From: Tahibacter harae
GTDB taxonomy: Bacteria; Pseudomonadota; Gammaproteobacteria; Xanthomonadales; Rhodanobacteraceae
Reading direction: 5' to 3'
Length of the DNA: 64,000 nt
NCBI RefSeq assembly: GCF_024437735.1
Contig: NZ_JANFQO010000003.1
Location: forward strand, 124,001-188,000
Shown: one piece after another, positions 1 through 64,000 of the stretch
Position numbering within the stretch: the stretch's first letter is position 1
Layout: each line of letters starts with the position of its first letter
The notes under the pieces: generated by a model
Told to the model about the DNA's origin: nothing
Database searches by the model: none
What the model saw: only the letters and a program-made list of their open reading frames with translations
Program-made: the position numbers and the translations under genes

Positions 1-1
1 C

Positions 2-577
2 ATCGAGTCGGGCCATTCGCGCTTCCCGGTGCACGGCGACGAGAAGGACGAGATCCTCGGCATCCTGCTTGCCAAGGACCTGCTGCGCTGCCTGGCCGAC
101 GGCGTGCCGGCCGACATCCGCATGCTGCTGCGTCCGGTCGCGCTGATTCCCGCGTCCAAGAAGCTCAACATCCTGCTCAAGGAATTCCGCCTCTCGCACA
201 ACCACATGGCCATCGTCGTCGACGAATATGGCGGCGTGGCCGGGCTGATAACGATTGAGGATGTGCTGGAGCAGATCGTCGGCGACATCGACGACGAGCA
301 TGACGACGCCGACGAAGGCGAATCGCGCCAGATCCTGGCCGAGGTCGACGGCCAGTGGCTGGTGAATGCGCTGACACCGATCGGCGAGTTCAACCAGCGC
401 TTCGGCAGCCACTTCCTGGACGAGGAATTCGACACCGTCGGCGGCATGGTCACGGCGGAGTTCGGCCACCTGCCCGAGGTCGGCGAGGAAATCGCCCTCG
501 GCGGCTTCGACTTCCACGTCACCAAGGCCGACGACCGCCGCGTACACCAGTTCGCCGTGCGCGTGCATGCGGGCTGA
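2..577 (+). CDS. corC: CorC/YbeX-type CBS and transporter-associated domain protein (5' partial)
   Basis: The reading frame is open from the first bases, so the N-terminus lies outside the window. What remains is the second CBS motif (DEYGGVAGLITIEDVLEQIVGDI) followed by a CorC/HlyC C-terminal domain ending near VHQFAVRVHAG. CorC-family proteins are linked to magnesium and cobalt efflux; the short YbeX type is cytosolic, while longer relatives carry membrane domains that cannot be judged here. In many proteobacteria this gene sits in the ybeZ-ybeY-corC-lnt cluster. Here its last 11 bases overlap the start of a DUF4105 gene instead of lnt, which implies translational coupling. The family is clear; the exact subtype is not, because the start is missing. 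Confidence 0.9.
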   Translation: MESGHSRFPVHGDEKDEILGILLAKDLLRCLADGVPADIRMLLRPVALIPASKKLNILLKEFRLSHNHMAIVVDEYGGVAGLITIEDVLEQIVGDIDDEHDDADEGESRQILAEVDGQWLVNALTPIGEFNQRFGSHFLDEEFDTVGGMVTAEFGHLPEVGEEIALGGFDFHVTKADDRRVHQFAVRVHAG

Positions 578-1874
578 GGCGCGCCGCGCCGGCGCGGCGC
601 TGCTGCTCGCCCTGCTCTGGCTGCTGGCCGGCGCCGCCGCGGCGCAGGTGCAGACGGCGCCGGCGGCAATGCCGGACGCGGCGCAGGGCACGGCGGCGGA
701 TGCCGCCGAGCCGGGCTCGGAACTGCAGATCGCACTGCTGACCGTAGGCCCGGGCGAAATCTACTGGGAGCGCTTCGGCCACAACGCCATTGCCGTCCAC
801 GACCGCCGCAGCGGCGAGACGCTGAGCTACAACTACGGCATCTTCGATTTCGAGGAGGCGGATTTCTTCCTCAACTTCCTGCGCGGCCATATGCGCTACA
901 GCATGGAAGTGGTGCGACTGGAGGAAGAACTGGCCTACTACCGCCGCGAAGGCCGCGCCGTGCTGCGCCAGGAGCTGGACCTCAGCCCGCGCCAGCGCCT
1001 GGCCCTGCGCGATTTCCTGCGCTGGAACCTGCGCCCGGAAAACGCCAAGTACCGCTACGAATACTTCACCTCGAACTGCTCCACCAAGGTCCGCGACGCG
1101 CTGGACAAAGTACTCGGCGGCGCGATACGTCGCGCGCTGGAAGGCCGTTCGCGCGGCTATACCTACCGCCTGCAGGCCGACAGCCTGATGGCGCCGATTC
1201 CCGAACTGATGCTGCCCATGGACCTGGGCCTGGGCCCGTACGCGGACCGGCGCCTGTCGTTCTGGGAGGAAAGCTTCATCCCCGCCGCTTTCGCCCAGCA
1301 CCTGGGCGAGGTGCAGATCGGCCAGGACGAAGGCCGGCCGCGGCCGCTGGTCAGCGCCACGCAGGAACTCAGCCGCGCCGCGCCCGCACTGGCCGCGGCC
1401 GAACGCAGCTTTCTGCGCCGCCACGGCCCGTATCCGCTGGGCTACGCCCTGCCGGTGGGTGCGATCAGCGCCGCCCTGGCCCTGGGCCTGCTGCTGCTCG
1501 CCCGCACGCAGCGGCCGCGCGCGGGACTGCTGTTCGCACTGGCCGGCATCGGCTTCGCGCTCGTCGCCACGCTGGCCGGGCTGCTGCTGCTGGGCCTGTG
1601 GAGCCTGACCGAACACGTCTCCGCCTGGCGCAACGAGAATCTGCTGCTGCTCAATCCGCTGTGGCTGCTGCTGCTGCCGGCGCTGTGGCGCACGCGCGAT
1701 CCGGACTGGCGCAGCCGCGGCTTCAGCCGCGCCCTGGCCTGGCTGGTGCTGCTGTCGGCGCTGGCCGCGCTGGCGCTGAAACTGCTGCCGGCCTCGGTGC
1801 AGGACAACGCGGTCTGGCTGGCACTGCTGTTGCCGCCGCAGTTGGCGCTGGGGTGGCGGCTGTTGCGGCGCTGA
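567..1874 (+). CDS. DUF4105 membrane protein, possible lipoprotein N-acyltransferase-like enzyme
   Basis: A 435-residue protein. A signal or anchor segment (residues about 10-26) is followed by a periplasmic domain holding a conserved His (H72, in RFGHNA) and Cys (C171, in TSNCST), the pattern of papain-fold thiol enzymes. The C-terminal third has four or five hydrophobic helices, with the motif NENLLLLNPLW between them. These features match DUF4105. From memory, a DUF4105 protein was reported as a lipoprotein N-acyltransferase (Lnb) in Bacteroides; that should be verified and may not transfer to this subgroup. The gene overlaps corC by 11 bp, where lnt is usually found. The family call is firm and the enzymatic role is inference. 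The ATG at 567 is the only start that fits the overlap and the signal segment. Confidence 0.8.
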   Translation: MRAEARRAGAALLLALLWLLAGAAAAQVQTAPAAMPDAAQGTAADAAEPGSELQIALLTVGPGEIYWERFGHNAIAVHDRRSGETLSYNYGIFDFEEADFFLNFLRGHMRYSMEVVRLEEELAYYRREGRAVLRQELDLSPRQRLALRDFLRWNLRPENAKYRYEYFTSNCSTKVRDALDKVLGGAIRRALEGRSRGYTYRLQADSLMAPIPELMLPMDLGLGPYADRRLSFWEESFIPAAFAQHLGEVQIGQDEGRPRPLVSATQELSRAAPALAAAERSFLRRHGPYPLGYALPVGAISAALALGLLLLARTQRPRAGLLFALAGIGFALVATLAGLLLLGLWSLTEHVSAWRNENLLLLNPLWLLLLPALWRTRDPDWRSRGFSRALAWLVLLSALAALALKLLPASVQDNAVWLALLLPPQLALGWRLLRR

Positions 1875-2008
1875 GGGCCGGGAACCGGGACCCGGGATTG
1901 GAAAAGGCGTGGCGCGCGGGCGCTGCGCTTTTTGGCTTCGCCGGTGAACGCGCAAAGTTGGCGAAATCGTCCAATGGTATTTGTGCCGCGGGCCACTAGA
2001 ATCGCCGC

Positions 2009-2797
2009 ATGCCCTCGTACCTGCGCCAGCTCGCCGTGCTGCTGTCGTTCGCCTGCACCGCGGCAGCGCAGGCGTCCGGCCCGTTGCAGGTGCGCCTGGC
2101 TTCGCTGGAATGGCCGCCCTACGTCGGCGCGAAGCTGCCCGGCCAGGGCTATGCCGCCGAAGTGGTGCGCGCGGCCTGCGCCCGCGGCGGCGTGGAAGTG
2201 CAGCTGGACCTGATGCCCTGGGCGCGCGCGCTGCTGCTGGCCCTGCGCGGCGATGTCGCCGGCGTCATGCCCGAATACCGCAATGCCGAGCGCGAGGCGC
2301 AGTTCGCCTTCTCCGCGCCGTTTCCCGGCGGTCCCGTGGGCCTGTACAAACGCCGCGGCGCGGACATCGCCTACGCGGTCAATCCGGGACAGGATCTCGA
2401 CGCCGCCCTGCGCAGCATCGCCAGCCATCGCATCGGCATCGTGCGCGATTACGTCAACAACGCCACCTTCGACCGCGCCGACTATCTGCAGCGCGAGGAA
2501 GGCGCCAGCGACGGCGTCAACCTGCGCAAGCTCGCCCACGGCCGGCTGGACCTGGTCTTCATCGACCGCTGGGTGGCCGGCCACCTGCTGCACACCGACC
2601 CGCTGCTGCGCGGCGCGCAGCTGGAAATGCTGCAGCCGCCGATCGAGGAACCGGCCCTGCATATCGCCTGGTCGCGCCAGTCCGCCGCCGCCGCGCGGGC
2701 GCGCGGCGCCTGCGACGCCGGCCTGGACCAGCTGCGGCGCGACGGCACCATCGCGCAGCTGCGCCAGCGCCATGGCGTGGGCGGTGCCGGCGACTGA
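2009..2797 (+). CDS. Periplasmic solute-binding protein, family 3-like (SBP_bac_3)
   Basis: A 262-residue protein with a signal peptide (residues about 1-22, cleaved near AQASG). The mature part starts with the typical family 3 strand pattern (LQVRLASLEWPPYVG) and continues through PWARALLLALRGDVAGVMP to a C-terminal helix (GLDQLRRDGTIAQLRQRHG). Such proteins bind amino acids or similar small solutes in the periplasm. No permease or ATPase gene is adjacent, so it may be an orphan binding protein or may have been co-opted as a sensor-like protein. The ligand cannot be predicted. The gene stands alone, 134 bp after the DUF4105 gene. Confidence 0.8.
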   Translation: MPSYLRQLAVLLSFACTAAAQASGPLQVRLASLEWPPYVGAKLPGQGYAAEVVRAACARGGVEVQLDLMPWARALLLALRGDVAGVMPEYRNAEREAQFAFSAPFPGGPVGLYKRRGADIAYAVNPGQDLDAALRSIASHRIGIVRDYVNNATFDRADYLQREEGASDGVNLRKLAHGRLDLVFIDRWVAGHLLHTDPLLRGAQLEMLQPPIEEPALHIAWSRQSAAAARARGACDAGLDQLRRDGTIAQLRQRHGVGGAGD

Positions 2798-2962
2798 GCA
2801 TGCCTTGGCTCGGCCAGTCCTGTATGGCTGCAAAAACGCGGCGACGTACAAGAACCAGCCGGCCGGCTCACATCCGAAGTAACAAACCGGCGGCTTTCCG
2901 GTGCCGGCGGCGCAGTCGGTGCGAACGGCGGCTGAGCCTGGCCCGCAGCAGGCCGCCCCACC

Positions 2963-5005
2963 TCAGCTGTGCTGCACCTGTCTCTGCCGCGCATAGCCCA
3001 GCGCCTCGCTCTCGCGCAGGCCGCAGCCGAACAACTGGCCCTGCAGCAGATCGCAGCCTATGTCTTCGAGGAAACGCCGCTGCCCCGCCGTCTCCACGCC
3101 TTCGGCAGCGACCTGCAACCCCAGGCTGTGGCCCAGGCCGACGATGGCGCGCACGATGGTCGCGTCGCTGAGATCGGTGAGCACGTCGCGCACGAAGCTC
3201 ATGTCGATCTTGAGCTTGGTCACCGGCAGTTCCTTGAGATAACCCAGCGAGGCATGGCCGGTGCCGAAATCGTCGATGGCGATGCCCACGCCCAGCGCGC
3301 GCAGGCGGCGCAGGGATTCGGCCGCGTATTTGACGTTGTCGACGATCGCGGTCTCGGTGATCTCCAGCTCCAGCGCCGCGCCGGGCAGGTTGTGCACCTC
3401 CAGCACGGCGGCGACGCGCTCGTGCAGGTTGCGTTCGCGCAGCTGCGCACCGGATACGTTCACCGACACCGCCAGCCCGGGCTGGCCGTTGGCGCGCCAC
3501 AGCGCCGCGCGCGCGCAGGCCTGGCGCAGCACCCAGTCGCCCAGCACCGGGATGGTGCCGTTCTCCTCGGCCAGGCGGATGAAGCTGGCCGGACGCAGCA
3601 GGCCGAACTGCGGATGCTGCCAGCGCAGCAGCGCCTCCATGCCCTGTACGCGCCCGCTGCGCGCCTGCACCAGCGGATCGAACACCAGGTCCAGCTCGTC
3701 GCCCAGGCTGCCGCGGCGCAGATCCTGGCTGAGCCGGCGCCGCGTCGCGGTCTCGTCGTCGCGCGCCGCGTCGAAGAACGCCGCGCCGCCGAGGCCGTCG
3801 CCCTTGGCCTGGGCCAGGGCAGATTCGGCATTGTGCAAAAGTCCCTCGGCGCTGTCGGCGTCGTCAGGATAGATGGCGCTGCCGCCGCGCACGGCCAGCT
3901 GGAACTGCCCTGCGGCCAGCTCCAGCGGCCGCAGCAGGGCCTGCTGCACCTGCTGGAACAATTCCTCCACCGCGGCGCGGCTGCCGCCTTCGTGCAGCAG
4001 CAGGGCGAACTTGTCCTCGACCACGCGGGCGACGAAGACGCCTTCGATCGCATCCAGCCGGCGCGCGAATTCGCGCAGGATGTCGTCGCCGACCGCGCGG
4101 CCATAGGTGTCGTTGATCGCGCGCAGGCCGCACAGATCCAGCAGCAGCAGGGCCAGCGGCGCGCCGCGGCTGGACGCGGTGGCGACGGCATGGCCCAGGC
4201 GCGTCAGCAGCAGCTGGCGGTTGGGCAGGCCGGTGAGATCATCGAACTGCTGCAGATAGCTCGCGCGCGCCTCCGCCTCCGCACGGCGCACCAGATTCTC
4301 GCGGATGCCGGCCAGCAGCGTGTTCATGGCTTTGGCGAGGCGGCCCAGTTCGTCGTGCTCGTGCCCGGCGGGCACGCTGACCGAGGCCGTCTCCGGCGTG
4401 AGCGTATCGGTATCGGCCAGCTCGTCGGCCAGGCGTTCCAGCGGGCCGGTCAGCACGCGGCTGACCACGGCCAGCAGCACCAGCCCCAGCAGCGCCGCCC
4501 AGATCAGCCCGGCGCCCAGCACCAGGCCGGTGCGGGCGAGGAAATCGCGCCCGAGCACGAAGGTGTCCACGCCGACATGCAGCTCGCCCAGGGCGGCGCC
4601 GCCGCGCGGGTTCTCCAGCGTACCGCGGTAGTCGCGCTCGGCGCCGAACAGGCTGTCGCTGATGCGCCGCCAGGGGCTGCGCAGCAGCTCGCCCTCGCGC
4701 CGCGCCAGCACGGTGTCGGGAAACATGCGGATCTCGGCGCGGTAGACGCCGGGATAGGCGGTCAGGCCTTCCAGCACCTGGCCGGCCAGGTCGGTGTCGA
4801 TCTCGTACACCGCCTCGGTCGCGGCGCGGTGCAAGGTATTGAGCGCCTGATGGCCGGAATGATCCAGCTGCTGGCTGTGGCTGCGCGCATCGGCCAGCAC
4901 CTGGCCCAGCGACAGGGCGCCGCCGATCAGCAACGTCCCCAGCAGTACGATGCGGGTCAGTCGCGTACTCAAACGATCACGGCGCGGCAGTCGATCGGAT
5001 TCCAC
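2963..5005 (-). CDS. Membrane GGDEF/EAL protein, probable c-di-GMP phosphodiesterase
   Basis: About 680 residues from the GTG at 5005 (VESDRLP); a TTG at 4972 is a second possible start. The order is a membrane helix, a periplasmic sensing region, a second helix, a HAMP-like linker, a GGDEF domain and an EAL domain. The GGDEF signature is replaced by VVEDKF (in ARVVEDKFALLL), so cyclase activity is unlikely. The EAL domain keeps EALLRW, ELEITET, DDFGTG, KIDMSFV and AEGVET, which hold the metal and catalytic residues, so phosphodiesterase activity is plausible. The degenerate GGDEF may act as a GTP-binding regulatory domain. Both strands are GC-rich, and long upstream extensions of this frame were discounted because they look non-coding. 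Confidence 0.88.
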   Translation of the reverse strand: MESDRLPRRDRLSTRLTRIVLLGTLLIGGALSLGQVLADARSHSQQLDHSGHQALNTLHRAATEAVYEIDTDLAGQVLEGLTAYPGVYRAEIRMFPDTVLARREGELLRSPWRRISDSLFGAERDYRGTLENPRGGAALGELHVGVDTFVLGRDFLARTGLVLGAGLIWAALLGLVLLAVVSRVLTGPLERLADELADTDTLTPETASVSVPAGHEHDELGRLAKAMNTLLAGIRENLVRRAEAEARASYLQQFDDLTGLPNRQLLLTRLGHAVATASSRGAPLALLLLDLCGLRAINDTYGRAVGDDILREFARRLDAIEGVFVARVVEDKFALLLHEGGSRAAVEELFQQVQQALLRPLELAAGQFQLAVRGGSAIYPDDADSAEGLLHNAESALAQAKGDGLGGAAFFDAARDDETATRRRLSQDLRRGSLGDELDLVFDPLVQARSGRVQGMEALLRWQHPQFGLLRPASFIRLAEENGTIPVLGDWVLRQACARAALWRANGQPGLAVSVNVSGAQLRERNLHERVAAVLEVHNLPGAALELEITETAIVDNVKYAAESLRRLRALGVGIAIDDFGTGHASLGYLKELPVTKLKIDMSFVRDVLTDLSDATIVRAIVGLGHSLGLQVAAEGVETAGQRRFLEDIGCDLLQGQLFGCGLRESEALGYARQRQVQHS

Positions 5006-5423
5006 GCGGGCAACCTGGGAGATGGGCCGGTCGAGTGTAGCCCACTCGCCCGGACTTGGTGCCCGGCATCGCGGCGGTCGCAGGCGAATTTCCGCGTGAG
5101 CGCAGTCGCGGCGCGCTGTCGCCGCCGCGCATCGTCCGCATGCGCGCATCGGCCGGACAAGCGCGACGCCGTACGGATGCCGGCCGGGTTCGCCTTCCGC
5201 ATGCGCGCGCCGCACCACCGGCCGCGTTCTGCACCGGCGAATGCCGCAGTGCGCAGCGCAAGCGCCTTGCATGAACGGTTTGCGCGGTTTTCCAGCGCCG
5301 CGGCATCTGCCCGCAACACCGCAATCCAGCGCCTGCATTGCAGCACCGCCTGTTGCATTCGCTGCGCGCGGAAGCTTTTCCGCGCCTGCTACTCTTGCGC
5401 TACCCCAGCGGTCCGCGGCCTCC
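5006..5423. other. Intergenic region with a palindrome, between divergent genes
   Basis: About 418 bp separating the EAL gene (minus) and the secreted unknown (plus). I see no convincing gene. At 5366-5385 there is a perfect inverted repeat (GCGCGGAA, 4-nt loop, TTCCGCGC) about 40 bp upstream of the plus-strand start; it could be an operator or a hairpin in the leader. A TACACT motif near 5035 on the minus strand could be a -10 element for the EAL gene. Confidence 0.4.
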
Positions 5424-6674
5424 ATGCGCACTCACGCCACGCAAGGCATCAACTATCCCCTGCTGCTCGCCGTGCTCGCCCTGCATGCCGGCGTCTTCGC
5501 CTGGGCGCTGCGCCAGCCTGCGTTCGCACCGTCGCCGCAACGCACCGCGGCGCGCGCGGAAACCGCGCCGCCGGGCAATACCACGCCCAGGCCCGACGCG
5601 CAGCGCCGCAGTGAAACAGCAGTTACCGACGACGAGATCCCCGCCGCCGACGATCCGCGCCGCGCCTTCACTCCGCAGCAATGGCGCGACAATCAGCAGC
5701 GCGCCGCGGCCGCGCTGCTGCAGCGCGAACTCGGCGCACTGGCCGCCGTCGCCGCGCGCGATCCGGCCCAATTGCCGCGCGCGCTGGAACAGGGCCTGGC
5801 CCGCGGCGACCGCGCCGCCGCCCAGGCCGCCGCGGCACTGCACGAGGAATGCAGCCAGTTCGACGCCGCCGCACTGCAATCGGCGCCGCCGATCTTGCTG
5901 CAGGACATCGCAGCGCCATTGCAGCCGCTGCTGCGCGCCCGTTTCGATGCGCGCCTGCAGCGCCTGCGCGAACAGGCGCGCCGCTGCGCCGCCTGGAACC
6001 AGGCCCAGGCCACGCTGGCCACGGCGCGGCGCGACTATGCCGGCCGGGCCAACGCGGATGCGCACGAAGCGCTGCGCGTACAGCAGCAGCTGCAACCGGC
6101 CACGCCGGATCTGCTCGCGCGCCTGCGCCAGGGCCTGGAGCAAGTGTGGCGGCAGAACAGCGACGCCGCGGTCGGGCGCAATCTCGCCCTGCTGCTGTTG
6201 AACGAGGACGATGCGACGCGGCGCGAGCTGGGCCTGCGCCTGCTGCTGCAACTGGGCGAACAGGACGACAGCCAGGCCGACTTCGTGGCCGCGGTGCTGA
6301 ACCAGGGCTACGGCAAGCTGCCGCGGCAGCCCGTGCTGGCCGCAACCTGGCAGCGCCGCGCCGCCGATCTCGGCAGCGACAGCGCCATCGGCGGCGAACT
6401 GCAGCAGGAGCCGGTGCGCGCATCAGCCGAACAGGCCTGGTCCTGGCGCGCCTGGCGGGTGTGGCTCAATGCACAGGGCTGTTACGTCCGGGCCGCCCGC
6501 GCGGACGACGCCCTGCTCGCGGACGACCTGCGCGCGCTGCAGCAGCTGGATACGCAGCTGGACGCTGCCGCCCGCGGCCGCGCCGGCCGCCTGTACCGCG
6601 AACGTCTGGCGCAGTGGGGCGAACGCGCCCGCACCGCGCGCCACTGCGGCAACGCGCCCGCAACGGAACGATAG
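5424..6674 (+). CDS. Hypothetical secreted or membrane-anchored helical repeat protein
   Basis: 416 residues from the ATG at 5424. Residues about 10-30 (YPLLLAVLALHAGVFAWAL) form one uncleaved or signal-type hydrophobic segment, then a Pro/Ala/Thr-rich linker. The rest is Ala/Leu/Gln/Arg-rich and strongly helical, resembling tandem helical (TPR/Sel1-like) arrays without a clear repeat consensus. Isolated cysteines (HEECSQF, ARRCAAW, AQGCYV, ARHCGN) could form periplasmic disulfides. I do not recognise the family. It is likely periplasmic and anchored by the N-terminal helix. Upstream ATG codons in the same frame exist, but the sequence before 5424 lacks coding character and the signal segment fits this start. 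Confidence 0.65.
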   Translation: MRTHATQGINYPLLLAVLALHAGVFAWALRQPAFAPSPQRTAARAETAPPGNTTPRPDAQRRSETAVTDDEIPAADDPRRAFTPQQWRDNQQRAAAALLQRELGALAAVAARDPAQLPRALEQGLARGDRAAAQAAAALHEECSQFDAAALQSAPPILLQDIAAPLQPLLRARFDARLQRLREQARRCAAWNQAQATLATARRDYAGRANADAHEALRVQQQLQPATPDLLARLRQGLEQVWRQNSDAAVGRNLALLLLNEDDATRRELGLRLLLQLGEQDDSQADFVAAVLNQGYGKLPRQPVLAATWQRRAADLGSDSAIGGELQQEPVRASAEQAWSWRAWRVWLNAQGCYVRAARADDALLADDLRALQQLDTQLDAAARGRAGRLYRERLAQWGERARTARHCGNAPATER

Positions 6675-6719
6675 CCCTGCACCACGGCGCGGCCGTCGAT
6701 TGAAATATTTGCGAATATT

Positions 6720-7634
6720 TCAACGACCGCCCGGCGGCGGCGGCAGCTGCGCGCAGCGCGCGGCGAGGAATTCGCGCAGCGCCTGCACCGCGGGGCTGAG
6801 CAGGCGCCGGTCGGCGCAGATCAGATGCAGCGGCGCGGCTTCGCCGCGCCAGTCCGGCAGCAGCGCCTCCAGCCGGCCGGCGGCGACATCGGCGCAAATA
6901 TCCAGCCAGGATTTGTAGGCCAGCCCGCGCCCGGCCACGGCCCAGCGCCGCACCGCGTCGCCGTCGTCGCTGATGCGGTCGCCGTCCACCGTCACCACAC
7001 AGTCGCCGCCGCTGCCATGGAAACGCCAGCGTGCGTGCAACTCGTCGCTGAGCAGGAAGCGCAGGCAGTTGTGCTGCTTGAGATCCTGCGGCTGCTGCGG
7101 CCGGCCGTGGCGCTGCAGATACGCCGGTGCCGCGCACAGCACGCGCCGGTTGTGCGGCAGCAGCGGCAGCGCGACCAGGGCCGAATCCGCCGGCGCGCCG
7201 TAGCGCAGCGCCAGGTCCACCGGCTGGCGGTAGACATCGGCCAGACGGTCCGACAGCTGCACGCGCAGGCGCAGCGCCGGATGCGCGGCGAGAAAATCGT
7301 CCAGCCAGGCCAGCACACCGTTGCGGCCCAGGTCCGAAGGCAGCGACAGCTGCAGGCTGCCGCGCAGTTCCGAGGCGGCGCCGCGCAGGGCCTGCTCGCC
7401 TTCAGCCAGGGTCTGCAGGGCCAGGCGGCAATGCTGCAGGAAACGTTCGCCGTCGGGCGTCAGACGCAGGCTGCGGGTGGAGCGCACGAACAGGCGGGTG
7501 TGCAGCTCGGCTTCCAGGCGCTTGATCGCGGCGCTGGCCGCGGCCGGGCTCAGGTCCAGGCTGCGCGCGGCGGCGGAAAAGCTGCCGCTGTCGGCGGCGC
7601 GGACGAAAAATTCCAGCTCGATCAGGGCCTTCAT
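6720..7634 (-). CDS. LysR-family transcriptional regulator
   Basis: 304 residues from the ATG at 7634 (MKALIELEFFVRAADSGSF), which begins just before the winged helix-turn-helix as in most LysR proteins; an ATG at 7664 would add ten residues. The helix-turn-helix covers residues about 18-37 (SAAARSLDLSPAAASAAIKR). The effector domain follows from about residue 90 and includes the typical GRGLAYKSW segment. It is transcribed away from the VOC gene and is the likely regulator of that run of genes. A perfect 9-bp inverted repeat in the shared promoter is a candidate binding site. The effector is unknown. Confidence 0.9.
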   Translation of the reverse strand: MKALIELEFFVRAADSGSFSAAARSLDLSPAAASAAIKRLEAELHTRLFVRSTRSLRLTPDGERFLQHCRLALQTLAEGEQALRGAASELRGSLQLSLPSDLGRNGVLAWLDDFLAAHPALRLRVQLSDRLADVYRQPVDLALRYGAPADSALVALPLLPHNRRVLCAAPAYLQRHGRPQQPQDLKQHNCLRFLLSDELHARWRFHGSGGDCVVTVDGDRISDDGDAVRRWAVAGRGLAYKSWLDICADVAAGRLEALLPDWRGEAAPLHLICADRRLLSPAVQALREFLAARCAQLPPPPGGR

Positions 7635-7662
7635 CGCTGCGCCGCCGGCCTCATCTTCAACC

Positions 7663-7716
7663 ATTGATTGAAACTGATTCGGTAATTGCCGCGTTTTTCT
7701 CGCCAAGTCAATCAAT
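7663..7716. promoter_or_regulatory. Inverted repeat in the LysR/VOC divergent promoter
   Basis: ATTGATTGA at 7663-7671 and its exact reverse complement TCAATCAAT at 7708-7716 flank a 36-bp AT-richer spacer between two divergent genes. LysR regulators commonly bind inverted repeats in such positions, so this is a candidate operator for the adjacent LysR protein. The left arm lies just upstream of the preferred LysR start at 7634. Confidence 0.5.
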
Positions 7717-7749
7717 CACGCTAGCGCCATCGCAGCACGGGAGAGCCCC

Positions 7750-8187
7750 ATGGACGCCGCCGACGCCAGCACCCCGCCCTACCGCTGGCAGTTCGACCAT
7801 ATCAACCTGCGCGCCGGCGACAGCCCGGGGCTGCAGCAACTGTTCGGCCAGATCCTGGGCCTGCAGCCCGGCTACCGCCCGCCGTTCCCGTTTCCGGGCG
7901 ATTGGCTATACCGCGACGGCCAGGCCTGGCTGCACCTGGTGCGCGGCACCGGCCAGGGCGAGCAGGTGCAGTTCGGCCATATCGCCTTCCGCACCGACGA
8001 GCCGGCCCCGCGCCTGCTGGCGCGGGTGCGCGCCAGCGGCCTGCACCACGAGCTGCGGAAAATTCCACAAGAGAACTGTGCACAGATCTTCGTGCGCCTG
8101 CCCGGCCTGGTGGTGGAACTGGCCGCACCGCTGGACGCCGGCACTGCTGCCGGCTGCATTGCCGACCATAAGGAACACTTTGCATGA
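7750..8187 (+). CDS. VOC (glyoxalase/bleomycin resistance fold) family protein
   Basis: 145 residues. The N-terminal FDHINLRAGD and central FGHIAFRTD supply the paired metal-ligand histidines of the vicinal oxygen chelate fold, and VVELAAP near the end supplies a conserved glutamate. VOC proteins are metal-dependent lyases, dioxygenases or drug-binding proteins; the substrate cannot be read here. A good ribosome-binding site (GGGAGAG) precedes the ATG. The stop codon overlaps the next start (ATGA), so it is co-translated with the deacetylase. Confidence 0.85.
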   Translation: MDAADASTPPYRWQFDHINLRAGDSPGLQQLFGQILGLQPGYRPPFPFPGDWLYRDGQAWLHLVRGTGQGEQVQFGHIAFRTDEPAPRLLARVRASGLHHELRKIPQENCAQIFVRLPGLVVELAAPLDAGTAAGCIADHKEHFA

Positions 8188-9197
8188 ACACGCCGACCGA
8201 CCGCGGCCGCCGCGAATTTCTCCACACCGCCGGCCAGGCCGGTCTCGCCGCCGGCGCGCTGGCCGGCCTGGCCAGTAGTGCCTCGGCCAAGGAAACCGCA
8301 TCCGCGCCGCGCAGCGGCAGCAGCAACGCGGCTGCGCCGGCCGAGGCCCGGCATTGGCCCAATGGCGCACGTCTCATCCTGTCCATCTCCATGCAGTTCG
8401 AAGCCGGCGGCGAGCCGGCCGAAGGCGCCGACAGTCCGTTCTCGGCCAGTCCGCTGCCCGCCGGCACGCCGGACCTGGCGGCGCAGACCTGGTTCCAGTA
8501 CGGCTACCGCGAAGGCGTGCCGCGTCTGCTGGACCTGTGGGACAAGCACGGCGTCAAGGTGACCTCACACATGGTCGGCGCCGCAGTGCTGAAGAATCCG
8601 GCGCTGGCGAAAGAGATCGTGCGCCGCGGCCACGAAGCCGCCGCCCACGGCATGGACTGGAAGCCGCAGTTCGGCCTGGGCCGGGCTGCCGAGCTGGCCT
8701 TCGTCCGCGCCGGCGCTGAAGCGGTGGAAAAGACCACCGGCCAGCGCCCGCGCGGCTACAACTGCAACTGGCTGCGGCGCAGCCCGGATACCTTGTCGGT
8801 GCTGCAGGAACTGGGCTTCATCTATCACATCGACGACCTCAGCCGCGACGAGCCCTTCATCGTGCCGGTAGACGGCAAGGACTTCGCCGTCGTGCCCTAT
8901 ACCCTGCACTGCAATGACATCGTGCTGATCGAAGGCCGCCATTTCTCCAGCCGCCAGTTCTACGAACAGCTCAAGGACGAGTTCGACCAGCTCTACGCCG
9001 AGGCCGGCAGCCGCCGCCGCATGATGTCGCTCAGCACCCACGACCGCATCGGCGGCCGCCCCGCCGTAGTCAAGGCGCTGGACGATTTCCTCGCCTACGC
9101 CCTGGCCAAACCCGGCGTCGCCGCCGCACGCAAGGACCAGATCGCCGAATGGGCGCTCAAGGACAGCGCCACGCGGCGCGAGGCCGTCGCGACCTGA
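8184..9197 (+). CDS. Tat-exported polysaccharide deacetylase family protein
   Basis: 337 residues. A twin-arginine signal (R9 R10 in GRREFL, then AGLAAGALAGLASSASA) marks export of a folded, probably metal-containing enzyme. The NodB-like fold is seen in ILSISMQFEAGGEP, the region around VTSHMVG, and the GHEAAAHGMDW motif typical of the PuuE/allantoinase-like and chitooligosaccharide deacetylase branch. It may hydrolyse a small amide or an N-acetyl group; the substrate is unknown. Its start overlaps the VOC stop by 4 bp, so they form one transcript. An alcohol dehydrogenase gene follows after 179 bp. Confidence 0.85.
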   Translation: MNTPTDRGRREFLHTAGQAGLAAGALAGLASSASAKETASAPRSGSSNAAAPAEARHWPNGARLILSISMQFEAGGEPAEGADSPFSASPLPAGTPDLAAQTWFQYGYREGVPRLLDLWDKHGVKVTSHMVGAAVLKNPALAKEIVRRGHEAAAHGMDWKPQFGLGRAAELAFVRAGAEAVEKTTGQRPRGYNCNWLRRSPDTLSVLQELGFIYHIDDLSRDEPFIVPVDGKDFAVVPYTLHCNDIVLIEGRHFSSRQFYEQLKDEFDQLYAEAGSRRRMMSLSTHDRIGGRPAVVKALDDFLAYALAKPGVAAARKDQIAEWALKDSATRREAVAT

Positions 9198-9376
9198 GCT
9201 GCCGGTTGAAAGATCCGCCTGATTTCCAGGCACACGCCGTCAGCTCCAGCCTGCGCCAGCGCTGCACTTCCCGGCATCCGCGCACGCGGCTATATCCGTT
9301 ACCCGAACGCCCGCAAACGCCCCGAAGCCACACGCTTCGAACCGCCAATCCCGAATCCCAACCCCGGATCCATCCC

Positions 9377-10396
9377 ATGAAAGCCATCGGCTACTACAAG
9401 AACCTCCCCATCGACGACGCCCATGCCCTGGTCGACCTGGACCTGCCCGAACCCCAGCCCGGTCCACGCGACCTGCTGGTGGAGATCCGCGCCGTCTCGG
9501 TCAATCCCGTAGACACCAAGCTGCGCCGCAACGCCGCGCCGGCCGAGGGCCAGGCCCGCGTGCTCGGCTTTGACGCCGCCGGCGTGGTGCGCGCGGTCGG
9601 CTCTGAAGTGAGCCTGTTCAAGCCTGGCGACCGCGTCTGGCATGCGGGTTCCATCGTGCGGCCGGGCTCGAACGCCGAGCTGCAACTCGTCGACGAACGC
9701 ATCGCCGGACATATGCCGGCCAGCCTGGACTTCGCCCAGGCCGCGGCCCTGCCGCTGACCGCCATCACCGCCTGGGAACTGCTGTTCGACCGCCTGCAGG
9801 TCAGCCGCGAGCACAGCGGCGGCCAGACCCTGCTGGTCACCGGCGCCGCCGGCGGCGTGGGTTCCATCCTGGTGCAGCTGGCGCGCCGCCTCACCGGCCT
9901 GCGTGTGATCGGCACTGCCTCGCGCGCGGAAACGCGCGACTGGGTGCTGGGCCTGGGCGCGCACGACGTGCTCGACCACAGCCGTCCGCTGGCCGGGGAA
10001 CTGGGCCGCATCGGCGTGTCCGCGCTCGACTACGTCGCCAGCCTGACCCATACCGACCAGCACTACGATGCCTTCGTCGAAGCCCTCCGGCCGCAGGGCC
10101 GCCTGGGCCTGATCGACGATCCGGCCACGCCGCTGGACGTGATGAAGCTCAAGCGCAAGGCGCTGTCGCTGCACTGGGAGATGATGTTCACCCGGCCCCT
10201 GTTCGAGACCCCGGACATGATCGAGCAGCACCGCCTGCTCGGCGAAGTGGCGCGCCTGATCGACGCCGGCGTGATCAGGACCACGCTGGGCGAGCACTAC
10301 GGCCGCATCGACGCCGCCACCCTGCGCCGCGCCCACGCGCTGATCGAAAGCGGCAAGGCGCGCGGCAAGATCGTGCTGGAAGGCTTCGCCGCCTGA
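9377..10396 (+). CDS. Zinc-binding alcohol dehydrogenase family (quinone oxidoreductase-like)
   Basis: 339 residues from MKAIGYYKNLP. An N-terminal GroES-like domain (SVNPVDTKLRRN, VLGFDAAGVV) precedes a Rossmann domain with TGAAGGVGSILVQLARR, a typical NADPH-binding loop. The catalytic zinc ligands of true alcohol dehydrogenases are absent, as in quinone oxidoreductase and enone reductase relatives (TIGR02817 type). It likely reduces quinones or activated double bonds with NADPH in the cytosol. It lies 179 bp after the deacetylase gene and may share its transcript or have its own promoter. A strong hairpin follows the stop codon. Confidence 0.88.
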   Translation: MKAIGYYKNLPIDDAHALVDLDLPEPQPGPRDLLVEIRAVSVNPVDTKLRRNAAPAEGQARVLGFDAAGVVRAVGSEVSLFKPGDRVWHAGSIVRPGSNAELQLVDERIAGHMPASLDFAQAAALPLTAITAWELLFDRLQVSREHSGGQTLLVTGAAGGVGSILVQLARRLTGLRVIGTASRAETRDWVLGLGAHDVLDHSRPLAGELGRIGVSALDYVASLTHTDQHYDAFVEALRPQGRLGLIDDPATPLDVMKLKRKALSLHWEMMFTRPLFETPDMIEQHRLLGEVARLIDAGVIRTTLGEHYGRIDAATLRRAHALIESGKARGKIVLEGFAA

Positions 10397-10404
10397 GACC
10401 CGGC

Positions 10405-10429
10405 CGCGGCCGGCTCCGGGCCGGCCGCG
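10405..10429 (+). terminator. GC-rich hairpin after the alcohol dehydrogenase gene
   Basis: A 10-bp perfect stem (CGCGGCCGGC, 5-nt loop TCCGG, GCCGGCCGCG) begins 9 bp after the stop codon. There is only a short TTT tract downstream, so it may be a weak intrinsic terminator or an mRNA 3'-end stabiliser. Confidence 0.55.
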
Positions 10430-10491
10430 CGGCGGTTTGCGCTGCCGGCGGCTTGCGGCATCATTGCCGCGCCTTTACGTGCGAGCCGCCC

Positions 10492-11508
10492 ATGAATCTT
10501 GCTCCCAGCGCCAACCCGCCCCTGCCGGTGGACCCGCACACCATGGTGGTCAACTGCGTGGCGTATTCGACCGACACCGGGCAGCGCCTGCGCGACATCA
10601 CCATCGCCGAGATCAGCGAGGTGCTCAAGGACAAGAGCAATTTCGTCTGGGTCGGCCTGCACGAGCCCGACGAAAGCCTGCTGGAGCGGCTGCAGGAGGA
10701 ATTCGACCTGCACGAGCTGGCGGTGGAAGATGCCCACGCCGCGCACCAGCGCCCCAAGATCGAGGTTTACGGCGATTCCCTGTTCATCGTCGTGCACACC
10801 GCCCAGGCCGTCGGCAGCAAGATCGAATTCGGCGAGACCCACATCTTCCTCGGCCGCAACTACCTCGTCACCGTGCGCCACGGCGCCTCGCTTTCCTACC
10901 AGCCGGCACGACGCAGCTGCGAACAGTCGCCGGAACTGCTGGCGCTGGGGCCGAGCTACGGCCTCTACGCGGTGCTCGATTTCATCGTCGACAACTTCCT
11001 GCCCATCGTGCGCGATTTCCGCAGCGAGCTGCAGGACCTGGAAAAGGACATCTTCGAGGACACCTTCAAGCGCGACACCATACGCAATCTGTACGAGTTG
11101 AAAAAGGAACTCGTCACCCTGCGCCTGGCCGTGGCGCCGCTGCAGGACATCCTCAACCAGCTGATGCGCTTCCACCCCAGCCTGATCCGCGACGATGTGC
11201 GGCTGTACTTCCGCGATGTATCCGACCACGCTGCGCGCATCAACGAAGCCACCGACACCATGCGCGAGATGCTCACCGCGGCCATGAGCGTGAACATGTC
11301 ACTGGTCACGGTGGCGCAGAACGAGGTGGTCAAGCGCCTGGCCGGCTGGGCCGCCCTGCTCGCCGCGCCCACCCTGCTGACCAGCTGGTACGGCATGAAC
11401 TTCCGCAACATGCCGGAGCTGGAAAGCGGCTATCACTATTTCATCATCGCCACCGTCGCCATCATCGGCGGGCTGTTCCTGGTGCTGCGCCGGGCCAAGT
11501 GGCTGTAG
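10492..11508 (+). CDS. corA: Magnesium/cobalt transporter CorA
   Basis: 338 residues from the ATG at 10492. A long soluble N-terminal domain is followed by the helical stalk (LEKDIFEDTFKRDTIRNLYELKK) and two C-terminal membrane helices. The first helix ends in the diagnostic YGMNFRNMPE motif at the mouth of the pore. CorA forms a pentameric inner-membrane channel for Mg2+ and Co2+ uptake. A second, divergent CorA-like gene lies at 42.6-43.6 kb. The upstream spacer is short and shows no Mg2+ riboswitch that I can recognise. Confidence 0.95.
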   Translation: MNLAPSANPPLPVDPHTMVVNCVAYSTDTGQRLRDITIAEISEVLKDKSNFVWVGLHEPDESLLERLQEEFDLHELAVEDAHAAHQRPKIEVYGDSLFIVVHTAQAVGSKIEFGETHIFLGRNYLVTVRHGASLSYQPARRSCEQSPELLALGPSYGLYAVLDFIVDNFLPIVRDFRSELQDLEKDIFEDTFKRDTIRNLYELKKELVTLRLAVAPLQDILNQLMRFHPSLIRDDVRLYFRDVSDHAARINEATDTMREMLTAAMSVNMSLVTVAQNEVVKRLAGWAALLAAPTLLTSWYGMNFRNMPELESGYHYFIIATVAIIGGLFLVLRRAKWL

Positions 11509-11840
11509 CACCCGGCCGGAATTGCCAGGCAGTCCGCAGTTTCCGCCGCGGCCCGGCGCCGGGCTGCGAGGATCGCCGCCGCCGCGACAGTTCAGCCAGG
11601 GACTGACGGCAGCGGCGCGGCGAAAGCACCGTCTGCCGGCCGCCCCCCTGAATGCCGAGCTTGCCCATGCTGGCTGTCACCGCCCCCGCGCCGTCGCGGC
11701 GCCGCACCATCGCGAGCCCTGCCGCGCCGGCCCGGCGGCATAAGCCACATTTCAGATCTTCACAAGTCCACCACACGCCTAGGCAGGTTTTAACCGTTTG
11801 GTTACGATCGGCTGCAGATACCAGCCCGCGACCGCCCTGC

Positions 11841-12443
11841 ATGCCGAACGGTCTAGACCTCGTGCCCGCCGCCACGCCGCCACCTGATGCAGAGCTTGCC
11901 GCGCGCGTCGCCCGCGGCGACCGCGCCGCCGAGACGCTGCTGGTGCTGCGCTACACCCGCGCCGTGCTGGCGGTATTGCACAAGCGCCTGCCGCAGCAGC
12001 CGGAACTGGCCCGCGACCTGGCCCAGGAAACCTTCATCATCGCCTTCGCCCGCCTGCGCGGCGAAGGCATGGACGACCCGGAGCGCCTGGCCGGCTTCCT
12101 GCGCAAGACCGCGATCCACCTGGTCATCGGCGAACTGCGCAAGACCGCGCGCCGGCGCACCGACGCCGACAGCGGCAGCATCGCCGATACCCTGGACGAG
12201 GCCGCCGGCCCGGCCGCCGTGCTCGAACGCGAGCAGACCAACCACATCGTGCGCCACGTCATCGCCGAGATGCCGGTGGCGCGCGACCGCGACCTGCTCT
12301 GGCGCTACTACGTGCTGGAGCACGACAAAGCCTCGCTGTGCCATGCCTTCACCCTGAGTCTCGAACATTTCGACCGGGTGGTGCACCGCGCGCGTACCCG
12401 TTTCAAGGAATTGGTGGAGAAATACCATGTGTCCGCGCCCTGA
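11841..12443 (+). CDS. ECF-type RNA polymerase sigma factor
   Basis: 200 residues from MPNGLDLVPAAT. Region 2 is clear (RVARGDRAAETLLVLRY, LARDLAQETFIIAFARLRGE), and a region 4-like helix-turn-helix follows (KASLCHAFTLSLEHFDRVVHRARTRF). ECF sigma factors direct RNA polymerase to stress or envelope-related promoters. The next gene, 39 bp downstream, has the form of a membrane anti-sigma factor, so the two are probably a regulatory pair. The region 4 sequence is atypical. A short AACC-GTTT-GGTT repeat near 11792-11803 may be part of its promoter. Confidence 0.87.
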   Translation: MPNGLDLVPAATPPPDAELAARVARGDRAAETLLVLRYTRAVLAVLHKRLPQQPELARDLAQETFIIAFARLRGEGMDDPERLAGFLRKTAIHLVIGELRKTARRRTDADSGSIADTLDEAAGPAAVLEREQTNHIVRHVIAEMPVARDRDLLWRYYVLEHDKASLCHAFTLSLEHFDRVVHRARTRFKELVEKYHVSAP

Positions 12444-12482
12444 ATCCCGAGCGCAGGCCAGCCTGCCGCGGCAGCCGCGACG

Positions 12483-13151
12483 ATGAACGTGTCCTTCCCG
12501 CCGCAAAGCGAGCGCATCCGCGCCTATCTGGACGACCAGCTGGACGAGGACGAACTGGAGCACTTCGAGCTGGAGCTGTTCAGCGATCCGCAGCTGCTGG
12601 ACGCGGTCGAATCCGAACGCCTGCTGCGCCAGGGCCTGCGCGATCTCGATGCCGAGCTGCGCGAGCGCGTGCAGCGCCTGGGCCCGCCCCCTGCCGTTGC
12701 GGCCGCCGCCGCGCGGCGCCCGCCCCTGCCGCTGCTGCCCATGGCCGCCGCATTGCTGCTGGGCCTGATCCCCGCCGGCCTGCTCTGGCTGCACGGCAAT
12801 CCCGCCGCCAGTGTCGGCAATGTGCACCAGGCCCAGCTGGGCCAGCTGCGCGGCGCCGCGGTGCGGCTGCAACTGCCGCCCCAGGCCGACAACCTGCTGC
12901 TGCTGATCCCTCAGCTGGCGCGCGAGGGCGTGGACAATTACCGCGTGGAGATACAGGGGCCGGGCGCGTTGCGCCTGGAACGCGACAAGCTGGTGCCGGG
13001 GCTGGACGGCCAGCTCAGCTTCTCCGTGCCGGCGGCGCAGCTGCTGGCCGGCGACTACAGCGGACGCATCATCGCCCGGCGCAGGGATGGCGGCAGCGAG
13101 ACCGTGGGCGAGCTGAACTTCCAGCTGGAAAAGCTCGCCGCCGCGCGTTGA
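12483..13151 (+). CDS. Probable membrane anti-sigma factor
   Basis: 222 residues. An acidic N-terminal helical domain (IRAYLDDQLDEDELEHFELEL) is of the length and shape of anti-sigma domains but lacks the zinc-binding HxxxCxxC. A single membrane helix (residues about 93-110, PMAAALLLGLIPAGLLWL) is followed by a predicted beta-rich periplasmic domain (VDNYRVEIQGPGALRLERD). It follows the ECF sigma gene directly, so the likely role is to hold that sigma factor until a periplasmic signal is sensed. The function is inferred from position and topology rather than a named family. Confidence 0.65.
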   Translation: MNVSFPPQSERIRAYLDDQLDEDELEHFELELFSDPQLLDAVESERLLRQGLRDLDAELRERVQRLGPPPAVAAAAARRPPLPLLPMAAALLLGLIPAGLLWLHGNPAASVGNVHQAQLGQLRGAAVRLQLPPQADNLLLLIPQLAREGVDNYRVEIQGPGALRLERDKLVPGLDGQLSFSVPAAQLLAGDYSGRIIARRRDGGSETVGELNFQLEKLAAAR

Positions 13152-13285
13152 ACGGCGCGGCCATGCGCCGCAGCCGGCCCGTCGTCCCGGGCGCGCGGCA
13201 ACCGGCGCCGCGCTGAACGCGCCGCGTCCCGTACCTGATCCAGGTCGCGGCAGGTTGCGCGCCGGCTGCGCCGCCGGCACTGCGC

Positions 13286-14131
13286 TCAGGCGGCCGGCAC
13301 CCGGCGCGAACGCCACAGCAGATAGAGGCCAATCAGGATCAGCGGCAGCGACAGGATCTGCCCCATGGTGACCCAGCCGAACGCCAGATACCCCAGCTGC
13401 GCATCCGGCTCGCGCACGAATTCCACGCTGAAGCGGAAGATGCCGTACAGCAGCGCGAACAGGCCCGACACCGCATAGCGCGGCCGCGGCTTTGCCGAGA
13501 ACAGCCACAGCACGACGAACAGCAGCACGCCTTCGAGCAGCATCTCGTACAGCTGCGAAGGATGGCGCGCCTCGTGATTGAGCTGGCCGGCCTGGTACAG
13601 GGCCAGCAGCTCCTGGTGGGTCTTGTTCATGTGTTCCAGCGTGCGCGGGAAGATCACGCCCCAGGGCAGGTCAGTCTTGCCGCCCCAGAGTTCCGCGCCG
13701 ATAAAATTGCCCAGGCGGCCGAAGCCCAGGCCTATCGGCACCAGCGGCGCGACGAAATCCATGGTGTCGAAGAAATGCACGGCATTGCGCCGCGACCAGA
13801 CCCAGCACGCCACCATCACGCCGAGCAGGCCGCCGTGGAAGGACATGCCGCCTTCCCATACGCGCAGCAGCGAAACCGGATCGGCGATGATCTGCTTGCC
13901 GCCGTAGAACAGCATGTAGCCCAGTCGCCCGCCGACGATCACGCCGATCATGGCGTAGAAGATCAGGTCGGAATATTGCTCGTAGCTCACCGGCAGACGT
14001 CCCGCCGCCAGCCGCCGCTTGCCCAGCCACCAGCCGAACAGACCGCCCAGCACGTACATCAGGCCGTACCAGTGGATGGCGACCGGCCCCAGCGAAATGG
14101 CGATCGGATCGATGTCGTGGAAATAAGGCAT
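13286..14131 (-). CDS. lgt: Prolipoprotein diacylglyceryl transferase
   Basis: 281 residues, the usual length of Lgt. It has about seven membrane helices, the N-terminal [11 protein letters not shown] segment, the central [11 protein letters not shown] and [11 protein letters not shown] motifs, and the Lgt signature [13 protein letters not shown]. It transfers diacylglycerol from phosphatidylglycerol to the lipobox cysteine of prolipoproteins, the first step in lipoprotein maturation. The usual partner thyA is not adjacent. It is a housekeeping gene and the call is firm. Confidence 0.97.
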
Positions 14132-14490
14132 CGCGCAGTTCCGGCAAGGCAAACCCGGATTCTCGGTCGGGCCGGGCGGCCCCGTCCAGCCGGCGCGGGA
14201 CGGGTGGCGCGCGCGGCGCCGGGTCCGGCGAGGAAGGCGACGGCGTATTGCCGTCCGGCGACAGCCGATGCACGCCACCGGCAACCGTCGCGAGCCGGTG
14301 CCGCAACGCGGTCCGTACAGGCACTCCGGCGCTGGACCCAGCCTCCGCTCCGTCCCGCGCAAACCGCCATTCCCGCCCGGCGCCGCGGCTTGCCCAGGAT
14401 CGCGCGCTATGCTTGACTGGGCTTTCACGCGCAATTGACGGCCCGCCCCACGCCGCGCTGCGCGTACCGTCGGGGGAAGTTCGCATACAC
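14132..14490. other. Intergenic region between lgt and the sterol-desaturase-family gene
   Basis: About 360 bp between divergent genes. It is as GC-rich as the genes around it, and the reading frames that cross it look like non-coding shadows. I see no conserved motif beyond a GGGGGA stretch about 16 bp before the plus-strand start. Confidence 0.4.
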
Positions 14491-15420
14491 ATGGATACGG
14501 CAAATCCGGGCCGCCTGGCCTATCTGCTTTCATGGCTGCTGTGGCCGTCGCTGTACGGGCTGGGCCTGTACGGCTGCCATCTCGCCCTGGCCAGCGCGCA
14601 TCCGCTGGCCTGGTTCAACGTGGTCTATATCTCGCTGGTGCTGTGCATCGCCGTGCTCGAACGGCTGATGCCGCATGAACCGCAATGGCTGCTCGACGAC
14701 GGCGAGACCGGCAGCAATCTCGCCCACACCCTGTTCACCAAGGGACTGGTGCAGATCGGCGCGGCGCTGGCCGCCACCGTCAGCATGGTCACCGCCGGTG
14801 CGCTGCAGCCGGCGACCACGCCGGCGCTGTCGCTGTGGCCCGCGCACTGGCCGCTGCTGCCGCAGGTGATCCTGGGCCTGGTCATCGCCGAGCTGGGCCT
14901 GTACGTGGCTCACCGCGTCGCGCACGAATGGCCGGCATTCTGGCGCTTCCACGCCCTGCACCACAGCGTCACGCGGCTGTGGGTGGTCAACACCGGCCGC
15001 TTCCACATCGTCGATACCTGCTTCAAGGCCGTGCTGGGGCAGATCCCGCTGTATCTGCTGGGCGCGCCGCTGCCGGTATTCCTCTGGATCAGCGCCGTCA
15101 CCGCGGTGACCGGCCTGCTCACCCACTGCAACGTGGTCATGCGCACCGGCATGCTGGACTGGGTCTTCTCCACGCCCGCCCTGCACCGCTGGCACCACTC
15201 CAAGGTACTGCCCGAAGGCAACCGCAACTACGGCGAGAACCTGGTGCTGTGGGACCAGCTGTTCGGCACCTACCACAACCCGCCGCAGCGCCCGCCGGTG
15301 GACATAGGCATACCGGGCAAGATCGCCCGCGGCTTTGTCGCCCAGCTGCTGCAGCCGTTCCATGCGGAGGGCGTCAGGCAGATCATGACCAAGCGGTTCG
15401 ACGTGCAGCGCAAGAACTGA
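14491..15420 (+). CDS. Sterol desaturase / fatty acid hydroxylase family membrane protein
   Basis: 309 residues with four or five membrane helices and the three histidine boxes of the di-iron membrane hydroxylases: AHRVAHE (HxxxH), HALHHS (HxxHH) and HRWHHS (HxxHH). Members hydroxylate or desaturate sterols, carotenoids, alkylglycerols or fatty acids. The substrate cannot be told here; lipid modification of the inner membrane is the safest reading. ATG at 14491. Confidence 0.88.
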
Positions 15421-15644
15421 TCCACGCCGCGATGCCGGTCTCTGCGCCGACGTTGATCGCGGCGCACGGGATCCTCCGCGGCATCGGCCGGGCACACTTC
15501 GATTGCCGTACGCTGCGCCAGCCGCGGAACCCGGCGCAGTGCTCAGGGTCTGCGCTACTTCTCGCCGGCCTGCTTTTTTCTCATTGTCCATCGCGCGGCC
15601 TGCCGGTCCCGCGCCAGCAAACCGCTTCACTACCGAGCCTGCCC

Positions 15645-16016
15645 ATGCGACTGCCTCTCCTGCTCAGCCTGCCCCTGTTTCTGACCGCCACCCACGCCAT
15701 CGCCGCCGACTGCCCGCCGCCGGCCGACGGCAAGCCTCACGGCAATCGCCTGCGCTGGGCCACCGCGAGCGAACAGGACAGCTTCGGCTTCGAGGTATTC
15801 CGCGCCGAAAGCGAGAACGGCGAAGCGGCCAGGATCACCCGGAATCCCATCCTCGCCGCCGGCACCACCGACGAAACCCACAACTACGAATACCGCGACG
15901 AGGCAATAGATCCAAAGCGCGACTACTGGTACTCGGTGGACCTGATCCATACCGACAATTCGCGCGAACGGATCATTTCGGCGTGGAAGGCGCCGGCGAA
16001 GTGTGCGGGCAAGTGA
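15645..16016 (+). CDS. Small secreted protein with a fibronectin III-like fold
   Basis: 123 residues. A clear signal peptide (MRLPLLLSLPLFLTATHAIA, cleaved at AIA-ADC) is followed by a single beta-sandwich-like domain with the fibronectin III pattern (NRLRWATASEQDSFGFEVFR, then YEYRDEAIDPKRDYWYSVDL). The two mature cysteines (ADCPPP and AKCAGK) bracket the domain and could form a disulfide. It is probably periplasmic or extracellular, and its partner is unknown. It is set apart from its neighbours by about 220 bp and ends at a terminator shared with rtcB. Confidence 0.7.
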   Translation: MRLPLLLSLPLFLTATHAIAADCPPPADGKPHGNRLRWATASEQDSFGFEVFRAESENGEAARITRNPILAAGTTDETHNYEYRDEAIDPKRDYWYSVDLIHTDNSRERIISAWKAPAKCAGK

Positions 16017-16083
16017 CAGGCGCGGCGTTGCGGCAAGGTTCCCCGCCTGAGCGCAGGCACGTTCCCCGCACGCAGTGAGGACA

Positions 16084-16103
16084 GCCCCGGATTGCTCCGG
16101 GGC
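16084..16103. terminator. Hairpin between convergent genes
   Basis: A perfect 8-bp stem (GCCCCGGA, 4-nt loop, TCCGGGGC) lies between the converging small secreted protein gene and rtcB. It can serve as a bidirectional terminator, although no long T tract is present on either side. Confidence 0.55.
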
Positions 16104-16123
16104 GCCACCTACTTCACTGCCAC

Positions 16124-17533
16124 TCAAGCCTTGAACGTCCGCCACGGCCGCAGCCGCACCGCCGCACGCAGCAGTCCGGCATCTTCCTGTGCGGCGATCA
16201 CCGGACCTATCGGCTTGTACGCCTCCGGCGCTTCCTCCCAGCGGCGCTCTTCGCGCAGCGCGAGGCAGCGCCAGGTTTCAGTACCCTGCGATGCGGCCGC
16301 TTCGCGCCGCATGGCCTGGCGGCGCACCGCGCGGCCGGCGCCGTGGCTGCACGACCAGAGCCAGTCCGCATTGCCCAGACCCGACACCAGATACGACGCA
16401 TCGCCCATGGAGCCCGGCAGCAGCGCCCACTGCCCTGCCTGTGCCGGCGTCGCGCCCTTGCGGTGCAGATTGAGGCCCTGCTCGCGGGTCACCACGTTGT
16501 GCGGCACATCGACCACCAGCCGCGAGCCGCCGGCGCCGACGCAGGCTTCCAGCGCCTCGCGCACCCATTCGGCGATGACGACGCGATTGAGCCAGGCATA
16601 GCGCGCCGCCGTGCCCATGGCCTGCAGGAAGCCCTCCGCTTCGGCGCCGCGCAGCGCGTAGAGGCGGCTCTGCGGATGCTTGTGGCCGGCCGGCCACAGG
16701 GCGCGGGCGCGGTCCATCCAGCGCTGGCCCACATGGAAACCCATGCCGCGCGAACCGCTGTGGATCATCACGACGACCTCGCCCACGCGCAGGCCGGCCG
16801 CGTAGGCGACATGCCGGTCCAGCACCGCTTCGACAATCTGGAATTCCACGAAGTGGTTGCCCGAACCGACCGTGCCCAGATCAGGGGCGCGCACCGTGCC
16901 GCTGCCCTCGGTCCAGGCCTCCGGCGCATGCGCCGCATTGCCGCCGAAGGACTGCAGCGCAATGCAGTCGCGCACTTCGCGCAGCAGCCGCGTGCGATCG
17001 GCGCCGGCCCAGACACCCTGCGCGTCCAGCGCATCCAGGCAGGCTTCGGGGCCATCGTCGAACAGGGCGCGGAAGGCGCCCGCGCGCAGCGGCACGTCGG
17101 TCTCCGCATGCAGCAGGCGCCGCGTCAGCGCGCCGGTCCAGCGGGCTTCGTGCGCCGCCAGCTGCGCCTGGGTCAGGCCGGTGGTGATGAGGCGCATGCC
17201 GCAATTGATGTCGGTGCCTATCGCCGCCGGCACGACCACATCCGCATCGGTCGCGACGATGCTGCCGACCGGTGCGAGGCTGCCCGGATGGAAGTCCGGC
17301 GTGGCGCAGGCGCAGCGCACCGGCGCGGGCCGGTCCGGCCAGCCCACGCCGGCGAAATCGAGCAGCTGCTGCACGGCCTTGATCTCAAGCGGAAAGTCGT
17401 CGGGCAGCAGCAGCTGGGCGGCCGCGTCGCCGCGGCGCACACGCCATACCAGTCCCGCACGCTCGACGGTCACGCCCGCACGCGCCAGCGCTTTCGCCAG
17501 GCGGGGCGTCAAAGGAAACAAAGAGGAAGTCAT
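16124..17533 (-). CDS. rtcB: RtcB-family RNA ligase
   Basis: 469 residues from the ATG at 17533. The RtcB landmarks are present: GTDINCGMRLI, VGSGNHFVEFQ, HSGSRGMG, VPHNVV and the guanylylation-site region SHGAGRAVRR. RtcB joins 2',3'-cyclic phosphate or 3'-phosphate RNA ends to 5'-OH ends using GTP and Mn2+, in RNA repair. Here it stands alone, with no rtcA, rtcR or archease gene beside it. The GTDINCG motif differs slightly from the most common forms, so it may belong to a divergent RtcB subgroup. Confidence 0.88.
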   Translation of the reverse strand: MTSSLFPLTPRLAKALARAGVTVERAGLVWRVRRGDAAAQLLLPDDFPLEIKAVQQLLDFAGVGWPDRPAPVRCACATPDFHPGSLAPVGSIVATDADVVVPAAIGTDINCGMRLITTGLTQAQLAAHEARWTGALTRRLLHAETDVPLRAGAFRALFDDGPEACLDALDAQGVWAGADRTRLLREVRDCIALQSFGGNAAHAPEAWTEGSGTVRAPDLGTVGSGNHFVEFQIVEAVLDRHVAYAAGLRVGEVVVMIHSGSRGMGFHVGQRWMDRARALWPAGHKHPQSRLYALRGAEAEGFLQAMGTAARYAWLNRVVIAEWVREALEACVGAGGSRLVVDVPHNVVTREQGLNLHRKGATPAQAGQWALLPGSMGDASYLVSGLGNADWLWSCSHGAGRAVRRQAMRREAAASQGTETWRCLALREERRWEEAPEAYKPIGPVIAAQEDAGLLRAAVRLRPWRTFKA

Positions 17534-17722
17534 CGGAAAGAACCTGCTGAATCGAACAAGCACAGGCGTCGCCCCTGGAAACAGGAACGGACGCAGTGAA
17601 ATTCAGCAGCCGATGAAGGCGCGCGGAGTGGAACACGGGGCGCAACAGCCTGTCAACGCGACGCGGCATTCCCGCGCTGAAACCCGGCCAACATTTTCAC
17701 ACGCCTCTTCCGCGGCAAAGCC

Positions 17723-18703
17723 TCAGCGCGCGACCGTGGTATTCGCCCGGAACTGCCGCGGACTCGCCCCCGCCGCCTTGCGCATCAGCCGGCGCAGCGC
17801 GGTCGCGTCGCGATAGCCGACGGCGGCGGCGATCTGCTCTATCGTCATGCGGCTGTTTTCCAGCAGCGTGCGTGCGCGGCGCAGCTTGATGCTCTGGATC
17901 AGGCCGCTGGTGCTTTTGCCGGTGGCGCGCCGCACGTGGCGGCTCAGGGTCTTTTCCGACACGCACAGCTCGCGCGCCAGGCGCGAGATCGGCGGAATGC
18001 CGGGCAGCGATTTTTCCAGCCGCGCCGTGAGCTGGGCCACCAGCGCATGGCCGCTGGCCAGCACTTCGGGCACGACGAACGGCGACTGCGACTGGCGGTG
18101 TTCCAGCAGCAGCAGGCGCGCCACCCTGTCGCTCAGCGCCGGGCCGCAGCGTTCGCGCAGCAGGTGCAGCATCAGGTCGGCATGGGCGAAGGCGGCGCCC
18201 GCGGTGACGACAGGGCCGTCGGCGCAGACCATGCGCGCCGCGTCGACAGTGCAATCCGGCGCCAGCCCGGCCAGGGCCGGCGCCAGCCACCAGGTCGTGG
18301 TCGCGCGCCGCCCGGCCAGCAGGCCGGCCGCATGCAGCACGAACACCGCGGAGCACGAAGCCGCCACCGTGCCGCCGCGCTGTACCTGCGCGCGCAGCCG
18401 CCGGACCAGGGCGCGGCCCTCGGCCGTGGCCATGCGCGCGGCGATCGCCTGCGGATCGGCGCCCAGGCCGGGAATCACGCAGACGGAGCGGCTGTCGCGC
18501 CGCCGCGGCGGCAGCGGCCGGGTCTCCACGCTGATGCCGTCGCGCAGCGGCACGCGGCCGCCGGCCAGCGAATACAGGCCCCAGCCGGGCGCGGCGACAC
18601 CCAACCGGGACGCCACCTGGGCGGCCGCATCCAGGATGTCCCGGCTCATGGCCACGCTGCTGGGGTAGGCGCCTTCGATGACCAGGATCTCGAAATCCTT
18701 CAT
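17723..18703 (-). CDS. GlxA-type transcriptional regulator (DJ-1/PfpI domain plus AraC helix-turn-helix)
   Basis: 326 residues. Residues about 5-190 form a DJ-1/PfpI-like domain (nucleophile-elbow region GGTVAASCSAVFVLHAAGLL, as in amidase-derived regulators). The C-terminal 100 residues carry two AraC-type helix-turn-helix motifs (ISRLARELCVSEKTLSRHVR and TIEQIAAAVGYRDATALRRL). Such proteins usually activate nearby catabolic genes. It is divergent from a dienelactone hydrolase/dehydrogenase pair, its likely targets. Confidence 0.9.
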   Translation of the reverse strand: MKDFEILVIEGAYPSSVAMSRDILDAAAQVASRLGVAAPGWGLYSLAGGRVPLRDGISVETRPLPPRRRDSRSVCVIPGLGADPQAIAARMATAEGRALVRRLRAQVQRGGTVAASCSAVFVLHAAGLLAGRRATTTWWLAPALAGLAPDCTVDAARMVCADGPVVTAGAAFAHADLMLHLLRERCGPALSDRVARLLLLEHRQSQSPFVVPEVLASGHALVAQLTARLEKSLPGIPPISRLARELCVSEKTLSRHVRRATGKSTSGLIQSIKLRRARTLLENSRMTIEQIAAAVGYRDATALRRLMRKAAGASPRQFRANTTVAR

Positions 18704-18890
18704 GTCCGTTCCAGCCCGAAAGACGTCCCATTGGACACTGGGCCGGCGGCGCTGTCGAGGCTGTAATGCACCTGGAAGACCGCGCAGCGGCCGCGACGCG
18801 GATGCGCAGCGCCGCCGCTGCAGCAGCCTGACCATGCACAGCGACGGCAGACTGCGGTCGGCGCGCACACACTCATCCGCGGAGGACACG

Positions 18891-19742
18891 ATGGAAACCG
18901 CAGCGCAGCACCAGCACGACGACGATCTCGCCGATTTCCACGCGCGCACCTTCACGCTGGAAGGCGCCAGCCGGCGCGTGTTCGTATCCGGCAGCGGCCC
19001 CGGCGTGATCGTGCTGGCGGAGATGCCCGGCATCAGCCCGCATGTCGCACGCTTCGCGCGCTGGGTGCGCGAAGGCGGATTCAGCGTCTATCTGCCGTCG
19101 CTGTTCGGCGTCGACGGCGCCGTGGCGCGGGCCGAGGAAGGACTGGCCGTACTGCGCCGCGCCTGCATCAGCGCCGAATTCCATGCACTGGCCGGACGCG
19201 GCGCCAGCCCCGTCACCGCCTGGCTGCGCGCGCTGGCGCGGCGCGTGCGCGAGGAATGCGGCGGACCGGGCGTGGGCGCGGTAGGCATGTGCTTCACCGG
19301 CAATTTCGCCCTGTCCATGACGCTGGAACCGGCGGTACTCGCGCCGGTAGTGGCACAGCCTTCCCTGCCGCTGGACGATCCGGCCGCGCTGGAAAGCGAT
19401 ACCGAAGAACTGGCCGCGATCCGCGCGCGCCTGGAGCGCGACGGACTCAGCGTGCTGGCCTATCGCTTCGAAGGCGACCGCCATTGCCGCGCCGAGCGCT
19501 TCGCCGCCTACCGCGCCGCGCTGGGCGAACGTTTCGTCGCGCGCGTGCTGCCCGATTCCGCGGCGAATCCGGATCCGCCGCCCTTCTTCCGCGACGTGGT
19601 CGCCAGCCCGCACAGCGTATTGACGGCGCATCTGATCGACGCCGCCGGCGAACCCACGCTGCAGGCGCGCGACGAAGTGCTCGCATTCCTGCGCCGGCGG
19701 CTGTATCCGCAACCGCTGTTCGAGGCGGAGACCATTCTGTGA
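18891..19742 (+). CDS. Dienelactone hydrolase family protein
   Basis: 283 residues. The alpha/beta hydrolase fold carries GAVGMCFTGNFAL, where the cysteine after GM occupies the nucleophile position typical of dienelactone hydrolase, and a late His in VVASPHSVLTAH. These enzymes hydrolyse lactones in aromatic degradation, or related esters. A strong ribosome-binding site (GGAGG) precedes the ATG at 18891. The stop overlaps the next start (GTGA), so it is co-translated with the dehydrogenase, and it diverges from the GlxA-type regulator. Confidence 0.85.
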   Translation: METAAQHQHDDDLADFHARTFTLEGASRRVFVSGSGPGVIVLAEMPGISPHVARFARWVREGGFSVYLPSLFGVDGAVARAEEGLAVLRRACISAEFHALAGRGASPVTAWLRALARRVREECGGPGVGAVGMCFTGNFALSMTLEPAVLAPVVAQPSLPLDDPAALESDTEELAAIRARLERDGLSVLAYRFEGDRHCRAERFAAYRAALGERFVARVLPDSAANPDPPPFFRDVVASPHSVLTAHLIDAAGEPTLQARDEVLAFLRRRLYPQPLFEAETIL

Positions 19743-20635
19743 CCCAGCCCGTCGGCACCATCGGTTTCATAGGCACCGGCCATATGGGCCTGCCGCTGGC
19801 GCGCAATCTGCTGCGCGCGGGCATTGCCCTGCGCGTGTGGAACCGCACGGCGGAAAAATGCGAGGAACTGGTACAGCTGGGCGCCTCGCGCGCCGCATCC
19901 GCCGCCGCCCTGTTCCGCGGCTGCGACACGGTGTTCGTCATGCTGCTCAACGAAGCGGCTCTGGATGCCGTACTGGCCCGCGGCACGGCCGGCTTCGCGG
20001 CCCTTCTTTCGGGAAAAACGCTGGTTCAACTCGGCACCACTTCGCCGGACTACTCCGCGGCGCTGGCCGGCGACGTGCGCGCGGCCGGAGGCGCGTATGT
20101 GGAAGCGCCGGTATCCGGTTCGCGCGTTCCCGCCGAGCAGGGACAGCTGGTGTGCATGCTGGCCGGCGACGAGGCCGACATGGCGCGCATACAGCCGTTG
20201 CTCGCGCCGCTGTGCGCCCGCGTATTCCGCTGCGGCGCCGTACCCGGCGCGCTGCGCATGAAACTGGCGGTGAACCATTTCCTGATCGGCCTGGTGACGG
20301 TGCTGGCCGAAACCGTACACGCGGCGCGCGCCGCCGGCGTGGATCTGGCGACCTTGCGCCAGGTGCTGGACGCCGGCCCCATGGCCAGCGCGGTATCGCG
20401 CGGCAAGCTGGAAAAATTGGTGAGGGGGGATTTCTCCGCCCAGGCCGCGATCCGCGATGTACGCACGATTGCACACCTGGTATCCGCGCAATGCGCGGCG
20501 GCGGCAGCCGAGGCGCCGCTGATCGGACACTGCGCGGCGCTGTACCGCCAGGCCGAGGCTGCGGGGCATGGCGACTGCGACATGAGCGCCGTCATCCATG
20601 CCTTCGCCGCGGCCGCACGGGATGCGACGCCATGA
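19739..20635 (+). CDS. NAD(P)-dependent beta-hydroxyacid dehydrogenase family oxidoreductase
   Basis: 298 residues starting with GTG at 19739, inside the stop region of the previous gene. The Rossmann motif GTIGFIGTGHMGLPLARNLL and the substrate-binding motif EAPVSGSRVPAEQGQL identify the 3-hydroxyisobutyrate/tartronate semialdehyde family, with the catalytic lysine in RMKLAVNHFL. It oxidises a beta-hydroxyacid or reduces its semialdehyde in the cytosol. With the hydrolase it probably forms a two-step pathway; the substrate is not known. Confidence 0.87.
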   Translation: MTQPVGTIGFIGTGHMGLPLARNLLRAGIALRVWNRTAEKCEELVQLGASRAASAAALFRGCDTVFVMLLNEAALDAVLARGTAGFAALLSGKTLVQLGTTSPDYSAALAGDVRAAGGAYVEAPVSGSRVPAEQGQLVCMLAGDEADMARIQPLLAPLCARVFRCGAVPGALRMKLAVNHFLIGLVTVLAETVHAARAAGVDLATLRQVLDAGPMASAVSRGKLEKLVRGDFSAQAAIRDVRTIAHLVSAQCAAAAAEAPLIGHCAALYRQAEAAGHGDCDMSAVIHAFAAAARDATP

Positions 20636-20957
20636 AGCCGGCTTCGCAGCGGCAAGCACCGCGCAGAGCCCGCATCGGCCACCGCATCCACGCCGCGCGA
20701 AAACACTTCCATGCACGTGCGCGGCGCCAGCCGCACGGCTGGCGCATCCGCTCATGAAGCACACCACCACACCGTACCGAAATCCTCCTGTCGCAGGCAC
20801 AGCTGCACCTCATCAAGCCGATCCCGGCGACAGCCACCGCCGCTTCCTCGCGAACCGGCAGACACCCAAAAACGGATCTGATACGCCGATGCGAAACACC
20901 GCCATGTCCCGCCGCGCAGCCCAGGCTGCCGTTAACAGGCCCGCAGTTGCGCCGCGC
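20636..20957. other. Intergenic region before the alpha/beta hydrolase
   Basis: About 320 bp. In-frame ATG codons at 20754, 20889 and 20904 could extend the hydrolase upstream, but the segment has no signal or domain features. I see no separate gene and no strong motif. Confidence 0.35.
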
Positions 20958-22067
20958 ATGTCCACCGCACGCGAACGGCAGCGCCAGGTGCCGCGCTGCG
21001 CCGCACTGGCACTCGCCGCGCTGCTGGGCGCGACGGCCGCCGCCGCGAAGACGGAACTGGTGCCGGTGGCACAGGTGGAACAGGAATACGTGAAGCCGCA
21101 CCAGCTCGTCGATGTAGGCGGCGGCCGCCGCATCAATCTGTTCTGCCTGGGCGAAGGCAGTCCCACCGTCGTATTCGATTCCGGCCTCAGCGACTGGTCC
21201 AGCACCTGGGCGCTGATCCAGCCCACGGTGGCCAGGAGCACCCGCGCCTGCTCCTACGACCGGCCCGGCATGGGCTATAGCGATCCCTCGCCGCTGCCGC
21301 GCACGCCGCAGGCGGCGGTGGAAGATCTGCACGCCTTGCTCGAACGCGGCGGCATCGGCGGGCCGGTGGTGCTGGTCGGGCATTCGCTGGGCGGCTTCTA
21401 CATCAAGCTGTACGCGCGCACCTATCCGCAGCAGGTCGCCGGACTGGTGCTGGTGGATCCGGCCGAGGAACGCCTGTGGCAGCGTGTCACACCCGGGCTG
21501 GCGCGGCGCTTCGGCGCCAAGCCGGTACGCGCGGCGGCCAGGGAGGACGAGACCGACATGGCCGCGGCCATCGCGCATTTCCAGGACTGCGCGCAGACCA
21601 CCCGCGCCGGTGGCCTGGATGAAGAAAAATACCGCCGCTGCACGGATCCGGTACGCCGGCCGCTGGGCGAAGTGATCCTGAAAGAACGCCGGGCCCTGCA
21701 ACAGACCGTTGCCTATCAGGAAACCCAGGCCTCGGAGATCGCCAACAGCATGTATGCGGTGAATCCTGCCGCCGATGCCGGCTACCGCCGCCTGTTCGGC
21801 GGCCGGCATCCGCTGGAGGATCTGCCGCTGGTGGTGTTGACCCACGGTTTCTACGATCTGGCCGACCCGCTGGGTGAAGTGCATTACCTGAGCTGGCGCC
21901 GGGCCAACGAAATGACGGCAGCCCTGTCGCGGCGCGGCCGGCACGAGATGGTGGCCAACGCGCATCACAATATCCAGATCGACCGGCCGGATGCGGTGGT
22001 GGATGCGGTGGCGGGGCTGCTGGACGTAGTGCGGGGGCAGGACACGGCGGAACAGGCGAAGAAATAG
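20958..22067 (+). CDS. Secreted alpha/beta hydrolase
   Basis: 369 residues from the ATG at 20958, chosen because it puts a basic n-region and hydrophobic core (CAALALAALLGATAAAA) at the N-terminus as a normal signal peptide; the ATG at 20889 is an alternative. The fold shows the oxyanion region (VVFDSGLSDWSS), YDRPGMGYSDPS, and the nucleophile elbow VGHSLGGFY (Ser). A later Asp (LVLVDPAEE) and the His of NAHHNIQID complete a triad. It is a periplasmic or secreted esterase/lipase-like enzyme of unknown substrate. Confidence 0.82.
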   Translation: MSTARERQRQVPRCAALALAALLGATAAAAKTELVPVAQVEQEYVKPHQLVDVGGGRRINLFCLGEGSPTVVFDSGLSDWSSTWALIQPTVARSTRACSYDRPGMGYSDPSPLPRTPQAAVEDLHALLERGGIGGPVVLVGHSLGGFYIKLYARTYPQQVAGLVLVDPAEERLWQRVTPGLARRFGAKPVRAAAREDETDMAAAIAHFQDCAQTTRAGGLDEEKYRRCTDPVRRPLGEVILKERRALQQTVAYQETQASEIANSMYAVNPAADAGYRRLFGGRHPLEDLPLVVLTHGFYDLADPLGEVHYLSWRRANEMTAALSRRGRHEMVANAHHNIQIDRPDAVVDAVAGLLDVVRGQDTAEQAKK

Positions 22068-22430
22068 CGGTTCACGCGGCAGCTTTGGCCCTCTCCCCCC
22101 AGCGCGTTCACGCGCTCGGGGAGAGGGTTGGCTGGGGGCGGCGCTTCCGTCGGATCGATGTCGGGGGTTTCGCCGTTCCGCGGCCTGCTGAATTTTCAGG
22201 TGAAGATTCAAACTTGACCGCCGGGGTTCGGCGTTGCCCGCCCTGTGCGCCGGGGCCTGGTTTTGTATGGCGAACGACGTCGCGGATGGGTGGCGCCGGC
22301 AGGCTGGTCATGCACGCCTCCGCTTCGGCTTGTTTCCTCGCCTTGGCTTTTCGCCTTAGCCTCTCGCCCCGCCTCACTTCACCGCTTTGCGACGTCTCAA
22401 CTCCCGCCCCGCTTCACGTTGCGTCTCGCC
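22068..22430. other. Intergenic region with a repeat-like hairpin
   Basis: About 363 bp between the hydrolase stop and the kdpD stop, which converge. It begins with a nested palindrome (see 22089-22127) and then becomes pyrimidine-rich on the plus strand (repeated CCTCGCC, CCGCC and TCGCCTC runs). I see no gene. kdpE, which normally follows kdpD, is not here. Confidence 0.5.
22089..22127. repeat. Nested palindrome of the GGGGAGAGGG type
   Basis: CCCTCTCCCC at 22089-22098 pairs with GGGGAGAGGG at 22118-22127; inside lies a second palindrome, AGCGCG-TTCA-CGCGCT. This layout resembles dispersed intergenic repeats common in Xanthomonadales-like genomes, and it may also act as a terminator between the converging hydrolase and kdpD genes. 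Confidence 0.5.
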
Positions 22431-25136
22431 TCAGCCCTCGTCCTCCACCATCCCCGGCACGCCGCCGAGCGGCAGGCTGACCCGTATCGTGGTGCCGGTG
22501 CCATTGGCGCCGGGCAGGGCCTCTACCGAGCCGCCGTGGGCGCCGATCATGCCCTGGCAGATGGACAAACCCAGACCAGTCCCCTGCTTGCCGCGATCGC
22601 CGCGTTCCACCGAATAGAACATGTCGAAGATGCGGCCACGCTCGTCCGCGGGTATGCCGGGGCCGGAATCGGTCACATCAATGCGGATCTCCTGGCCGAG
22701 CTGGGCGTAGCGGATGCGCACCGCGGCGCCGGGCGGTGAAAATTTCGCCGCGTTTTCCATGATGTTGAACAGCGCTTGTTCGATCAGCGCCGGATGCACG
22801 TAGAGCAGCGGCAGTTCTTCCGCCGGGCCGCTGCGTTCAAACGGCGTTTCCGGATACACCTTGCGCAGCCGCAGCAGGCAGGACCCGATGATCTCGTCCA
22901 GCGATACCCAGTCGCGCGCGAGCTTGAGCGTGCCGTGGCCCAGGCGGGTCATGTCGAGCAGGTTCTGGATATAGCGGTCCAGGCGCTGGCCTTCGGAGAC
23001 TATGCCGCCGAGCAGTTCGGCGCGCTCATCCGCGCCCAGCTGCGCGCCGTAGCGCTGCAGGCTCTCGGCGGAACCCAGCATGGCCGCCAGCGGCGAGCGC
23101 AGGTCGTGCGAGACCGAGGACAGCAGCGCGGCGCGCAGGCGTTCGGTTTCGCCCTGCAGGCGGGCGTTCTCCAGCTCGTCGGCAAGGCGCGTGCGGGCCA
23201 GCGCCTGGGCGATGTCGTGGGCGATGGCCTGGATCAGGTCGCGGCGCTGCGAGGACAGCACGCTTTGTTCCGGATCGAAACGCAGCGCCAGCACGCCCAG
23301 GCGCACGCCGTCGTCGCTCAGCGGCAGCAGCCAGCAGCTGGCTGCGTTGAGCGTGTCGGTGTAGCGGCCGGCAGGCTGGTCGTGAGTGAGGCTCCAGTCC
23401 GCGGCGGCGCGGTCGGTCGCGCTCAGCTGCAGCGCCGCAGGCACCGCGGCCGCCGTGGCGAGCAGGCCGGCGCCGGGATCCGGCGTCAGTATCGCGACTT
23501 CCGCATCGAAGGCCTGGGCCAGGGTGCGCGAGCCTATGGCCGTGACCTGGCCGGCATCGGCCGCCGCGGCGAGTTCGCGCCCGAGCCGGCCGAGGATGCC
23601 TGCATGCGCGTTCGCCTCGCGCAGCATCTGCACCTGCAGCGACAGGCGCGTGGCCAGGCGCGAGCAGATCAGCGCAGTGGCGAGGAACAGCGCCACGGTC
23701 AGCGCGTCGCTGCCGTTGGCGATGGCCAGGGTGTAGCGCGGCGGCGCGAAGAAGAAGTTGTAGCCGAGGAAGCAGATCACCGCGCTGAACACCGCCACGC
23801 TCATGCGCGAGCGCACCGCGACGATCAGCACCGCCACCGTGAACAGCTGCGACAGATTGGAAACCGACAGCACGCGGTCGGCCAGGTGCGCCAGGGCCAG
23901 CGCGACCAGCGATACGGCCAGGGCAAAGCCGTAGTCGCGCAGCGGCGCCCGGGCGTTCTGCTGCAGCGCGCGGCGCGAGCGCGCCCGCGCCAGCGGCGTG
24001 GCGACGATGGTCAGCTCGAAATGCGCGCCGCGCATCAGCAGTTGCTGGGTCAGGGTGCGGTTGAACAGGCGCGCCAGCGGCCGTTCGCGGGTACGGCCGA
24101 TGACGAGGGTGGCGACGCTGTTGCGGCCGGCATAGCCGAGCAGTTCGTCCACCACGTCCACGCCCTGCAGGGTTTCCGTCGTGGCGCCCAGGCGCCGCGC
24201 GAGGCGCAGCGCCGCATCCAGGCGTGCGCGGTGATCCGCGTCCTGCACGGCGCGGCCGGTGTCGATATGCAGCACGGTCCAGGGCGCGTGGCGGCGCTCG
24301 GCGATGCGCCGCGTCACGCGCACCAGGTATTCGCTGTTTTCGCTGCCGTCGACGGCGACCAGCACGCGGCGGCGCACCGGCACCGGGCCGCTGCCCTGGG
24401 CAGCCTGGTATTCGCGCAGATCCGCATCGACGCGGTCGGCCACGGCCTGCACCGCCAGTTCGCGCAGGGCGGTCAGGTTGGATGCGGTGAAGAAACGCTC
24501 CAGCGCGCTGGCCGCCAGTTCGGGCAGATACACCTTGCCCTGGCGCAGGCGCGCGATCAGCTCGCGCGGCGGCAGGTCGATCAGCACCACATCGACCGCA
24601 CGGTCGAGGAAGGCATCCGGCACGGTCTCGCGCACGCGCACGCCGGTGATCTGCTGCACCACGTCGTTGAGGCTTTCCAGATGCTGGATATTGACCGTGG
24701 TGTAGACGTCGATGCCGGCGGCGAGCAGTTCCTCGATGTCCTGGTAGCGCCGCTCGTGGCGGCTGCCGGGCACGTTGCGGTGGGCAAGTTCATCCACCAG
24801 CAGCAACTGCGGCCGGCGCGCCAGCGCGGCGTCGATGTCGAATTCGTCATGGGCGCGGCCGCCGGAAGCAGCGGCGCGGCGCGGCAGCAGTTCCAGCCCT
24901 TCAAGCAGGGCCTGCGTCTCGGCGCGGCCGTGGGTCTCGACCAGGCCGACGACGACATCGCAGCCCTGGCGCTTCAGCTCGCGCGCCGCCGACAGCATGG
25001 CGAAGGTCTTGCCCACGCCGGGCGCGGCGCCGAGGAATACCTTCAGCTGGCCGGCCTGCTCGCGCTCGATCTGTTCGAGCAGGGCGTCGGCCTTGGCGCG
25101 GCGGGAACGCTGGTCGGGAGGCGGCGTCTCAGGCAT
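22431..25136 (-). CDS. kdpD: KdpD, K+-sensing histidine kinase
   Basis: 901 residues from the ATG at 25136. The N-terminal KdpD domain has a Walker-like loop (GAAPGVGKTFAML) and ELAHRNVPGSRH, then a universal stress protein-like domain, four membrane helices (DYGFALAVSLVALALAHL onward), a GAF-like region, a HisKA box (SSVSHDLRSPLAAML) and an ATPase domain (LFNIMENAAKFSPPG, DSGPGIPADE, GTGLGLSICQG). KdpD phosphorylates KdpE at low K+ or high salt to induce kdpFABC. It follows kdpC by 91 bp. No kdpE follows, so its partner is either elsewhere or replaced. Confidence 0.95.
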   Translation of the reverse strand: MPETPPPDQRSRRAKADALLEQIEREQAGQLKVFLGAAPGVGKTFAMLSAARELKRQGCDVVVGLVETHGRAETQALLEGLELLPRRAAASGGRAHDEFDIDAALARRPQLLLVDELAHRNVPGSRHERRYQDIEELLAAGIDVYTTVNIQHLESLNDVVQQITGVRVRETVPDAFLDRAVDVVLIDLPPRELIARLRQGKVYLPELAASALERFFTASNLTALRELAVQAVADRVDADLREYQAAQGSGPVPVRRRVLVAVDGSENSEYLVRVTRRIAERRHAPWTVLHIDTGRAVQDADHRARLDAALRLARRLGATTETLQGVDVVDELLGYAGRNSVATLVIGRTRERPLARLFNRTLTQQLLMRGAHFELTIVATPLARARSRRALQQNARAPLRDYGFALAVSLVALALAHLADRVLSVSNLSQLFTVAVLIVAVRSRMSVAVFSAVICFLGYNFFFAPPRYTLAIANGSDALTVALFLATALICSRLATRLSLQVQMLREANAHAGILGRLGRELAAAADAGQVTAIGSRTLAQAFDAEVAILTPDPGAGLLATAAAVPAALQLSATDRAAADWSLTHDQPAGRYTDTLNAASCWLLPLSDDGVRLGVLALRFDPEQSVLSSQRRDLIQAIAHDIAQALARTRLADELENARLQGETERLRAALLSSVSHDLRSPLAAMLGSAESLQRYGAQLGADERAELLGGIVSEGQRLDRYIQNLLDMTRLGHGTLKLARDWVSLDEIIGSCLLRLRKVYPETPFERSGPAEELPLLYVHPALIEQALFNIMENAAKFSPPGAAVRIRYAQLGQEIRIDVTDSGPGIPADERGRIFDMFYSVERGDRGKQGTGLGLSICQGMIGAHGGSVEALPGANGTGTTIRVSLPLGGVPGMVEDEG

Positions 25137-25227
25137 CAGCTGGGCTCGGCGGACAACGGCGCAGGACGACGGCGCGACGCATCCCGGCGCCGGCGACCAG
25201 GGCGCAAGGGTAGCAGCGCCGCAGGCT

Positions 25228-25851
25228 TCACGGCCTCGCGCCCTGCGCATCCAGCGCCAGGTTCAACGCCAGCACGTTGACGCGCGGCTCGCCCAGCACG
25301 CCCAGGGTGCGGCGCTGGGTATGGCTGCGCACCAGCGCGGCGACGGCCTCGGTCGGCAGGCCGCGCGCCTGCGCCACGCGCGCGACCTGCACCTGCGCGC
25401 CCTGCGGCGACAGGTGCGGGTCGATGCCGGAACCCGAGGCGCTGATCAGCTCGGCCGGTATCGCCTTGGCCGGCACGCCCTCGCGCGCCGCGACGGCGGC
25501 GGAATCCCGGGCCATGCGCTCGCGCAGGGCCGGATTGCTGCTGGCGAGGTTGCTGCCCGACAACGCCTTCGGATCGAAATTCGCCGCCGACGGCCGCGGC
25601 TGGAAATAGCGCGCATCGGCGAACGGCTGGGCGACCAGGCTGGAACCGACGATGCGGCCATCGCGTTCGATCAGGCTGCCGCCGGCCTGGTGCGGAAACA
25701 GCAAGCCGCCGAGCAAGGTCGCAACGGCCGGATAGAGCAGTCCGCAGAAGACGACGAACAGCGCGCTGCCGAGTACGGCCGGCCGCAGGCCGCCGCCGCT
25801 GTCGTCCAGCGGCGCGGCGGCAGGAATACGCGGGGATGCAGTGGAATTCAT
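25228..25851 (-). CDS. kdpC: KdpC, subunit of the K+-transporting P-type ATPase
   Basis: 207 residues. A single N-terminal membrane helix (VLGSALFVVFCGLLYPAVATLL) is followed by the KdpC periplasmic domain with GSSLVAQPFADARYFQPRPSA and SGSGIDPHLSP, both hallmarks of the family. KdpC is thought to stabilise the KdpA-KdpB complex and raise ATP affinity. It lies 19 bp after kdpB. Confidence 0.96.
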   Translation of the reverse strand: MNSTASPRIPAAAPLDDSGGGLRPAVLGSALFVVFCGLLYPAVATLLGGLLFPHQAGGSLIERDGRIVGSSLVAQPFADARYFQPRPSAANFDPKALSGSNLASSNPALRERMARDSAAVAAREGVPAKAIPAELISASGSGIDPHLSPQGAQVQVARVAQARGLPTEAVAALVRSHTQRRTLGVLGEPRVNVLALNLALDAQGARP

Positions 25852-25870
25852 GATGTTCTCCAGAAACGGT

Positions 25871-27916
25871 TCAGCGCGCGCCGAACAGGGCGGCGAGCAG
25901 CAGGTCGATCAGCTTGATCGCGACGAACGGCAGCGCCACGCCGCCGACGCCGAATACCAGCAGGTTGCGCCGCAGCAGCGCCTCGGCGCTGCCCGGCCGG
26001 AACGAGACGCCGCGCAGGGCCAGCGGAATCAGCGCCGGGATGATGAGTGCGTTGAAGATCAGCGCGGCCAGCACGGCGTTGACCGGGCCGGACAGCCGCA
26101 TCACGTCCAGCGCGGCCATGCCCGGAATGGCCGCGACGAAGATGGCCGGAATGATGGCGAAATACTTGGACACATCGTTGGCCAGCGAGAATGTGGTCAG
26201 CGCGCCGCGGGTAATCAGCAGCTGCTTGCCGATCTCCACCACCGACAGCAGCTTGGTCGGGTCGGAGTCCAGATCGACCATGTTGCCGGCTTCCTTGGCC
26301 GCCTGCGTGCCCGAGTTCATGGCCAGGCCTATGTCGGCCTGGGCCAGGGCCGGCGCATCGTTGGTGCCGTCGCCGACCATGGCAACCAGGCGCCCCTCGG
26401 CCTGCTCGGCGCGGATGCGGGCGAGCTTGTCTTCGGGCCTGGCCTCGGCGAGGAAATCGTCCACGCCGGCTTCGGCGGCGATGGCCGCGGCGGTGAGCGG
26501 GTTGTCGCCGGTAATCATGACGGTGCGCACGCCCATGGCGCGCAGGCGGGCGAAGCGCTCGCGCACGCCGTGCTTGACGATGTCGGCCAGCGCGATCACG
26601 CCGAGCACGCGGCCGGCGTCGGCCACCACCAGCGGCGTGGCGCCGCCGCGGGCAATGCGGTCCACTGCGGCATCCAGATCGGACGGCACCTGTGCCTGCA
26701 CCGAGCGCGCCCAGGCCACGATCGCGCTTTTCGCGCCTTTGCGGATAGGCCGCGTGTCCAGGTCGACGCCGGACATGCGCGTCTCCGCGCTGAACGGCAC
26801 GAATACCGAACCCGTGATGTCGCCCGCCGTCGCTCCCTGGGCCTGGGCCAGCGCGACGATGGACTTGCCCTCGGGCGTAGGATCGGCCAGCGACGCCAGC
26901 AGCGCGGCTTCGCGCAGATCCGGTACGCGCGTGCCGCCGACGGCGATGAACTCGGTCGCGCGGCGGTCGCCCAGCGTGATGGTGCCGGTCTTGTCCAGCA
27001 GCAGCGTGTCGATGTCGCCGGCGAGTTCCACCGCCTTGCCGGATTTCGCGATCACATTGGCTTCCAGCGCGCGGTTCATGCCGGCAATGCCGATCGCCGG
27101 CAGCAGGCCGCCTATCGTGGTCGGGATCAGGCAGACCAGCAGCGCCACCAGCACCACCACGTCGATGTGCACATTGGCAAATTGCCCCAGCGCCGGCAGG
27201 GTGACGACGACGATGAGGAAGACCAGCGTCAGCGCCGCCAGCAGCACGGTCAGGGCAAGTTCGTTCGGCGTCTTCTGCCGCTGCGCGCCTTCCACCAGCG
27301 CGATCATGCGGTCGAGGAAGCTCGCGCCCGGCTGGGCGGTGACGCGCACCTTGATCTCGTTGGACAGCACGGTGGTGCCGGCGATCACGCCGGAACGGTC
27401 GGTGCCGGCCTCGCGCAGCACCGGCGCGGATTCGCCGGTGACCGCGGCCTCGTTGATCGAGGCCACGCCTTCGACGATCTCGCCGTCGGCCGGGATCTGC
27501 TCGTTGGCGCCGACCACGACAATATCGTCCGGACGCAATTCCGCCGCCGGCAGGTATTCAAACTGGCCGTTGCGCCAGCGCCGCCCGACCAGCTGCGAAC
27601 GCGCCGCGCGCAGGCTGGCCGCCTGGCCGCGGCCGCGCGCCTCGGCCACGGCTTCGGCGAAGTTGGCGAACAGCACGGTGACGAACAGGATCAGCGCGAC
27701 GACCATCTGATACAGCCAGGGCTGGCCCTTGGACATCGCCTGCACGGCCAGCGCCGCGGTCAGCACGGTGCCGACCAGCACCACGAACATGACCGGATTC
27801 TTCATCGCCGTGCGCGGCGCAAGCTTGAGGAAGGCGTCGCGCGCGGCTTCCTGCACGGCCTGCGCCGTGAAGCGGGCTGCATGCGCCTTGACGCCATGGC
27901 GGGATGAGGTTTGCAT
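25871..27916 (-). CDS. kdpB: KdpB, catalytic P-type ATPase subunit for K+ uptake
   Basis: 681 residues, the normal length. It contains the phosphorylation motif DKTGTITLG (D308), the TGES-type actuator loop (VTGESAPV), [10 protein letters not shown] and the [14 protein letters not shown] hinge motif. KdpB hydrolyses ATP and drives high-affinity K+ uptake through KdpA at very low external K+. Confidence 0.97.
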
Positions 27917-27973
27917 GGGAATTCTCGTTGCGTGGGGAGCGGCGTCCCGCGCAGCTGCGCGGGACTGCGGCGA

Positions 27974-29686
27974 TCAGGGCGCGGCCAGCATCAGCTGCTC
28001 GCCCACCGTGCCCAGCACCAGGGCCGGCAGGTAGGAGAGCACCGTAATCAGCACGATGACCGCGATCATGGTTGCGCCGAAGGTGGCGCTTTCGATGTCG
28101 AGACTGCCGGCGGTGTGCGGTGCCTGCCGCTTGCGCGCCAGGCTGCCGGCGACCATCAGCGGGACGATCAGGCAGGGATAGCGGCCCAGCAGCAAGGTGG
28201 CCGAGGTGCTGAGGTTCCACCAGTACGTCGCATCGCCCAGGCCTTCAAAGCCGGAACCGTTGTTGGCATAGGCCGAGGTGTACTCGTAGAACACCTGGGC
28301 GATGCCGTGCAGGCCCGGATTCGAGGTGCCGGCCACATCCGGCAGCGCCAGCGCCAGTGCGCTGAAGCCGAGTATGGTCAGGCTCTGCAGCACCACCAGG
28401 AAAGACAGCAGGCGCACTTCGCCGGTTTCCAGCTTGCGGCCGAACACTTCCGGCGTGCGTCCCGTCATCAGCCCGGCGATGAAGATGCTGAGCAGCAGGA
28501 ACACCAGGTGGCCGACCAGGCCGCAGCCTATGCCACCCCAGATCGAATTGATCAGCATGTTGACCAGGGCGACCGTGCCGGCAAGCGGGTTGAGCGAATC
28601 GTGCATCGCGTTCACCGAGCCGTTGGCCGTCTGCGTGGTCACCGCCGCCCACAGCGACGAGGCGGTGGCGCCGAAGCGCACCTCCTTGCCTTCCAGGTTC
28701 GGCCCCGGCGCCGCCAGTTCCGCCGTGGCCGCGTTGGGCTGCTGTTCGGAATACAGCGCCGCGCCCAGCGATACCAGCGACAGGGTTGCCATCACGCCGA
28801 AGACCAGCGCGGTGAGCCGGCGCCGGCCGGTGAACGGTCCGAGCATGAACACCACGGCCAGCGGAATCACGACGATGGCAATGATCTCGATGGCATTGGC
28901 CAGCGGCGTGGGGTTTTCCAGCGGCACAGCGCTGTTGGGCCCATACCAGCCGCCGCCGTTGGTGCCCAGCTGCTTGGTCGCGACCATGGCCGCGACCGGT
29001 CCCAGCGGAATCACCTGCTCGCTCATGCCGGTGCTGGCGTCGATGGGTTGCGCGGTCTTGGCGCCGGCGAAGGTGCTCGGCACGCCCTGCATGGTCAGCG
29101 CCAGTGCAACCAGCAGCGCCAGCGGCAGGAATACACGCAGGGTCAGCCGCGTCACATCGACCCAGTAATTGCCCAGGTCGCGCGCCTCGCCTTCTTTCGC
29201 CGTGGCCGCGTTGCGGCCGCCGAACAGGCCGCGCAGCATGGCCGCGGCAATGCCCAGGCCCATCATCGGCGTGAGCACCTGCAGGCTGACGATGCCGACC
29301 ATCTGCGACAGGTAGGACAGCTGCGCCTGGCCGGAATAGTGCTGCTGGTTGGTATTGGTCAGGAACGAGATCGCGGTATGCAGCGCCAGGTCCCAGCGCA
29401 TGCCGGGAATGCCGTCCGGGTTCAGCGGCAGCTGATGCTGCAGCATGAATACCAGCCAGGCGAACACGCCGAGCACGGCATTGCTGAGCAGGAAGGCCAG
29501 CGCATAGCCGCGCCAGCTCATGCCGCGCTGCGGGTCCACGCGCAGCAATCCGTAGATCATGCTCTCGACCGGCGCGAACACCACATCGGCGCGGCTCGTT
29601 TCGCCCTTGAGCACGCGGGCGAGGTAATGTCCCAGCGGCCAGGCCAGCACTACTGCCAGGCCCAGGATCAGAATGACTTCAGCCAC
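27974..29686 (-). CDS. kdpA: KdpA, K+-translocating channel-like subunit
   Basis: 570 residues starting with GTG at 29686. About ten membrane helices hold the four selectivity-filter-like loops of the KdpA/Trk/Ktr superfamily, seen as SFLTNTNQQHYSG, GTNGGGWYGPNS, AYANNGSGFEG and related stretches. It binds and passes K+ in the Kdp complex. It begins 13 bp after kdpF and precedes kdpB by 57 bp. Confidence 0.97.
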   Translation of the reverse strand: MAEVILILGLAVVLAWPLGHYLARVLKGETSRADVVFAPVESMIYGLLRVDPQRGMSWRGYALAFLLSNAVLGVFAWLVFMLQHQLPLNPDGIPGMRWDLALHTAISFLTNTNQQHYSGQAQLSYLSQMVGIVSLQVLTPMMGLGIAAAMLRGLFGGRNAATAKEGEARDLGNYWVDVTRLTLRVFLPLALLVALALTMQGVPSTFAGAKTAQPIDASTGMSEQVIPLGPVAAMVATKQLGTNGGGWYGPNSAVPLENPTPLANAIEIIAIVVIPLAVVFMLGPFTGRRRLTALVFGVMATLSLVSLGAALYSEQQPNAATAELAAPGPNLEGKEVRFGATASSLWAAVTTQTANGSVNAMHDSLNPLAGTVALVNMLINSIWGGIGCGLVGHLVFLLLSIFIAGLMTGRTPEVFGRKLETGEVRLLSFLVVLQSLTILGFSALALALPDVAGTSNPGLHGIAQVFYEYTSAYANNGSGFEGLGDATYWWNLSTSATLLLGRYPCLIVPLMVAGSLARKRQAPHTAGSLDIESATFGATMIAVIVLITVLSYLPALVLGTVGEQLMLAAP

Positions 29687-29699
29687 GGCACGCTCCCGG

Positions 29700-29789
29700 T
29701 CAGAACTTGTCCGGCCGCAGCAGCGCGACCAGCAGATAGGCGCCGAGCGCGAGGCTCAGCAGCAGCAGGAAAATCGTCGATGCGCTCAT
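29700..29789 (-). CDS. kdpF: KdpF, small membrane subunit
   Basis: A 29-residue single-helix protein (MSASTIFLLLLSLALGAYLL, ending in RPDKF) located directly before kdpA. KdpF is a short hydrophobic peptide that stabilises the Kdp complex. A GGGGG tract precedes the ATG. Confidence 0.9.
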   Translation of the reverse strand: MSASTIFLLLLSLALGAYLLVALLRPDKF

Positions 29790-29831
29790 GGCGCCCCCTT
29801 TTGCTTGCGTTGGCGGGCCGGCGGCGCCGGC

Positions 29832-30533
29832 TCAGAAATTCCAGCTCGCGGCTGCCTCGAAGCGGCTGCCGGCGACACCGGGAAAAATCCGTTCGGCGCT
29901 GTCGCTGGTCCAATGGCCGGAAGCGCGCAGGTCCACGTTTCCCAGGGTATAGATGGCCGAGAGCTGGGCGCGGCTGTAGCTGGCGCCGTAGGCATCGTCC
30001 AGGTCGTAGTGCGCCGCTACGGTCTCGAAACGGAAACGGTCGCCGAGCGGAAATTTCGCGCCCACTTCGGTGTATATGCCGCGCTCGCCGCTGGCCAGCA
30101 CATTCTCCGACCAGCCCAGCAGCAGCCACCAGCGCTGGTCCAGGGCGAGCGTGGCGATCACTTCGTTGTAGTCGAGATTCAGCGGCGCGCGCGTGCCCGG
30201 ATAGGTGAAGCGGGTCAGGTTGACATCAAGGTTCCAGCGCCCGGCGAAGGTGCGGTTCCAGCCGGCGACCAGATCGACCTCGGCATCGCTGCCTGCGGCG
30301 TCGCCGTAATCGACGCTGGAGCCCCACAGCGCGCCGTAGAAGCCCGAATCAAGCACCAGCCTGGCGCCGAGCTGCGGCGCTGCGTTGCCCTGGGTCTGCG
30401 AGATGCCGCGGAACACGTAATCGCTGGTCAGCGCGGCGGAGCCGCTGAAATCCAGCGCCTGCGCCGCGGGCGCCGCGAACACAGCAGCGGCCAGCACAGC
30501 GGCGCCGCGACAGTTGGGTGTGAAAGGAGTCAT
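29832..30533 (-). CDS. TorF-like outer-membrane porin (Gcw_chp type), first gene of the kdp run
   Basis: 233 residues from the ATG at 30533. A signal peptide ends at AAQA-LDFSG, followed by the start motif SGSAALTSDYVFRGISQTQG of the TorF/Gcw_chp family and a run of amphipathic beta strands ending in an aromatic residue (WNF), as in outer-membrane barrels. It is probably a small porin. It lies 42 bp before kdpF on the same strand, so it is likely co-transcribed with kdp, perhaps helping K+ cross the outer membrane; that role is inference. Confidence 0.82.
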   Translation of the reverse strand: MTPFTPNCRGAAVLAAAVFAAPAAQALDFSGSAALTSDYVFRGISQTQGNAAPQLGARLVLDSGFYGALWGSSVDYGDAAGSDAEVDLVAGWNRTFAGRWNLDVNLTRFTYPGTRAPLNLDYNEVIATLALDQRWWLLLGWSENVLASGERGIYTEVGAKFPLGDRFRFETVAAHYDLDDAYGASYSRAQLSAIYTLGNVDLRASGHWTSDSAERIFPGVAGSRFEAAASWNF

Positions 30534-30838
30534 TGCCACCGGCACATTTCCACTCCGGAATGGAGCGGGGAAAGTGTCCGGCGAAGGCGCGTAAACGGAC
30601 CAGATGCACGCGGCGGCCGGCGCGTAAACGCTGCGTAAAATCGGCATCGGACCCGCCTGTTCCGGCTGCTGCCGTGCAGGGCTCGGCGTGATGGTTCAGA
30701 CCGAATTTATGCGGCGGCGCGGCGCGAATGGCGCCGTCACGGCGAGCGCAAACGGAATGACTTATGTCTGCTCGCGGAATACCGCGCAGCGGCGGTTGCC
30801 AGGCCTTTTCGAAGCGGACGCTCCGGGCGCAGCACAGT
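30534..30838. promoter_or_regulatory. kdp-operon upstream region with direct repeats
   Basis: About 305 bp upstream of the porin-kdp run and also beyond the end of the caspase-like operon. GGCGCGTAAACG occurs at 30586-30597 and again at 30619-30630, a 33-bp (about three-turn) spacing, with a related GCGTAAA at 30633-30639. On the reading strand these are CGTTTACGCGCC, whose TTTAC core resembles the TTTACA half of known KdpE sites. No gene is seen in the region. Confidence 0.5.
30586..30639 (-). repeat. Two and a half direct repeats, candidate KdpE sites
   Basis: Two exact copies of GGCGCGTAAACG, 33 bp apart, plus a partial third copy (GCGTAAA) 11 bp after the matching core of the second copy. 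Spacing in multiples of 11 bp would put the sites on one face of the DNA. They lie about 55-105 bp upstream of the first gene of the kdp run. Confidence 0.5.
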
Positions 30839-32350
30839 TCAGCGGAGTTTTTCCTGGAAAATCGAAAGGGGGATGCCGAAGCTGTCGGCGAAAGCTTGCT
30901 CTTTGCCTTCGGCAATAGCGGCAACCACCTTCTTGAACTCCGGCAAAAACCGGGCTTCGTCCAGCTTCAGCGTTTCCGCCAGGTCGCGATCAGGGCTGCG
31001 CGCAGCGGATTCAGCGCGCGCCGGATCCGAACGATCCGTGGCAATGGATCGCGGCGGGGAACTATCGGAAAGTCCCGCAGCTGCCAATTGTTCAACGAGG
31101 CCATGCAGTGTACGCCGGGCCGAGTGCCGGCCCGGCGCCCATGCGAGATAAGGACCCGCCGCGCCGGCGGCCCCCGTGACGCTCCACAACCCGCGGCCTA
31201 TCCAGGTGTCGCCGTCGCGGGCGGCGCTGGCCTTCAGCACGTCCCAGCTCACGCGGAACATGGGCGGGCTGGAAATCGCGACCTGTTCCCTGAGGCGGCC
31301 GGCCCTCAGCCGCAACGCCGTCAGATCGGGAGCGTCCGGCCATTGCGGGTCCTCGTGGGCAAGCTCCTCCTGTATCGCCGCATAGGACTTCAGCCGCTCT
31401 CCCAGCCATCTTGCGCGATCCGGATGAAGCAACGCCGTGAGATTGGCAAGCACCTCCGCGACGATGCCTTCCGCACCGCCGGCCCGGGCTGCCGCATGGG
31501 GTCCCAGCTCATAGGCGGTATTGCCCGCCTCGCTGCGCGCGCGGGCATCCAGGAAAAGATGCAGTCCGGTAATCCCGGCAATCGGGTTGTCGTATTTCTG
31601 GTGCAGCAATTCGTCGACCAGACGGTCGCTGGTGAAGATCGCCCGGCCCCGTTCCAGCGCGCTTCTCGCCACTTCCACGGTTTCCCAGTGGTCGTGGTAG
31701 ACAACGTTGCTCTCCGGCCTGGCCATCTGTATCGAAACGTCGAAAGGCGATGGCCCATCCGCGCGCTGTGCGCGCAGAAAGACGCGCGTCTGCCAGCCCT
31801 GCGCGACCAGCACCGACTGGCGCGATACCCGCGATCCATTCCTCAGCTCCAGCACGAAAGGCCCCTGCGCGGGATCCGCGGCGATGGCGGCCGCCGACCA
31901 CACCTCCTCGCCGATCAGCGCGCTGTGCGGCGTGCTATCCAGTTTCACCGCGTGGCGTGTGCCCTGCCACGGAAAGATCGACGCGCCGGCAAAAGGCCTT
32001 TTCCTGTCAACAACAGCTGCGTCCCCGTGCGCCAAGACCAGGATGGCGGGTCCGCGGACTTGCTCCAGAACCTCGCGCGCGAAGGTTTCGATGCGGTTGA
32101 CGTCGCGCAGCATCGGCCCGATCGGCGCGATGGCGGAAAACTGTGTGATGAAGAGGTAGTGATCCTGGGCCCGCTCATCCAGTTCGACCAGCTGCTCGCG
32201 CAGCGCACCGGCGCGAACCACGCGGATCTTGTAAAGCCCGCGAGGCAGCTTGCCTCTGTAGACACCGACCGACCGCGCCACGCGGGTCAAGCTGGCATCC
32301 ATGACGAAGACTTCGGCATCGTTGTTGGTATAGACGGCGAGTTCCGGCAC
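30839..32350 (-). CDS. Unknown protein, last gene of the caspase-metzincin operon
   Basis: 503 residues starting with GTG at 32350, preceded by a good AGGAG site. The first 80 residues look like a beta-sandwich of PEGA type (VGVYRGKLPRGLYKIRVVR), similar in pattern to the C-terminus of the upstream caspase-like protein. The middle is mixed alpha/beta with no motif I recognise (FLRAQRADGPSPFDVSIQM, LGPHAAARAGGAEGIVAEV). The tail is helical (EFKKVVAAIAEGKEQAFADSF). There is no signal peptide or membrane helix, so it is likely cytosolic. It ends the operon 9 bp after the caspase gene. I do not know its function; it could be a substrate, adaptor or effector of the protease pair. Confidence 0.7.
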   Translation of the reverse strand: MPELAVYTNNDAEVFVMDASLTRVARSVGVYRGKLPRGLYKIRVVRAGALREQLVELDERAQDHYLFITQFSAIAPIGPMLRDVNRIETFAREVLEQVRGPAILVLAHGDAAVVDRKRPFAGASIFPWQGTRHAVKLDSTPHSALIGEEVWSAAAIAADPAQGPFVLELRNGSRVSRQSVLVAQGWQTRVFLRAQRADGPSPFDVSIQMARPESNVVYHDHWETVEVARSALERGRAIFTSDRLVDELLHQKYDNPIAGITGLHLFLDARARSEAGNTAYELGPHAAARAGGAEGIVAEVLANLTALLHPDRARWLGERLKSYAAIQEELAHEDPQWPDAPDLTALRLRAGRLREQVAISSPPMFRVSWDVLKASAARDGDTWIGRGLWSVTGAAGAAGPYLAWAPGRHSARRTLHGLVEQLAAAGLSDSSPPRSIATDRSDPARAESAARSPDRDLAETLKLDEARFLPEFKKVVAAIAEGKEQAFADSFGIPLSIFQEKLR

Positions 32351-32359
32351 GGCGTGCTC

Positions 32360-33373
32360 CTAGTCGATGTCCCGCGGAGTAAGCGCACCGATCTCGAACA
32401 GCCTGTCCACACCGTCGCCGCCGAGCTTGTAGAGGCCTACGCCCAGATCGAAGCTCACCCAGCCCTGGATAACCGGCGCCGTCTTCTGCAGCGGGCCGGG
32501 CGGACTGGTCAGCGTCAGCACCGTGCCGTCCGGTGCCAGGGTCCCGTCCTTGCGCCTGGCGCGTACGCGGTAGATCGGATGCGGGCGGATCGCAAACAGC
32601 ATGTCGTCCTCCTGCGGCACCATGGCGAACTGGCTCTCGCCTGCGGCACCGTCGAGTGCGCCGTTGCGCAGGAAATTCGCCAGCGAGCCCGAACGCACCT
32701 CGCCCTGGAGATTCGCCGCCGCACCGTTGAGGCCATTGAGCAGCCGCCGGGTGAAAAGCCCACGCACGGCGCCGCCGGGCCCGACGGCGCCTTCGTAGGC
32801 TTTGCGCCCATAGCCCGAGGCGAATGCCGTGAACACCCGGGCCGGCGGCGGCGGGCGCTCGGCCGTGTTGGCGAGGCCTGCGGGCCGGGTGCGGTTGTAT
32901 TCCAGCGCCTGCGTGCCGCAACAGTCCATCCACAGCACCAGTTCGTCGAAATGCGTCTGGTTGGCGAACCAGTCTATCCAGGCGGGCACTTCCAGATTCG
33001 GCACCCAGCGCACGCCGGCGGCATCGGCCAGGATCAGGCAGCGCGAACGCGGATCCGGCGCCAGGCCGTGGCCTGCCGCGTAGACGTAGAGCCGGTTGGC
33101 GACCTTGGGCGCGGCGGATTTCACGTAAGGAATGAAAGCCGCATCGACATCCGACACCACCGGGCGGGCCGTGTGCAGATTGGTCACCGCCCAGGGCGCG
33201 CCGTTGACACCGGTGGAGGTAATCAAGGTGACGTCCGCCTGGCCGACCTTGACCAGCCAGTCCGCCACATCCTCGGCATCCTGCACCGCACCGGCCAGGT
33301 CATTCGGCGAACTGCCGTCCGCGCCGAAGTTCGGATAGCTGCCTATGCCTATCACGATGGCCTGGTCCGCCAT
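32360..33373 (-). CDS. Caspase-like (peptidase C14) protein
   Basis: 337 residues. The catalytic His is H102 (YVYAAGHGLA) and the catalytic Cys is C152 in WMDCCGTQ, which aligns with the DCC(H/F)SG motif of metacaspases and prokaryotic caspase-like proteins. The C-terminal 100 residues form a beta-rich domain (ARRKDGTLAPDGTVLTLTS, VSFDLGVGLYKL). There is no signal peptide, so it is probably cytosolic. It sits 5 bp after a metalloprotease gene and 9 bp before the unknown gene. Proteins of this fold act in antiviral defence, regulated death or cyclic-nucleotide signalling; the exact role here is unknown. Confidence 0.8.
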   Translation of the reverse strand: MADQAIVIGIGSYPNFGADGSSPNDLAGAVQDAEDVADWLVKVGQADVTLITSTGVNGAPWAVTNLHTARPVVSDVDAAFIPYVKSAAPKVANRLYVYAAGHGLAPDPRSRCLILADAAGVRWVPNLEVPAWIDWFANQTHFDELVLWMDCCGTQALEYNRTRPAGLANTAERPPPPARVFTAFASGYGRKAYEGAVGPGGAVRGLFTRRLLNGLNGAAANLQGEVRSGSLANFLRNGALDGAAGESQFAMVPQEDDMLFAIRPHPIYRVRARRKDGTLAPDGTVLTLTSPPGPLQKTAPVIQGWVSFDLGVGLYKLGGDGVDRLFEIGALTPRDID

Positions 33374-33378
33374 GACGG

Positions 33379-34128
33379 CTAGCCTCCGAACACCGGGCGC
33401 AGGCCGTAGGCTTTGCGGATCAGCGCCTTGTCGGCCTCGCTCAGCACGGTGTTGAAACCTGCGGCGAAGCCGTTCCTGGTCCAGCTTGGAAGGATCGGAT
33501 ACATCATGATCGAGGCCGCATCGACATCGGTGCCGAAGATCTGGCCCGGGTCGTAGCGATGGAACATGTTGGCGTCGATCTTGTCGTCGCTCCAGCCCTG
33601 CGAAGCGCGCAGATCCTGGCGCACTTTCTCCTTGTTCCAGTCTATGGGCCTGGCGGGATTCATGTGTTCGTGGACCAGGCCCAGCGCATGGCCGAATTCA
33701 TGCAGCACGACAGCGCGGGCCTCGTCCTCGGGCAGCGCCATCGTCATCCATCCCAGGTTCATGGTGCGTTCCCTGCGGTCGACCGCCTGGGCGAAACGGC
33801 CCAGCCTGGAAAAACTGCCTATGCCGGGCTGGAAGGCGACACGGATATCGGCGCCGGCCGGATCGAGACCGTTGCCGATCCAGAATTCAAAACTGAAGTT
33901 AGCGCCGGTTTCCTGCGGCCAGGCCTGCGCCAGCGCGGCAACGCGCCGGTGCAGTTCCGGCGCGCCGTCCAGGAAGGACACGCGCAATTTGACGCCCCGC
34001 CCCCAGAACGCCGCATTGAGCAGCGCGGCACGCGCAACCAGTCCGTTGGCGGCGGGCGTCTGGAAGCCGATGTCTTCGAGACTGGAACAGAAGCGGTGAT
34101 CGTGGGGAATGACGTCGTTTTCCGACAT
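33379..34128 (-). CDS. Metzincin zinc metalloprotease (astacin/matrixin-like)
   Basis: 249 residues. The zinc motif HEFGHALGLVHEH (H143, E144, H147, H153) is complete, and the Met-turn appears as SIMMYPILPS (M208/M209, Y210). The N-terminus (VARAALLNAAFWGRGVKLRV) is typical of the short M12A-like or matrixin-like group. There is no signal peptide, unusual for a metzincin and in line with a cytosolic role beside the caspase-like protein. The gene is 10 bp downstream of the membrane-anchored gene. Confidence 0.87.
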   Translation of the reverse strand: MSENDVIPHDHRFCSSLEDIGFQTPAANGLVARAALLNAAFWGRGVKLRVSFLDGAPELHRRVAALAQAWPQETGANFSFEFWIGNGLDPAGADIRVAFQPGIGSFSRLGRFAQAVDRRERTMNLGWMTMALPEDEARAVVLHEFGHALGLVHEHMNPARPIDWNKEKVRQDLRASQGWSDDKIDANMFHRYDPGQIFGTDVDAASIMMYPILPSWTRNGFAAGFNTVLSEADKALIRKAYGLRPVFGG

Positions 34129-34138
34129 GGCGGCAGCC

Positions 34139-35074
34139 TCACAGGTCGCGGCAGCGATAGACGATGCGGTCTTTCAGCTCGGCGCCGAAACACTCGCTGA
34201 GCGGGAACCCGCCGCCGCCGTGAGCCGCCACGACCGGATCGGAACTGCCCCAATACCCCGCCGGCGCCCAGCCGCCGGCGTTCAGCGGTCCTCCGCTCAC
34301 GACGGCGAGCTGGCCGTCCAGCGCCGGCGGGGATCCGGCATCCGACTTCACGCCGGCGATGACGAACCGGCCCTGCAGCGCCGCGTCGCGTGCCGCGCCG
34401 GCGCCGGGCAGCCGCCTCCAGGTTGGATTGCGCTCCAGGCTGTCGAGAATCTGGTCGGAGGTTCCGGACAGACTGAGGCCGAGGTGGTGGGCCACTTCGA
34501 TGACGAAGCGGTTGCTGCCTTCGCGGAACGGACCGCCAGGCCCCGATTTCGACCACACATCGGCACAAACCTGCCGCACGCGCGTATCCGCGAAGCTAGG
34601 CAGGGAAAGCGTCTCCGGCGGCACTAGCGAGGCCGCCAGGGCTGCCTCGCCGGGATTGCTGCCGTGGAAATTCACGGTGACGCCCGGCGCGGCCGGCGGC
34701 GCTGCGGGCCGGGTCGGATCCAGCGCCATGGGAGCCACGGTCTGGCGCGTTTCGGTGCCATAGCCGTAGCCCTCCGCCGGGTTCTTGCGGCGTCCGTCGA
34801 GGAACCAGTCGAAGTCGAAATTCCGTGAGGCGTTCACCAATCCCAGCAGCACGAAGAAATAGGCGAAGAATCCGATGCCCAGACCCACGCCGTAGGCGCC
34901 GAACAAATCGCTGTTGCCCGGAAACAGCGACAGCACGGCCGCGCCGCCGACGACGCCAAGCAGCGTCGCTATATCGCCGAAGCTGATGTCGCCACGCCGG
35001 TAGCGGTTGACGAAATAGACATTCCAGCCGAGCACCGCGCCGAACAGCAACGCACCCAGAATTTTCCAGTCCAT
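34139..35074 (-). CDS. Membrane protein with a C-terminal NlpC/P60-like domain, possibly inactive
   Basis: 311 residues. Three membrane helices (about 5-23, 36-52 and 58-80) are followed by a Pro-rich linker and a C-terminal domain (160-311). That domain resembles cysteine-peptidase/amidase folds in which CNxFVxxVA holds the catalytic Cys and GHVAVV the His; here they read SNRFVIEVA (S187) and DGQLAVVSGGPLN (Q255). Both key residues would then be lost, making a pseudo-enzyme, but this alignment is from memory. A GAGGAAG site precedes the ATG. It lies between the small membrane gene and the protease genes and may anchor or sense at the membrane. Confidence 0.55.
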   Translation of the reverse strand: MDWKILGALLFGAVLGWNVYFVNRYRRGDISFGDIATLLGVVGGAAVLSLFPGNSDLFGAYGVGLGIGFFAYFFVLLGLVNASRNFDFDWFLDGRRKNPAEGYGYGTETRQTVAPMALDPTRPAAPPAAPGVTVNFHGSNPGEAALAASLVPPETLSLPSFADTRVRQVCADVWSKSGPGGPFREGSNRFVIEVAHHLGLSLSGTSDQILDSLERNPTWRRLPGAGAARDAALQGRFVIAGVKSDAGSPPALDGQLAVVSGGPLNAGGWAPAGYWGSSDPVVAAHGGGGFPLSECFGAELKDRIVYRCRDL

Positions 35075-35093
35075 GTCTGCTTCCTCGCCCCTG

Positions 35094-35363
35094 TCATTGC
35101 TCTGATTCGGCGCTGCCGCGCCGGGAGACCGAAATCGCCATCCGTACCAGGCCGGACACCGCCGCGCCGGCCGCCAGCCAGATCACGTGCCTGGCCCCGG
35201 CCAGGGTCCAGGTCGCGGCCGACACGGCCAGCGCGAACGCGCAGGCCCAGACGGCGAAATGCATTCGCGTGCGGACCGCGGCCGGCCGCTCGCGCAGGAC
35301 CCGGCCCGCGACCGTCAGCGCGGCAACGGCACCGATGCAAAGCGCTCCCGACTCAGACCACAT
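35094..35363 (-). CDS. Small triple-helix membrane protein, first gene of the operon
   Basis: 89 residues from the ATG at 35363, preceded by an AGGTGG ribosome-binding site. Three hydrophobic helices (SGALCIGAVAALTVAGRVL, HFAVWACAFALAVSAATWTL and VIWLAAGAAVSGLVRMA) span most of the protein. No family recognised. It lies 19 bp before the next gene and is the most upstream gene of the operon; a pore, anchor or holin-like role is possible but unsupported. Confidence 0.6.
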   Translation of the reverse strand: MWSESGALCIGAVAALTVAGRVLRERPAAVRTRMHFAVWACAFALAVSAATWTLAGARHVIWLAAGAAVSGLVRMAISVSRRGSAESEQ

Positions 35364-36007
35364 GTCCACCTGCCGCTGTGCCGCGCATCTGCCTTCGCCG
35401 GCTGCGCCGGCTGCGCCGCCGGCGAGCCCCTGCCGGAACAGCACGCGGGACGATGCCTTGTTCACCTTCGTCAACGCCGCACTTTCTGCGCGTTTTCCAG
35501 CTGTGCAGATTCCAGGTGCTGCCAGTGGCCGGAATCTCTCAGGCCATTGGGTCATCGCGCGCGTGAGCGGCGTGGGCCGACGCAAAAAAGACGCCGCCAG
35601 CCTTCTTCACGGAAACGATGCGCAGGATCTGAGTCGGGACGACGGCGGCAGGGAAGCCGCGCAGTGGCGCCGGACAGCGCGATGCCCGACGTCGGCAAAC
35701 AGTGAAGCCCAGGCGCGGTTGCGGTCCGCCGGGCCGGGAACGTGTTGCGCAGGCGCAGCGGCCATTTCCCGCCGCAGACACCCGCCGCACGCCGCAAATT
35801 GCACGGGCCGTCACGGCGCCAGCGTGCGGATCGCCGGCGCGTCTGAACTCCTGCGACAGCGCCGGCGCAGGCTTGATGTTCTTTCGCACCGCTTGCCGTC
35901 GTTACTTCACATGGCATGGCCATTGCTGTATCCGGCACCGGCGCAATCCCGCGTCATCACCAGGAATACGCACGGCCCTGCCGGCGTCCTGCTCATTGGA
36001 GGAGCAC
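35364..36007. other. Intergenic region upstream of the caspase-metzincin operon
   Basis: About 644 bp between divergent transcription units. No convincing gene. On the minus strand a TTGACG motif (35469-35474) could be a -35 element for the operon, without a clear -10 partner. On the plus strand a GGAGGAG ribosome-binding site precedes the phosphatase start. Confidence 0.4.
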
Positions 36008-36688
36008 ATGCCATCGTTTGACCCGACCCGTTGCCTGTATGCCTGCCGCCACGGCGAAAGCCTGGGCAACATCGCCCGCGCTGACGCGGAGAAACGCGGA
36101 CTGGCCGAAGTGGTCTGCGCCTATCGCGACGCCGATCTGCCGCTGACCGCCACCGGCCACGCGCAGGCGGCCTGGCTGGGCCGCCGCCTGGCCCAGCTGC
36201 CGCCGGCGCAGCGGCCGGTGCGGCTGATCTGTTCGCCGTACCGGCGCGCGCTGGAAACCGCCGACGCGATCATCCGCCACGCCTACGCCAACAGCCGCGT
36301 CGCGTTCTCGCTGGATGCACGGCTGCGGCCCAAGGCCTTCGGCGTACTCGAAGGCCTGACCCGCCGCGGCGTGCGCGAACGCTTTCCCGAACTGGCGGCC
36401 GAACGCGAGCGCGTGGGCCGCTTCCATTTCCGCCCACCGGGCGGCGAATCCCGCGCCGATGTGGTGCAGCGCGTCGGCGATTTCCTCGCCCAGCTGCGCA
36501 GCCGCCACGGCGGCGAACCCGTGCTGCTGGTGACGCACCAGATTGTCGTCAACGCGGTCGGCCATCTGCTGCTGGACGACGAAGGCGACGCCCTCGCCAC
36601 CGACGACGACGGCTGGGTGCCGAATGCGCGGCTGTATGCCTTCGGTGCGGCGCCGGTGCCGGCGGCGCAGGAAGTCGAAGCGGCATAG
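36008..36688 (+). CDS. Histidine phosphatase family protein (phosphoglycerate mutase-like)
   Basis: 226 residues with the phosphohistidine motif CRHGES (H15), SPYRRALETADAI, and a second histidine in VTHQIVVNAVGH. Members remove phosphate from small molecules or phosphoproteins through a phospho-His intermediate. A strong ribosome-binding site (GGAGGAG) sits just before the ATG. The substrate is unknown. Confidence 0.88.
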   Translation: MPSFDPTRCLYACRHGESLGNIARADAEKRGLAEVVCAYRDADLPLTATGHAQAAWLGRRLAQLPPAQRPVRLICSPYRRALETADAIIRHAYANSRVAFSLDARLRPKAFGVLEGLTRRGVRERFPELAAERERVGRFHFRPPGGESRADVVQRVGDFLAQLRSRHGGEPVLLVTHQIVVNAVGHLLLDDEGDALATDDDGWVPNARLYAFGAAPVPAAQEVEAA

Positions 36689-36737
36689 CCGTAGCGTGCT
36701 GCCGGCGCAACGGCGGCATGCGGCTTCCGCGGCACGA

Positions 36738-36759
36738 CGGCGGCAGGGCATTGCCGCCG
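36738..36759. terminator. Hairpin between convergent genes
   Basis: CGGCGGCA at 36738-36745 pairs with TGCCGCCG at 36752-36759 across a 6-nt loop, between the converging phosphatase and XRE regulator genes. There is no T tract; it is probably a termination or 3'-end hairpin. Confidence 0.5.
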
Positions 36760-36809
36760 GTCCCGTCACGTAGATGCGTCAGCCGAAGACGGTACCCGCG
36801 GCGCGCGCG

Positions 36810-37634
36810 TCACTGCCGCGTCGTGCCGTCATCCTCGCGCGGCAAGGCCTGGCGCAGCACCAGCGCCGTATGCGCATCCGCCGGGAAGAAGGATTCGATC
36901 GCGAGTTCCGCCAGCGTGATATCCAGCGGCGTGCCGAACACGGTGATGGTGCTGATGAAGGACAGCACGCCGGTCGTGCTGCGCAGCTTCAGCTGCAGCG
37001 CGACATTGTCCGCCAGCGACGGCGGCTGCGCGGCGTCGGCATCCGGCGGTACCGGATAGCTCAGCAGTTCCTGCTGCAGCTCGCGCAGCTGCGGATCGGC
37101 GGTCAGGTCGATCTGGCGCTGCACGTTGTGCAGCAGATGCGCGCGGATCTGCGCGAAATTGACGATGCGCCCGGCCATGCCGCCGGGATGCAGGCTGATC
37201 CGCACCATGTTGACCGGCGGCGCCAGCAGCGCGGGATCCACGTCCGCCAGCATCAGCGTCGCCGCGCGGTTGGCCGCGACGATGTTCCAGTGCCGGTCCA
37301 GCGCCACCGCCGGATACGGCTCATGGCCCTTGAGCACCAGTTCCACCGCGGCCTGGGCCTGCTGCAGCGCCGGCGCATCCAGCCGGCTTTCGCGGTACAT
37401 CGGCGCAAGGCCCGCCGCGGTCAGCAAGTGGTTGCGTTCGCGCAGCGGCACAGCCAGGTGTTCGGCCAGGCGCATCAGCATCGCGCGGCTGGGCAGGGAG
37501 CGGCCGGTCTCGATGAAGCTCACATGCCGGGTAGACGTTTCGGCGGCGGCGGCCAGGTCCATCTGGGTCATGCGCCGGCGCTGGCGCCAGTCGCGCAATT
37601 GTTCGCCCACGGGGCGGATCGCAGTGCTGTTCAT
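36810..37634 (-). CDS. XRE-family regulator with an MmyB-like C-terminal domain
   Basis: 274 residues. The N-terminal helix-turn-helix (LRDWRQRRRMTQMDLAAAAE, then STRHVSFIETGRSLPSRAML) is followed by the MmyB-like ligand domain (YPAVALDRHWNIVAANRAA, and HNVQRQIDLTADPQLRELQQ). This family represses small membrane or transport genes. It is divergent from a membrane protein gene, and a palindrome in the shared promoter fits its operator. Confidence 0.9.
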   Translation of the reverse strand: MNSTAIRPVGEQLRDWRQRRRMTQMDLAAAAETSTRHVSFIETGRSLPSRAMLMRLAEHLAVPLRERNHLLTAAGLAPMYRESRLDAPALQQAQAAVELVLKGHEPYPAVALDRHWNIVAANRAATLMLADVDPALLAPPVNMVRISLHPGGMAGRIVNFAQIRAHLLHNVQRQIDLTADPQLRELQQELLSYPVPPDADAAQPPSLADNVALQLKLRSTTGVLSFISTITVFGTPLDITLAELAIESFFPADAHTALVLRQALPREDDGTTRQ

Positions 37635-37667
37635 GCGGCCACTGTAAACCAGCCCGGCGCGGCGGCA

Positions 37668-37686
37668 CATTACCTGCGATGTAATG
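37668..37686. promoter_or_regulatory. Palindromic operator candidate (CATTAC-N7-GTAATG)
   Basis: A perfect inverted repeat with 6-bp arms and a 7-bp centre (19 bp in all) lies between the divergent XRE regulator and membrane protein genes. Its size and position match helix-turn-helix dimer sites, so autoregulation and control of the membrane gene are likely. Confidence 0.6.
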
Positions 37687-37739
37687 GACGCGCCGCGGCG
37701 GCTGCGGCGAAATGGCGTCGAATTCGACAGGAGAACGCC

Positions 37740-38186
37740 ATGAACGCCACTACCGAACGCCGCCCCACCCTGTTCCGCCGCCTGCTGCTGCTGGATTTCG
37801 CCACCGGCGCAATCACCAGCCTGGCCCTGCTCGTCGCCGCCGCGCCGCTGGCCGAGCTGTTCGGCCTCAGCCAGCGCCTGCTTGTCGTTTCGGCGGTGAT
37901 CCTGCTGGGCTATGCCACTCTGCTGCTCATCATGCAGCGCGCCGAACGCATACCCCGCGCGCTGGCCTGGACCCTGATCGAACTGAACTTGCTGTGGGTG
38001 ATCGCCAGCTTCGCCGTCGCCTTCGGCGGCTGGTACGCGCCGACCTTCTGGGGAAAGGTCGTCGTCGTCGGCCAGGCGCTGTTCGTGCTGGATCTTGCAC
38101 TGTTGCAGCTCTATGCCTGGCGGCGCGAGGGCAAGGTGCTGAGCGCGCCTGCCGTACCCGCGCCGGCGGCGCTGCACGCCGCCTGA
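37740..38186 (+). CDS. Small four-helix membrane protein
   Basis: 148 residues with four predicted membrane helices (DFATGAITSLALLVAAAPLA, LLVVSAVILLGYATLLLIM, LAWTLIELNLLWVIASFAVA and VVVVGQALFVLDLALLQLY). I do not recognise a characterised family. A GACAGGAGAAC ribosome-binding site precedes the ATG. It is probably regulated by the divergent XRE protein, in which case its function may relate to that regulator's ligand. Confidence 0.7.
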   Translation: MNATTERRPTLFRRLLLLDFATGAITSLALLVAAAPLAELFGLSQRLLVVSAVILLGYATLLLIMQRAERIPRALAWTLIELNLLWVIASFAVAFGGWYAPTFWGKVVVVGQALFVLDLALLQLYAWRREGKVLSAPAVPAPAALHAA

Positions 38187-38688
38187 TCCGCAGCACGCGC
38201 CGCAAGCAAACCCAGCGCCGCATCGGCTGTCATGGCCTGTGCGGCGCTGTTGCATCGGCAAGGCGTCGCTTGCACCGCTACGGAGACCGCCGGTGCGCAG
38301 CAGCATCGGCCGATTTCTCGCAACTGGCGTCTTCCGGCAACGCATCGCGCCGCACGCTGCGCGGTGAGTCATCCGCAGCCGGCGGGCCCGGCACGTGCAG
38401 CGGACGGAACCGCGCAGACGCCGGTACGAAACGCCCGACGCCGGACTGCCGCGGCACGAACCGATCAGCCGGCCTTGCTCCACCGCACAGCGCTGCCGGG
38501 CGCACGACTGCGCCGCGGTATCGTGCATTTCACCGCGCGCCGGGCCGCGGCCTATCGCGGCCGGCGGTGGAAAAATACGCTTTTTTCCCCGGATTGGCGG
38601 CGGCAACGGCCGAAGCGCCGCACCTTTGCAGCCATGGCACGTCCGCTGCTGTGTCTTGCAGCGACTCGTCCGCTCCGGAGAACTGGCC
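38187..38688. other. Intergenic region before the EF-hand gene
   Basis: About 500 bp. The only AT-rich patch is near 38569-38588, where GGAAAAA and TTTTTCC form an inverted repeat with a 6-nt centre (TACGCT), probably part of the promoter of the EF-hand gene. No gene is visible in the rest. Confidence 0.4.
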
Positions 38689-39369
38689 ATGAAACTTTCC
38701 CGTCTGAGTCCGCTGCTTGCTTCGCCGCTGCTGCTCGCCGCCGCGACGGTATTCGCCCAGGGCGCCGCACCGCCGGCGGGCGCGGCCGCACCGCCGGCGA
38801 ACACGCGCGCGCCGGCATCCGCGCCGGCTCCGGCAACCGCGCCACCGGCCCCGGCACCGGCGCCGGGGCAGGTGCCCGCGCCGGTCGCGCCGGCACCGGG
38901 CTCCAATGCGCCGCCGGCCGTGCCCACGCCCAGCCCGCGCCCCATCCGCGATCCGCTGCCGTCGAATACACCGGCGGCGCCTCAGTCCACACTCAGCGCG
39001 CCGAATACGCCGCAGACCAGCGCCCCTTCGTCGAACAGCCCGGCCACCGCCCAGCCAGCTAATCCGAATGCCAGCGGCCTTGTGCCGAATCCGGCCAATC
39101 CGGCGGCGACGACGACACAGCCGGCGCCGGGCACGGCGCCGCCGGCCCAGCCCGCGGCCACTGCCGCGCAGCAGCCGCGCACTCCGGCCGAAAGCCTGGC
39201 GGTGCTCGACCGCAATCGCGACGGCTATGTCTCGGCGGAGGAAATGAACGGCAATCCGCGCGCCAGCGTGCTGGTCGCGGCCTGCGACACGGATCGCGAC
39301 GGCAAGATCGCCAGCTACGAATACACCGGCTGCGTACAGGCACGGCAGCAGGAACAGCAGGATCGCTAA
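38689..39369 (+). CDS. Secreted EF-hand protein with a Pro/Ala-rich linker
   Basis: 226 residues. A signal peptide (MKLSRLSPLLASPLLLAAAT, cut near FAQ) is followed by about 140 low-complexity residues rich in Ala and Pro. Two EF-hand loops close the protein: DRNRDGYVSAEE and DTDRDGKIASYE, with acidic residues at positions 1, 3, 5 and 12. It is likely a periplasmic Ca2+-binding protein whose long linker spans part of the envelope. The partner is unknown. Confidence 0.82.
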   Translation: MKLSRLSPLLASPLLLAAATVFAQGAAPPAGAAAPPANTRAPASAPAPATAPPAPAPAPGQVPAPVAPAPGSNAPPAVPTPSPRPIRDPLPSNTPAAPQSTLSAPNTPQTSAPSSNSPATAQPANPNASGLVPNPANPAATTTQPAPGTAPPAQPAATAAQQPRTPAESLAVLDRNRDGYVSAEEMNGNPRASVLVAACDTDRDGKIASYEYTGCVQARQQEQQDR

Positions 39370-39542
39370 ATATCGAACGAAACAGCGGCAGGAATGCCGG
39401 CCGTCCCATCACCGCAGATCCACACCCAGGTCGTCGCCGGCGTCGCCTTTTCCCGGGCGGCGCCGCGACGCTGTAATCGCGGCGGCGACAGCGGCGGACA
39501 CGCGCCGACCGGAGGCCTGCTGCCGGAGGCCACCGCGCGGGC

Positions 39543-40166
39543 TCAGTAGCGCGCCTGCCGCGCTCCCGCCGCGCGCACGCGGAATGCCAGGCTGATGCGC
39601 GGCCCCACGGCATCGCGCACCTTGGGAATGCCATGGTCGTAGTGCAGCTGGGTGGCATGGCTCATCAACAGCAGGCTGCCCGCTTGCAGCGGCAGGCGCA
39701 GCGAACGCCGCGGCTGGAGCTTGGTGCTGATTACCATGTCGCGCGTCGCGCCCAGCGACAGCAGCGCAACAGGCTGGCCGGGCCGCAGCTCGTACAGATG
39801 ATCGTTGTGCGGCGCGACGCTGTCGCGTCCGTCGCGGTAGAGATTCAGCCCCACATGCGTGAAGGGCGCGCCCACGTGATCCCGCACCTGCTGCGCGAGC
39901 TGCGGCAGCGGGGCCGGCAGCTCGCCATCCAGCGCATAGCTCGCCAGCAGCCGCGGCACCGCCACGTCGCGCTCGTACATCCGGCGCCGCTCCGCCTGCC
40001 AGGGCACGTCCGCGAGCAGGCGCACGAAGCTCTGCTGCGCCAGTGCCGCGGAAAGAAATTCCGGCGTGTAGACGATGCGGCCGCGCTCGTCGTCGGCCAG
40101 CACCTGCGGCCCGGTGCCGAACAGGCCGGGCTGTGCCGTGGAAGCGGAATCGGTGCGCGACGTCAT
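39543..40166 (-). CDS. AlkB-like Fe(II)/2-oxoglutarate dioxygenase
   Basis: 207 residues from the ATG at 40166. The facial-triad motif appears as HNDHLYEL with a later HYDHGIPKV, and the substrate-lid residues (YERDVAVPRLLASYALDG, FTHVGLNLYRDGRDSVAPH) match the short bacterial AlkB-like proteins. These demethylate damaged bases in DNA or RNA. No ada or DNA repair gene is adjacent. Confidence 0.85.
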   Translation of the reverse strand: MTSRTDSASTAQPGLFGTGPQVLADDERGRIVYTPEFLSAALAQQSFVRLLADVPWQAERRRMYERDVAVPRLLASYALDGELPAPLPQLAQQVRDHVGAPFTHVGLNLYRDGRDSVAPHNDHLYELRPGQPVALLSLGATRDMVISTKLQPRRSLRLPLQAGSLLLMSHATQLHYDHGIPKVRDAVGPRISLAFRVRAAGARQARY

Positions 40167-40396
40167 GGCGGCAATATGGGTTTGCGCCTGCGGTGCGCAA
40201 GCGGCAGGCGGGAACGACAAGCGGCGTGCACAGCAGACGAGGCACGGATTGCACTCTGCAACTTTGCGCCACCGGCCCATGCATTCCGAATCCCGGCTGC
40301 CGCGCTCATTGCAGCTGCGGCCGCGGCGCGCCATGGCACGCCGCGTGCTGCGGTGTCGCGCCGGGCCGCAACACGCTGCACCTGCCGGAGAACCCC

Positions 40397-42184
40397 ATGA
40401 AACATATCGATGCCTTCGCCCTGTTCCTGACCGCCGGCCTCTGCTGCGCCGGCGCCGACGCGGCCGCTCCGGTAGCGGATGTACAGGTCACCGGACATGT
40501 CTTCCAGCCCGCGGCGCTGCCGCCGCCCGATCCCGCTGAACTCAAGGTCGCCGCGGGATTTGCCGTCGAGGTGCTGGCCAGGGATCTGGGCAATGCGCGC
40601 ATGCTGGCGGTCGCCGACAACGGCAACGTCTATGTCACACGGCGCGACAGCGGCGATGTGCTGCTGCTGCGCGTCGACGGCGCCGGCAGGCTGCAGGGCC
40701 AGCCGCAGCAGGTAGCCAGCCGGCCCGGCGTGCATGGCATCGCCATCCACAAGCAGCGGATATACCTGGCCACGGCGAAGGAAATCTACGCCGCCGACAT
40801 CAGGCCCGACGGCGGTCTGGCCGAACTGCAGATGCTGGTGCACGACCTGCCCGATGCGGGCCAGCACAATAACCGCACTCTGCGCGTAGGGCCGGATGAA
40901 ATGCTCTACATCTCGGTAGGCTCCACCTGCAACGAATGCAACGAGAGCAACCCCGAGAACGCGACACTGCTGCGCACCCGCCTCGACGGCACGGGCCGCG
41001 CGATCTTCGCCAGCGGCCTGCGCAACACCATTGGTTTCGACTGGCAGCCGCAGACCGGCGAACTCTGGGGCATGGACCACGGCATCGACTGGCTGGGCGA
41101 CGACACGCAGCCGGAGGAACTCAACCGCATCGAGCGCGGCAAGCGCTACGGCTGGCCCTTCTTCTACGCCGACAACCAGGAAAACCCGCACCAGAAGCCG
41201 CCCGGCAAATTGCCGCCGGCCGCATGGAAGGCCGGCAGCACGCCCATGGTGCTCGGCTATACCGCCCATGCGGCGCCCATGCAGATGGCCTTCTACACAG
41301 CGGCACAGTTCCCGGCGGAATACCAGGGCGATGCCTTCGTGGCCATGCGGGGTTCGTGGAATCGCAAGCCGGCGTCGGGCTACGAGGTGGTGCGCATCGA
41401 CTTCGACCAGGGCCGGCCCCGCGCCATCGCATCCTTCGTCAGCGGCTTCCTCAGCGAACGCGGACAATCCGCGCGGCCGGCCGGCCTCGCCGTGGCCGGG
41501 GACGGCTCGCTGCTGTTCTCCGACGATGCCAACGGCGTGATCTACCGCGTGCGCTACACGGGCGGTGCTCCCGGTGCGAAGACGGCCGCCGCAGCGCCGG
41601 CCGGCCCCATGCAGGAGCAGGCCGGGCGCGGCGCGGATGTGCCGCTGGCGCAGGCCCGCGCGGAAACCGCGCAGAGCGGCGACGCGCCCGCGCTGCAGGT
41701 GAAGTCCGCTGCTTTTGGCGACGGCCAGCCCATACCGCTCAAGCATTCGGCCTACGACCAGGGCGCAAGCTTCCCGCTGAGCTGGAGTGCCGGCCCCGCC
41801 GGTACGCGCTCCTACGCGATCATCCTGGAAGATCCCGACGTCACCCGGCCGCCCAAGCCGGTCATCCACTGGATCGCGTGGAATATTCCGGCCGATGTAT
41901 CGGCGCTGCGCGAAGGCTTGCCGCCGCAGGATCGGCTGACCGATCCCGACGGCCTGCGGCAAGGCCCCAACACACCTGGACGCACGGGCTATTACGGCCC
42001 CAGACCGCCTGCGGGCGATACGCCGCACCGCTACCACACCCAGGTGTTCGCGCTGGACCGGATGCTGGATCTGCCGGCCGGTGCGGACCGCGAAGCCCTG
42101 CTCGCCGCGATGCGCGGCCACGTACTGGCCAAGGGCGTGCTGGTGGGCACGTTCGCGCGGCCGGCCGAACCGAAACGCCCGTAG
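40397..42184 (+). CDS. Secreted PQQ-type sugar dehydrogenase fused to a PEBP (YbhB-like) domain
   Basis: 595 residues. A signal peptide (MKHIDAFALFLTAGLCCAGA) is followed by a six-bladed beta-propeller of the glucose/sorbosone dehydrogenase family (AGFAVEVLARDLGNARMLAV, SGLRNTIGFDWQPQTGELW, MRGSWNRKPASGYEVVRIDF). An Ala-rich linker (about 389-432) leads to a PEBP domain (KSAAFGDGQPIPLKHSAY, IILEDPDV, GYYGPRPPAGDTPHRYHTQV). The propeller may be PQQ-dependent. Joining these two families in one polypeptide is uncommon and suggests they act on the same periplasmic substrate. It ends at a hairpin shared with the SemiSWEET gene. Confidence 0.88.
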   Translation: MKHIDAFALFLTAGLCCAGADAAAPVADVQVTGHVFQPAALPPPDPAELKVAAGFAVEVLARDLGNARMLAVADNGNVYVTRRDSGDVLLLRVDGAGRLQGQPQQVASRPGVHGIAIHKQRIYLATAKEIYAADIRPDGGLAELQMLVHDLPDAGQHNNRTLRVGPDEMLYISVGSTCNECNESNPENATLLRTRLDGTGRAIFASGLRNTIGFDWQPQTGELWGMDHGIDWLGDDTQPEELNRIERGKRYGWPFFYADNQENPHQKPPGKLPPAAWKAGSTPMVLGYTAHAAPMQMAFYTAAQFPAEYQGDAFVAMRGSWNRKPASGYEVVRIDFDQGRPRAIASFVSGFLSERGQSARPAGLAVAGDGSLLFSDDANGVIYRVRYTGGAPGAKTAAAAPAGPMQEQAGRGADVPLAQARAETAQSGDAPALQVKSAAFGDGQPIPLKHSAYDQGASFPLSWSAGPAGTRSYAIILEDPDVTRPPKPVIHWIAWNIPADVSALREGLPPQDRLTDPDGLRQGPNTPGRTGYYGPRPPAGDTPHRYHTQVFALDRMLDLPAGADREALLAAMRGHVLAKGVLVGTFARPAEPKRP

Positions 42185-42200
42185 TCCCACGGAGAGGCAC

Positions 42201-42221
42201 GCCGCGGCGATCAGCCGCGGC
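42201..42221. terminator. Hairpin between convergent genes
   Basis: GCCGCGGC at 42201-42208 and again at 42214-42221 form an 8-bp stem around GATCA, overlapping the end of the SemiSWEET-like gene. It is probably a shared terminator for two converging genes. Confidence 0.5.
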
Positions 42222-42468
42222 GGTTCCGCGCCGTGACGATCTGCCCCACGACCGCCGTGACCAGGATGCAGCTGTGGGTCGCGATGAACACCGGGCTGCC
42301 GACCAGGATGCTGTAGACGATGAAGCCGGCCGAGGACAGGATCTGGCCCAGGAACAGCCACTTCGACACGCCACGGGCCTGGCGGTCGCGGGCCTGGGTG
42401 ACGATCTGGCGGATCAGCGTGGCCAGCAGCACGGCGGAGGCGGCCCAGCCGATAAGATCGGTGTTCAT
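42211..42468 (-). CDS. SemiSWEET-like small sugar transporter
   Basis: 85 residues with three membrane helices (IGWAASAVLLATLIRQIV, VSKWLFLGQILSSAGFIVY and VFIATHSCILVTAVVGQIV) in the MtN3/SWEET half-barrel pattern, although the PQ motif is replaced by RQ. SemiSWEETs dimerise to move sugars or small solutes. The substrate is not known. It converges with the sugar dehydrogenase fusion gene. Confidence 0.7.
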   Translation of the reverse strand: MNTDLIGWAASAVLLATLIRQIVTQARDRQARGVSKWLFLGQILSSAGFIVYSILVGSPVFIATHSCILVTAVVGQIVTARNRRG

Positions 42469-42550
42469 GCGCCGTCCCGCCGCCGGCGCGGCGACTGCAC
42501 AAGACAGTCATTGAAAATCCATTGAATTCTGCAATTCATTGCGGTTCTGC

Positions 42551-43552
42551 TCAGAACCAGCGGCGAAAGCGCGCCGTGGCGATCAGGCCGGCAGCGATGG
42601 CCGCCATGGCCGCGACCGCCGTCCAGAACCCGGCGGCCTGGGTGCGGAAGAAAGGCGCGTCGAAATTCATGCCGAGAATGCCCGCCACCACCGCCAGCGT
42701 GCCCACGACCACCGCGATGAAGGACAGCAGCCGCATCGCCGCGTTGGTGCGCAGCGCGGTCTGGCTGCTGAGCAGCTCGAAGCTGCCGACCACCAGGTCG
42801 CGGGCGTTCTCGACTACGTCCATGGCGCGTTCGTAGCGTGTATCCAGCGCGGCGAAATGGGCATTGGCCGCGGCCGTCTCGGTGGGCCGGAAATCCGGCC
42901 GGGACAGTGCGGAAAAGACCGCGCGGTGCGGCGCCAGCATGCGCCGCAGCCGCGATGCGGCCTTGCGCAGCCGGCGCAGCTCGGGCAGCAGATCGCGCTG
43001 CAGTTCGGCGAGGATGCCCACTTCCAGGCGCTCCACCGCCATTTCAAAATCGGCCACGGCGTCGAAGTATGTGGTCAGATGCCAGTCCAGCAGCGCTGCC
43101 ACGAAGCTCTCCGCGCTGAGGCCGCCGATATCCGATCCGGCGGCCTCGCGCTGGCGCAGCGAATCCACGAACGGCACAGGCTTGTCGTGCACGCTCACCA
43201 CCGTGTTCTGCGTCGCCAGCAAGGTCAGCACCTGGCCCTGAAGCGCGAGACCATCGTTGCCGCTGACGGCGACCACGCGCACGCAGAAGCAGTCGCCGAA
43301 TTTGCGCAGGCACGGCGTGGTTGCGGCCGCGGCGGTTTCCGCCACAGCCTGGCGGGGGATTCCCAGCGCGGCGCAGACCGTATCCAGCTCGGCCTTGCCG
43401 GGCGCTTCGAGGTCCACCCACAGCAGCTGGTGATCCTGCAGGCGCAGCGCGGCCAGATCCTCGCAGCTGAGGCTGCGGTCGTCGCCGTGCGCATCGAACA
43501 GCCGCGCACGGCAGCTGTTGACGGAACTGCGGGCCATGTCGTCCTTGCCCAT
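42551..43552 (-). CDS. CorA-like divalent metal transporter (second copy)
   Basis: 333 residues. The C-terminal pair of membrane helices contains the GMN motif of the CorA superfamily (GILGMNFDAPFF), after an N-terminal soluble domain with cysteines (TTPCLRKFGDCFCVRVV) not seen in the other CorA here. The closest relatives include ZntB-type efflux and YfjQ-type proteins, so the direction of transport and ion are uncertain. A start at 43537 (MARSS) is also possible. Confidence 0.85.
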   Translation of the reverse strand: MGKDDMARSSVNSCRARLFDAHGDDRSLSCEDLAALRLQDHQLLWVDLEAPGKAELDTVCAALGIPRQAVAETAAAATTPCLRKFGDCFCVRVVAVSGNDGLALQGQVLTLLATQNTVVSVHDKPVPFVDSLRQREAAGSDIGGLSAESFVAALLDWHLTTYFDAVADFEMAVERLEVGILAELQRDLLPELRRLRKAASRLRRMLAPHRAVFSALSRPDFRPTETAAANAHFAALDTRYERAMDVVENARDLVVGSFELLSSQTALRTNAAMRLLSFIAVVVGTLAVVAGILGMNFDAPFFRTQAAGFWTAVAAMAAIAAGLIATARFRRWF

Positions 43553-43941
43553 GCCAAACCTCGAACCTGCGCTGTTTTTGTCCGATGCACGCTACGGACG
43601 GCCGGGTGAGTCCCGCGTCAACAGCCGCTGCCGCAGCATGCGGAAAACGCTGCGCAGCCCTCCCGCGCAGGCGGGCGCCGCCAATTTGCAGAGTGGAATT
43701 TGCCACACAAGCCCGCGCACGGCACGCCGGCACGCGTCCGGACCGCACCGCCGCATCTTGCATTCCGCGCTGCCGTCCTGCGCCTGCAGGCGATTTGCGC
43801 GGCAGCGCCCGCCGCGCTTGCGGGGCAGGAAGGTATGGAAATGGCCTGTGTACAGCGATTTCCGCGTCGGCGCGGCGCTGCGGGCGACTGGCATGCGGGT
43901 TGCCCTGTCTCCGGAGCTGACCCACTGCTCAGGAGAAGACC
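43553..43941. other. Intergenic region upstream of a glycine-zipper protein
   Basis: About 389 bp between divergent genes. I see no gene or strong motif; a CAGGAGAAG ribosome-binding site is present just before the next ATG. Confidence 0.35.
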
Positions 43942-44430
43942 ATGGCAACCGAAAGAAATCCCAATACCGACACCAATCGCGATCCCATCACCGGCGCGCC
44001 GGGCGCGCATCCTGTCGGCACCGGCCTGGGCGCCGCTGCCGGCGGCGCGGCCGCGGGTGCGGCGGTAGGCACCGTGGCCGGGCCGGTGGGCACGGCGGTA
44101 GGCGCAGCCGTCGGCGCCGTGGCCGGCGGCCTGGTCGGCAAGGGCGTGGCCGAGGCCATCGATCCCACGGCGGAAGCGGCGTACTGGGAAGCCAACTACG
44201 CTTCCCGCCCCTACGTCGCGCCGGGAACGGACTACGCGGTGTACGCGCCGGCGTATCGCTACGGCTGGGAATCGCGTGCGCGCTTTGCCGACCGCAGCTG
44301 GAACGAGGTCTCGCCCGAACTCGCCGCCGACTGGCCTACGCTGGCCGGCAAATCCGGCCTGAGCTGGGACCGCGCCGAACCCGCCGTGCGCGATGCTTGG
44401 CATCGCCCCGACCGCACGCCGCCAGTCTGA
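43942..44430 (+). CDS. Glycine-zipper hypothetical protein
   Basis: 162 residues. Residues about 24-70 form a long Gly/Ala repeat (VGTGLGAAAGGAAAGAAVGT and onward), typical of glycine-zipper helices that pack in membranes. The C-terminus is polar and aromatic (AAYWEANYASRPYVAPGTDY, YRYGWESRARFADRSWNEVS). Such proteins are common in stress-linked gene sets of proteobacteria but lack a defined role. It stands alone before a hairpin-rich intergenic region. Confidence 0.75.
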   Translation: MATERNPNTDTNRDPITGAPGAHPVGTGLGAAAGGAAAGAAVGTVAGPVGTAVGAAVGAVAGGLVGKGVAEAIDPTAEAAYWEANYASRPYVAPGTDYAVYAPAYRYGWESRARFADRSWNEVSPELAADWPTLAGKSGLSWDRAEPAVRDAWHRPDRTPPV

Positions 44431-44468
44431 GCCGCGGCGCCGACAGGGATGTGAGAAAGGCCGGCACA

Positions 44469-44504
44469 GCGCAAACCATCGCCAGGAACGGCGGTGGTTT
44501 GTGC
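44469..44504 (+). terminator. Long hairpin after the glycine-zipper gene
   Basis: A 15-bp stem (GCGCAAACCATCGCC, 6-nt loop AGGAAC, GGCGGTGGTTTGTGC) with two G-U pairs begins about 38 bp after the stop. It is probably the terminator of the glycine-zipper gene, or the first element of a structured RNA. Confidence 0.55.
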
Positions 44505-44532
44505 GGGTTCGTCCCTTTGCGCCGCATGCGCA

Positions 44533-44559
44533 GGGCAGCGTGCGAAGAACACGCTGCCC
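44533..44559. terminator. Second hairpin in the convergent region
   Basis: A perfect 10-bp stem (GGGCAGCGTG, 7-nt loop CGAAGAA, CACGCTGCCC) lies 28 bp after the first hairpin and before the end of the sigma-54 regulator gene. It is probably the terminator for that minus-strand gene. Confidence 0.5.
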
Positions 44560-44707
44560 CGCGCGTGCGGTGCGGAATCGGCTCCGCCTGTCCGCGTGTC
44601 CGCCTGAGAAGTCCGCAGCTGTTGCATCCCTGCATTCCCGCAGTGCGCCGTGTACGAACCGCTGCGGCCGCAGCTCCGCCACCGCCGTGCGGATACGCAG
44701 ATTTCCG

Positions 44708-46039
44708 CTACGCCGGATCCAGCTGTTCCATACCGGCATCCTGGTGCCGCGTCAGATGGTTGTAGACCGTCTTCACGCTGATGCCCAGCGCCTGTGCCGT
44801 GCGGCTCTTGTCGCCGCGGAAATGCTCCAGCGTGCGCAGCAGCATTTCGCGTTCGACCACTTCCAGCGGTGTGCCCACGCGGAAGCTGACCAGGGAGGCA
44901 TCCGCTGCGGGAACCGGCTGGTAGGGCGAACAGATCACGCGCACCTTCCTGCCCGAACTCATGATGTAGGCGCGGTGCACCAGGTTGCGCAGTTCGCGCA
45001 CATTGCCCGGCCAGGCGTGGTTCTGCAGGCTGTGCCAGCAGGCTTCATCCAGCTGCTTGGATTCGCCATAGCGTTCGTTCAACTGGTGCAGCACGGCCTG
45101 CGCGATCTGCAGCACATCGTTGCCACGCTCGCGCAGCGGCGGCAGGGAAAGACAGAATTCGCCGAGACGGAAATACAGATCCTCGCGCAGGATGCCGGCG
45201 GCGATAGCCTTGTCCGGATCGCGGTTGGTCGCCGCTACCACGCGCACGTCCACCGCCACCTCGCCGTAGCCGCCGACGCGCGTGATGCGCCGCGTCTCCA
45301 GCACGCGCAGCAGATGCGCCTGCAGCGACGGCGGCATCTCGGTGATTTCGTCGAGGAACAGGGTGCCGCCCTCGGCCTGTTCAAAATGGCCTTTGTGCTG
45401 GCGCACCGCGCCGGTGAAGCTGCCGCGCTCGTGGCCGAACAGATGACTGGCCAGCAGCTCGTGCGCGACCGCGCCGCAATTGACCGCGACGAAGGGCCCG
45501 CCGCGGCCGCTGCTTTCATGCACCGCGCGCGCGGCCACTTCCTTGCCGGTGCCGCTTTCGCCGACGATGAGCACGGTCGCATCGGTGGGCGCCACGCGGC
45601 GGATCTGGTGGTAGACCCATTTCATCGCCGGGGAATCGCCGATGAAACCCGGCGGACGCCCGGCGCCGCCGCCGGTGCGCAGATACCAGCGCTCATAGGC
45701 ATCGGTGAGCAGCGTCTCCAGGCGCGATCCGCTCAAGGGTTTGAGCAGATAGTCCGTCGCCGGCAGGCTGGCCGTACCCGTCTGCGCCGGCGCGCTGCCG
45801 GTGACCACGGCCACGGTCGATCCGCTCTGGCGGAACTGCTCGATCAGGTCCAGGCCCGAGCCGTCCGGCAGCGCCACATCCATCAGCACCAGATAGTAGG
45901 CGCCGCGCGCCAGGGCGCGGCGTGCGCCGGAAAGGGAATGCGCACCGGTGGCTTCAAACTGGCACAGCCCGGCGTAGGTGCGGGCGGCTTCGACAAACTC
46001 ATGATCATCATCGACGACCAGCAAAGTCGGGCGTTCCAT
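44708..46039 (-). CDS. Sigma-54-dependent response regulator (NtrC family)
   Basis: 443 residues. A receiver domain (LLVVDDDHEF, LMDVALPDGSG, then YLLKPLS) is followed by an AAA+ domain with Walker A (GESGTGKE), the sigma-54 contact loop GSFTGA in place of GAFTGA, and Walker B (GGTLFLDEITEMP). A Fis-type helix-turn-helix ends the protein (SRTAQALGISVKTVYNHLTR). It activates sigma-54 promoters when phosphorylated. Its cognate kinase is probably one of the histidine kinases in this island. Confidence 0.93.
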   Translation of the reverse strand: MERPTLLVVDDDHEFVEAARTYAGLCQFEATGAHSLSGARRALARGAYYLVLMDVALPDGSGLDLIEQFRQSGSTVAVVTGSAPAQTGTASLPATDYLLKPLSGSRLETLLTDAYERWYLRTGGGAGRPPGFIGDSPAMKWVYHQIRRVAPTDATVLIVGESGTGKEVAARAVHESSGRGGPFVAVNCGAVAHELLASHLFGHERGSFTGAVRQHKGHFEQAEGGTLFLDEITEMPPSLQAHLLRVLETRRITRVGGYGEVAVDVRVVAATNRDPDKAIAAGILREDLYFRLGEFCLSLPPLRERGNDVLQIAQAVLHQLNERYGESKQLDEACWHSLQNHAWPGNVRELRNLVHRAYIMSSGRKVRVICSPYQPVPAADASLVSFRVGTPLEVVEREMLLRTLEHFRGDKSRTAQALGISVKTVYNHLTRHQDAGMEQLDPA

Positions 46040-46298
46040 GGGTTTGCTCCATTGCGGAAATCCTCCCGATCATGAACGACGCGGCGTTCAGCGTTCGTGT
46101 AGTTTTGCATTCATATTCGGGCCGACAGACGGCGCCGTACGGACGCCCGCGACGCAGCGCCGTTCCGCGCAGACAGGCCACGCCCGCGCGCAACGGGAAA
46201 AAGCCCGCGCAGGTTTGGAGTATCGTTCGCGCGCGGCCCGCGGCGCGCCGCCTGCGCAGCGCCTGTCCCGTGCCGGGTTCCCTCTGCGACGAGGTCCG

Positions 46299-46880
46299 AT
46301 GAGCAGCCAGCCGCCCGAGCTTCCCGCCTGCGAGATCGACGCCTTCGTCGCGGCCAGCCGCCTCGCGCTGGCGCCGTTCCGCAGCCGCCGCGCGGCGCTC
46401 TGTCCGCAGCGCGCCGCGGCGCGCCTGGTGCGCGTGCTGGTGACCGCGGCCGGCTGTGCATTCGCGCGCTGCGAAATCGCGCCGCTGCATGCGGTGCAGG
46501 CGCAAGGCCGGCGCAATCCGGACGGACCGCTGCAACGCTGCCGCGTGCGTATCCACGGCGCTGCCGTCATGGGCTGCATCGAAGTCATCGCGGCGCCGGC
46601 GCAGCTGCAGCAGCTGCAGCCGGATCTGTTGCAGCAAGCCCAGCGGCTGGGCCAGCTGTGCGCACTGCACCAGGCCCTGCCGGCTGCCGCCGGCGCGGCG
46701 CTGGACCGCGACCGCCTGCACACGCTCGCCAACCAGGCCAACAGCCTCGGCATGCAGTTGAACGTGGTCCAGGCCCTGTACCGGCGCGGCCGCTATCCCG
46801 AGCTGGCCGGCTTCCTGGACACCGCCCTGGCGCGCTGCGAGGCGATGCAGGAACTGGTCGCCGCACTGCGCCAGCGCTGA
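46299..46880 (+). CDS. Hypothetical protein, possible degenerate GAF-like sensor
   Basis: 193 residues. A GAGGT ribosome-binding site precedes the ATG at 46299. The middle (CRVRIHGAAVMGCIEVIAAP) has the strand-turn-strand look of a GAF domain end, followed by a coiled-coil-like helix (LQQLQPDLLQQAQRLGQLC) and a helical tail. The family is not certain. It converges with a histidine kinase gene that ends 20 bp away and sits divergent from the NtrC-type regulator. Confidence 0.45.
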   Translation: MSSQPPELPACEIDAFVAASRLALAPFRSRRAALCPQRAAARLVRVLVTAAGCAFARCEIAPLHAVQAQGRRNPDGPLQRCRVRIHGAAVMGCIEVIAAPAQLQQLQPDLLQQAQRLGQLCALHQALPAAAGAALDRDRLHTLANQANSLGMQLNVVQALYRRGRYPELAGFLDTALARCEAMQELVAALRQR

Positions 46881-46900
46881 GCCGGCGGCGCGCGCCGGGC

Positions 46901-47963
46901 TCAGCCCTGCGCCAGCGGCAGCAGCAGGGAAAAGCGTGTGCCATCGCCGGCGTCCGCGCTCACACTGAGCCTTCCCTGGTGGCGCCGGACGATCTCCCGT
47001 GCGATGAACAGGCCCAGCCCGCGCGGCAGCGGTGCCTCGGTGCCGGCGGACAGCGGATCCGGCGCTGCCGCCGCGTTGCCGTGCGGCAGCAGCGGACCGT
47101 CGTTGTGGATGGTCAGCAACGCGCAGCGGCCGGCGCGGTCCAGGGTCGATACCACCGTGCTCTGCGCACGGCCATGCTGGACCGCATGACGCAGCAGGTT
47201 CAGCAGCACCTGGCCGATGCGCGCGGTCCCAGGAACCGGGCAGGCTCCCGCAGGAGCGCAGTACGAAGCGGCGGCCCGGGAACTCCATCGCCACTTCCTG
47301 CATCGTCTGCGTGGCCAGATCGTTTAATTCCACCGGCTCCGGCCGGCAGTCCAGGCCGCTGCGCAGGCCCAGCGCGGCCAGGTCGCCGGCCAGCCGGCCC
47401 AGGTGTTCCAGCGTCTTCTTCTGCTGGCCCAGGAGTTCGCGGCCGACCGCGGCGTCCTGTACGCGCTCCATCAGGTAATTGGACATAAGTGTACTTTGCA
47501 GCTTTCCGCGCAAATCATGCGCAACCACGCCCAGGGCCAGCGCCCGGTCCCGCTCCTGCGCGCCGAGAAAAGCGTTCAGCGCCGCCGCCGCGGCCGCGTC
47601 GAAGGCCTCGTAGAAATCCAGCAGCTCGGCACTGGCCGGCGCGGCTGGCGCAGCGTCGCGCAGCCAGCGCCGTGCCAGCCCGCCGCGCAGGGCGCGCAGG
47701 CCATCCAGCAGCGCGGCAGCGGAGAGACCGGCGGCATAGGCATCCAGCCCCAGCCGCGCCGCCGGCACGGAACCGGCGGCGCCGGACTGCGGCCGCAAGC
47801 GGCCGTTGCCGCGGCGCATCGCGGCGGCGATCGCATCGAGCAGCGCCAACACGCCGCCGCGCAGATCCGCCGGCGCCGGCGCAGCGATGCTGCCGCCGAA
47901 ATCCGTCCAGGCCGGGCTCAGCTGTTCCTCGCCGTGTCGAAGGATGAATGTCCGCAGCAGCAT
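46901..47963 (-). pseudogene. Histidine kinase with an RsbRD-like N-terminus, apparent frameshift
   Basis: From the ATG at 47963 the frame codes for an N-terminal helical domain similar to RsbRD_N, and a HisKA-type dimerisation helix (GVVAHDLRGKLQSTL, with His as phosphoacceptor). Near 47219-47225 the frame changes; the ATPase domain continues one frame over (GQVLLNLLRHAVQHG, LTIHNDGPLLP, GLGLFIAREIVRRHQG) to 46901. The junction is a GCGCGCG tract where 2 bases seem to be missing (expected reading DRARIGQV). It may be a sequencing error, a true mutation or a phase-variable site. If restored, about 354 residues. Confidence 0.75.
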
Positions 47964-48382
47964 GGGCCTTCCCCGCACGAATGGTGGCGGTCCCGCGCGT
48001 GGCTGCCGCGGGCGCTGCCGTATCCGGACGCCCGCCGCCCGGACTGGACCGGCGCGCGGCACCGCTGCGCGGACTGTGCCGGCTGCGTCCCGCCGTGCTG
48101 AACCGGCCATGTCCCCGTCCGGCGGCCCAGCCCCGGCCGGATCTGCCGCGCAAACGCAGCAGCGTGCAGCAGGCAGGATTGAGCAGCATCCGTGCCAGCG
48201 CATTGACGGCGCTGTCTCCGCATCCGGCGCGGCAATGCGCCCGGCGCCGGATCGCGGCCATGGCGAAGTCCGGAAAAATCTTCCTGACTTTTTTACTACT
48301 TGCACAATGCACCCGGCAGGCACAGCCTCGGCCGCAGGCGGAAATCGTCGCGGCGCAACGCAAAAAGAAAACGACGCTGCGC
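47964..48382. other. Intergenic region between the two kinase genes
   Basis: About 419 bp upstream of the RsbRD-like kinase and after the end of the CheB-CheR hybrid gene, both on the minus strand. An AT-rich patch at 48285-48310 (TTCCTGACTTTTTTACTACT on the plus strand) may contain the kinase promoter or the upstream gene's terminator. No gene is seen. Confidence 0.4.
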
Positions 48383-51300
48383 TCAGAGCCCTTCCACCGC
48401 CGCGAACAGGCCCTCCAGCGAGACCGGCTTGGTCAGGTGGGCGTCGAAGCCCGCCGCCAGCGCGCGGCGGATATCCGCATTGCCGCCGTAGCCGGTCATG
48501 GCGATGGCGTGCAGCCGCGCCGGCAGCTTGAGCTGGCGCACCCGGCTGATCAGCTCGGTGCCGGACATGTCCGGCATGCCTATGTCCGACAACAGCAGGT
48601 CGAAGGGCTCGCTTTCCAGCAGCTGCAGCGCCTGGGCCGCGCTGAAGGCCGTCTTCACCGTGGCGCCCTCCATGGTCAGGATGGTCGCCAGCGCCGTGAC
48701 GCTTTCCGCATCGTCGTCGACCGCCAGCACCCGCTTGCCGGCAAAGCCGGAAGGCGGCGCCTGGTGCGCCGGCGCCGCCGCCACGGTCGCCTCCAGCGGC
48801 AGCCAGACGGTGAAGGTGGCGCCCTTGTCCTTGCCCGGCGATGTGGCCTGTACGCGCCCGCCGTGGGCACCGACCAGGTCGCGCACCAGCGCCAGGCCTA
48901 TGCCCAGGCCGGCACCGCGTCCGCCGGCGCTTGCGCCGGCCGGAAGGGCCTGGCTGAAAAGATCGAAGATCGAATCCAGCGACCCGGGCGCTATGCCTAT
49001 GCCCGTATCGCTGACCTGCAACCGGGCCTGGCCGTCGTGCTCCGACAGGCTGATGTCGATGCGTCCCTGCTGCGGCGTGAATTTCACCGCATTGCCGAGC
49101 AGGTTCCACACCACCTGCTCCATGCGCACCGGATCGCAGTTGCAGAACAGGCCCGGCGCCAGCGCGAGCGTCACGCGGATGTCTTTCTGCGCCACCTCCG
49201 GCGCAATGGCCTGGGCCAGGCGCTCGACCAGCGCGCCCAGGTCGGTGCGCTCGTATTCCAGGCACAGCTTGCCGGTCTGCGCGCGACAGTTCCAGCAGAT
49301 CGTTGACGATCTTGCCCTGGCCGACGACCGCGCGCCGTATCGACTGGCCTATGCGCTGGGCCTGCGGGATATGCGCCGTCTCCGGCAGGCGCAGCAGCAG
49401 CTCCGCATGCACCTGGATCAGGTTCAGTGGCTGCTTCAGCTCGTGCGATACCACGGCCAGGAAGCGGTCCTTGAGGTCCGAGGCAGCCTTGAGCCTGGCA
49501 TTGGCCAGCTGTTCGTCGTGCAGTTCGCTGCCCAGCTTGAGTTCGGCCAGCTTGCGCTGGGAAATGTCCAGCGCGATCTTGACGAAGCCCATGCGGCTGT
49601 TGCCGTGCAGCGGCGTGACCACGCCGCTGCAGTAGACCGTGCTCTGGTCCTTGCGCACGTGCCAGCGTTCGTCGGAGGCGCGGCCCAGCTGCGCGGCGAG
49701 GCGGCGCTCCTGTTCCGGCACGCCCGCGGCGCGGTCGATGGCGGTGTAGATGAGATCGATGGGCCGGCCGATGATCTCGTCGAACTCGTAGCCGTACATG
49801 CGCTTGGCCCCGTCGTTCCAGCTGGTGACCTTGCCGTTGATGTCGGTGCTGATGACGGCGAAATCCTTGTTGCTGGCTATCGCGTCGCGCAGGCGGTCCT
49901 CGGCCGCCTTGACCCGGCTCTCGGCGCGGCGCAGCTCGGTGACGTTGACGAAGGTCAGCACCGCGCCGCCGATCTTGTCCTGGCTGGTGCGGTAGGGAAG
50001 GATGCGGGCGAAGAAGTGCTCGTCGTCGATGCTGCTGATGGCGCGCTCCACCGGGCGCAGCTGGTTGAATACGGCCGAGGCGTCCTCGACCATCTCGTCG
50101 TACTTCAGCCGGCTCTTCACATCCAGCAGCGGGCGGCCTATATCCGAGGCGATCAGTGCGAACAGCTTGCTCGCCTGCGGCGTGAAGCGCTTCACCCGCA
50201 TGGCCTGGTCGACGAACACGGTGGCGATTTCCGAGGCTTCGATCAGGTTGCGCAGGTCGTCGTTGTTGCGCCCGGCCTCGTCCACCTTGAGGCGCAGTTC
50301 GTAATTGACCGTGGTCAGCTCTTCGTTGACCGACTGCAATTCCTCCTTGCTGGTCTCCAGTTCCTCCTTGGCCGAGCGCAGTTCCTCGTTGATCGCCTGC
50401 AGCTCTTCGTTGGACGCCTTCAGCTCCTCGTTGGAAATGGCCGAGCGGTCCAGCGTGTCCTGCAGATGCGCCTTGAGGGAACGGTTTTCCTCTTCCATGC
50501 GCCGCATGGCCAGCTGATAGCTGTCGCCGTCGGCTTCGTCGGCCGGCAGCAACGGCAGGGTGCTGTCGGGCGGCTCGTCGAAAATCACCAGCCAGTAGCC
50601 CGCGGCGCCGTCCTCGCTCGGCACCGGATGCACGGCCAGGCTCAGGACCGATCCGCGCTGGTCGGCGGTTTCGTCCTTGCGCACGAACAGGCTGCGCACC
50701 GGACGGCAGGACTCCGCCGCGCGGTACAGCGCCGCACGCAGCTCCACGCGGATATCCGGCGCAACATTGCTGAGCAGGTTGCGCGTGGGCACGCCCTCGC
50801 CAAAGGCGACGAAGCGGCCGGCGCCGGGCGATACCCGCTCGATCTCGTATTCGGCGTTGATCAGCACGCTCGGCGGCGCCGCGTTGACGAGGGCGCGTTC
50901 ATGCAGCATCGACAAGGTCTGGTGCACGGACATGGGCTCGAATCCACGACTGGTGGCGGGGGCCTGCGTCGGCAGCGGCATTCCGGCCGAACTGACCAGC
51001 TGCGACGGGATGCGGCTGCGGATCACGGACGAGGCATCCGGCCGCAGGCGATAGATGCGGTGTTCCTTGCTGACGGTCTGGAAAGCCTGGGCGGACGAGT
51101 CGATCGACTCGGCATTGCCCAGGAACAGATAGCCGCCGGGCTTCAACGCGAAGGAGAACATTTCCAGCGCGATCGACTGCGCGGTGCGGTCGAGATAGAT
51201 CAGCAGATTGCGGCAGCAGATCAGGTCCAGGCGCGAGAACGGCGGATCGGTCAGCACGTTGTGGCGCGCGAACACGATCATCTCGCGGATGGCGGAGCGC

Positions 51301-52541
51301 ACGCGGAAATGGTCGCTCTGCTCTTTCTCGAAATAGCCCAGCAGGCGCGTGTCGCTGATGTCGGTGGCGATGTTGGACGGATAGATGCCGGTGCGCGCGT
51401 AGTTCAGCGCCGCATCGTTGATGTCGGAAGCGAACACCTGCACCCGCGGCGGCTGGCGCATGCTGTCGGCGTATTCCTGCAGCAGGATGGCGACGGAATA
51501 GCTTTCCTCGCCCGAGGCGCAGCCCGGTATCCAGACGCGCACTTCCTCGCCCCCGGGCACGCCCTCCATCAGCTGCGGAATGACGTCGCGGCGCAGTGCC
51601 TCGAAAGCCTCCGGATCGCGGAAGAAATTGGTCACGCTGATGAGCATGTCGCTGAGCAGCGGGCCCAGTTCCTCCGGATTGCGCCGCACGAATTCGCGAT
51701 AGGCCTGGATGCTGCCGACGTTGTTGACCTGCATGCGGCGCTGCAGGCGGCGCATGACGGTGCCGCGCTTGTAATGGCGGAAATCATGCCGCGTGCGTAT
51801 GCGCAGCGCGGTCAGCACGTCGAAGAAGGCGCGCTGCTCGGCTTCGTCGTCGCTGGCGGCTTCGCCGGGGCGCAGGGCGTCGCCGTCGCCGTTCAGCGCG
51901 GTGGAGCCGGTCCGGAAGAAGATCTGCGCCACATCGTCCAGACGGCTGCCGATCTCGGCGGCCGTCAGCACCAGGTCCACCGCGCCGGTGCCTATGGCGG
52001 CACGCGGCATGTCGCTGTGCTCGCTGTCAGCGGGCGACTGCACCAGGGTGAGTCCGCCGAATTCCTTGACCTGGGCCAGGCCCAGCGAACCGTCGCGGCC
52101 GGCGCCCGACAGCAGGATGCCGATGGCGCGCTCGCGCTGCGCTTCGGCCAGGCTGCGGAAGAACAGGTCGAGGGCCGCCGCCTGCTTGCGTGCATCGGCC
52201 GCGGCGGGCTGGATATGGCCGCCCTCGAACACCAGGCTGGTATCCGGCGCGATCAGATAAAGATGGCCGCGGCGCAGAGGCTCGCGCCGGGTGAGCTGCT
52301 GCACCTTGAACGAGGTGGCGCGCTGCAGGATTTCCACTGCATTGTTCTCGCGCTCCGCATCCACTCGCAAGGCAACGACGATGGCGATGTGCCCGGTGCC
52401 GAGGTTTTCCAGCAGCTGGGTCAGCGCGGACAGTGCGCCGGAAGAGCCGCCGATTCCGACCACCAGAGGCTGTTTCCCGGATGGCATCCTGTCGCTCCCC
52501 TCGTGCTCGCCGGGAGTGCCGGGACGGGAATCGCTGGTCAT
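48383..52541 (-). pseudogene. CheB-CheR-PAS histidine kinase-receiver hybrid, apparent frameshift
   Basis: Domain order from the ATG at 52541: CheB methylesterase (GIGGSSGALSALTQLL, IGILLSGAGRDGS), CheR methyltransferase (YKRGTVMRRLQRRMQ, VWIPGCASGEESYS, DLICCRNLLIYLD), a long coiled coil (SNEELKASNEELQAINEEL), two PAS domains, HisKA (AVVSHELKQPLNLIQ), ATPase (WNLLGNAVKFTPQQG) and a receiver (VLAVDDDAESV, LLLSDIGMPDMSG). At a GCGCGCG tract (49279-49285) the frame changes between HisKA and the ATPase domain. Restoring 2 bases gives LELSRAQTGKL and a protein of about 1385 residues. It is probably a cytosolic, chemotaxis-derived sensor. Confidence 0.8.
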
Positions 52542-52617
52542 GATCGAGTCTCACGGTACGACAACGGCCGCTAGTCTAGCTTCAACATCCGCCTGTTAAT
52601 CAGCCGCTGGCGAGCCC

Positions 52618-53652
52618 ATGGAAACAAACCGGCGCATCATCGTTCTGGGCACTTCCATCGGCGGCGTCGATGCATTGATGCGCCTGGTTCCCGCGCTGGC
52701 GCCGGATATCGCCGCGCCGCTGGTACTGGTCTCGCATATTGGCGCGCATCGCAGCCATCTGCCGGAACTGCTGCGCGCGCGCACCACGCTGCCGGTGGAT
52801 TTCGTCCGCGACGGCAGCGAGCCGCTGGCCGGCCACGTCTATGTCGCGCCGCCGGATCACCACGTGCTGCTGGAAGGCGCACGGCTGAAACTGTTCCGCG
52901 GCCCCAAGGAACACCATGCGCGGCCAGCGATCAACCCGCTGTTCCGCTCTGCCGCGCTGGATTACGGTGCGCGCGCGATAGGCGTGATTCTCACCGGCAT
53001 GCTTGACGACGGGGCCGCCGGATTGCAGGCCATACGCCGCTGCGGCGGCACGACCGTGGTGCAGGATCCGCGCGAGGCCTACGCGCCGGGCATGCCGCGC
53101 GCCGCGCTGGCCGGCGGCCCGGTCGATCATGTCGTCGGCCTGGCCGAACTTGGCCCGCTGCTCAATCGCCTGGCGCAGCCGCTGGCGGAGGTAACGCGCG
53201 TGAAAGCACCGCAGTCACTGTGCATCGAACATGGCATCAGCCTGGGCAGCGGGAGCCTGCAGAACCTCCTGCAGGTCGCCAGCCCGTCGGGCTACAGCTG
53301 CCCGGAATGCGGCGGCGCACTGTTCGAGCTGCGCGAGCGCGATCCGCTGCGCTTCCTCTGCCATACCGGCCACGCCTTCAGCCTGCGCAGCCTGCTGCAG
53401 ACGCACAGCGGTGCGACCGAAGAGAAACTGTGGAGCAGCCTGCGCACACTGCAGGAAAAGAAGGCGCTGCTGGAACGGATTGCGACCGAGGACGGCCTGC
53501 TTTCCGCCGAAGAAGCCGGCGAGGCGCTGGCGGAGGCGAACCAGCTCGCGGTAATCCTGGACCAGCTCAAGGCCCTGCTGCAGCGGGTGCCTTCCAGCGT
53601 GGACCTGAGCGAGGACGAGACCACCGGCAACGGTGCGCCGCAGTCCGGCTGA
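52618..53652 (+). CDS. CheB-type protein-glutamate methylesterase with a C-terminal zinc ribbon
   Basis: 344 residues. The CheB catalytic domain has Ser in GTSIGGVDAL, His in LVSHIGAHRS and Asp in ILTGMLDDGAAGL. There is no receiver domain. The C-terminal part holds a zinc-ribbon-like CPECGG...CHTGH and a helical tail. It diverges from the CheB-CheR hybrid with 76 bp between them, so it may act in the same non-chemotaxis pathway. Confidence 0.85.
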   Translation: METNRRIIVLGTSIGGVDALMRLVPALAPDIAAPLVLVSHIGAHRSHLPELLRARTTLPVDFVRDGSEPLAGHVYVAPPDHHVLLEGARLKLFRGPKEHHARPAINPLFRSAALDYGARAIGVILTGMLDDGAAGLQAIRRCGGTTVVQDPREAYAPGMPRAALAGGPVDHVVGLAELGPLLNRLAQPLAEVTRVKAPQSLCIEHGISLGSGSLQNLLQVASPSGYSCPECGGALFELRERDPLRFLCHTGHAFSLRSLLQTHSGATEEKLWSSLRTLQEKKALLERIATEDGLLSAEEAGEALAEANQLAVILDQLKALLQRVPSSVDLSEDETTGNGAPQSG

Positions 53653-53986
53653 GCCGGGCGCCAGCCGGCGGCGCACAGCCGGGTGCGTCGCCGCGTTGCA
53701 ACTTTGTCCTTCAAGAATTTTTTTCCGCCGGCTCGGCAAAACGGCCGGATTTCGGGCGTTTTCCGCCACAAAAGCCGCACTGCCCGCATGGCACGCTTGT
53801 TGCGGAAACCACTGCCCCGGCGCAGCCGCGCCGGCGGAAACCCACGCGCACGAGAGAGCATGCAGGCCAGCCGCCCGGGAGGACTGCCGCCCACCCGAGG
53901 ACCGACGACGCCCGCCACGGCGCCGGTGCGGGGAGATAACGCCGGCCGCCACCGCACAGGCCGCCGTGCCGGCTGACTATCGCCGC
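53653..53986. other. Intergenic region between CheB and a histidine phosphatase-like gene
   Basis: About 334 bp. A TTTTTTT tract near 53719 and AT-richer stretches around it may be part of a promoter for the next gene or a terminator for cheB. A GTG at 53967 could extend the next gene by six or seven codons. No gene is visible. Confidence 0.35.
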
Positions 53987-54565
53987 ATGCGCCTGCGCCG
54001 CCTTCCCAAGCGACAGTTGCAGAGCGGCGGCGATGCCTGCGCGGCGCCGCTGGATAGCCCGGTGCGGCGCATCGCCCTGCTGCGGCATGCGGAGAAGCGC
54101 GGCTGCGAGCAGCCCGGCCAGCTGTCCGGCGTGGGTCATATGCGCGCGTTTGCGCTGCCGCACGTGCTGGCCGATCTGTCCCGGCGCGACGGCTGGCTGC
54201 TGGCGCCGGACCGGCTGATCGCCGCCGCCGACACGCCGCGCAGCCGGCGGCCTTCGCAGACCCTGGCGGCGCTGGGACGCCGGCTGGGTTTGCGCGTGCT
54301 GCAGGTGGACGCCGCCGCCGCACTGCCGTCGTCGCTGTTCGATCCGCAGATCCTGCCTGACTGGCACTTTGCCGTGATCAGCTGGCGCCGCAGCAGCATC
54401 CTGCGCGTGGCCCGGCTGCTGGGCGCCGCGCCGCAGGACCTGCCGGCGGAGTGGCCGCGCGAGCTGTACGACCAGATCATCCTGCTGGACTACGACGCGG
54501 CGGGCCGGGTCCAACGCACGCGCTGCGTGCGCGCGGACCAGGAAGTGCAGCTGCGGGACGGCTGA
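53987..54565 (+). CDS. Histidine phosphatase-like protein
   Basis: 192 residues. ALLRHAEKRGC matches the RHAE-type phosphohistidine motif, followed by ADTPRSRRPSQTLAALGRRL. The second catalytic histidine is less clear, so activity is not certain. It may be SixA-like, acting on phosphorylated signalling proteins, which would suit its location between CheB and kinase genes; this is inference. Confidence 0.65.
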   Translation: MRLRRLPKRQLQSGGDACAAPLDSPVRRIALLRHAEKRGCEQPGQLSGVGHMRAFALPHVLADLSRRDGWLLAPDRLIAAADTPRSRRPSQTLAALGRRLGLRVLQVDAAAALPSSLFDPQILPDWHFAVISWRRSSILRVARLLGAAPQDLPAEWPRELYDQIILLDYDAAGRVQRTRCVRADQEVQLRDG

Positions 54566-54804
54566 GCGGCCGGATCGGCCCAGGCAGAGTTGCGGCAGCA
54601 GCGGCAGCGGTTATCGCGCCGGCACCGGTTGGGACGGTGCGATCCAGCCAGATCCGCGCCTTCGCCGCCGCCGCGTGACCACGCATGGCACTGCGGCGCA
54701 GCGCACATTCAGTTTCTGCAATATCCACTTATTGAAATGACCGCATTACGACGGCCCGCCGGCTGCACACCCGCACGCCGGGCCGCCCCGGCGCATCCGC
54801 TTGC

Positions 54805-57800
54805 TCACGCCGGGCGGCTCTGCGCCACGATGGTCGCCGCCACCCGCGTCACGCGCGTGGCGAAGGCCAGTTCCTGCGGCAGCGGCGCGCGCGGCGCGTC
54901 GGAATAGACGGCGAAGCTGCCCACGAAGTGACCCGCCGCCGTATGCAGCGGAAAGCTCCAGCAGCCGCGGTAATCGAAGCGCCGCGCCAGCCAGCGCCAG
55001 GGCTCCCAACGCTGGTCGTCCGCCACATCCGGCGTGAGCACCGCCGTGCCGCAGCGCGCTGCCGCACCGCAGGCCAGCGATTCCGGGCCGACGAAACCAT
55101 CCACCGCCGCGGCATAGGCCGGCGGCATGCCGACGATATGGCGCAATTCGCTGCCTTCGCCATTGGCCAGATAGACGGCCCCGCGCAGGCCGCCGCCGAA
55201 CCGCTGCAACGCGGGCGCCAGCAGCAGGCCCAGGGACTCGCGCAGCGGCGCGCCATCCAGCGCCGCCACCAGCGCGCGCACTTTCGCCATCAGCCAGCTG
55301 CGGTCGCAGGCGCTCTCGCGCAGCGCGGCTTCGCTGCGGCCGCGCTCCGCCGCCGTCCAGATGCGTTCCACCGTTTCCTCGATGATGGCCACTTCCGCCG
55401 CCGACCATTGGCGCGGCTCGCCGTTGCTCACGCCGAGCATTGCCACCAGCCGGCCCGCCCGGCACAGCGGCGCGCCGACGCTGGCGCGCGTGCCGGCGGC
55501 GTAGCCGCTGCGCACGGCCTCGCCGGCGGAGAGCGCGGCGCTGTCGGATACGACGAAGCTCCTGCCGTCCGCGTAGGCAGCGCGCGGTTCCATGGCCAGC
55601 GCGTCCAGGCGTATGGGCGCCGAGAGCGGCGCGCCGTCCTCGGCGTAGCCGCCGCGGGCGAGCAGATGCTGCTCGGCCGGATCGATCTCGAAATACTGCG
55701 CAGCGTTGATGCCCAGATGATGGCCCAGCACGCGCATGGCCTGGGCCTGGGCCGCGGCGGGATCGCCGATCGAACGCAGCGTGTCGCTGAGTTGCAGCAG
55801 GAAAACGTGGCGTGCTTCGCTCGCGCGCAGCGCCGCGTCGGCGCGTGCGCGCTCCAGCACGGCCTGTACCCGCGCCACCAGTTCGCGCGGCGCGAACGGC
55901 TTGGCGATGTAGTCGTCGGCGCCGGCCTGCAATCCCTCGATCGCGGCCTGCTCGCTGCTGCGCGCGGTCAGCAGGATCACCGGCAGATGCGCCAGATGCG
56001 GATCGCTGCGCAGCCGCCGCAGCAGCTGGAAACCGTCCAGCTCCGGCATCATCACGTCAGCCAGCAGCAGATCGGGCGCCTCCTGCTGCGCCATTGCCAG
56101 CGCCTGCGCACCATCGGCGGCCAGCTGCACCTGCCACTGCGTGCCGAGCAGGCGCAGCAGGTAGTCGCGCAGATCGGCGTTGTCGTCGACGACGAGCAAG
56201 CGCGCGCGCGGCGCTGTCGCTGCGGGCGGATCGCTGCCGCATCCGGCGTCGGACGCGGCAGCACCCTTGTCCGACCAGCGCGCGGCCTCGTCGGCCAGCG
56301 CGGCAGCCAGCCGCGGCGGTGCGGCCGGCGCCGGTGCCGCGTCCTGGGCGCGCATGCTCTTCAGCGGCAGCCACACCGTGAACGTGCTGCCCAGCCCTTC
56401 CACGCTGTGCGCGGTGAACTGGCCGCCCATGCGCTGCACCAGGTTCTGCACCAGCGCCAGGCCTATGCCGGCGCCCTCGGCCGTGCGCGCACGCGCGCCG
56501 CGCACGCGATGAAAACGCTTGAAGATCTGCGGCAGTTCGTCGGCCGGGATGCCGACGCCGCTGTCGGATACTTCCAGCTCGGCGTGCAGGCGCAGCGCTT
56601 TCAGCCGCAGGCGGATGCCGCCCTCGAAGGTGAACTTGAGCGCATTGGAAAGCAGGTTGGATACGACTTGTTCCCACATCGCCGCATTCACCGGCACCGG
56701 CGGCAGCGGCTCTATCTCCAGGTTCAGCGTCAGGCCGGCCGCCTCGATCGCGCTGCGGAAGGCGCTGGCGATCTCGCGGGTCTGTGCGCCCAGATCCGCC
56801 GGAGCCAGCAGTGCGCTGCGCCCGTGCATCCCGATCTGGGAAAAATCCAGCAGGCTGTCGACCAGCCGCGCCAGCCGGCGCGCGTTGCGCAGCGCCGTAT
56901 CCAGTTCGCTGCCCAGCGGCGGCGGCAGCGCTTCGCGTGCCCGCGCCAGTTCCTCCAGCGGCGCCAGCAGCAAGGTCAGCGGCGTGCGGAATTCATGGCT
57001 CACGTCGGAAAAGAATTCGGTCTTGGCGCGGTCCAGCGCGGCAAGCCGCTCTAAACGCTCGCGCTCCAGCTCCTTCGCGCGCGCATCGCCCAGTGCCGCA
57101 CCCACCTGCTGGCCCAGCAGCTCGACGAAGCGCGCATAGGCCGGGTCGTAAGGGCGGTGCGGGTTCAGGCCCAGCACCAGCAGGACCTGGGAATCCTGCG
57201 CGCCCGGCAGCGGCATCAGCACCGCGCGCGTCGGGCAGGCGGATGCGTCGGCGGCCTGCGGCAGCAGTTCGAGTCCGGCAAAGCGCCGCGGCAGATCTTC
57301 GACGACGAGCAGCCGGCCCGCTGCGGCGGCATCGGATATGCCGGCCAGCGGCCAGCTCGACCCTTCGGCGTCGTCGGCATGCACGAAACGCGGTGCCCCG
57401 GCACTGCCCGGCTGCAGGCCCGCGGCGCAGGCCAGCGTGGCCTGGCGGCGCGGCTTGTCGACCAGGTAGAGCAGCGCGAACGGCACGTCGGACGCATCCA
57501 CAACCAGCGCGTCGGCGGCCAGCGCGCAGGCTTCGTTGCGGCCGGCCGCGCCGGCCATGCGCGTGCCCAGCACCTGCAGCAGCCGCAGGCGCCGCTCGGC
57601 GACCACGCTGGCAGTCGTCTCGCAGCCGATAATGTGGACGCCGCTCACATCGCCGGCAGCCGTGCGGACCGGCGAATAGGCGAAGGTGACGAACACTTCC
57701 TCGCGGCTGTCGCAGCGGTCGATCAGGAAGCGGTAGTTCTCCCCGCTTACCGCAACACCCTCCGTGCGCACACGCTCGACCGCCGGCGCCATCGCCGGCC

Positions 57801-58695
57801 AGATCGCGCTCCAGGTCGCGCTGGCCGGACCGCCCAGTGCCTGCGGATGCTTGCCTGTGCCGAGGAACCGGCGCCAGGCTTCGTTATGCAGCTGGACCAG
57901 CTCGCGTCCCCAGCAAACCGCCATCGCCTGGGTGGACTCGGCCATCAGGCGCAGCAGGAAGCGCAATTCCAGCGGCCAGGACAGCACACTGCCCAGCGGC
58001 GTGCGCTGCCAATCCAGCTCGCGCGCCGCGCGCGCCACCTCGCCGGTTTCGCCGAACGCCGCGGCGACAGCGGCCAGTTCCGAAGACGCCCTGGAACGCT
58101 GCGCGCCGGCGGCGATGCCGGCAAGCACCTGGCCCAGTTCATCCAGCGGAACCACCATATCCGCCGCACCCGCGGCGATGGCGGCCGCGGGCATGTCGGC
58201 GTGCTCGGCACCGGCCGGCGCCTGCACCAGCACCTGGCCGCCCGCCGCGCGCAGCGCGCGCGCACCGTTGGCGCCGTCGCTGCCCATGCCGCTGAGGATC
58301 ACGCCGATGGCGCGCGCGCCGAAACTGTTCGCGGCGGAAACCAGCAGGCGGTCGATGGGATAGTCGAGTGCGCCGCCGGGATTGTCGGAAATCGCCGCTG
58401 TCGCATCCGGCAGCACTTCGACGAAGGTGCGCGGCGGACACAGCCACAGTGTGCCGGCGGCGACAGGCTGGCCCTGGCGCAGTCTTTGCGCCGCCAGCGG
58501 CAGGCGCTGCAATACGACTTCCGGCTCGGCGCCCGGCGGCAAATGCAACAGAACCAGCAGCGGCAGCGGGAAATCCGCCGGCAACCCGCTGACCAGCCGG
58601 CGCAGCGCCGGCAGCCCGCCGGCGGAAGCACCGACTACGAGGATGTCGTAGCCGGTTTCCGGCGCGGTCTGAGCCTGAGCCTGGTTGATGTCCAT
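54805..58695 (-). CDS. CheB-PAS-GAF-histidine kinase-receiver-GAF hybrid
   Basis: 1296 residues. In order: CheB-like domain (VGASAGGLPALRRL with Ser, LLHLPPGAE with His, ILSGMGSDGANG with Asp), PAS domain, GAF domain, HisKA (FSDVSHEFRTPLTLLL), ATPase domain (NLLSNALKFTFEGG, VSDSGVGIPADELP, GIGLALVQNLVQRMGG), receiver (LLVVDDNADLRDYLL, DLLLADVMMPELDG, YIAKPFAPREL) and two GAF domains at the C-terminus. A CheB domain at the start and GAF domains after the receiver are unusual. It is probably a cytosolic sensor with several inputs. The reading frame is intact. Confidence 0.85.
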   Translation of the reverse strand: MDINQAQAQTAPETGYDILVVGASAGGLPALRRLVSGLPADFPLPLLVLLHLPPGAEPEVVLQRLPLAAQRLRQGQPVAAGTLWLCPPRTFVEVLPDATAAISDNPGGALDYPIDRLLVSAANSFGARAIGVILSGMGSDGANGARALRAAGGQVLVQAPAGAEHADMPAAAIAAGAADMVVPLDELGQVLAGIAAGAQRSRASSELAAVAAAFGETGEVARAARELDWQRTPLGSVLSWPLELRFLLRLMAESTQAMAVCWGRELVQLHNEAWRRFLGTGKHPQALGGPASATWSAIWPAMAPAVERVRTEGVAVSGENYRFLIDRCDSREEVFVTFAYSPVRTAAGDVSGVHIIGCETTASVVAERRLRLLQVLGTRMAGAAGRNEACALAADALVVDASDVPFALLYLVDKPRRQATLACAAGLQPGSAGAPRFVHADDAEGSSWPLAGISDAAAAGRLLVVEDLPRRFAGLELLPQAADASACPTRAVLMPLPGAQDSQVLLVLGLNPHRPYDPAYARFVELLGQQVGAALGDARAKELERERLERLAALDRAKTEFFSDVSHEFRTPLTLLLAPLEELARAREALPPPLGSELDTALRNARRLARLVDSLLDFSQIGMHGRSALLAPADLGAQTREIASAFRSAIEAAGLTLNLEIEPLPPVPVNAAMWEQVVSNLLSNALKFTFEGGIRLRLKALRLHAELEVSDSGVGIPADELPQIFKRFHRVRGARARTAEGAGIGLALVQNLVQRMGGQFTAHSVEGLGSTFTVWLPLKSMRAQDAAPAPAAPPRLAAALADEAARWSDKGAAASDAGCGSDPPAATAPRARLLVVDDNADLRDYLLRLLGTQWQVQLAADGAQALAMAQQEAPDLLLADVMMPELDGFQLLRRLRSDPHLAHLPVILLTARSSEQAAIEGLQAGADDYIAKPFAPRELVARVQAVLERARADAALRASEARHVFLLQLSDTLRSIGDPAAAQAQAMRVLGHHLGINAAQYFEIDPAEQHLLARGGYAEDGAPLSAPIRLDALAMEPRAAYADGRSFVVSDSAALSAGEAVRSGYAAGTRASVGAPLCRAGRLVAMLGVSNGEPRQWSAAEVAIIEETVERIWTAAERGRSEAALRESACDRSWLMAKVRALVAALDGAPLRESLGLLLAPALQRFGGGLRGAVYLANGEGSELRHIVGMPPAYAAAVDGFVGPESLACGAAARCGTAVLTPDVADDQRWEPWRWLARRFDYRGCWSFPLHTAAGHFVGSFAVYSDAPRAPLPQELAFATRVTRVAATIVAQSRPA

Positions 58696-58953
58696 GATTC
58701 CGGCAGCTTAGCCCAAGAACACGACGACAGCTTGGGCGCAATCCCGGCCGTTGCTGCACTGTACGGCTTTGCGCGGCGCTGCGGATGCCGCAAATGCCGC
58801 ACTGTATTTCAAGCAGCAACCGGCGGCGGGCCGTAGCCGCCGTATGCTGGCGTAGTCAGCGCCGTATCCGCGCCAGCGGCGCCGGCACGAATGCCGCCGC
58901 ACCACCGCGCCGCGCCGTGAAGGCGCGGCGCGGTGGTGCGAGCGCCGGCGGAA

Positions 58954-59850
58954 CTAGCGGTTCTGCCAGCCCCGGCGCGCCGCCTCGGCATGGCCGCGCG
59001 AATCGCCGAACCAGCCGCCGTGGCCGCGGCCGTCGTCGTCATCGTCGCGCGAACGCGAACGGCGCGAGCGGTCATCGTCGTCATCGCGCGAACGCGAGCG
59101 GCGCGAGTCGTCGTCGCTGCGCGAACGCGCGCTGCGGCCGTCATCGTCGCGGTTGCGCCAGCCTTCGCGGGCAGCCTCGGCATGGCCGCGCGAATCGCCG
59201 AACCAGCCGCCGCGGCCGTGGCCGCGGCCGTCATCGTCGTCATCGCGCGAACGCGAACTGCGCGAATCGTCGTCGCTGCGCGAACGCGCGCTGCGGCCAT
59301 CGTCGTCGCGGTTGCGCCAGCCTTCGCGGGCAGCCTCGGCATGGCCGCGCGAATCGCCGAACCAGCCGCCGCGGCCGTGACCGCGGCCGTCATCGTCGTC
59401 ATCGCGCGAACGCGAACTGCGCGAACGATCATCGTCATCGCGCGAGCGGCTGTAGCGGCCGGAGCCGCGGTCGTCGCTCTCGAAACGGCCGTATTCGTCG
59501 CGGCTGCGGCCGCGCGAGCGGTCGTCGTCGTCATCGCGCGAGCGGCTGGAGCGGCTGGAGCCGCGGTCGTCGCTTTCGAAACGGCCGTATTCGTCGCGGC
59601 TGCGGCCGCGCGAGCGGTCGTCGTCGTCATCACGCGAGCGGCTGGAGCGGCTGGAGCCGCGGTCGTCGCTCTCGAAACGGCCGTATTCGTCGCGACTGCG
59701 GCCGCGCGAGCGGTCGTCGTCATCGTCGTCGCGGGAACGGCCGTAGCGGCCCGATCCGCCGTTGTCGCTTTCAAAACGGCCGTATTCGTCGCGGCTGCGG
59801 CCGCGCGAGCGGTCGTCGTCGTTGCGGCCCTGATCCCGTCGGTATTGCGA
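58954..59850 (-). repeat. Tandem coding repeats in the tail of the hemerythrin fusion protein
   Basis: At least four imperfect copies of a roughly 96-110-bp unit (encoding SRGRSRDEYGRFESDDRGS) are followed by three copies of a longer unit (encoding GGWFGDSRGHAEAAREGWRN). DNA identity between copies is high, so the array is likely to expand and contract by recombination. Confidence 0.75.
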
Positions 59851-60504
59851 TGCCATGGTTTGGTTCTCCTCAACGTTATCGCCCAAGGCGAGTTGGAGCG
59901 AAACCGGCCGCGGCGCATCCACGCGCCCGTCCGGCATCAGCTCCTGTTTGCGAGCTTCGACCTTGCGGCCAAGCTCGTTCATGTCCACGCCGGCAGCGCT
60001 CGCCTTGGCGATGATTCCGTCCTTGGGCTGCTCCTCTTCGCGAACGTGATGCTTGATCTGCTCGCGCAGTACGGCGACTTTCGCGTCGTAATACGCACTG
60101 GACGGATCGCCGCTGAGCAGCTCGGCAATCAGGATCTTGGCGGCGTCGTGTTCGACCTGCGCCTCGTCGAGCATGGCGTCTTCCACGCCCTGGGCGCGGC
60201 AGGCCGGATAGAAAAGCTCTTCCTCGATCTGGGTGTGATGGATCAGCTCTGTGCAGATCTGCCGCGCGGTCTCGTACTTTTCCTGCACCGACTGCTGCGA
60301 TTCGTACTGCGCGAACAGCGCCTCGACCTTGCGGTGATCCTTCTTCAGCAATGCGCCCGCATCGGTCTTGGCGGATTCTTCGGCGGGCTTGCTGCTGGTG
60401 GCTTTCCTGGCGGCGGAAGACTTCGCCTTGCCGCGCGCCGCGGTTGCGGCGGAGCTGGCTTTCTTGCCGGAGCGGGATTCGCTGGCTTGCTTGCGTGCTT
60501 GCAT
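58954..60504 (-). CDS. Hemerythrin-domain protein fused to an Arg/Asp/Ser repeat tail
   Basis: 516 residues from the ATG at 60504, with an AGGAG site 9 bp upstream. A Lys/Ser/Ala-rich N-terminus (about 1-50) leads to a hemerythrin-like four-helix domain with His/Glu ligands (KKDHRKVEALF, LIHHTQIEEELFYP, EHDAAKILI, IKHHVREEEQ). Then comes a 300-residue low-complexity tail with tandem units of SRDEYGRFESDDRGS and GGWFGDSRGHAEAAREG, the latter KGG-like. The tail starts at an internal ATG (59856) with its own GAGGAG site. It could be a fusion or two proteins from one frame. The hemerythrin part probably binds O2, NO or iron; the tail may bind nucleic acid. Confidence 0.75.
   Translation of the reverse strand: MQARKQASESRSGKKASSAATAARGKAKSSAARKATSSKPAEESAKTDAGALLKKDHRKVEALFAQYESQQSVQEKYETARQICTELIHHTQIEEELFYPACRAQGVEDAMLDEAQVEHDAAKILIAELLSGDPSSAYYDAKVAVLREQIKHHVREEEQPKDGIIAKASAAGVDMNELGRKVEARKQELMPDGRVDAPRPVSLQLALGDNVEENQTMASQYRRDQGRNDDDRSRGRSRDEYGRFESDNGGSGRYGRSRDDDDDDRSRGRSRDEYGRFESDDRGSSRSSRSRDDDDDRSRGRSRDEYGRFESDDRGSSRSSRSRDDDDDRSRGRSRDEYGRFESDDRGSGRYSRSRDDDDRSRSSRSRDDDDDGRGHGRGGWFGDSRGHAEAAREGWRNRDDDGRSARSRSDDDSRSSRSRDDDDDGRGHGRGGWFGDSRGHAEAAREGWRNRDDDGRSARSRSDDDSRRSRSRDDDDDRSRRSRSRDDDDDGRGHGGWFGDSRGHAEAARRGWQNR
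59856..59871 (-). promoter_or_regulatory. Internal ribosome-binding site and ATG inside the hemerythrin fusion gene
   Basis: On the minus strand, GAGGAG (59866-59871) lies 9 nt before an in-frame ATG (codon ending at 59856). It is a near-perfect ribosome-binding site in the middle of the reading frame, and translation from it would produce the 300-residue repeat tail alone (MASQYRRDQGRND onward). Confidence 0.65.
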
Positions 60505-61161
60505 GGACCGGACTCCTGTGCGGGTGCCCGATCTGACAGCAATGATCGTACCTAACGCGCGTTGCGCTGAATTCATGCGGGAAACACCGCCCGGCAGCGC
60601 CCGCCGCAGGGATGAGGCAAAGAATCTTTTTCCACTACGGGAATGATTTTCAACCTGCGCGCCGTCCTTCAGCGCGGCTGCCGGCAGGCAGGAGCCGCGG
60701 CGGCGCCACAGCGGCGCGACACAAGATCGCCCGACCCGCGGCCGGTGCCTGCTCCACCTGCCGTCGAGGAAGAACGCGGCCGGCATCGGCCCTGCGGTAC
60801 CGATCTTCCCGCGCCGGTTCATATACGGTGCCTGCGCTACCGGCACAAACGGATCTTCCGGCGGGCTGCGCCGAGCATCGGCATGGCGCACGCGGCCAGT
60901 GCCAGCGGCACGGATGTGGTGCGACGTCGGCGAACACCGTGCGGCGCGCTGCGCGCATCCGCTGCACGGGACTGGTGTGCACGCGGCGCAGGCCGCGCTT
61001 CCCAGCTGTCGACGTGAGCTGCGGGTTTCGCGCATCTTGCAGATGTCGACGCCCGCGGGCAGCGCAGAATGCACTGCCCGCGCATCTCCGACACACGGAC
61101 GCAGCAGGTCCTGCTTCAGGCAAACACGGGTGCAGCCCGGCTACCTGACGGCAGCGCCCGC
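60505..61161. other. Intergenic region between the hemerythrin fusion and the beta-helix gene
   Basis: About 657 bp. Open frames on both strands lack coding character. An AT-richer patch near 60620-60650 may hold the promoter of the hemerythrin gene. I recognise no RNA gene or repeat. Confidence 0.35.
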
Positions 61162-62682
61162 TCAGCGCAGCAAAGGCGCTTCCATGTCGTCGGCGAACAG
61201 CGACGCCTCGCGCTGCAGCTCGTGCGCGCCGATGTCGCAGAGTGCGCTGCCGTCGGCATCGCCGTCGGCCGGCCGCGCCTCGTCGCGCGCATCGCCGGCG
61301 GTGCAGACGAATACCGTGCCCGAGCCCGGTGCGTCCGCATTGCCAGCGTCGATGACGGGGCTGCCGGCGAACAGGTCGATGACCGGAATATCGTGCAGCG
61401 CGCTGCCGGTGGCACGCAGGCTGCGGATGCGCAGGTCGCCAGTCTCGATATAGCTGAAAGCGTCGAGATAGCTGCAGCTCGTATCGGCGAACAGGTTGGA
61501 CCCGGTGCCGTCCAGGCCCGCAGGCAGCCCCGCGGACGAACACAGCGCGCCGCCGTCGGCGCTGGCCGCAAACAAGTTGTGCGTCGCGGCCGCGACGCTG
61601 CTGTTGGCGCCGGCCGCATGCAGGTGCGCGCCGAGTCCGCTGCGGCCGCTGTTTTTCCAGAAGCTGTTGTTGCGCAGGTCCAGGCGCGTACCGACGAGAT
61701 GCAGGGCGGGCCCGCTGATATTGCCGGCGAAGGTGGTGTTGCTGAGCACGACATTCATCGTGCCCGGCAAGGTCGTCAGCGACGCATGGAACGCCGCGCC
61801 GTTGCCGCTTTCGTTGTGCAGGAACAGCGACTGGCGCACGGTGGTCGCGGTGCGGTCGCGGGCATAGAGCGCGCCGCCGGAACTCAGGCTGGCGCCGCTG
61901 GTATGCACGGCGCGATTGCCGATGAACTGGCTGCGCAGCACGGTCAGCGTCCCTGTACCGGCGACGACGGCGCCGCCGGCGGCGCCGGTGCCGCCCGCGC
62001 CTATGGCCTCGTTGCCCTCGAAGCGCGAGTTCTCTATCCACAGATTGCGGCGCACATCGAACGCTCCGCCCGCGGTCGATCCCAGGGCGCGCGCCAGGTT
62101 GCCGCTGAACCGGCTGCGGTAGACGAATACATTGCCCTCGGCATAGACCGCACCGCCCAGCGCCAGGCCGCCGGGCTGGATGCTGACCGCGCGGCAGTCC
62201 TGCAGGGTTACGCGGTCCAGCGTCAGGGTGGAGCTGCTGTCCGACACGCGCACGCAGCCGCCGCGGTCGTTGCTGGCAAAGCCGCGCTGCAAACTCAGGT
62301 CGCGCAGACTCAGCGCCGCCGATGCGCCCACGTCAAATACACGCACGGCGTGGTTGCCGTCGATCACCAGGCCCGGCGAGCCGCTGCCGTCGACAGTGAG
62401 TGTCGTGGCCGACAGCGCCGGCAGCGGCGCCGCCAGGCTGATGATGCTGTTGAGCGGCAGCGCGAAGATGACCGTATGCGGTCCGGCGCCCGCCGCCTGC
62501 GCCTGGGTCAGGGCTTCGCGCAGACTTCCCAGACCGGCGGACGCGGCCGAGGTCACCAGATAGGTCGCGGCCTGGGCCGTGCCCGCCGCGGCGGACACGA
62601 GCAGGGAAAGGCACAGCGCGGCGCGGCGGATGCGGCAGCGGTACGCCACGACACGGCGGCGAGTGGATGCAACAGCAGACAT
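61162..62682 (-). CDS. Secreted right-handed beta-helix protein (choice-of-anchor Q-like)
   Basis: 506 residues. An N-terminal signal (ALCLSLLVSAAAGTAQAATY) precedes a long series of beta-helix coils with repeats such as GGAVYAEGNVFVYRSRFSGN, IENSRFEGNEAIGAGG and LSNTTFAGNISGPALHL, as in polymorphic outer-membrane and pectate-lyase-like proteins. Near the C-terminus, GSPVIDAGNADAPG and CDIGAHELQREASLF match the choice-of-anchor Q end pattern. It is probably an extracellular adhesin or surface protein. It diverges from a Ser/Thr kinase gene. Confidence 0.8.
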   Translation of the reverse strand: MSAVASTRRRVVAYRCRIRRAALCLSLLVSAAAGTAQAATYLVTSAASAGLGSLREALTQAQAAGAGPHTVIFALPLNSIISLAAPLPALSATTLTVDGSGSPGLVIDGNHAVRVFDVGASAALSLRDLSLQRGFASNDRGGCVRVSDSSSTLTLDRVTLQDCRAVSIQPGGLALGGAVYAEGNVFVYRSRFSGNLARALGSTAGGAFDVRRNLWIENSRFEGNEAIGAGGTGAAGGAVVAGTGTLTVLRSQFIGNRAVHTSGASLSSGGALYARDRTATTVRQSLFLHNESGNGAAFHASLTTLPGTMNVVLSNTTFAGNISGPALHLVGTRLDLRNNSFWKNSGRSGLGAHLHAAGANSSVAAATHNLFAASADGGALCSSAGLPAGLDGTGSNLFADTSCSYLDAFSYIETGDLRIRSLRATGSALHDIPVIDLFAGSPVIDAGNADAPGSGTVFVCTAGDARDEARPADGDADGSALCDIGAHELQREASLFADDMEAPLLR

Positions 62683-62830
62683 GGACTAACTCTCCCGGGG
62701 AAACGAGCCTGCCCTTACGGCAATGCGGCGCGAATCCGGACAAGCGCACGCGGGCGCCACTGCTGCCAGGTTGTCTGCACGCGCGGCATCGCCGATGCTG
62801 GCGGGCCGGACCAGTCACGGAGAACGCCGC

Positions 62831-64000
62831 GTGCCGAGTGCTGACAACTGGCCCCAGGTGGAAGCGCTGTTCGACGCCGCCTGGGAACTCCCCGCGCCGC
62901 AGCGGCGCGACTGGGTGCTGGCGCAGGAAGCCGCGGCCGCCGTGCGCGAGGCCGTGCTGCGGCTGCTCGACGCCGCCGAACACAGCGACGGCTTCCTCGG
63001 CACTGTCGATCCGGCCGCCGGCGCCGCCGTGCCGGAAACGCCGCTGCCCGCCGGCGAGCGTGCCGGCGCCTGGCGCATCGTGCGTCCACTGGGACAGGGC
63101 GGCATGGGCGATGTGTACGAGGTCGAGCGCGCCGACGGCCATTTCGCCCAGCGTGCGGCGCTCAAGCGCATCGCGCCGGCACGCAATCCCGATGCGGTGC
63201 GCTTCCACATCGAGCGCGCCACGCTGGCGCGGCTGGAACACCCGGGCATAGCCCGGCTCATCGACGGCGGCCTGCTCGGCGACGGCCGCCCGTTCATGGT
63301 CATGGAACTGGTCGAAGGCCTGCCGGCCGACATCTGGTGCGAACAGCAGCACGCCGATGCCGCTGCGCGCGTGCAGCTGCTGCTGCAGGTCTGCGACGCC
63401 CTCGCCTACGCCCACGGCAAGCTCGTGGTACACCGCGACCTCAAGCCCTCAAACATCCTCGTGGACGCACACGGCCGCGCCCGCCTGATCGACTTCGGTG
63501 TGGCCTATCTCGCCGATGAAGCAGCGCCCGCACAGGACAGGGCACCGCTGTCGCCAGCCTATGCGGCACCAGAGCAGATCGCGGGCGCGCCGGTGACCAC
63601 GGCGACGGACGTGTACGGCGCGGCCGCGGTGCTGTATCACCTTCTCGCCGGCCGTCCGCTGCGCCAGTCCGCAGGCCTTCCCGGGCTCGCCGCTGCGCTG
63701 GACGCGCTGGACACGCCGCCGGCGCGGCTCGCCGGACTTTCCGCGCACAGCCCCTGCAACAGCGCCGGCCGCGCGCTGCACACCGATCTCGCGGCGATTC
63801 TGGCCCGGGCGCTGGCCGTGGACCCGGTGGCGCGCTATCCCACCGTGGAAGCGCTGCGCGACGATCTGCAGCGCGCCCTGCAGCGCGGCATCGTCGCCGC
63901 CCGGCGGGACGAGCCCGGGCATCGCCTGTACCGCACGCTGTGGCGCCTCAAATGGCCCGTGGCAGCCGCGGCGGCCGTCGCCGCCAGCCTGGTCCTGGGG
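62831..64000 (+). CDS. Membrane serine/threonine protein kinase (3' partial)
   Basis: Starts with GTG at 62831 and runs off the window after 390 codons. A short helical N-terminal region precedes a complete Hanks-type kinase domain: G-loop (LGQGGMGDVY), catalytic Lys (RAALKRIAPA), HRDLKPSNILV, LIDFGVAYL and AAPEQIAG. A membrane helix starts near the cut (LKWPVAAAAAVAASLVLG), so the missing part is probably extracytoplasmic, often TPR- or WD-like in this family. It is divergent from the beta-helix protein gene. Confidence 0.9.
   Translation, partial: MPSADNWPQVEALFDAAWELPAPQRRDWVLAQEAAAAVREAVLRLLDAAEHSDGFLGTVDPAAGAAVPETPLPAGERAGAWRIVRPLGQGGMGDVYEVERADGHFAQRAALKRIAPARNPDAVRFHIERATLARLEHPGIARLIDGGLLGDGRPFMVMELVEGLPADIWCEQQHADAAARVQLLLQVCDALAYAHGKLVVHRDLKPSNILVDAHGRARLIDFGVAYLADEAAPAQDRAPLSPAYAAPEQIAGAPVTTATDVYGAAAVLYHLLAGRPLRQSAGLPGLAAALDALDTPPARLAGLSAHSPCNSAGRALHTDLAAILARALAVDPVARYPTVEALRDDLQRALQRGIVAARRDEPGHRLYRTLWRLKWPVAAAAAVAASLVLG

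Follow-up and report, generated by a model that had tools for sequence, protein, structure and literature searches.

What does a compact operon that places a caspase-like peptidase beside a zinc protease do in Tahibacter harae, and does one of the two proteases control the other? The question is raised by a gene cluster in the window, the whole stretch of 64,000 nucleotides of contig NZ_JANFQO010000003.1 analysed here. A sequence-only reading had described five genes on one strand spaced by 5-19 bp, and this layout was borne out: five minus-strand ORFs occupy positions 30839-35363, with intergenic gaps of 19, 10, 5 and 9 bp from 5' to 3' along the operon. A simple scan of 30600-36100 revealed no sigma-70-like promoter. 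A simple hydropathy scan identified three segments each in the 89-aa and 311-aa proteins and zero in the metzincin, the caspase and the 503-aa protein, in agreement with the earlier description of a metzincin without a signal peptide. The features are as follows.

35094..35363, minus strand: small membrane protein of 89 aa, ATG at 35363, three hydrophobic segments; apparently an optional add-on
34139..35074, minus strand: membrane-anchored protein of 311 aa, with a weakly DUF2304-like membrane domain and a degenerate NlpC/P60-like domain without Cys and His
33379..34128, minus strand: myroilysin-like metzincin of 249 aa, with zinc motif at 143-153, Met-turn at 206-210, Cys14 and a linker at 19-34 reaching Arg33; probable pro-effector
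34027..34032, minus strand: codons of metzincin Arg33-Ala34, the predicted cut site, positioned from the ORF and alignments
32360..33373, minus strand: caspase-like peptidase of 337 aa, with H102, D150, C152 and a tail after the catalytic domain
30839..32350, minus strand: 503-aa protein, GTG start, partly Ig-like and partly helical in its model, C-terminal motif around Pro494; probable adaptor or sensor

The window caspase, used as a query against genome contigs, found no relative, and the metzincin, used as the query for a second genome scan, recruited 61 genome loci. In 13 of these, as in the window, L002, L004 and L013, the genes of the metzincin, the caspase and the 503-aa protein follow one another in this order, so that the core is present in the window and 16 other loci, from six phyla altogether, with the metzincin gene immediately before the caspase in 17/17. 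Because the core returns in 16 other loci with its order unchanged, the arrangement reflects more than chance, and the core is almost certainly a real conserved module. The caspase is fused to the 503-aa protein in 7 of the 17 loci (L002, L004, L017, L018, L022, L023 and L026). An alpha/beta-hydrolase homologue occupies the place of the metzincin in four further loci (L003, L005, L006 and L014), and 2/17 core loci (L019 and L022) encode the metzincin as a fusion with a GDSL lipase; the caspase/503 pair therefore seems to carry exchangeable effectors. The match to the 503-aa protein in L056 is weak (1.4e-9). No caspase was located near the metzincin in 48 of the 61 genome loci, or in any of the nine metzincin loci from viral contigs. 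The gene set was absent from 60/60 searched relatives, including seven congeners. Query A2 gave three matches among 398 genomes of the phylum, with the window's own genome counted, and was too little conserved along its length to serve against viral contigs; query A8 matched G439 itself and, weakly, one other among 385 genomes of the class of G439.

The expectation of a conserved five-gene neighbourhood thus holds for the three-gene core (17 loci) and fails for the membrane genes, which were observed with the core in the window and L015 only. L015 is the one relative with all five genes in the same order, and the small membrane gene is weakly supported there: an 86-aa ORF (6777-7055) resembling the 89-aa protein lies 5' of the 311-like gene, and 2 of 500 shuffles reach its score. 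The 311-aa protein, with a DUF2304 match below the Pfam cutoff (0.011), is 46% identical to the L015 copy, in which Cys and His are retained. Comparison with L015 and L007 revealed a gap in place of the Cys and Gln in place of the His, which bears out the degeneracy of the NlpC/P60-like domain proposed earlier, a domain that is itself weakly matched (CHAP, 0.061, in L015). Judged from gene content, the 89-aa and 311-aa proteins are an optional add-on to the core. The proposal of a cascade acting at the inner membrane fits the membrane genes of the window and L015; elsewhere the core was observed without them, so that this location is perhaps specific to one variant.

Analysis of the metzincin indicated that it passes the Pfam Astacin cutoff (27.6 bits, cutoff 22.5) and is closest to myroilysin by profile (E 1.6e-83). 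Its predicted structure (pLDDT 85.3) has 5ZJK as the best fold match (E 1.1e-22, TM 0.95 by target length). In 19 aligned rows, the three His and the Glu of the HExxHxxGxxH zinc motif are invariant, as are S206, I207, M208 and Y210 of the Met-turn. The likeness to myroilysin (5CZW, 5GWD and 5ZJK) thus comprises the fold, the zinc motif, a prosegment Cys and a basic residue before the catalytic domain, whereas the window copy differs in having no hydrophobic N-terminal segment and in being encoded alongside a caspase. Cys14 in the window prosegment aligns with the switch Cys of myroilysin, for which latency kept by a cysteine switch has been published. The linker at 19-34, ending around Arg33, is disordered in the model (pLDDT <50). 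The shorter myroilysin chain solved in 5ZJK starts beside the aligned Arg, a start that reflects either natural maturation or the construct. A point against a cut by the caspase comes from a review, according to which the bonds cleaved in astacin maturation are buried in the zymogen form. Taken from the sequence features, the metzincin is probably a zymogen that stays dormant until one cut by another protease.

Comparison of caspase-linked and unlinked metzincins, from which the fragment rows L070 and L084 were left out here and in the tree, revealed that the switch Cys is present in 17/17 linked versus 44/55 unlinked copies (Fisher 0.056). The Cys was dropped as a hallmark of linked copies, since most unlinked copies have it too. 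A Lys or Arg exactly nine residues before the conserved Trp is present in 17/17 linked versus 21/55 unlinked copies (Fisher 2.3e-6, not corrected for kinship). A quick tree groups 16 of these 17 linked copies in a single clade of 17 rows (SH-aLRT 98), so the residue counts are not independent.

The caspase is detected by the PADLOC 'caspase' model (1.7e-8), and its Peptidase_C14 score lies below the Pfam cutoff (18.6 bits, cutoff 21.4). The catalytic pair assigned earlier, H102 and C152, is upheld by the alignment, being invariant in 22/22 caspases. Asp150 is equally invariant and lies where metacaspases have their acidic P1-binding residue, and the tail after the catalytic domain is aligned in most of the 22 rows. 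The 503-aa protein has no Pfam match, which leaves its supposed PEGA-like start unsupported; partial fold matches of its model suggest instead an Ig- or transthyretin-like N-terminus. The model consists of Ig-like and helical parts with a disordered stretch at 427-465, and the family shares a short motif near the C-terminus, conserved around Pro494. The 503-aa protein is probably an adaptor or sensor for the caspase.

We consider a caspase-controlled zymogen system somewhat favoured as the best explanation overall. The 503-aa protein, as sensor or adaptor, would hold and trigger the caspase. The metzincin would be produced in a latent form with Cys14 plugging the zinc, a switch proposed by analogy with myroilysin for a Cys that is conserved here. 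Upon triggering, the caspase would cleave after Arg33 at the end of the disordered linker, the propeptide would depart, and the freed metzincin may degrade cell or phage proteins, leading to death or arrest of the cell. In the window variant, the 89-aa and 311-aa proteins may tether the system or sense at the inner membrane, and in other loci the same effector slot would be filled by the alpha/beta-hydrolase homologue or the GDSL-metzincin fusion. The switch Cys and the basic residue at the presumed maturation site are both kept in 17/17 linked copies, and we infer that the caspase cuts at the basic site and releases the metzincin. That the caspase activates the metzincin is reasonably likely. 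Our judgement is evenly balanced on the complete two-step cascade, in which an initiator caspase on an Ig-like adaptor matures a metalloprotease executioner through a cysteine switch, with metzincin, GDSL-metzincin and alpha/beta-hydrolase as interchangeable executioners. The proteolytic cascade proposed earlier thus stands in its conserved core and in a metzincin with zymogen features that another protease could open, whereas the cut itself we infer.

The order of events could differ. The metzincin and the caspase/503 pair may act in parallel as separate executors with their own triggers, the metzincin maturing by itself or via another host protease; the 48/61 metzincin genome loci with no caspase nearby, the Cys in 44/55 unlinked copies and the basic residue retained in 21/55 of them are compatible with this. 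The position of the metzincin directly before the caspase in 17/17 loci and the other enzyme replacing it in the same slot fit shared control better, and parallel action appears rather unlikely. Cysteine switches can be opened by chemical means. In a reversed cascade, the metzincin would respond to a signal, for instance oxidation of its Cys, and then activate the caspase or the 503-aa protein, whose disordered 427-465 stretch could be cleaved. However, the four loci with a hydrolase in place of the metzincin retain the caspase and the 503-aa protein, making the constant part the likelier controller, and this reversed order is improbable. Least probable of all is action outside the cell, with the metzincin or the whole set secreted or injected against neighbours. 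A review counts myroilysin among the extracellular astacins, and the hydropathy scan identified an N-terminal hydrophobic segment in the L021 metzincin, which is therefore a poor fit with a cytosolic caspase as activator; by contrast, the same scan found no such segment in the metzincins of the window, L015, L017 and L025, or in the window caspase and 503-aa protein.

Defence against infection is, by a modest preference, the likeliest purpose of the caspase-controlled system. The setting in a defence island that might have been expected left no clear trace in a rough comparison of neighbours. We compared 84 neighbour ORFs from 13 linked genome loci, leaving out ORFs >1500 aa or on core genes, with 87 of 126 control ORFs from 10 of 13 control loci, genes being taken as the longest ORFs. 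In this rough comparison, at 1e-10, linked neighbours matched 73 PADLOC families and controls 63 (families, not ORFs, were counted), and each of the 25 families listed counted 2 members for the linked neighbours against 1 for the controls, with no clear difference. None of the seven flanking window proteins was defence-like by Pfam. Similarity of the window to three congener stretches stops at 30643, 30473 and 30466; the congeners showed no empty site, the right-flank gene and the left flank lying on different contigs in G004 and G007. The set may instead be an operon for proteolytic stress, development or quality control in the cell itself, with no anti-phage role, which we regard as a minority possibility. 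The lack of a clear surplus of defence models among the neighbours and the ordinary flanks of the window (Kdp, Gcw_chp, histidine phosphatase, a regulator and an oxygenase) would suit such an operon, whereas the patchy distribution (0/60 relatives, 3 matches in 398 phylum genomes), the swappable effectors and the canu-like trio adjoining the set in L018 speak against it.

Comparison with known systems places this module near several others. In bacterial caspase-gasdermin operons a protease frees a death effector, as proposed here, and no gasdermin was matched by Pfam in the five window proteins. In canu, an antiphage system, the caspase activates a pro-nuclease effector, and the Ig-like fold of CanA follows the caspase domain (PMC12799240). 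The module here would resemble canu in joining a caspase and a partner protein with a proenzyme that the caspase opens. A tail is conserved in the present caspases. The presumed pro-effector differs, being here a metzincin with a cysteine switch, or else a hydrolase, with its gene upstream, and in canu an MBL nuclease. Pfam gave no MBL match in the five window proteins, and the middle protein of the L018 trio, the presumed CanB counterpart, has no match to the 503 family. The accessible text of PMC7159879 describes alpha/beta-hydrolase-caspase pairs in VMAP ternary systems, as well as EACC1-caspase systems, resembling the present loci in the caspase beside a hydrolase and in caspases with exchangeable effector domains; in that text metallopeptidases appear as infrequent effector domains and as parts of peptide-processing systems, and a metzincin in the hydrolase slot does not. 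VMAP, MoxR and vWA were matched in neither the five window proteins nor the seven flanking ones, and EACC1 in none of the five (caspase_w_EACC1, 26.4 bits, cutoff 140). A listing-level search, with subscription papers and bioRxiv mostly outside its reach, found no publication joining a caspase and a metzincin in one bacterial system.

The nearest known system is canu, with its caspase-activated pro-nuclease, whereas the pro-effector here would be a protease. What the locus offers is a concrete candidate: the position of the cut is predicted, a mechanism of latency is known from a relative, and the effector slot is exchangeable. If the proposal is true, bacteria can kill the cell through one protease that matures another of a different kind, and the caspase with its probably dormant zinc protease would correspond, in bacteria, to the cell-killing protease cascades of animals.

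The five minus-strand genes lie at window positions 30839-35363, placed as the sequence-only reading had them and separated by gaps of 19, 10, 5, and 9 bp, and encode an 89-residue protein, a 311-residue membrane protein, a metzincin (249 residues), a caspase (337 residues), and a 503-residue protein. The metzincin scores above the Pfam Astacin cutoff. For the caspase, the Pfam C14 score is below cutoff, an NCBIfam caspase model matches far below its cutoff, and a PADLOC caspase model matches at 1.7e-8. The Pfam matches of the 89- and 311-residue proteins are all below cutoff, and the Pfam search with the 503-residue protein gave no match.

The first relatives of the core, formed by the metzincin, the caspase, and the 503-residue protein, were found by tblastn in plasmids. 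In Sinorhizobium terangae (locus L002) and Cupriavidus campinensis (L004), a single gene with caspase and 503-like parts comes after the metzincin, and in Rhizobium leguminosarum (L005), R. gallicum (L006), and Mesorhizobium onobrychidis (L003), a hydrolase gene, annotated in L003 as alpha/beta hydrolase, stands in the metzincin's place. A 503-family profile run on 398 genomes of the phylum recovered the window's own protein, that of L013 (genome G439), with the order metzincin, caspase, 503, then a trypsin-endonuclease fusion, and that of L014 (genome G169), which has the hydrolase form; the Pfam matches of the L005 and L014 hydrolases are below cutoff. A genome scan with the metzincin as query gave at least 61 loci, and among the 61 listed, caspase and 503 proteins, assigned with our own profiles, follow the metzincin in at least 13 (L015, L017-L027, and L056, where the 503 match is weak). 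Adding the window, L002, L004, and L013 brings the metzincin form to at least 17 loci, the 16 outside the window being labelled Pseudomonadota, Actinomycetota, Acidobacteriota, Planctomycetota, Vulcanimicrobiota, and Myxococcota. A single gene carries the caspase and 503 parts in 7 of the 17, and a GDSL lipase is fused N-terminal to the metzincin in L019 and L022. The proposed conservation of all five genes as a neighbourhood held in part: the core recurs in the 17 loci, and the full window order was seen in L015, where the 311-like protein is 46% identical to the window's and a small membrane ORF resembles the 89-residue protein with a score equalled by 2 of 500 shuffles. Judged by sequence, the system is a core with an exchangeable slot.

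The best solved relatives of the metzincin, both by profile and by fold, are myroilysins; myroilysin is reported to be held latent through a cysteine switch. In the metzincin model, residues 19-34, between the prosegment Cys14 and the catalytic domain, have no confident structure. Because the shorter solved chain, 5ZJK, begins next to the Arg matching window Arg33 (the Ala two positions after this Arg is the second residue of the chain), its aligned start is taken as the putative maturation site; animal astacins such as BMP1 are also matured at this place. Comparison of metzincins adjoining a caspase (linked) with those without one (unlinked) revealed a Lys or Arg nine residues before a conserved Trp in 17/17 linked vs 21/55 unlinked copies (Fisher 2.3e-6, kinship ignored). 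A quick tree places 16 of the 17 linked metzincins in one clade with that of L016, which has Glu at this position and no caspase within the examined stretch, ending 2.3 kb downstream at the contig end. The L056 metzincin, which forms a long branch apart from this clade, has Arg at the position. The linked metzincin of L021 (7800-8657) carries an N-terminal hydrophobic segment, unlike the tested window, L015, L017, and L025 copies.

Alignment of 22 caspases (21 system members and the second caspase of L018) showed that H102, D150, and C152 are invariant in all rows. In metacaspases, an acidic residue at the place of D150 binds the basic P1 residue, so the acidic residue here would fit a cut after Arg33. 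We infer, in a form that can be tested, that the caspase activates the metzincin.

The 503-residue model (pLDDT 76.5) consists of beta domains, a helical domain, and C-terminal short helices, with a poorly predicted stretch at residues 427-465, and the only Foldseek matches, all partial, are to Ig- or transthyretin-like folds. Near the C-terminus, all rows of two family alignments (14/14 and 19/19) align over a short motif around Pro494, which in L003 and L006 stands before fused trypsin domains. Since no enzyme match was found, a sensor or adaptor role is likeliest. In L003 (9085-13434), one 1449-residue protein joins 503-like, trypsin-like, and phospholipase D-like domains.

The 311-residue protein, read earlier as having a degenerate NlpC/P60-like domain, lacks the Cys and has Gln in place of His, both residues being kept in L015 and L007. 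In L008, L009, and L056, a small protein resembling its membrane part stands beside a CHAT-domain protein, suggesting that such a domain may act with caspase-related proteases as their membrane partner. This DUF2304-like protein and the CHAT protein share a strand at L008:3110-6300 and L056:8026-11229; at L009:5974-8653 the CHAT protein, its match just under cutoff, is on the opposite strand. The three CHAT proteins are about 30% identical.

A defence role, also raised by the sequence-only reading, is more weakly suggested than caspase activation of the metzincin. None of the 60 relatives searched, seven of them congeners, yielded the 503 gene, and in three congener stretches similarity stops 196-373 bp past the operon's left end. 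The seven flanking window proteins, including KdpA and KdpB-type subunits, Gcw_chp, a histidine phosphatase, a regulator, and an oxygenase, contain nothing defence-like, and PADLOC comparison of linked-locus neighbours with controls showed no clear difference. The Gcw_chp gene (window 29832-30647) adjoins the Kdp genes in a stretch kept in the three congeners compared. Near the metzincin or 503 gene, L013 (9857-12004), L006 (9028-12786), L016 (4875-7772), and L029 (8699-10543) encode trypsin-like domains and non-specific endonuclease domains, either fused or side by side, which resemble the nuclease-protease pairs found in other immune systems. Downstream of the system, L002 (10675-11172) and L020 (11349-12296) encode a protein with an SFQR-like start, as does L028 (1613-2569) downstream of a metzincin without adjacent core; the L020 and L028 proteins are 55% identical, and the L002 link is weak (0.002).

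In Arthrobacter mangrovi, the metzincin and caspase-503 fusion of L018 are immediately preceded by a trio (4421-7924) made up of a caspase, an unknown protein, and an MBL protein. The MBL protein matches LmuA, Avs1a, and RT-associated models, and the trio looks like that of canu, the antiphage system whose caspase opens a pro-nuclease effector. The window system differs: because none of its five proteins has an MBL match, it is, by the tests made, not canu, and it is of neither EACC1 nor VMAP type. It probably works like canu, with the protease as putative pro-effector.
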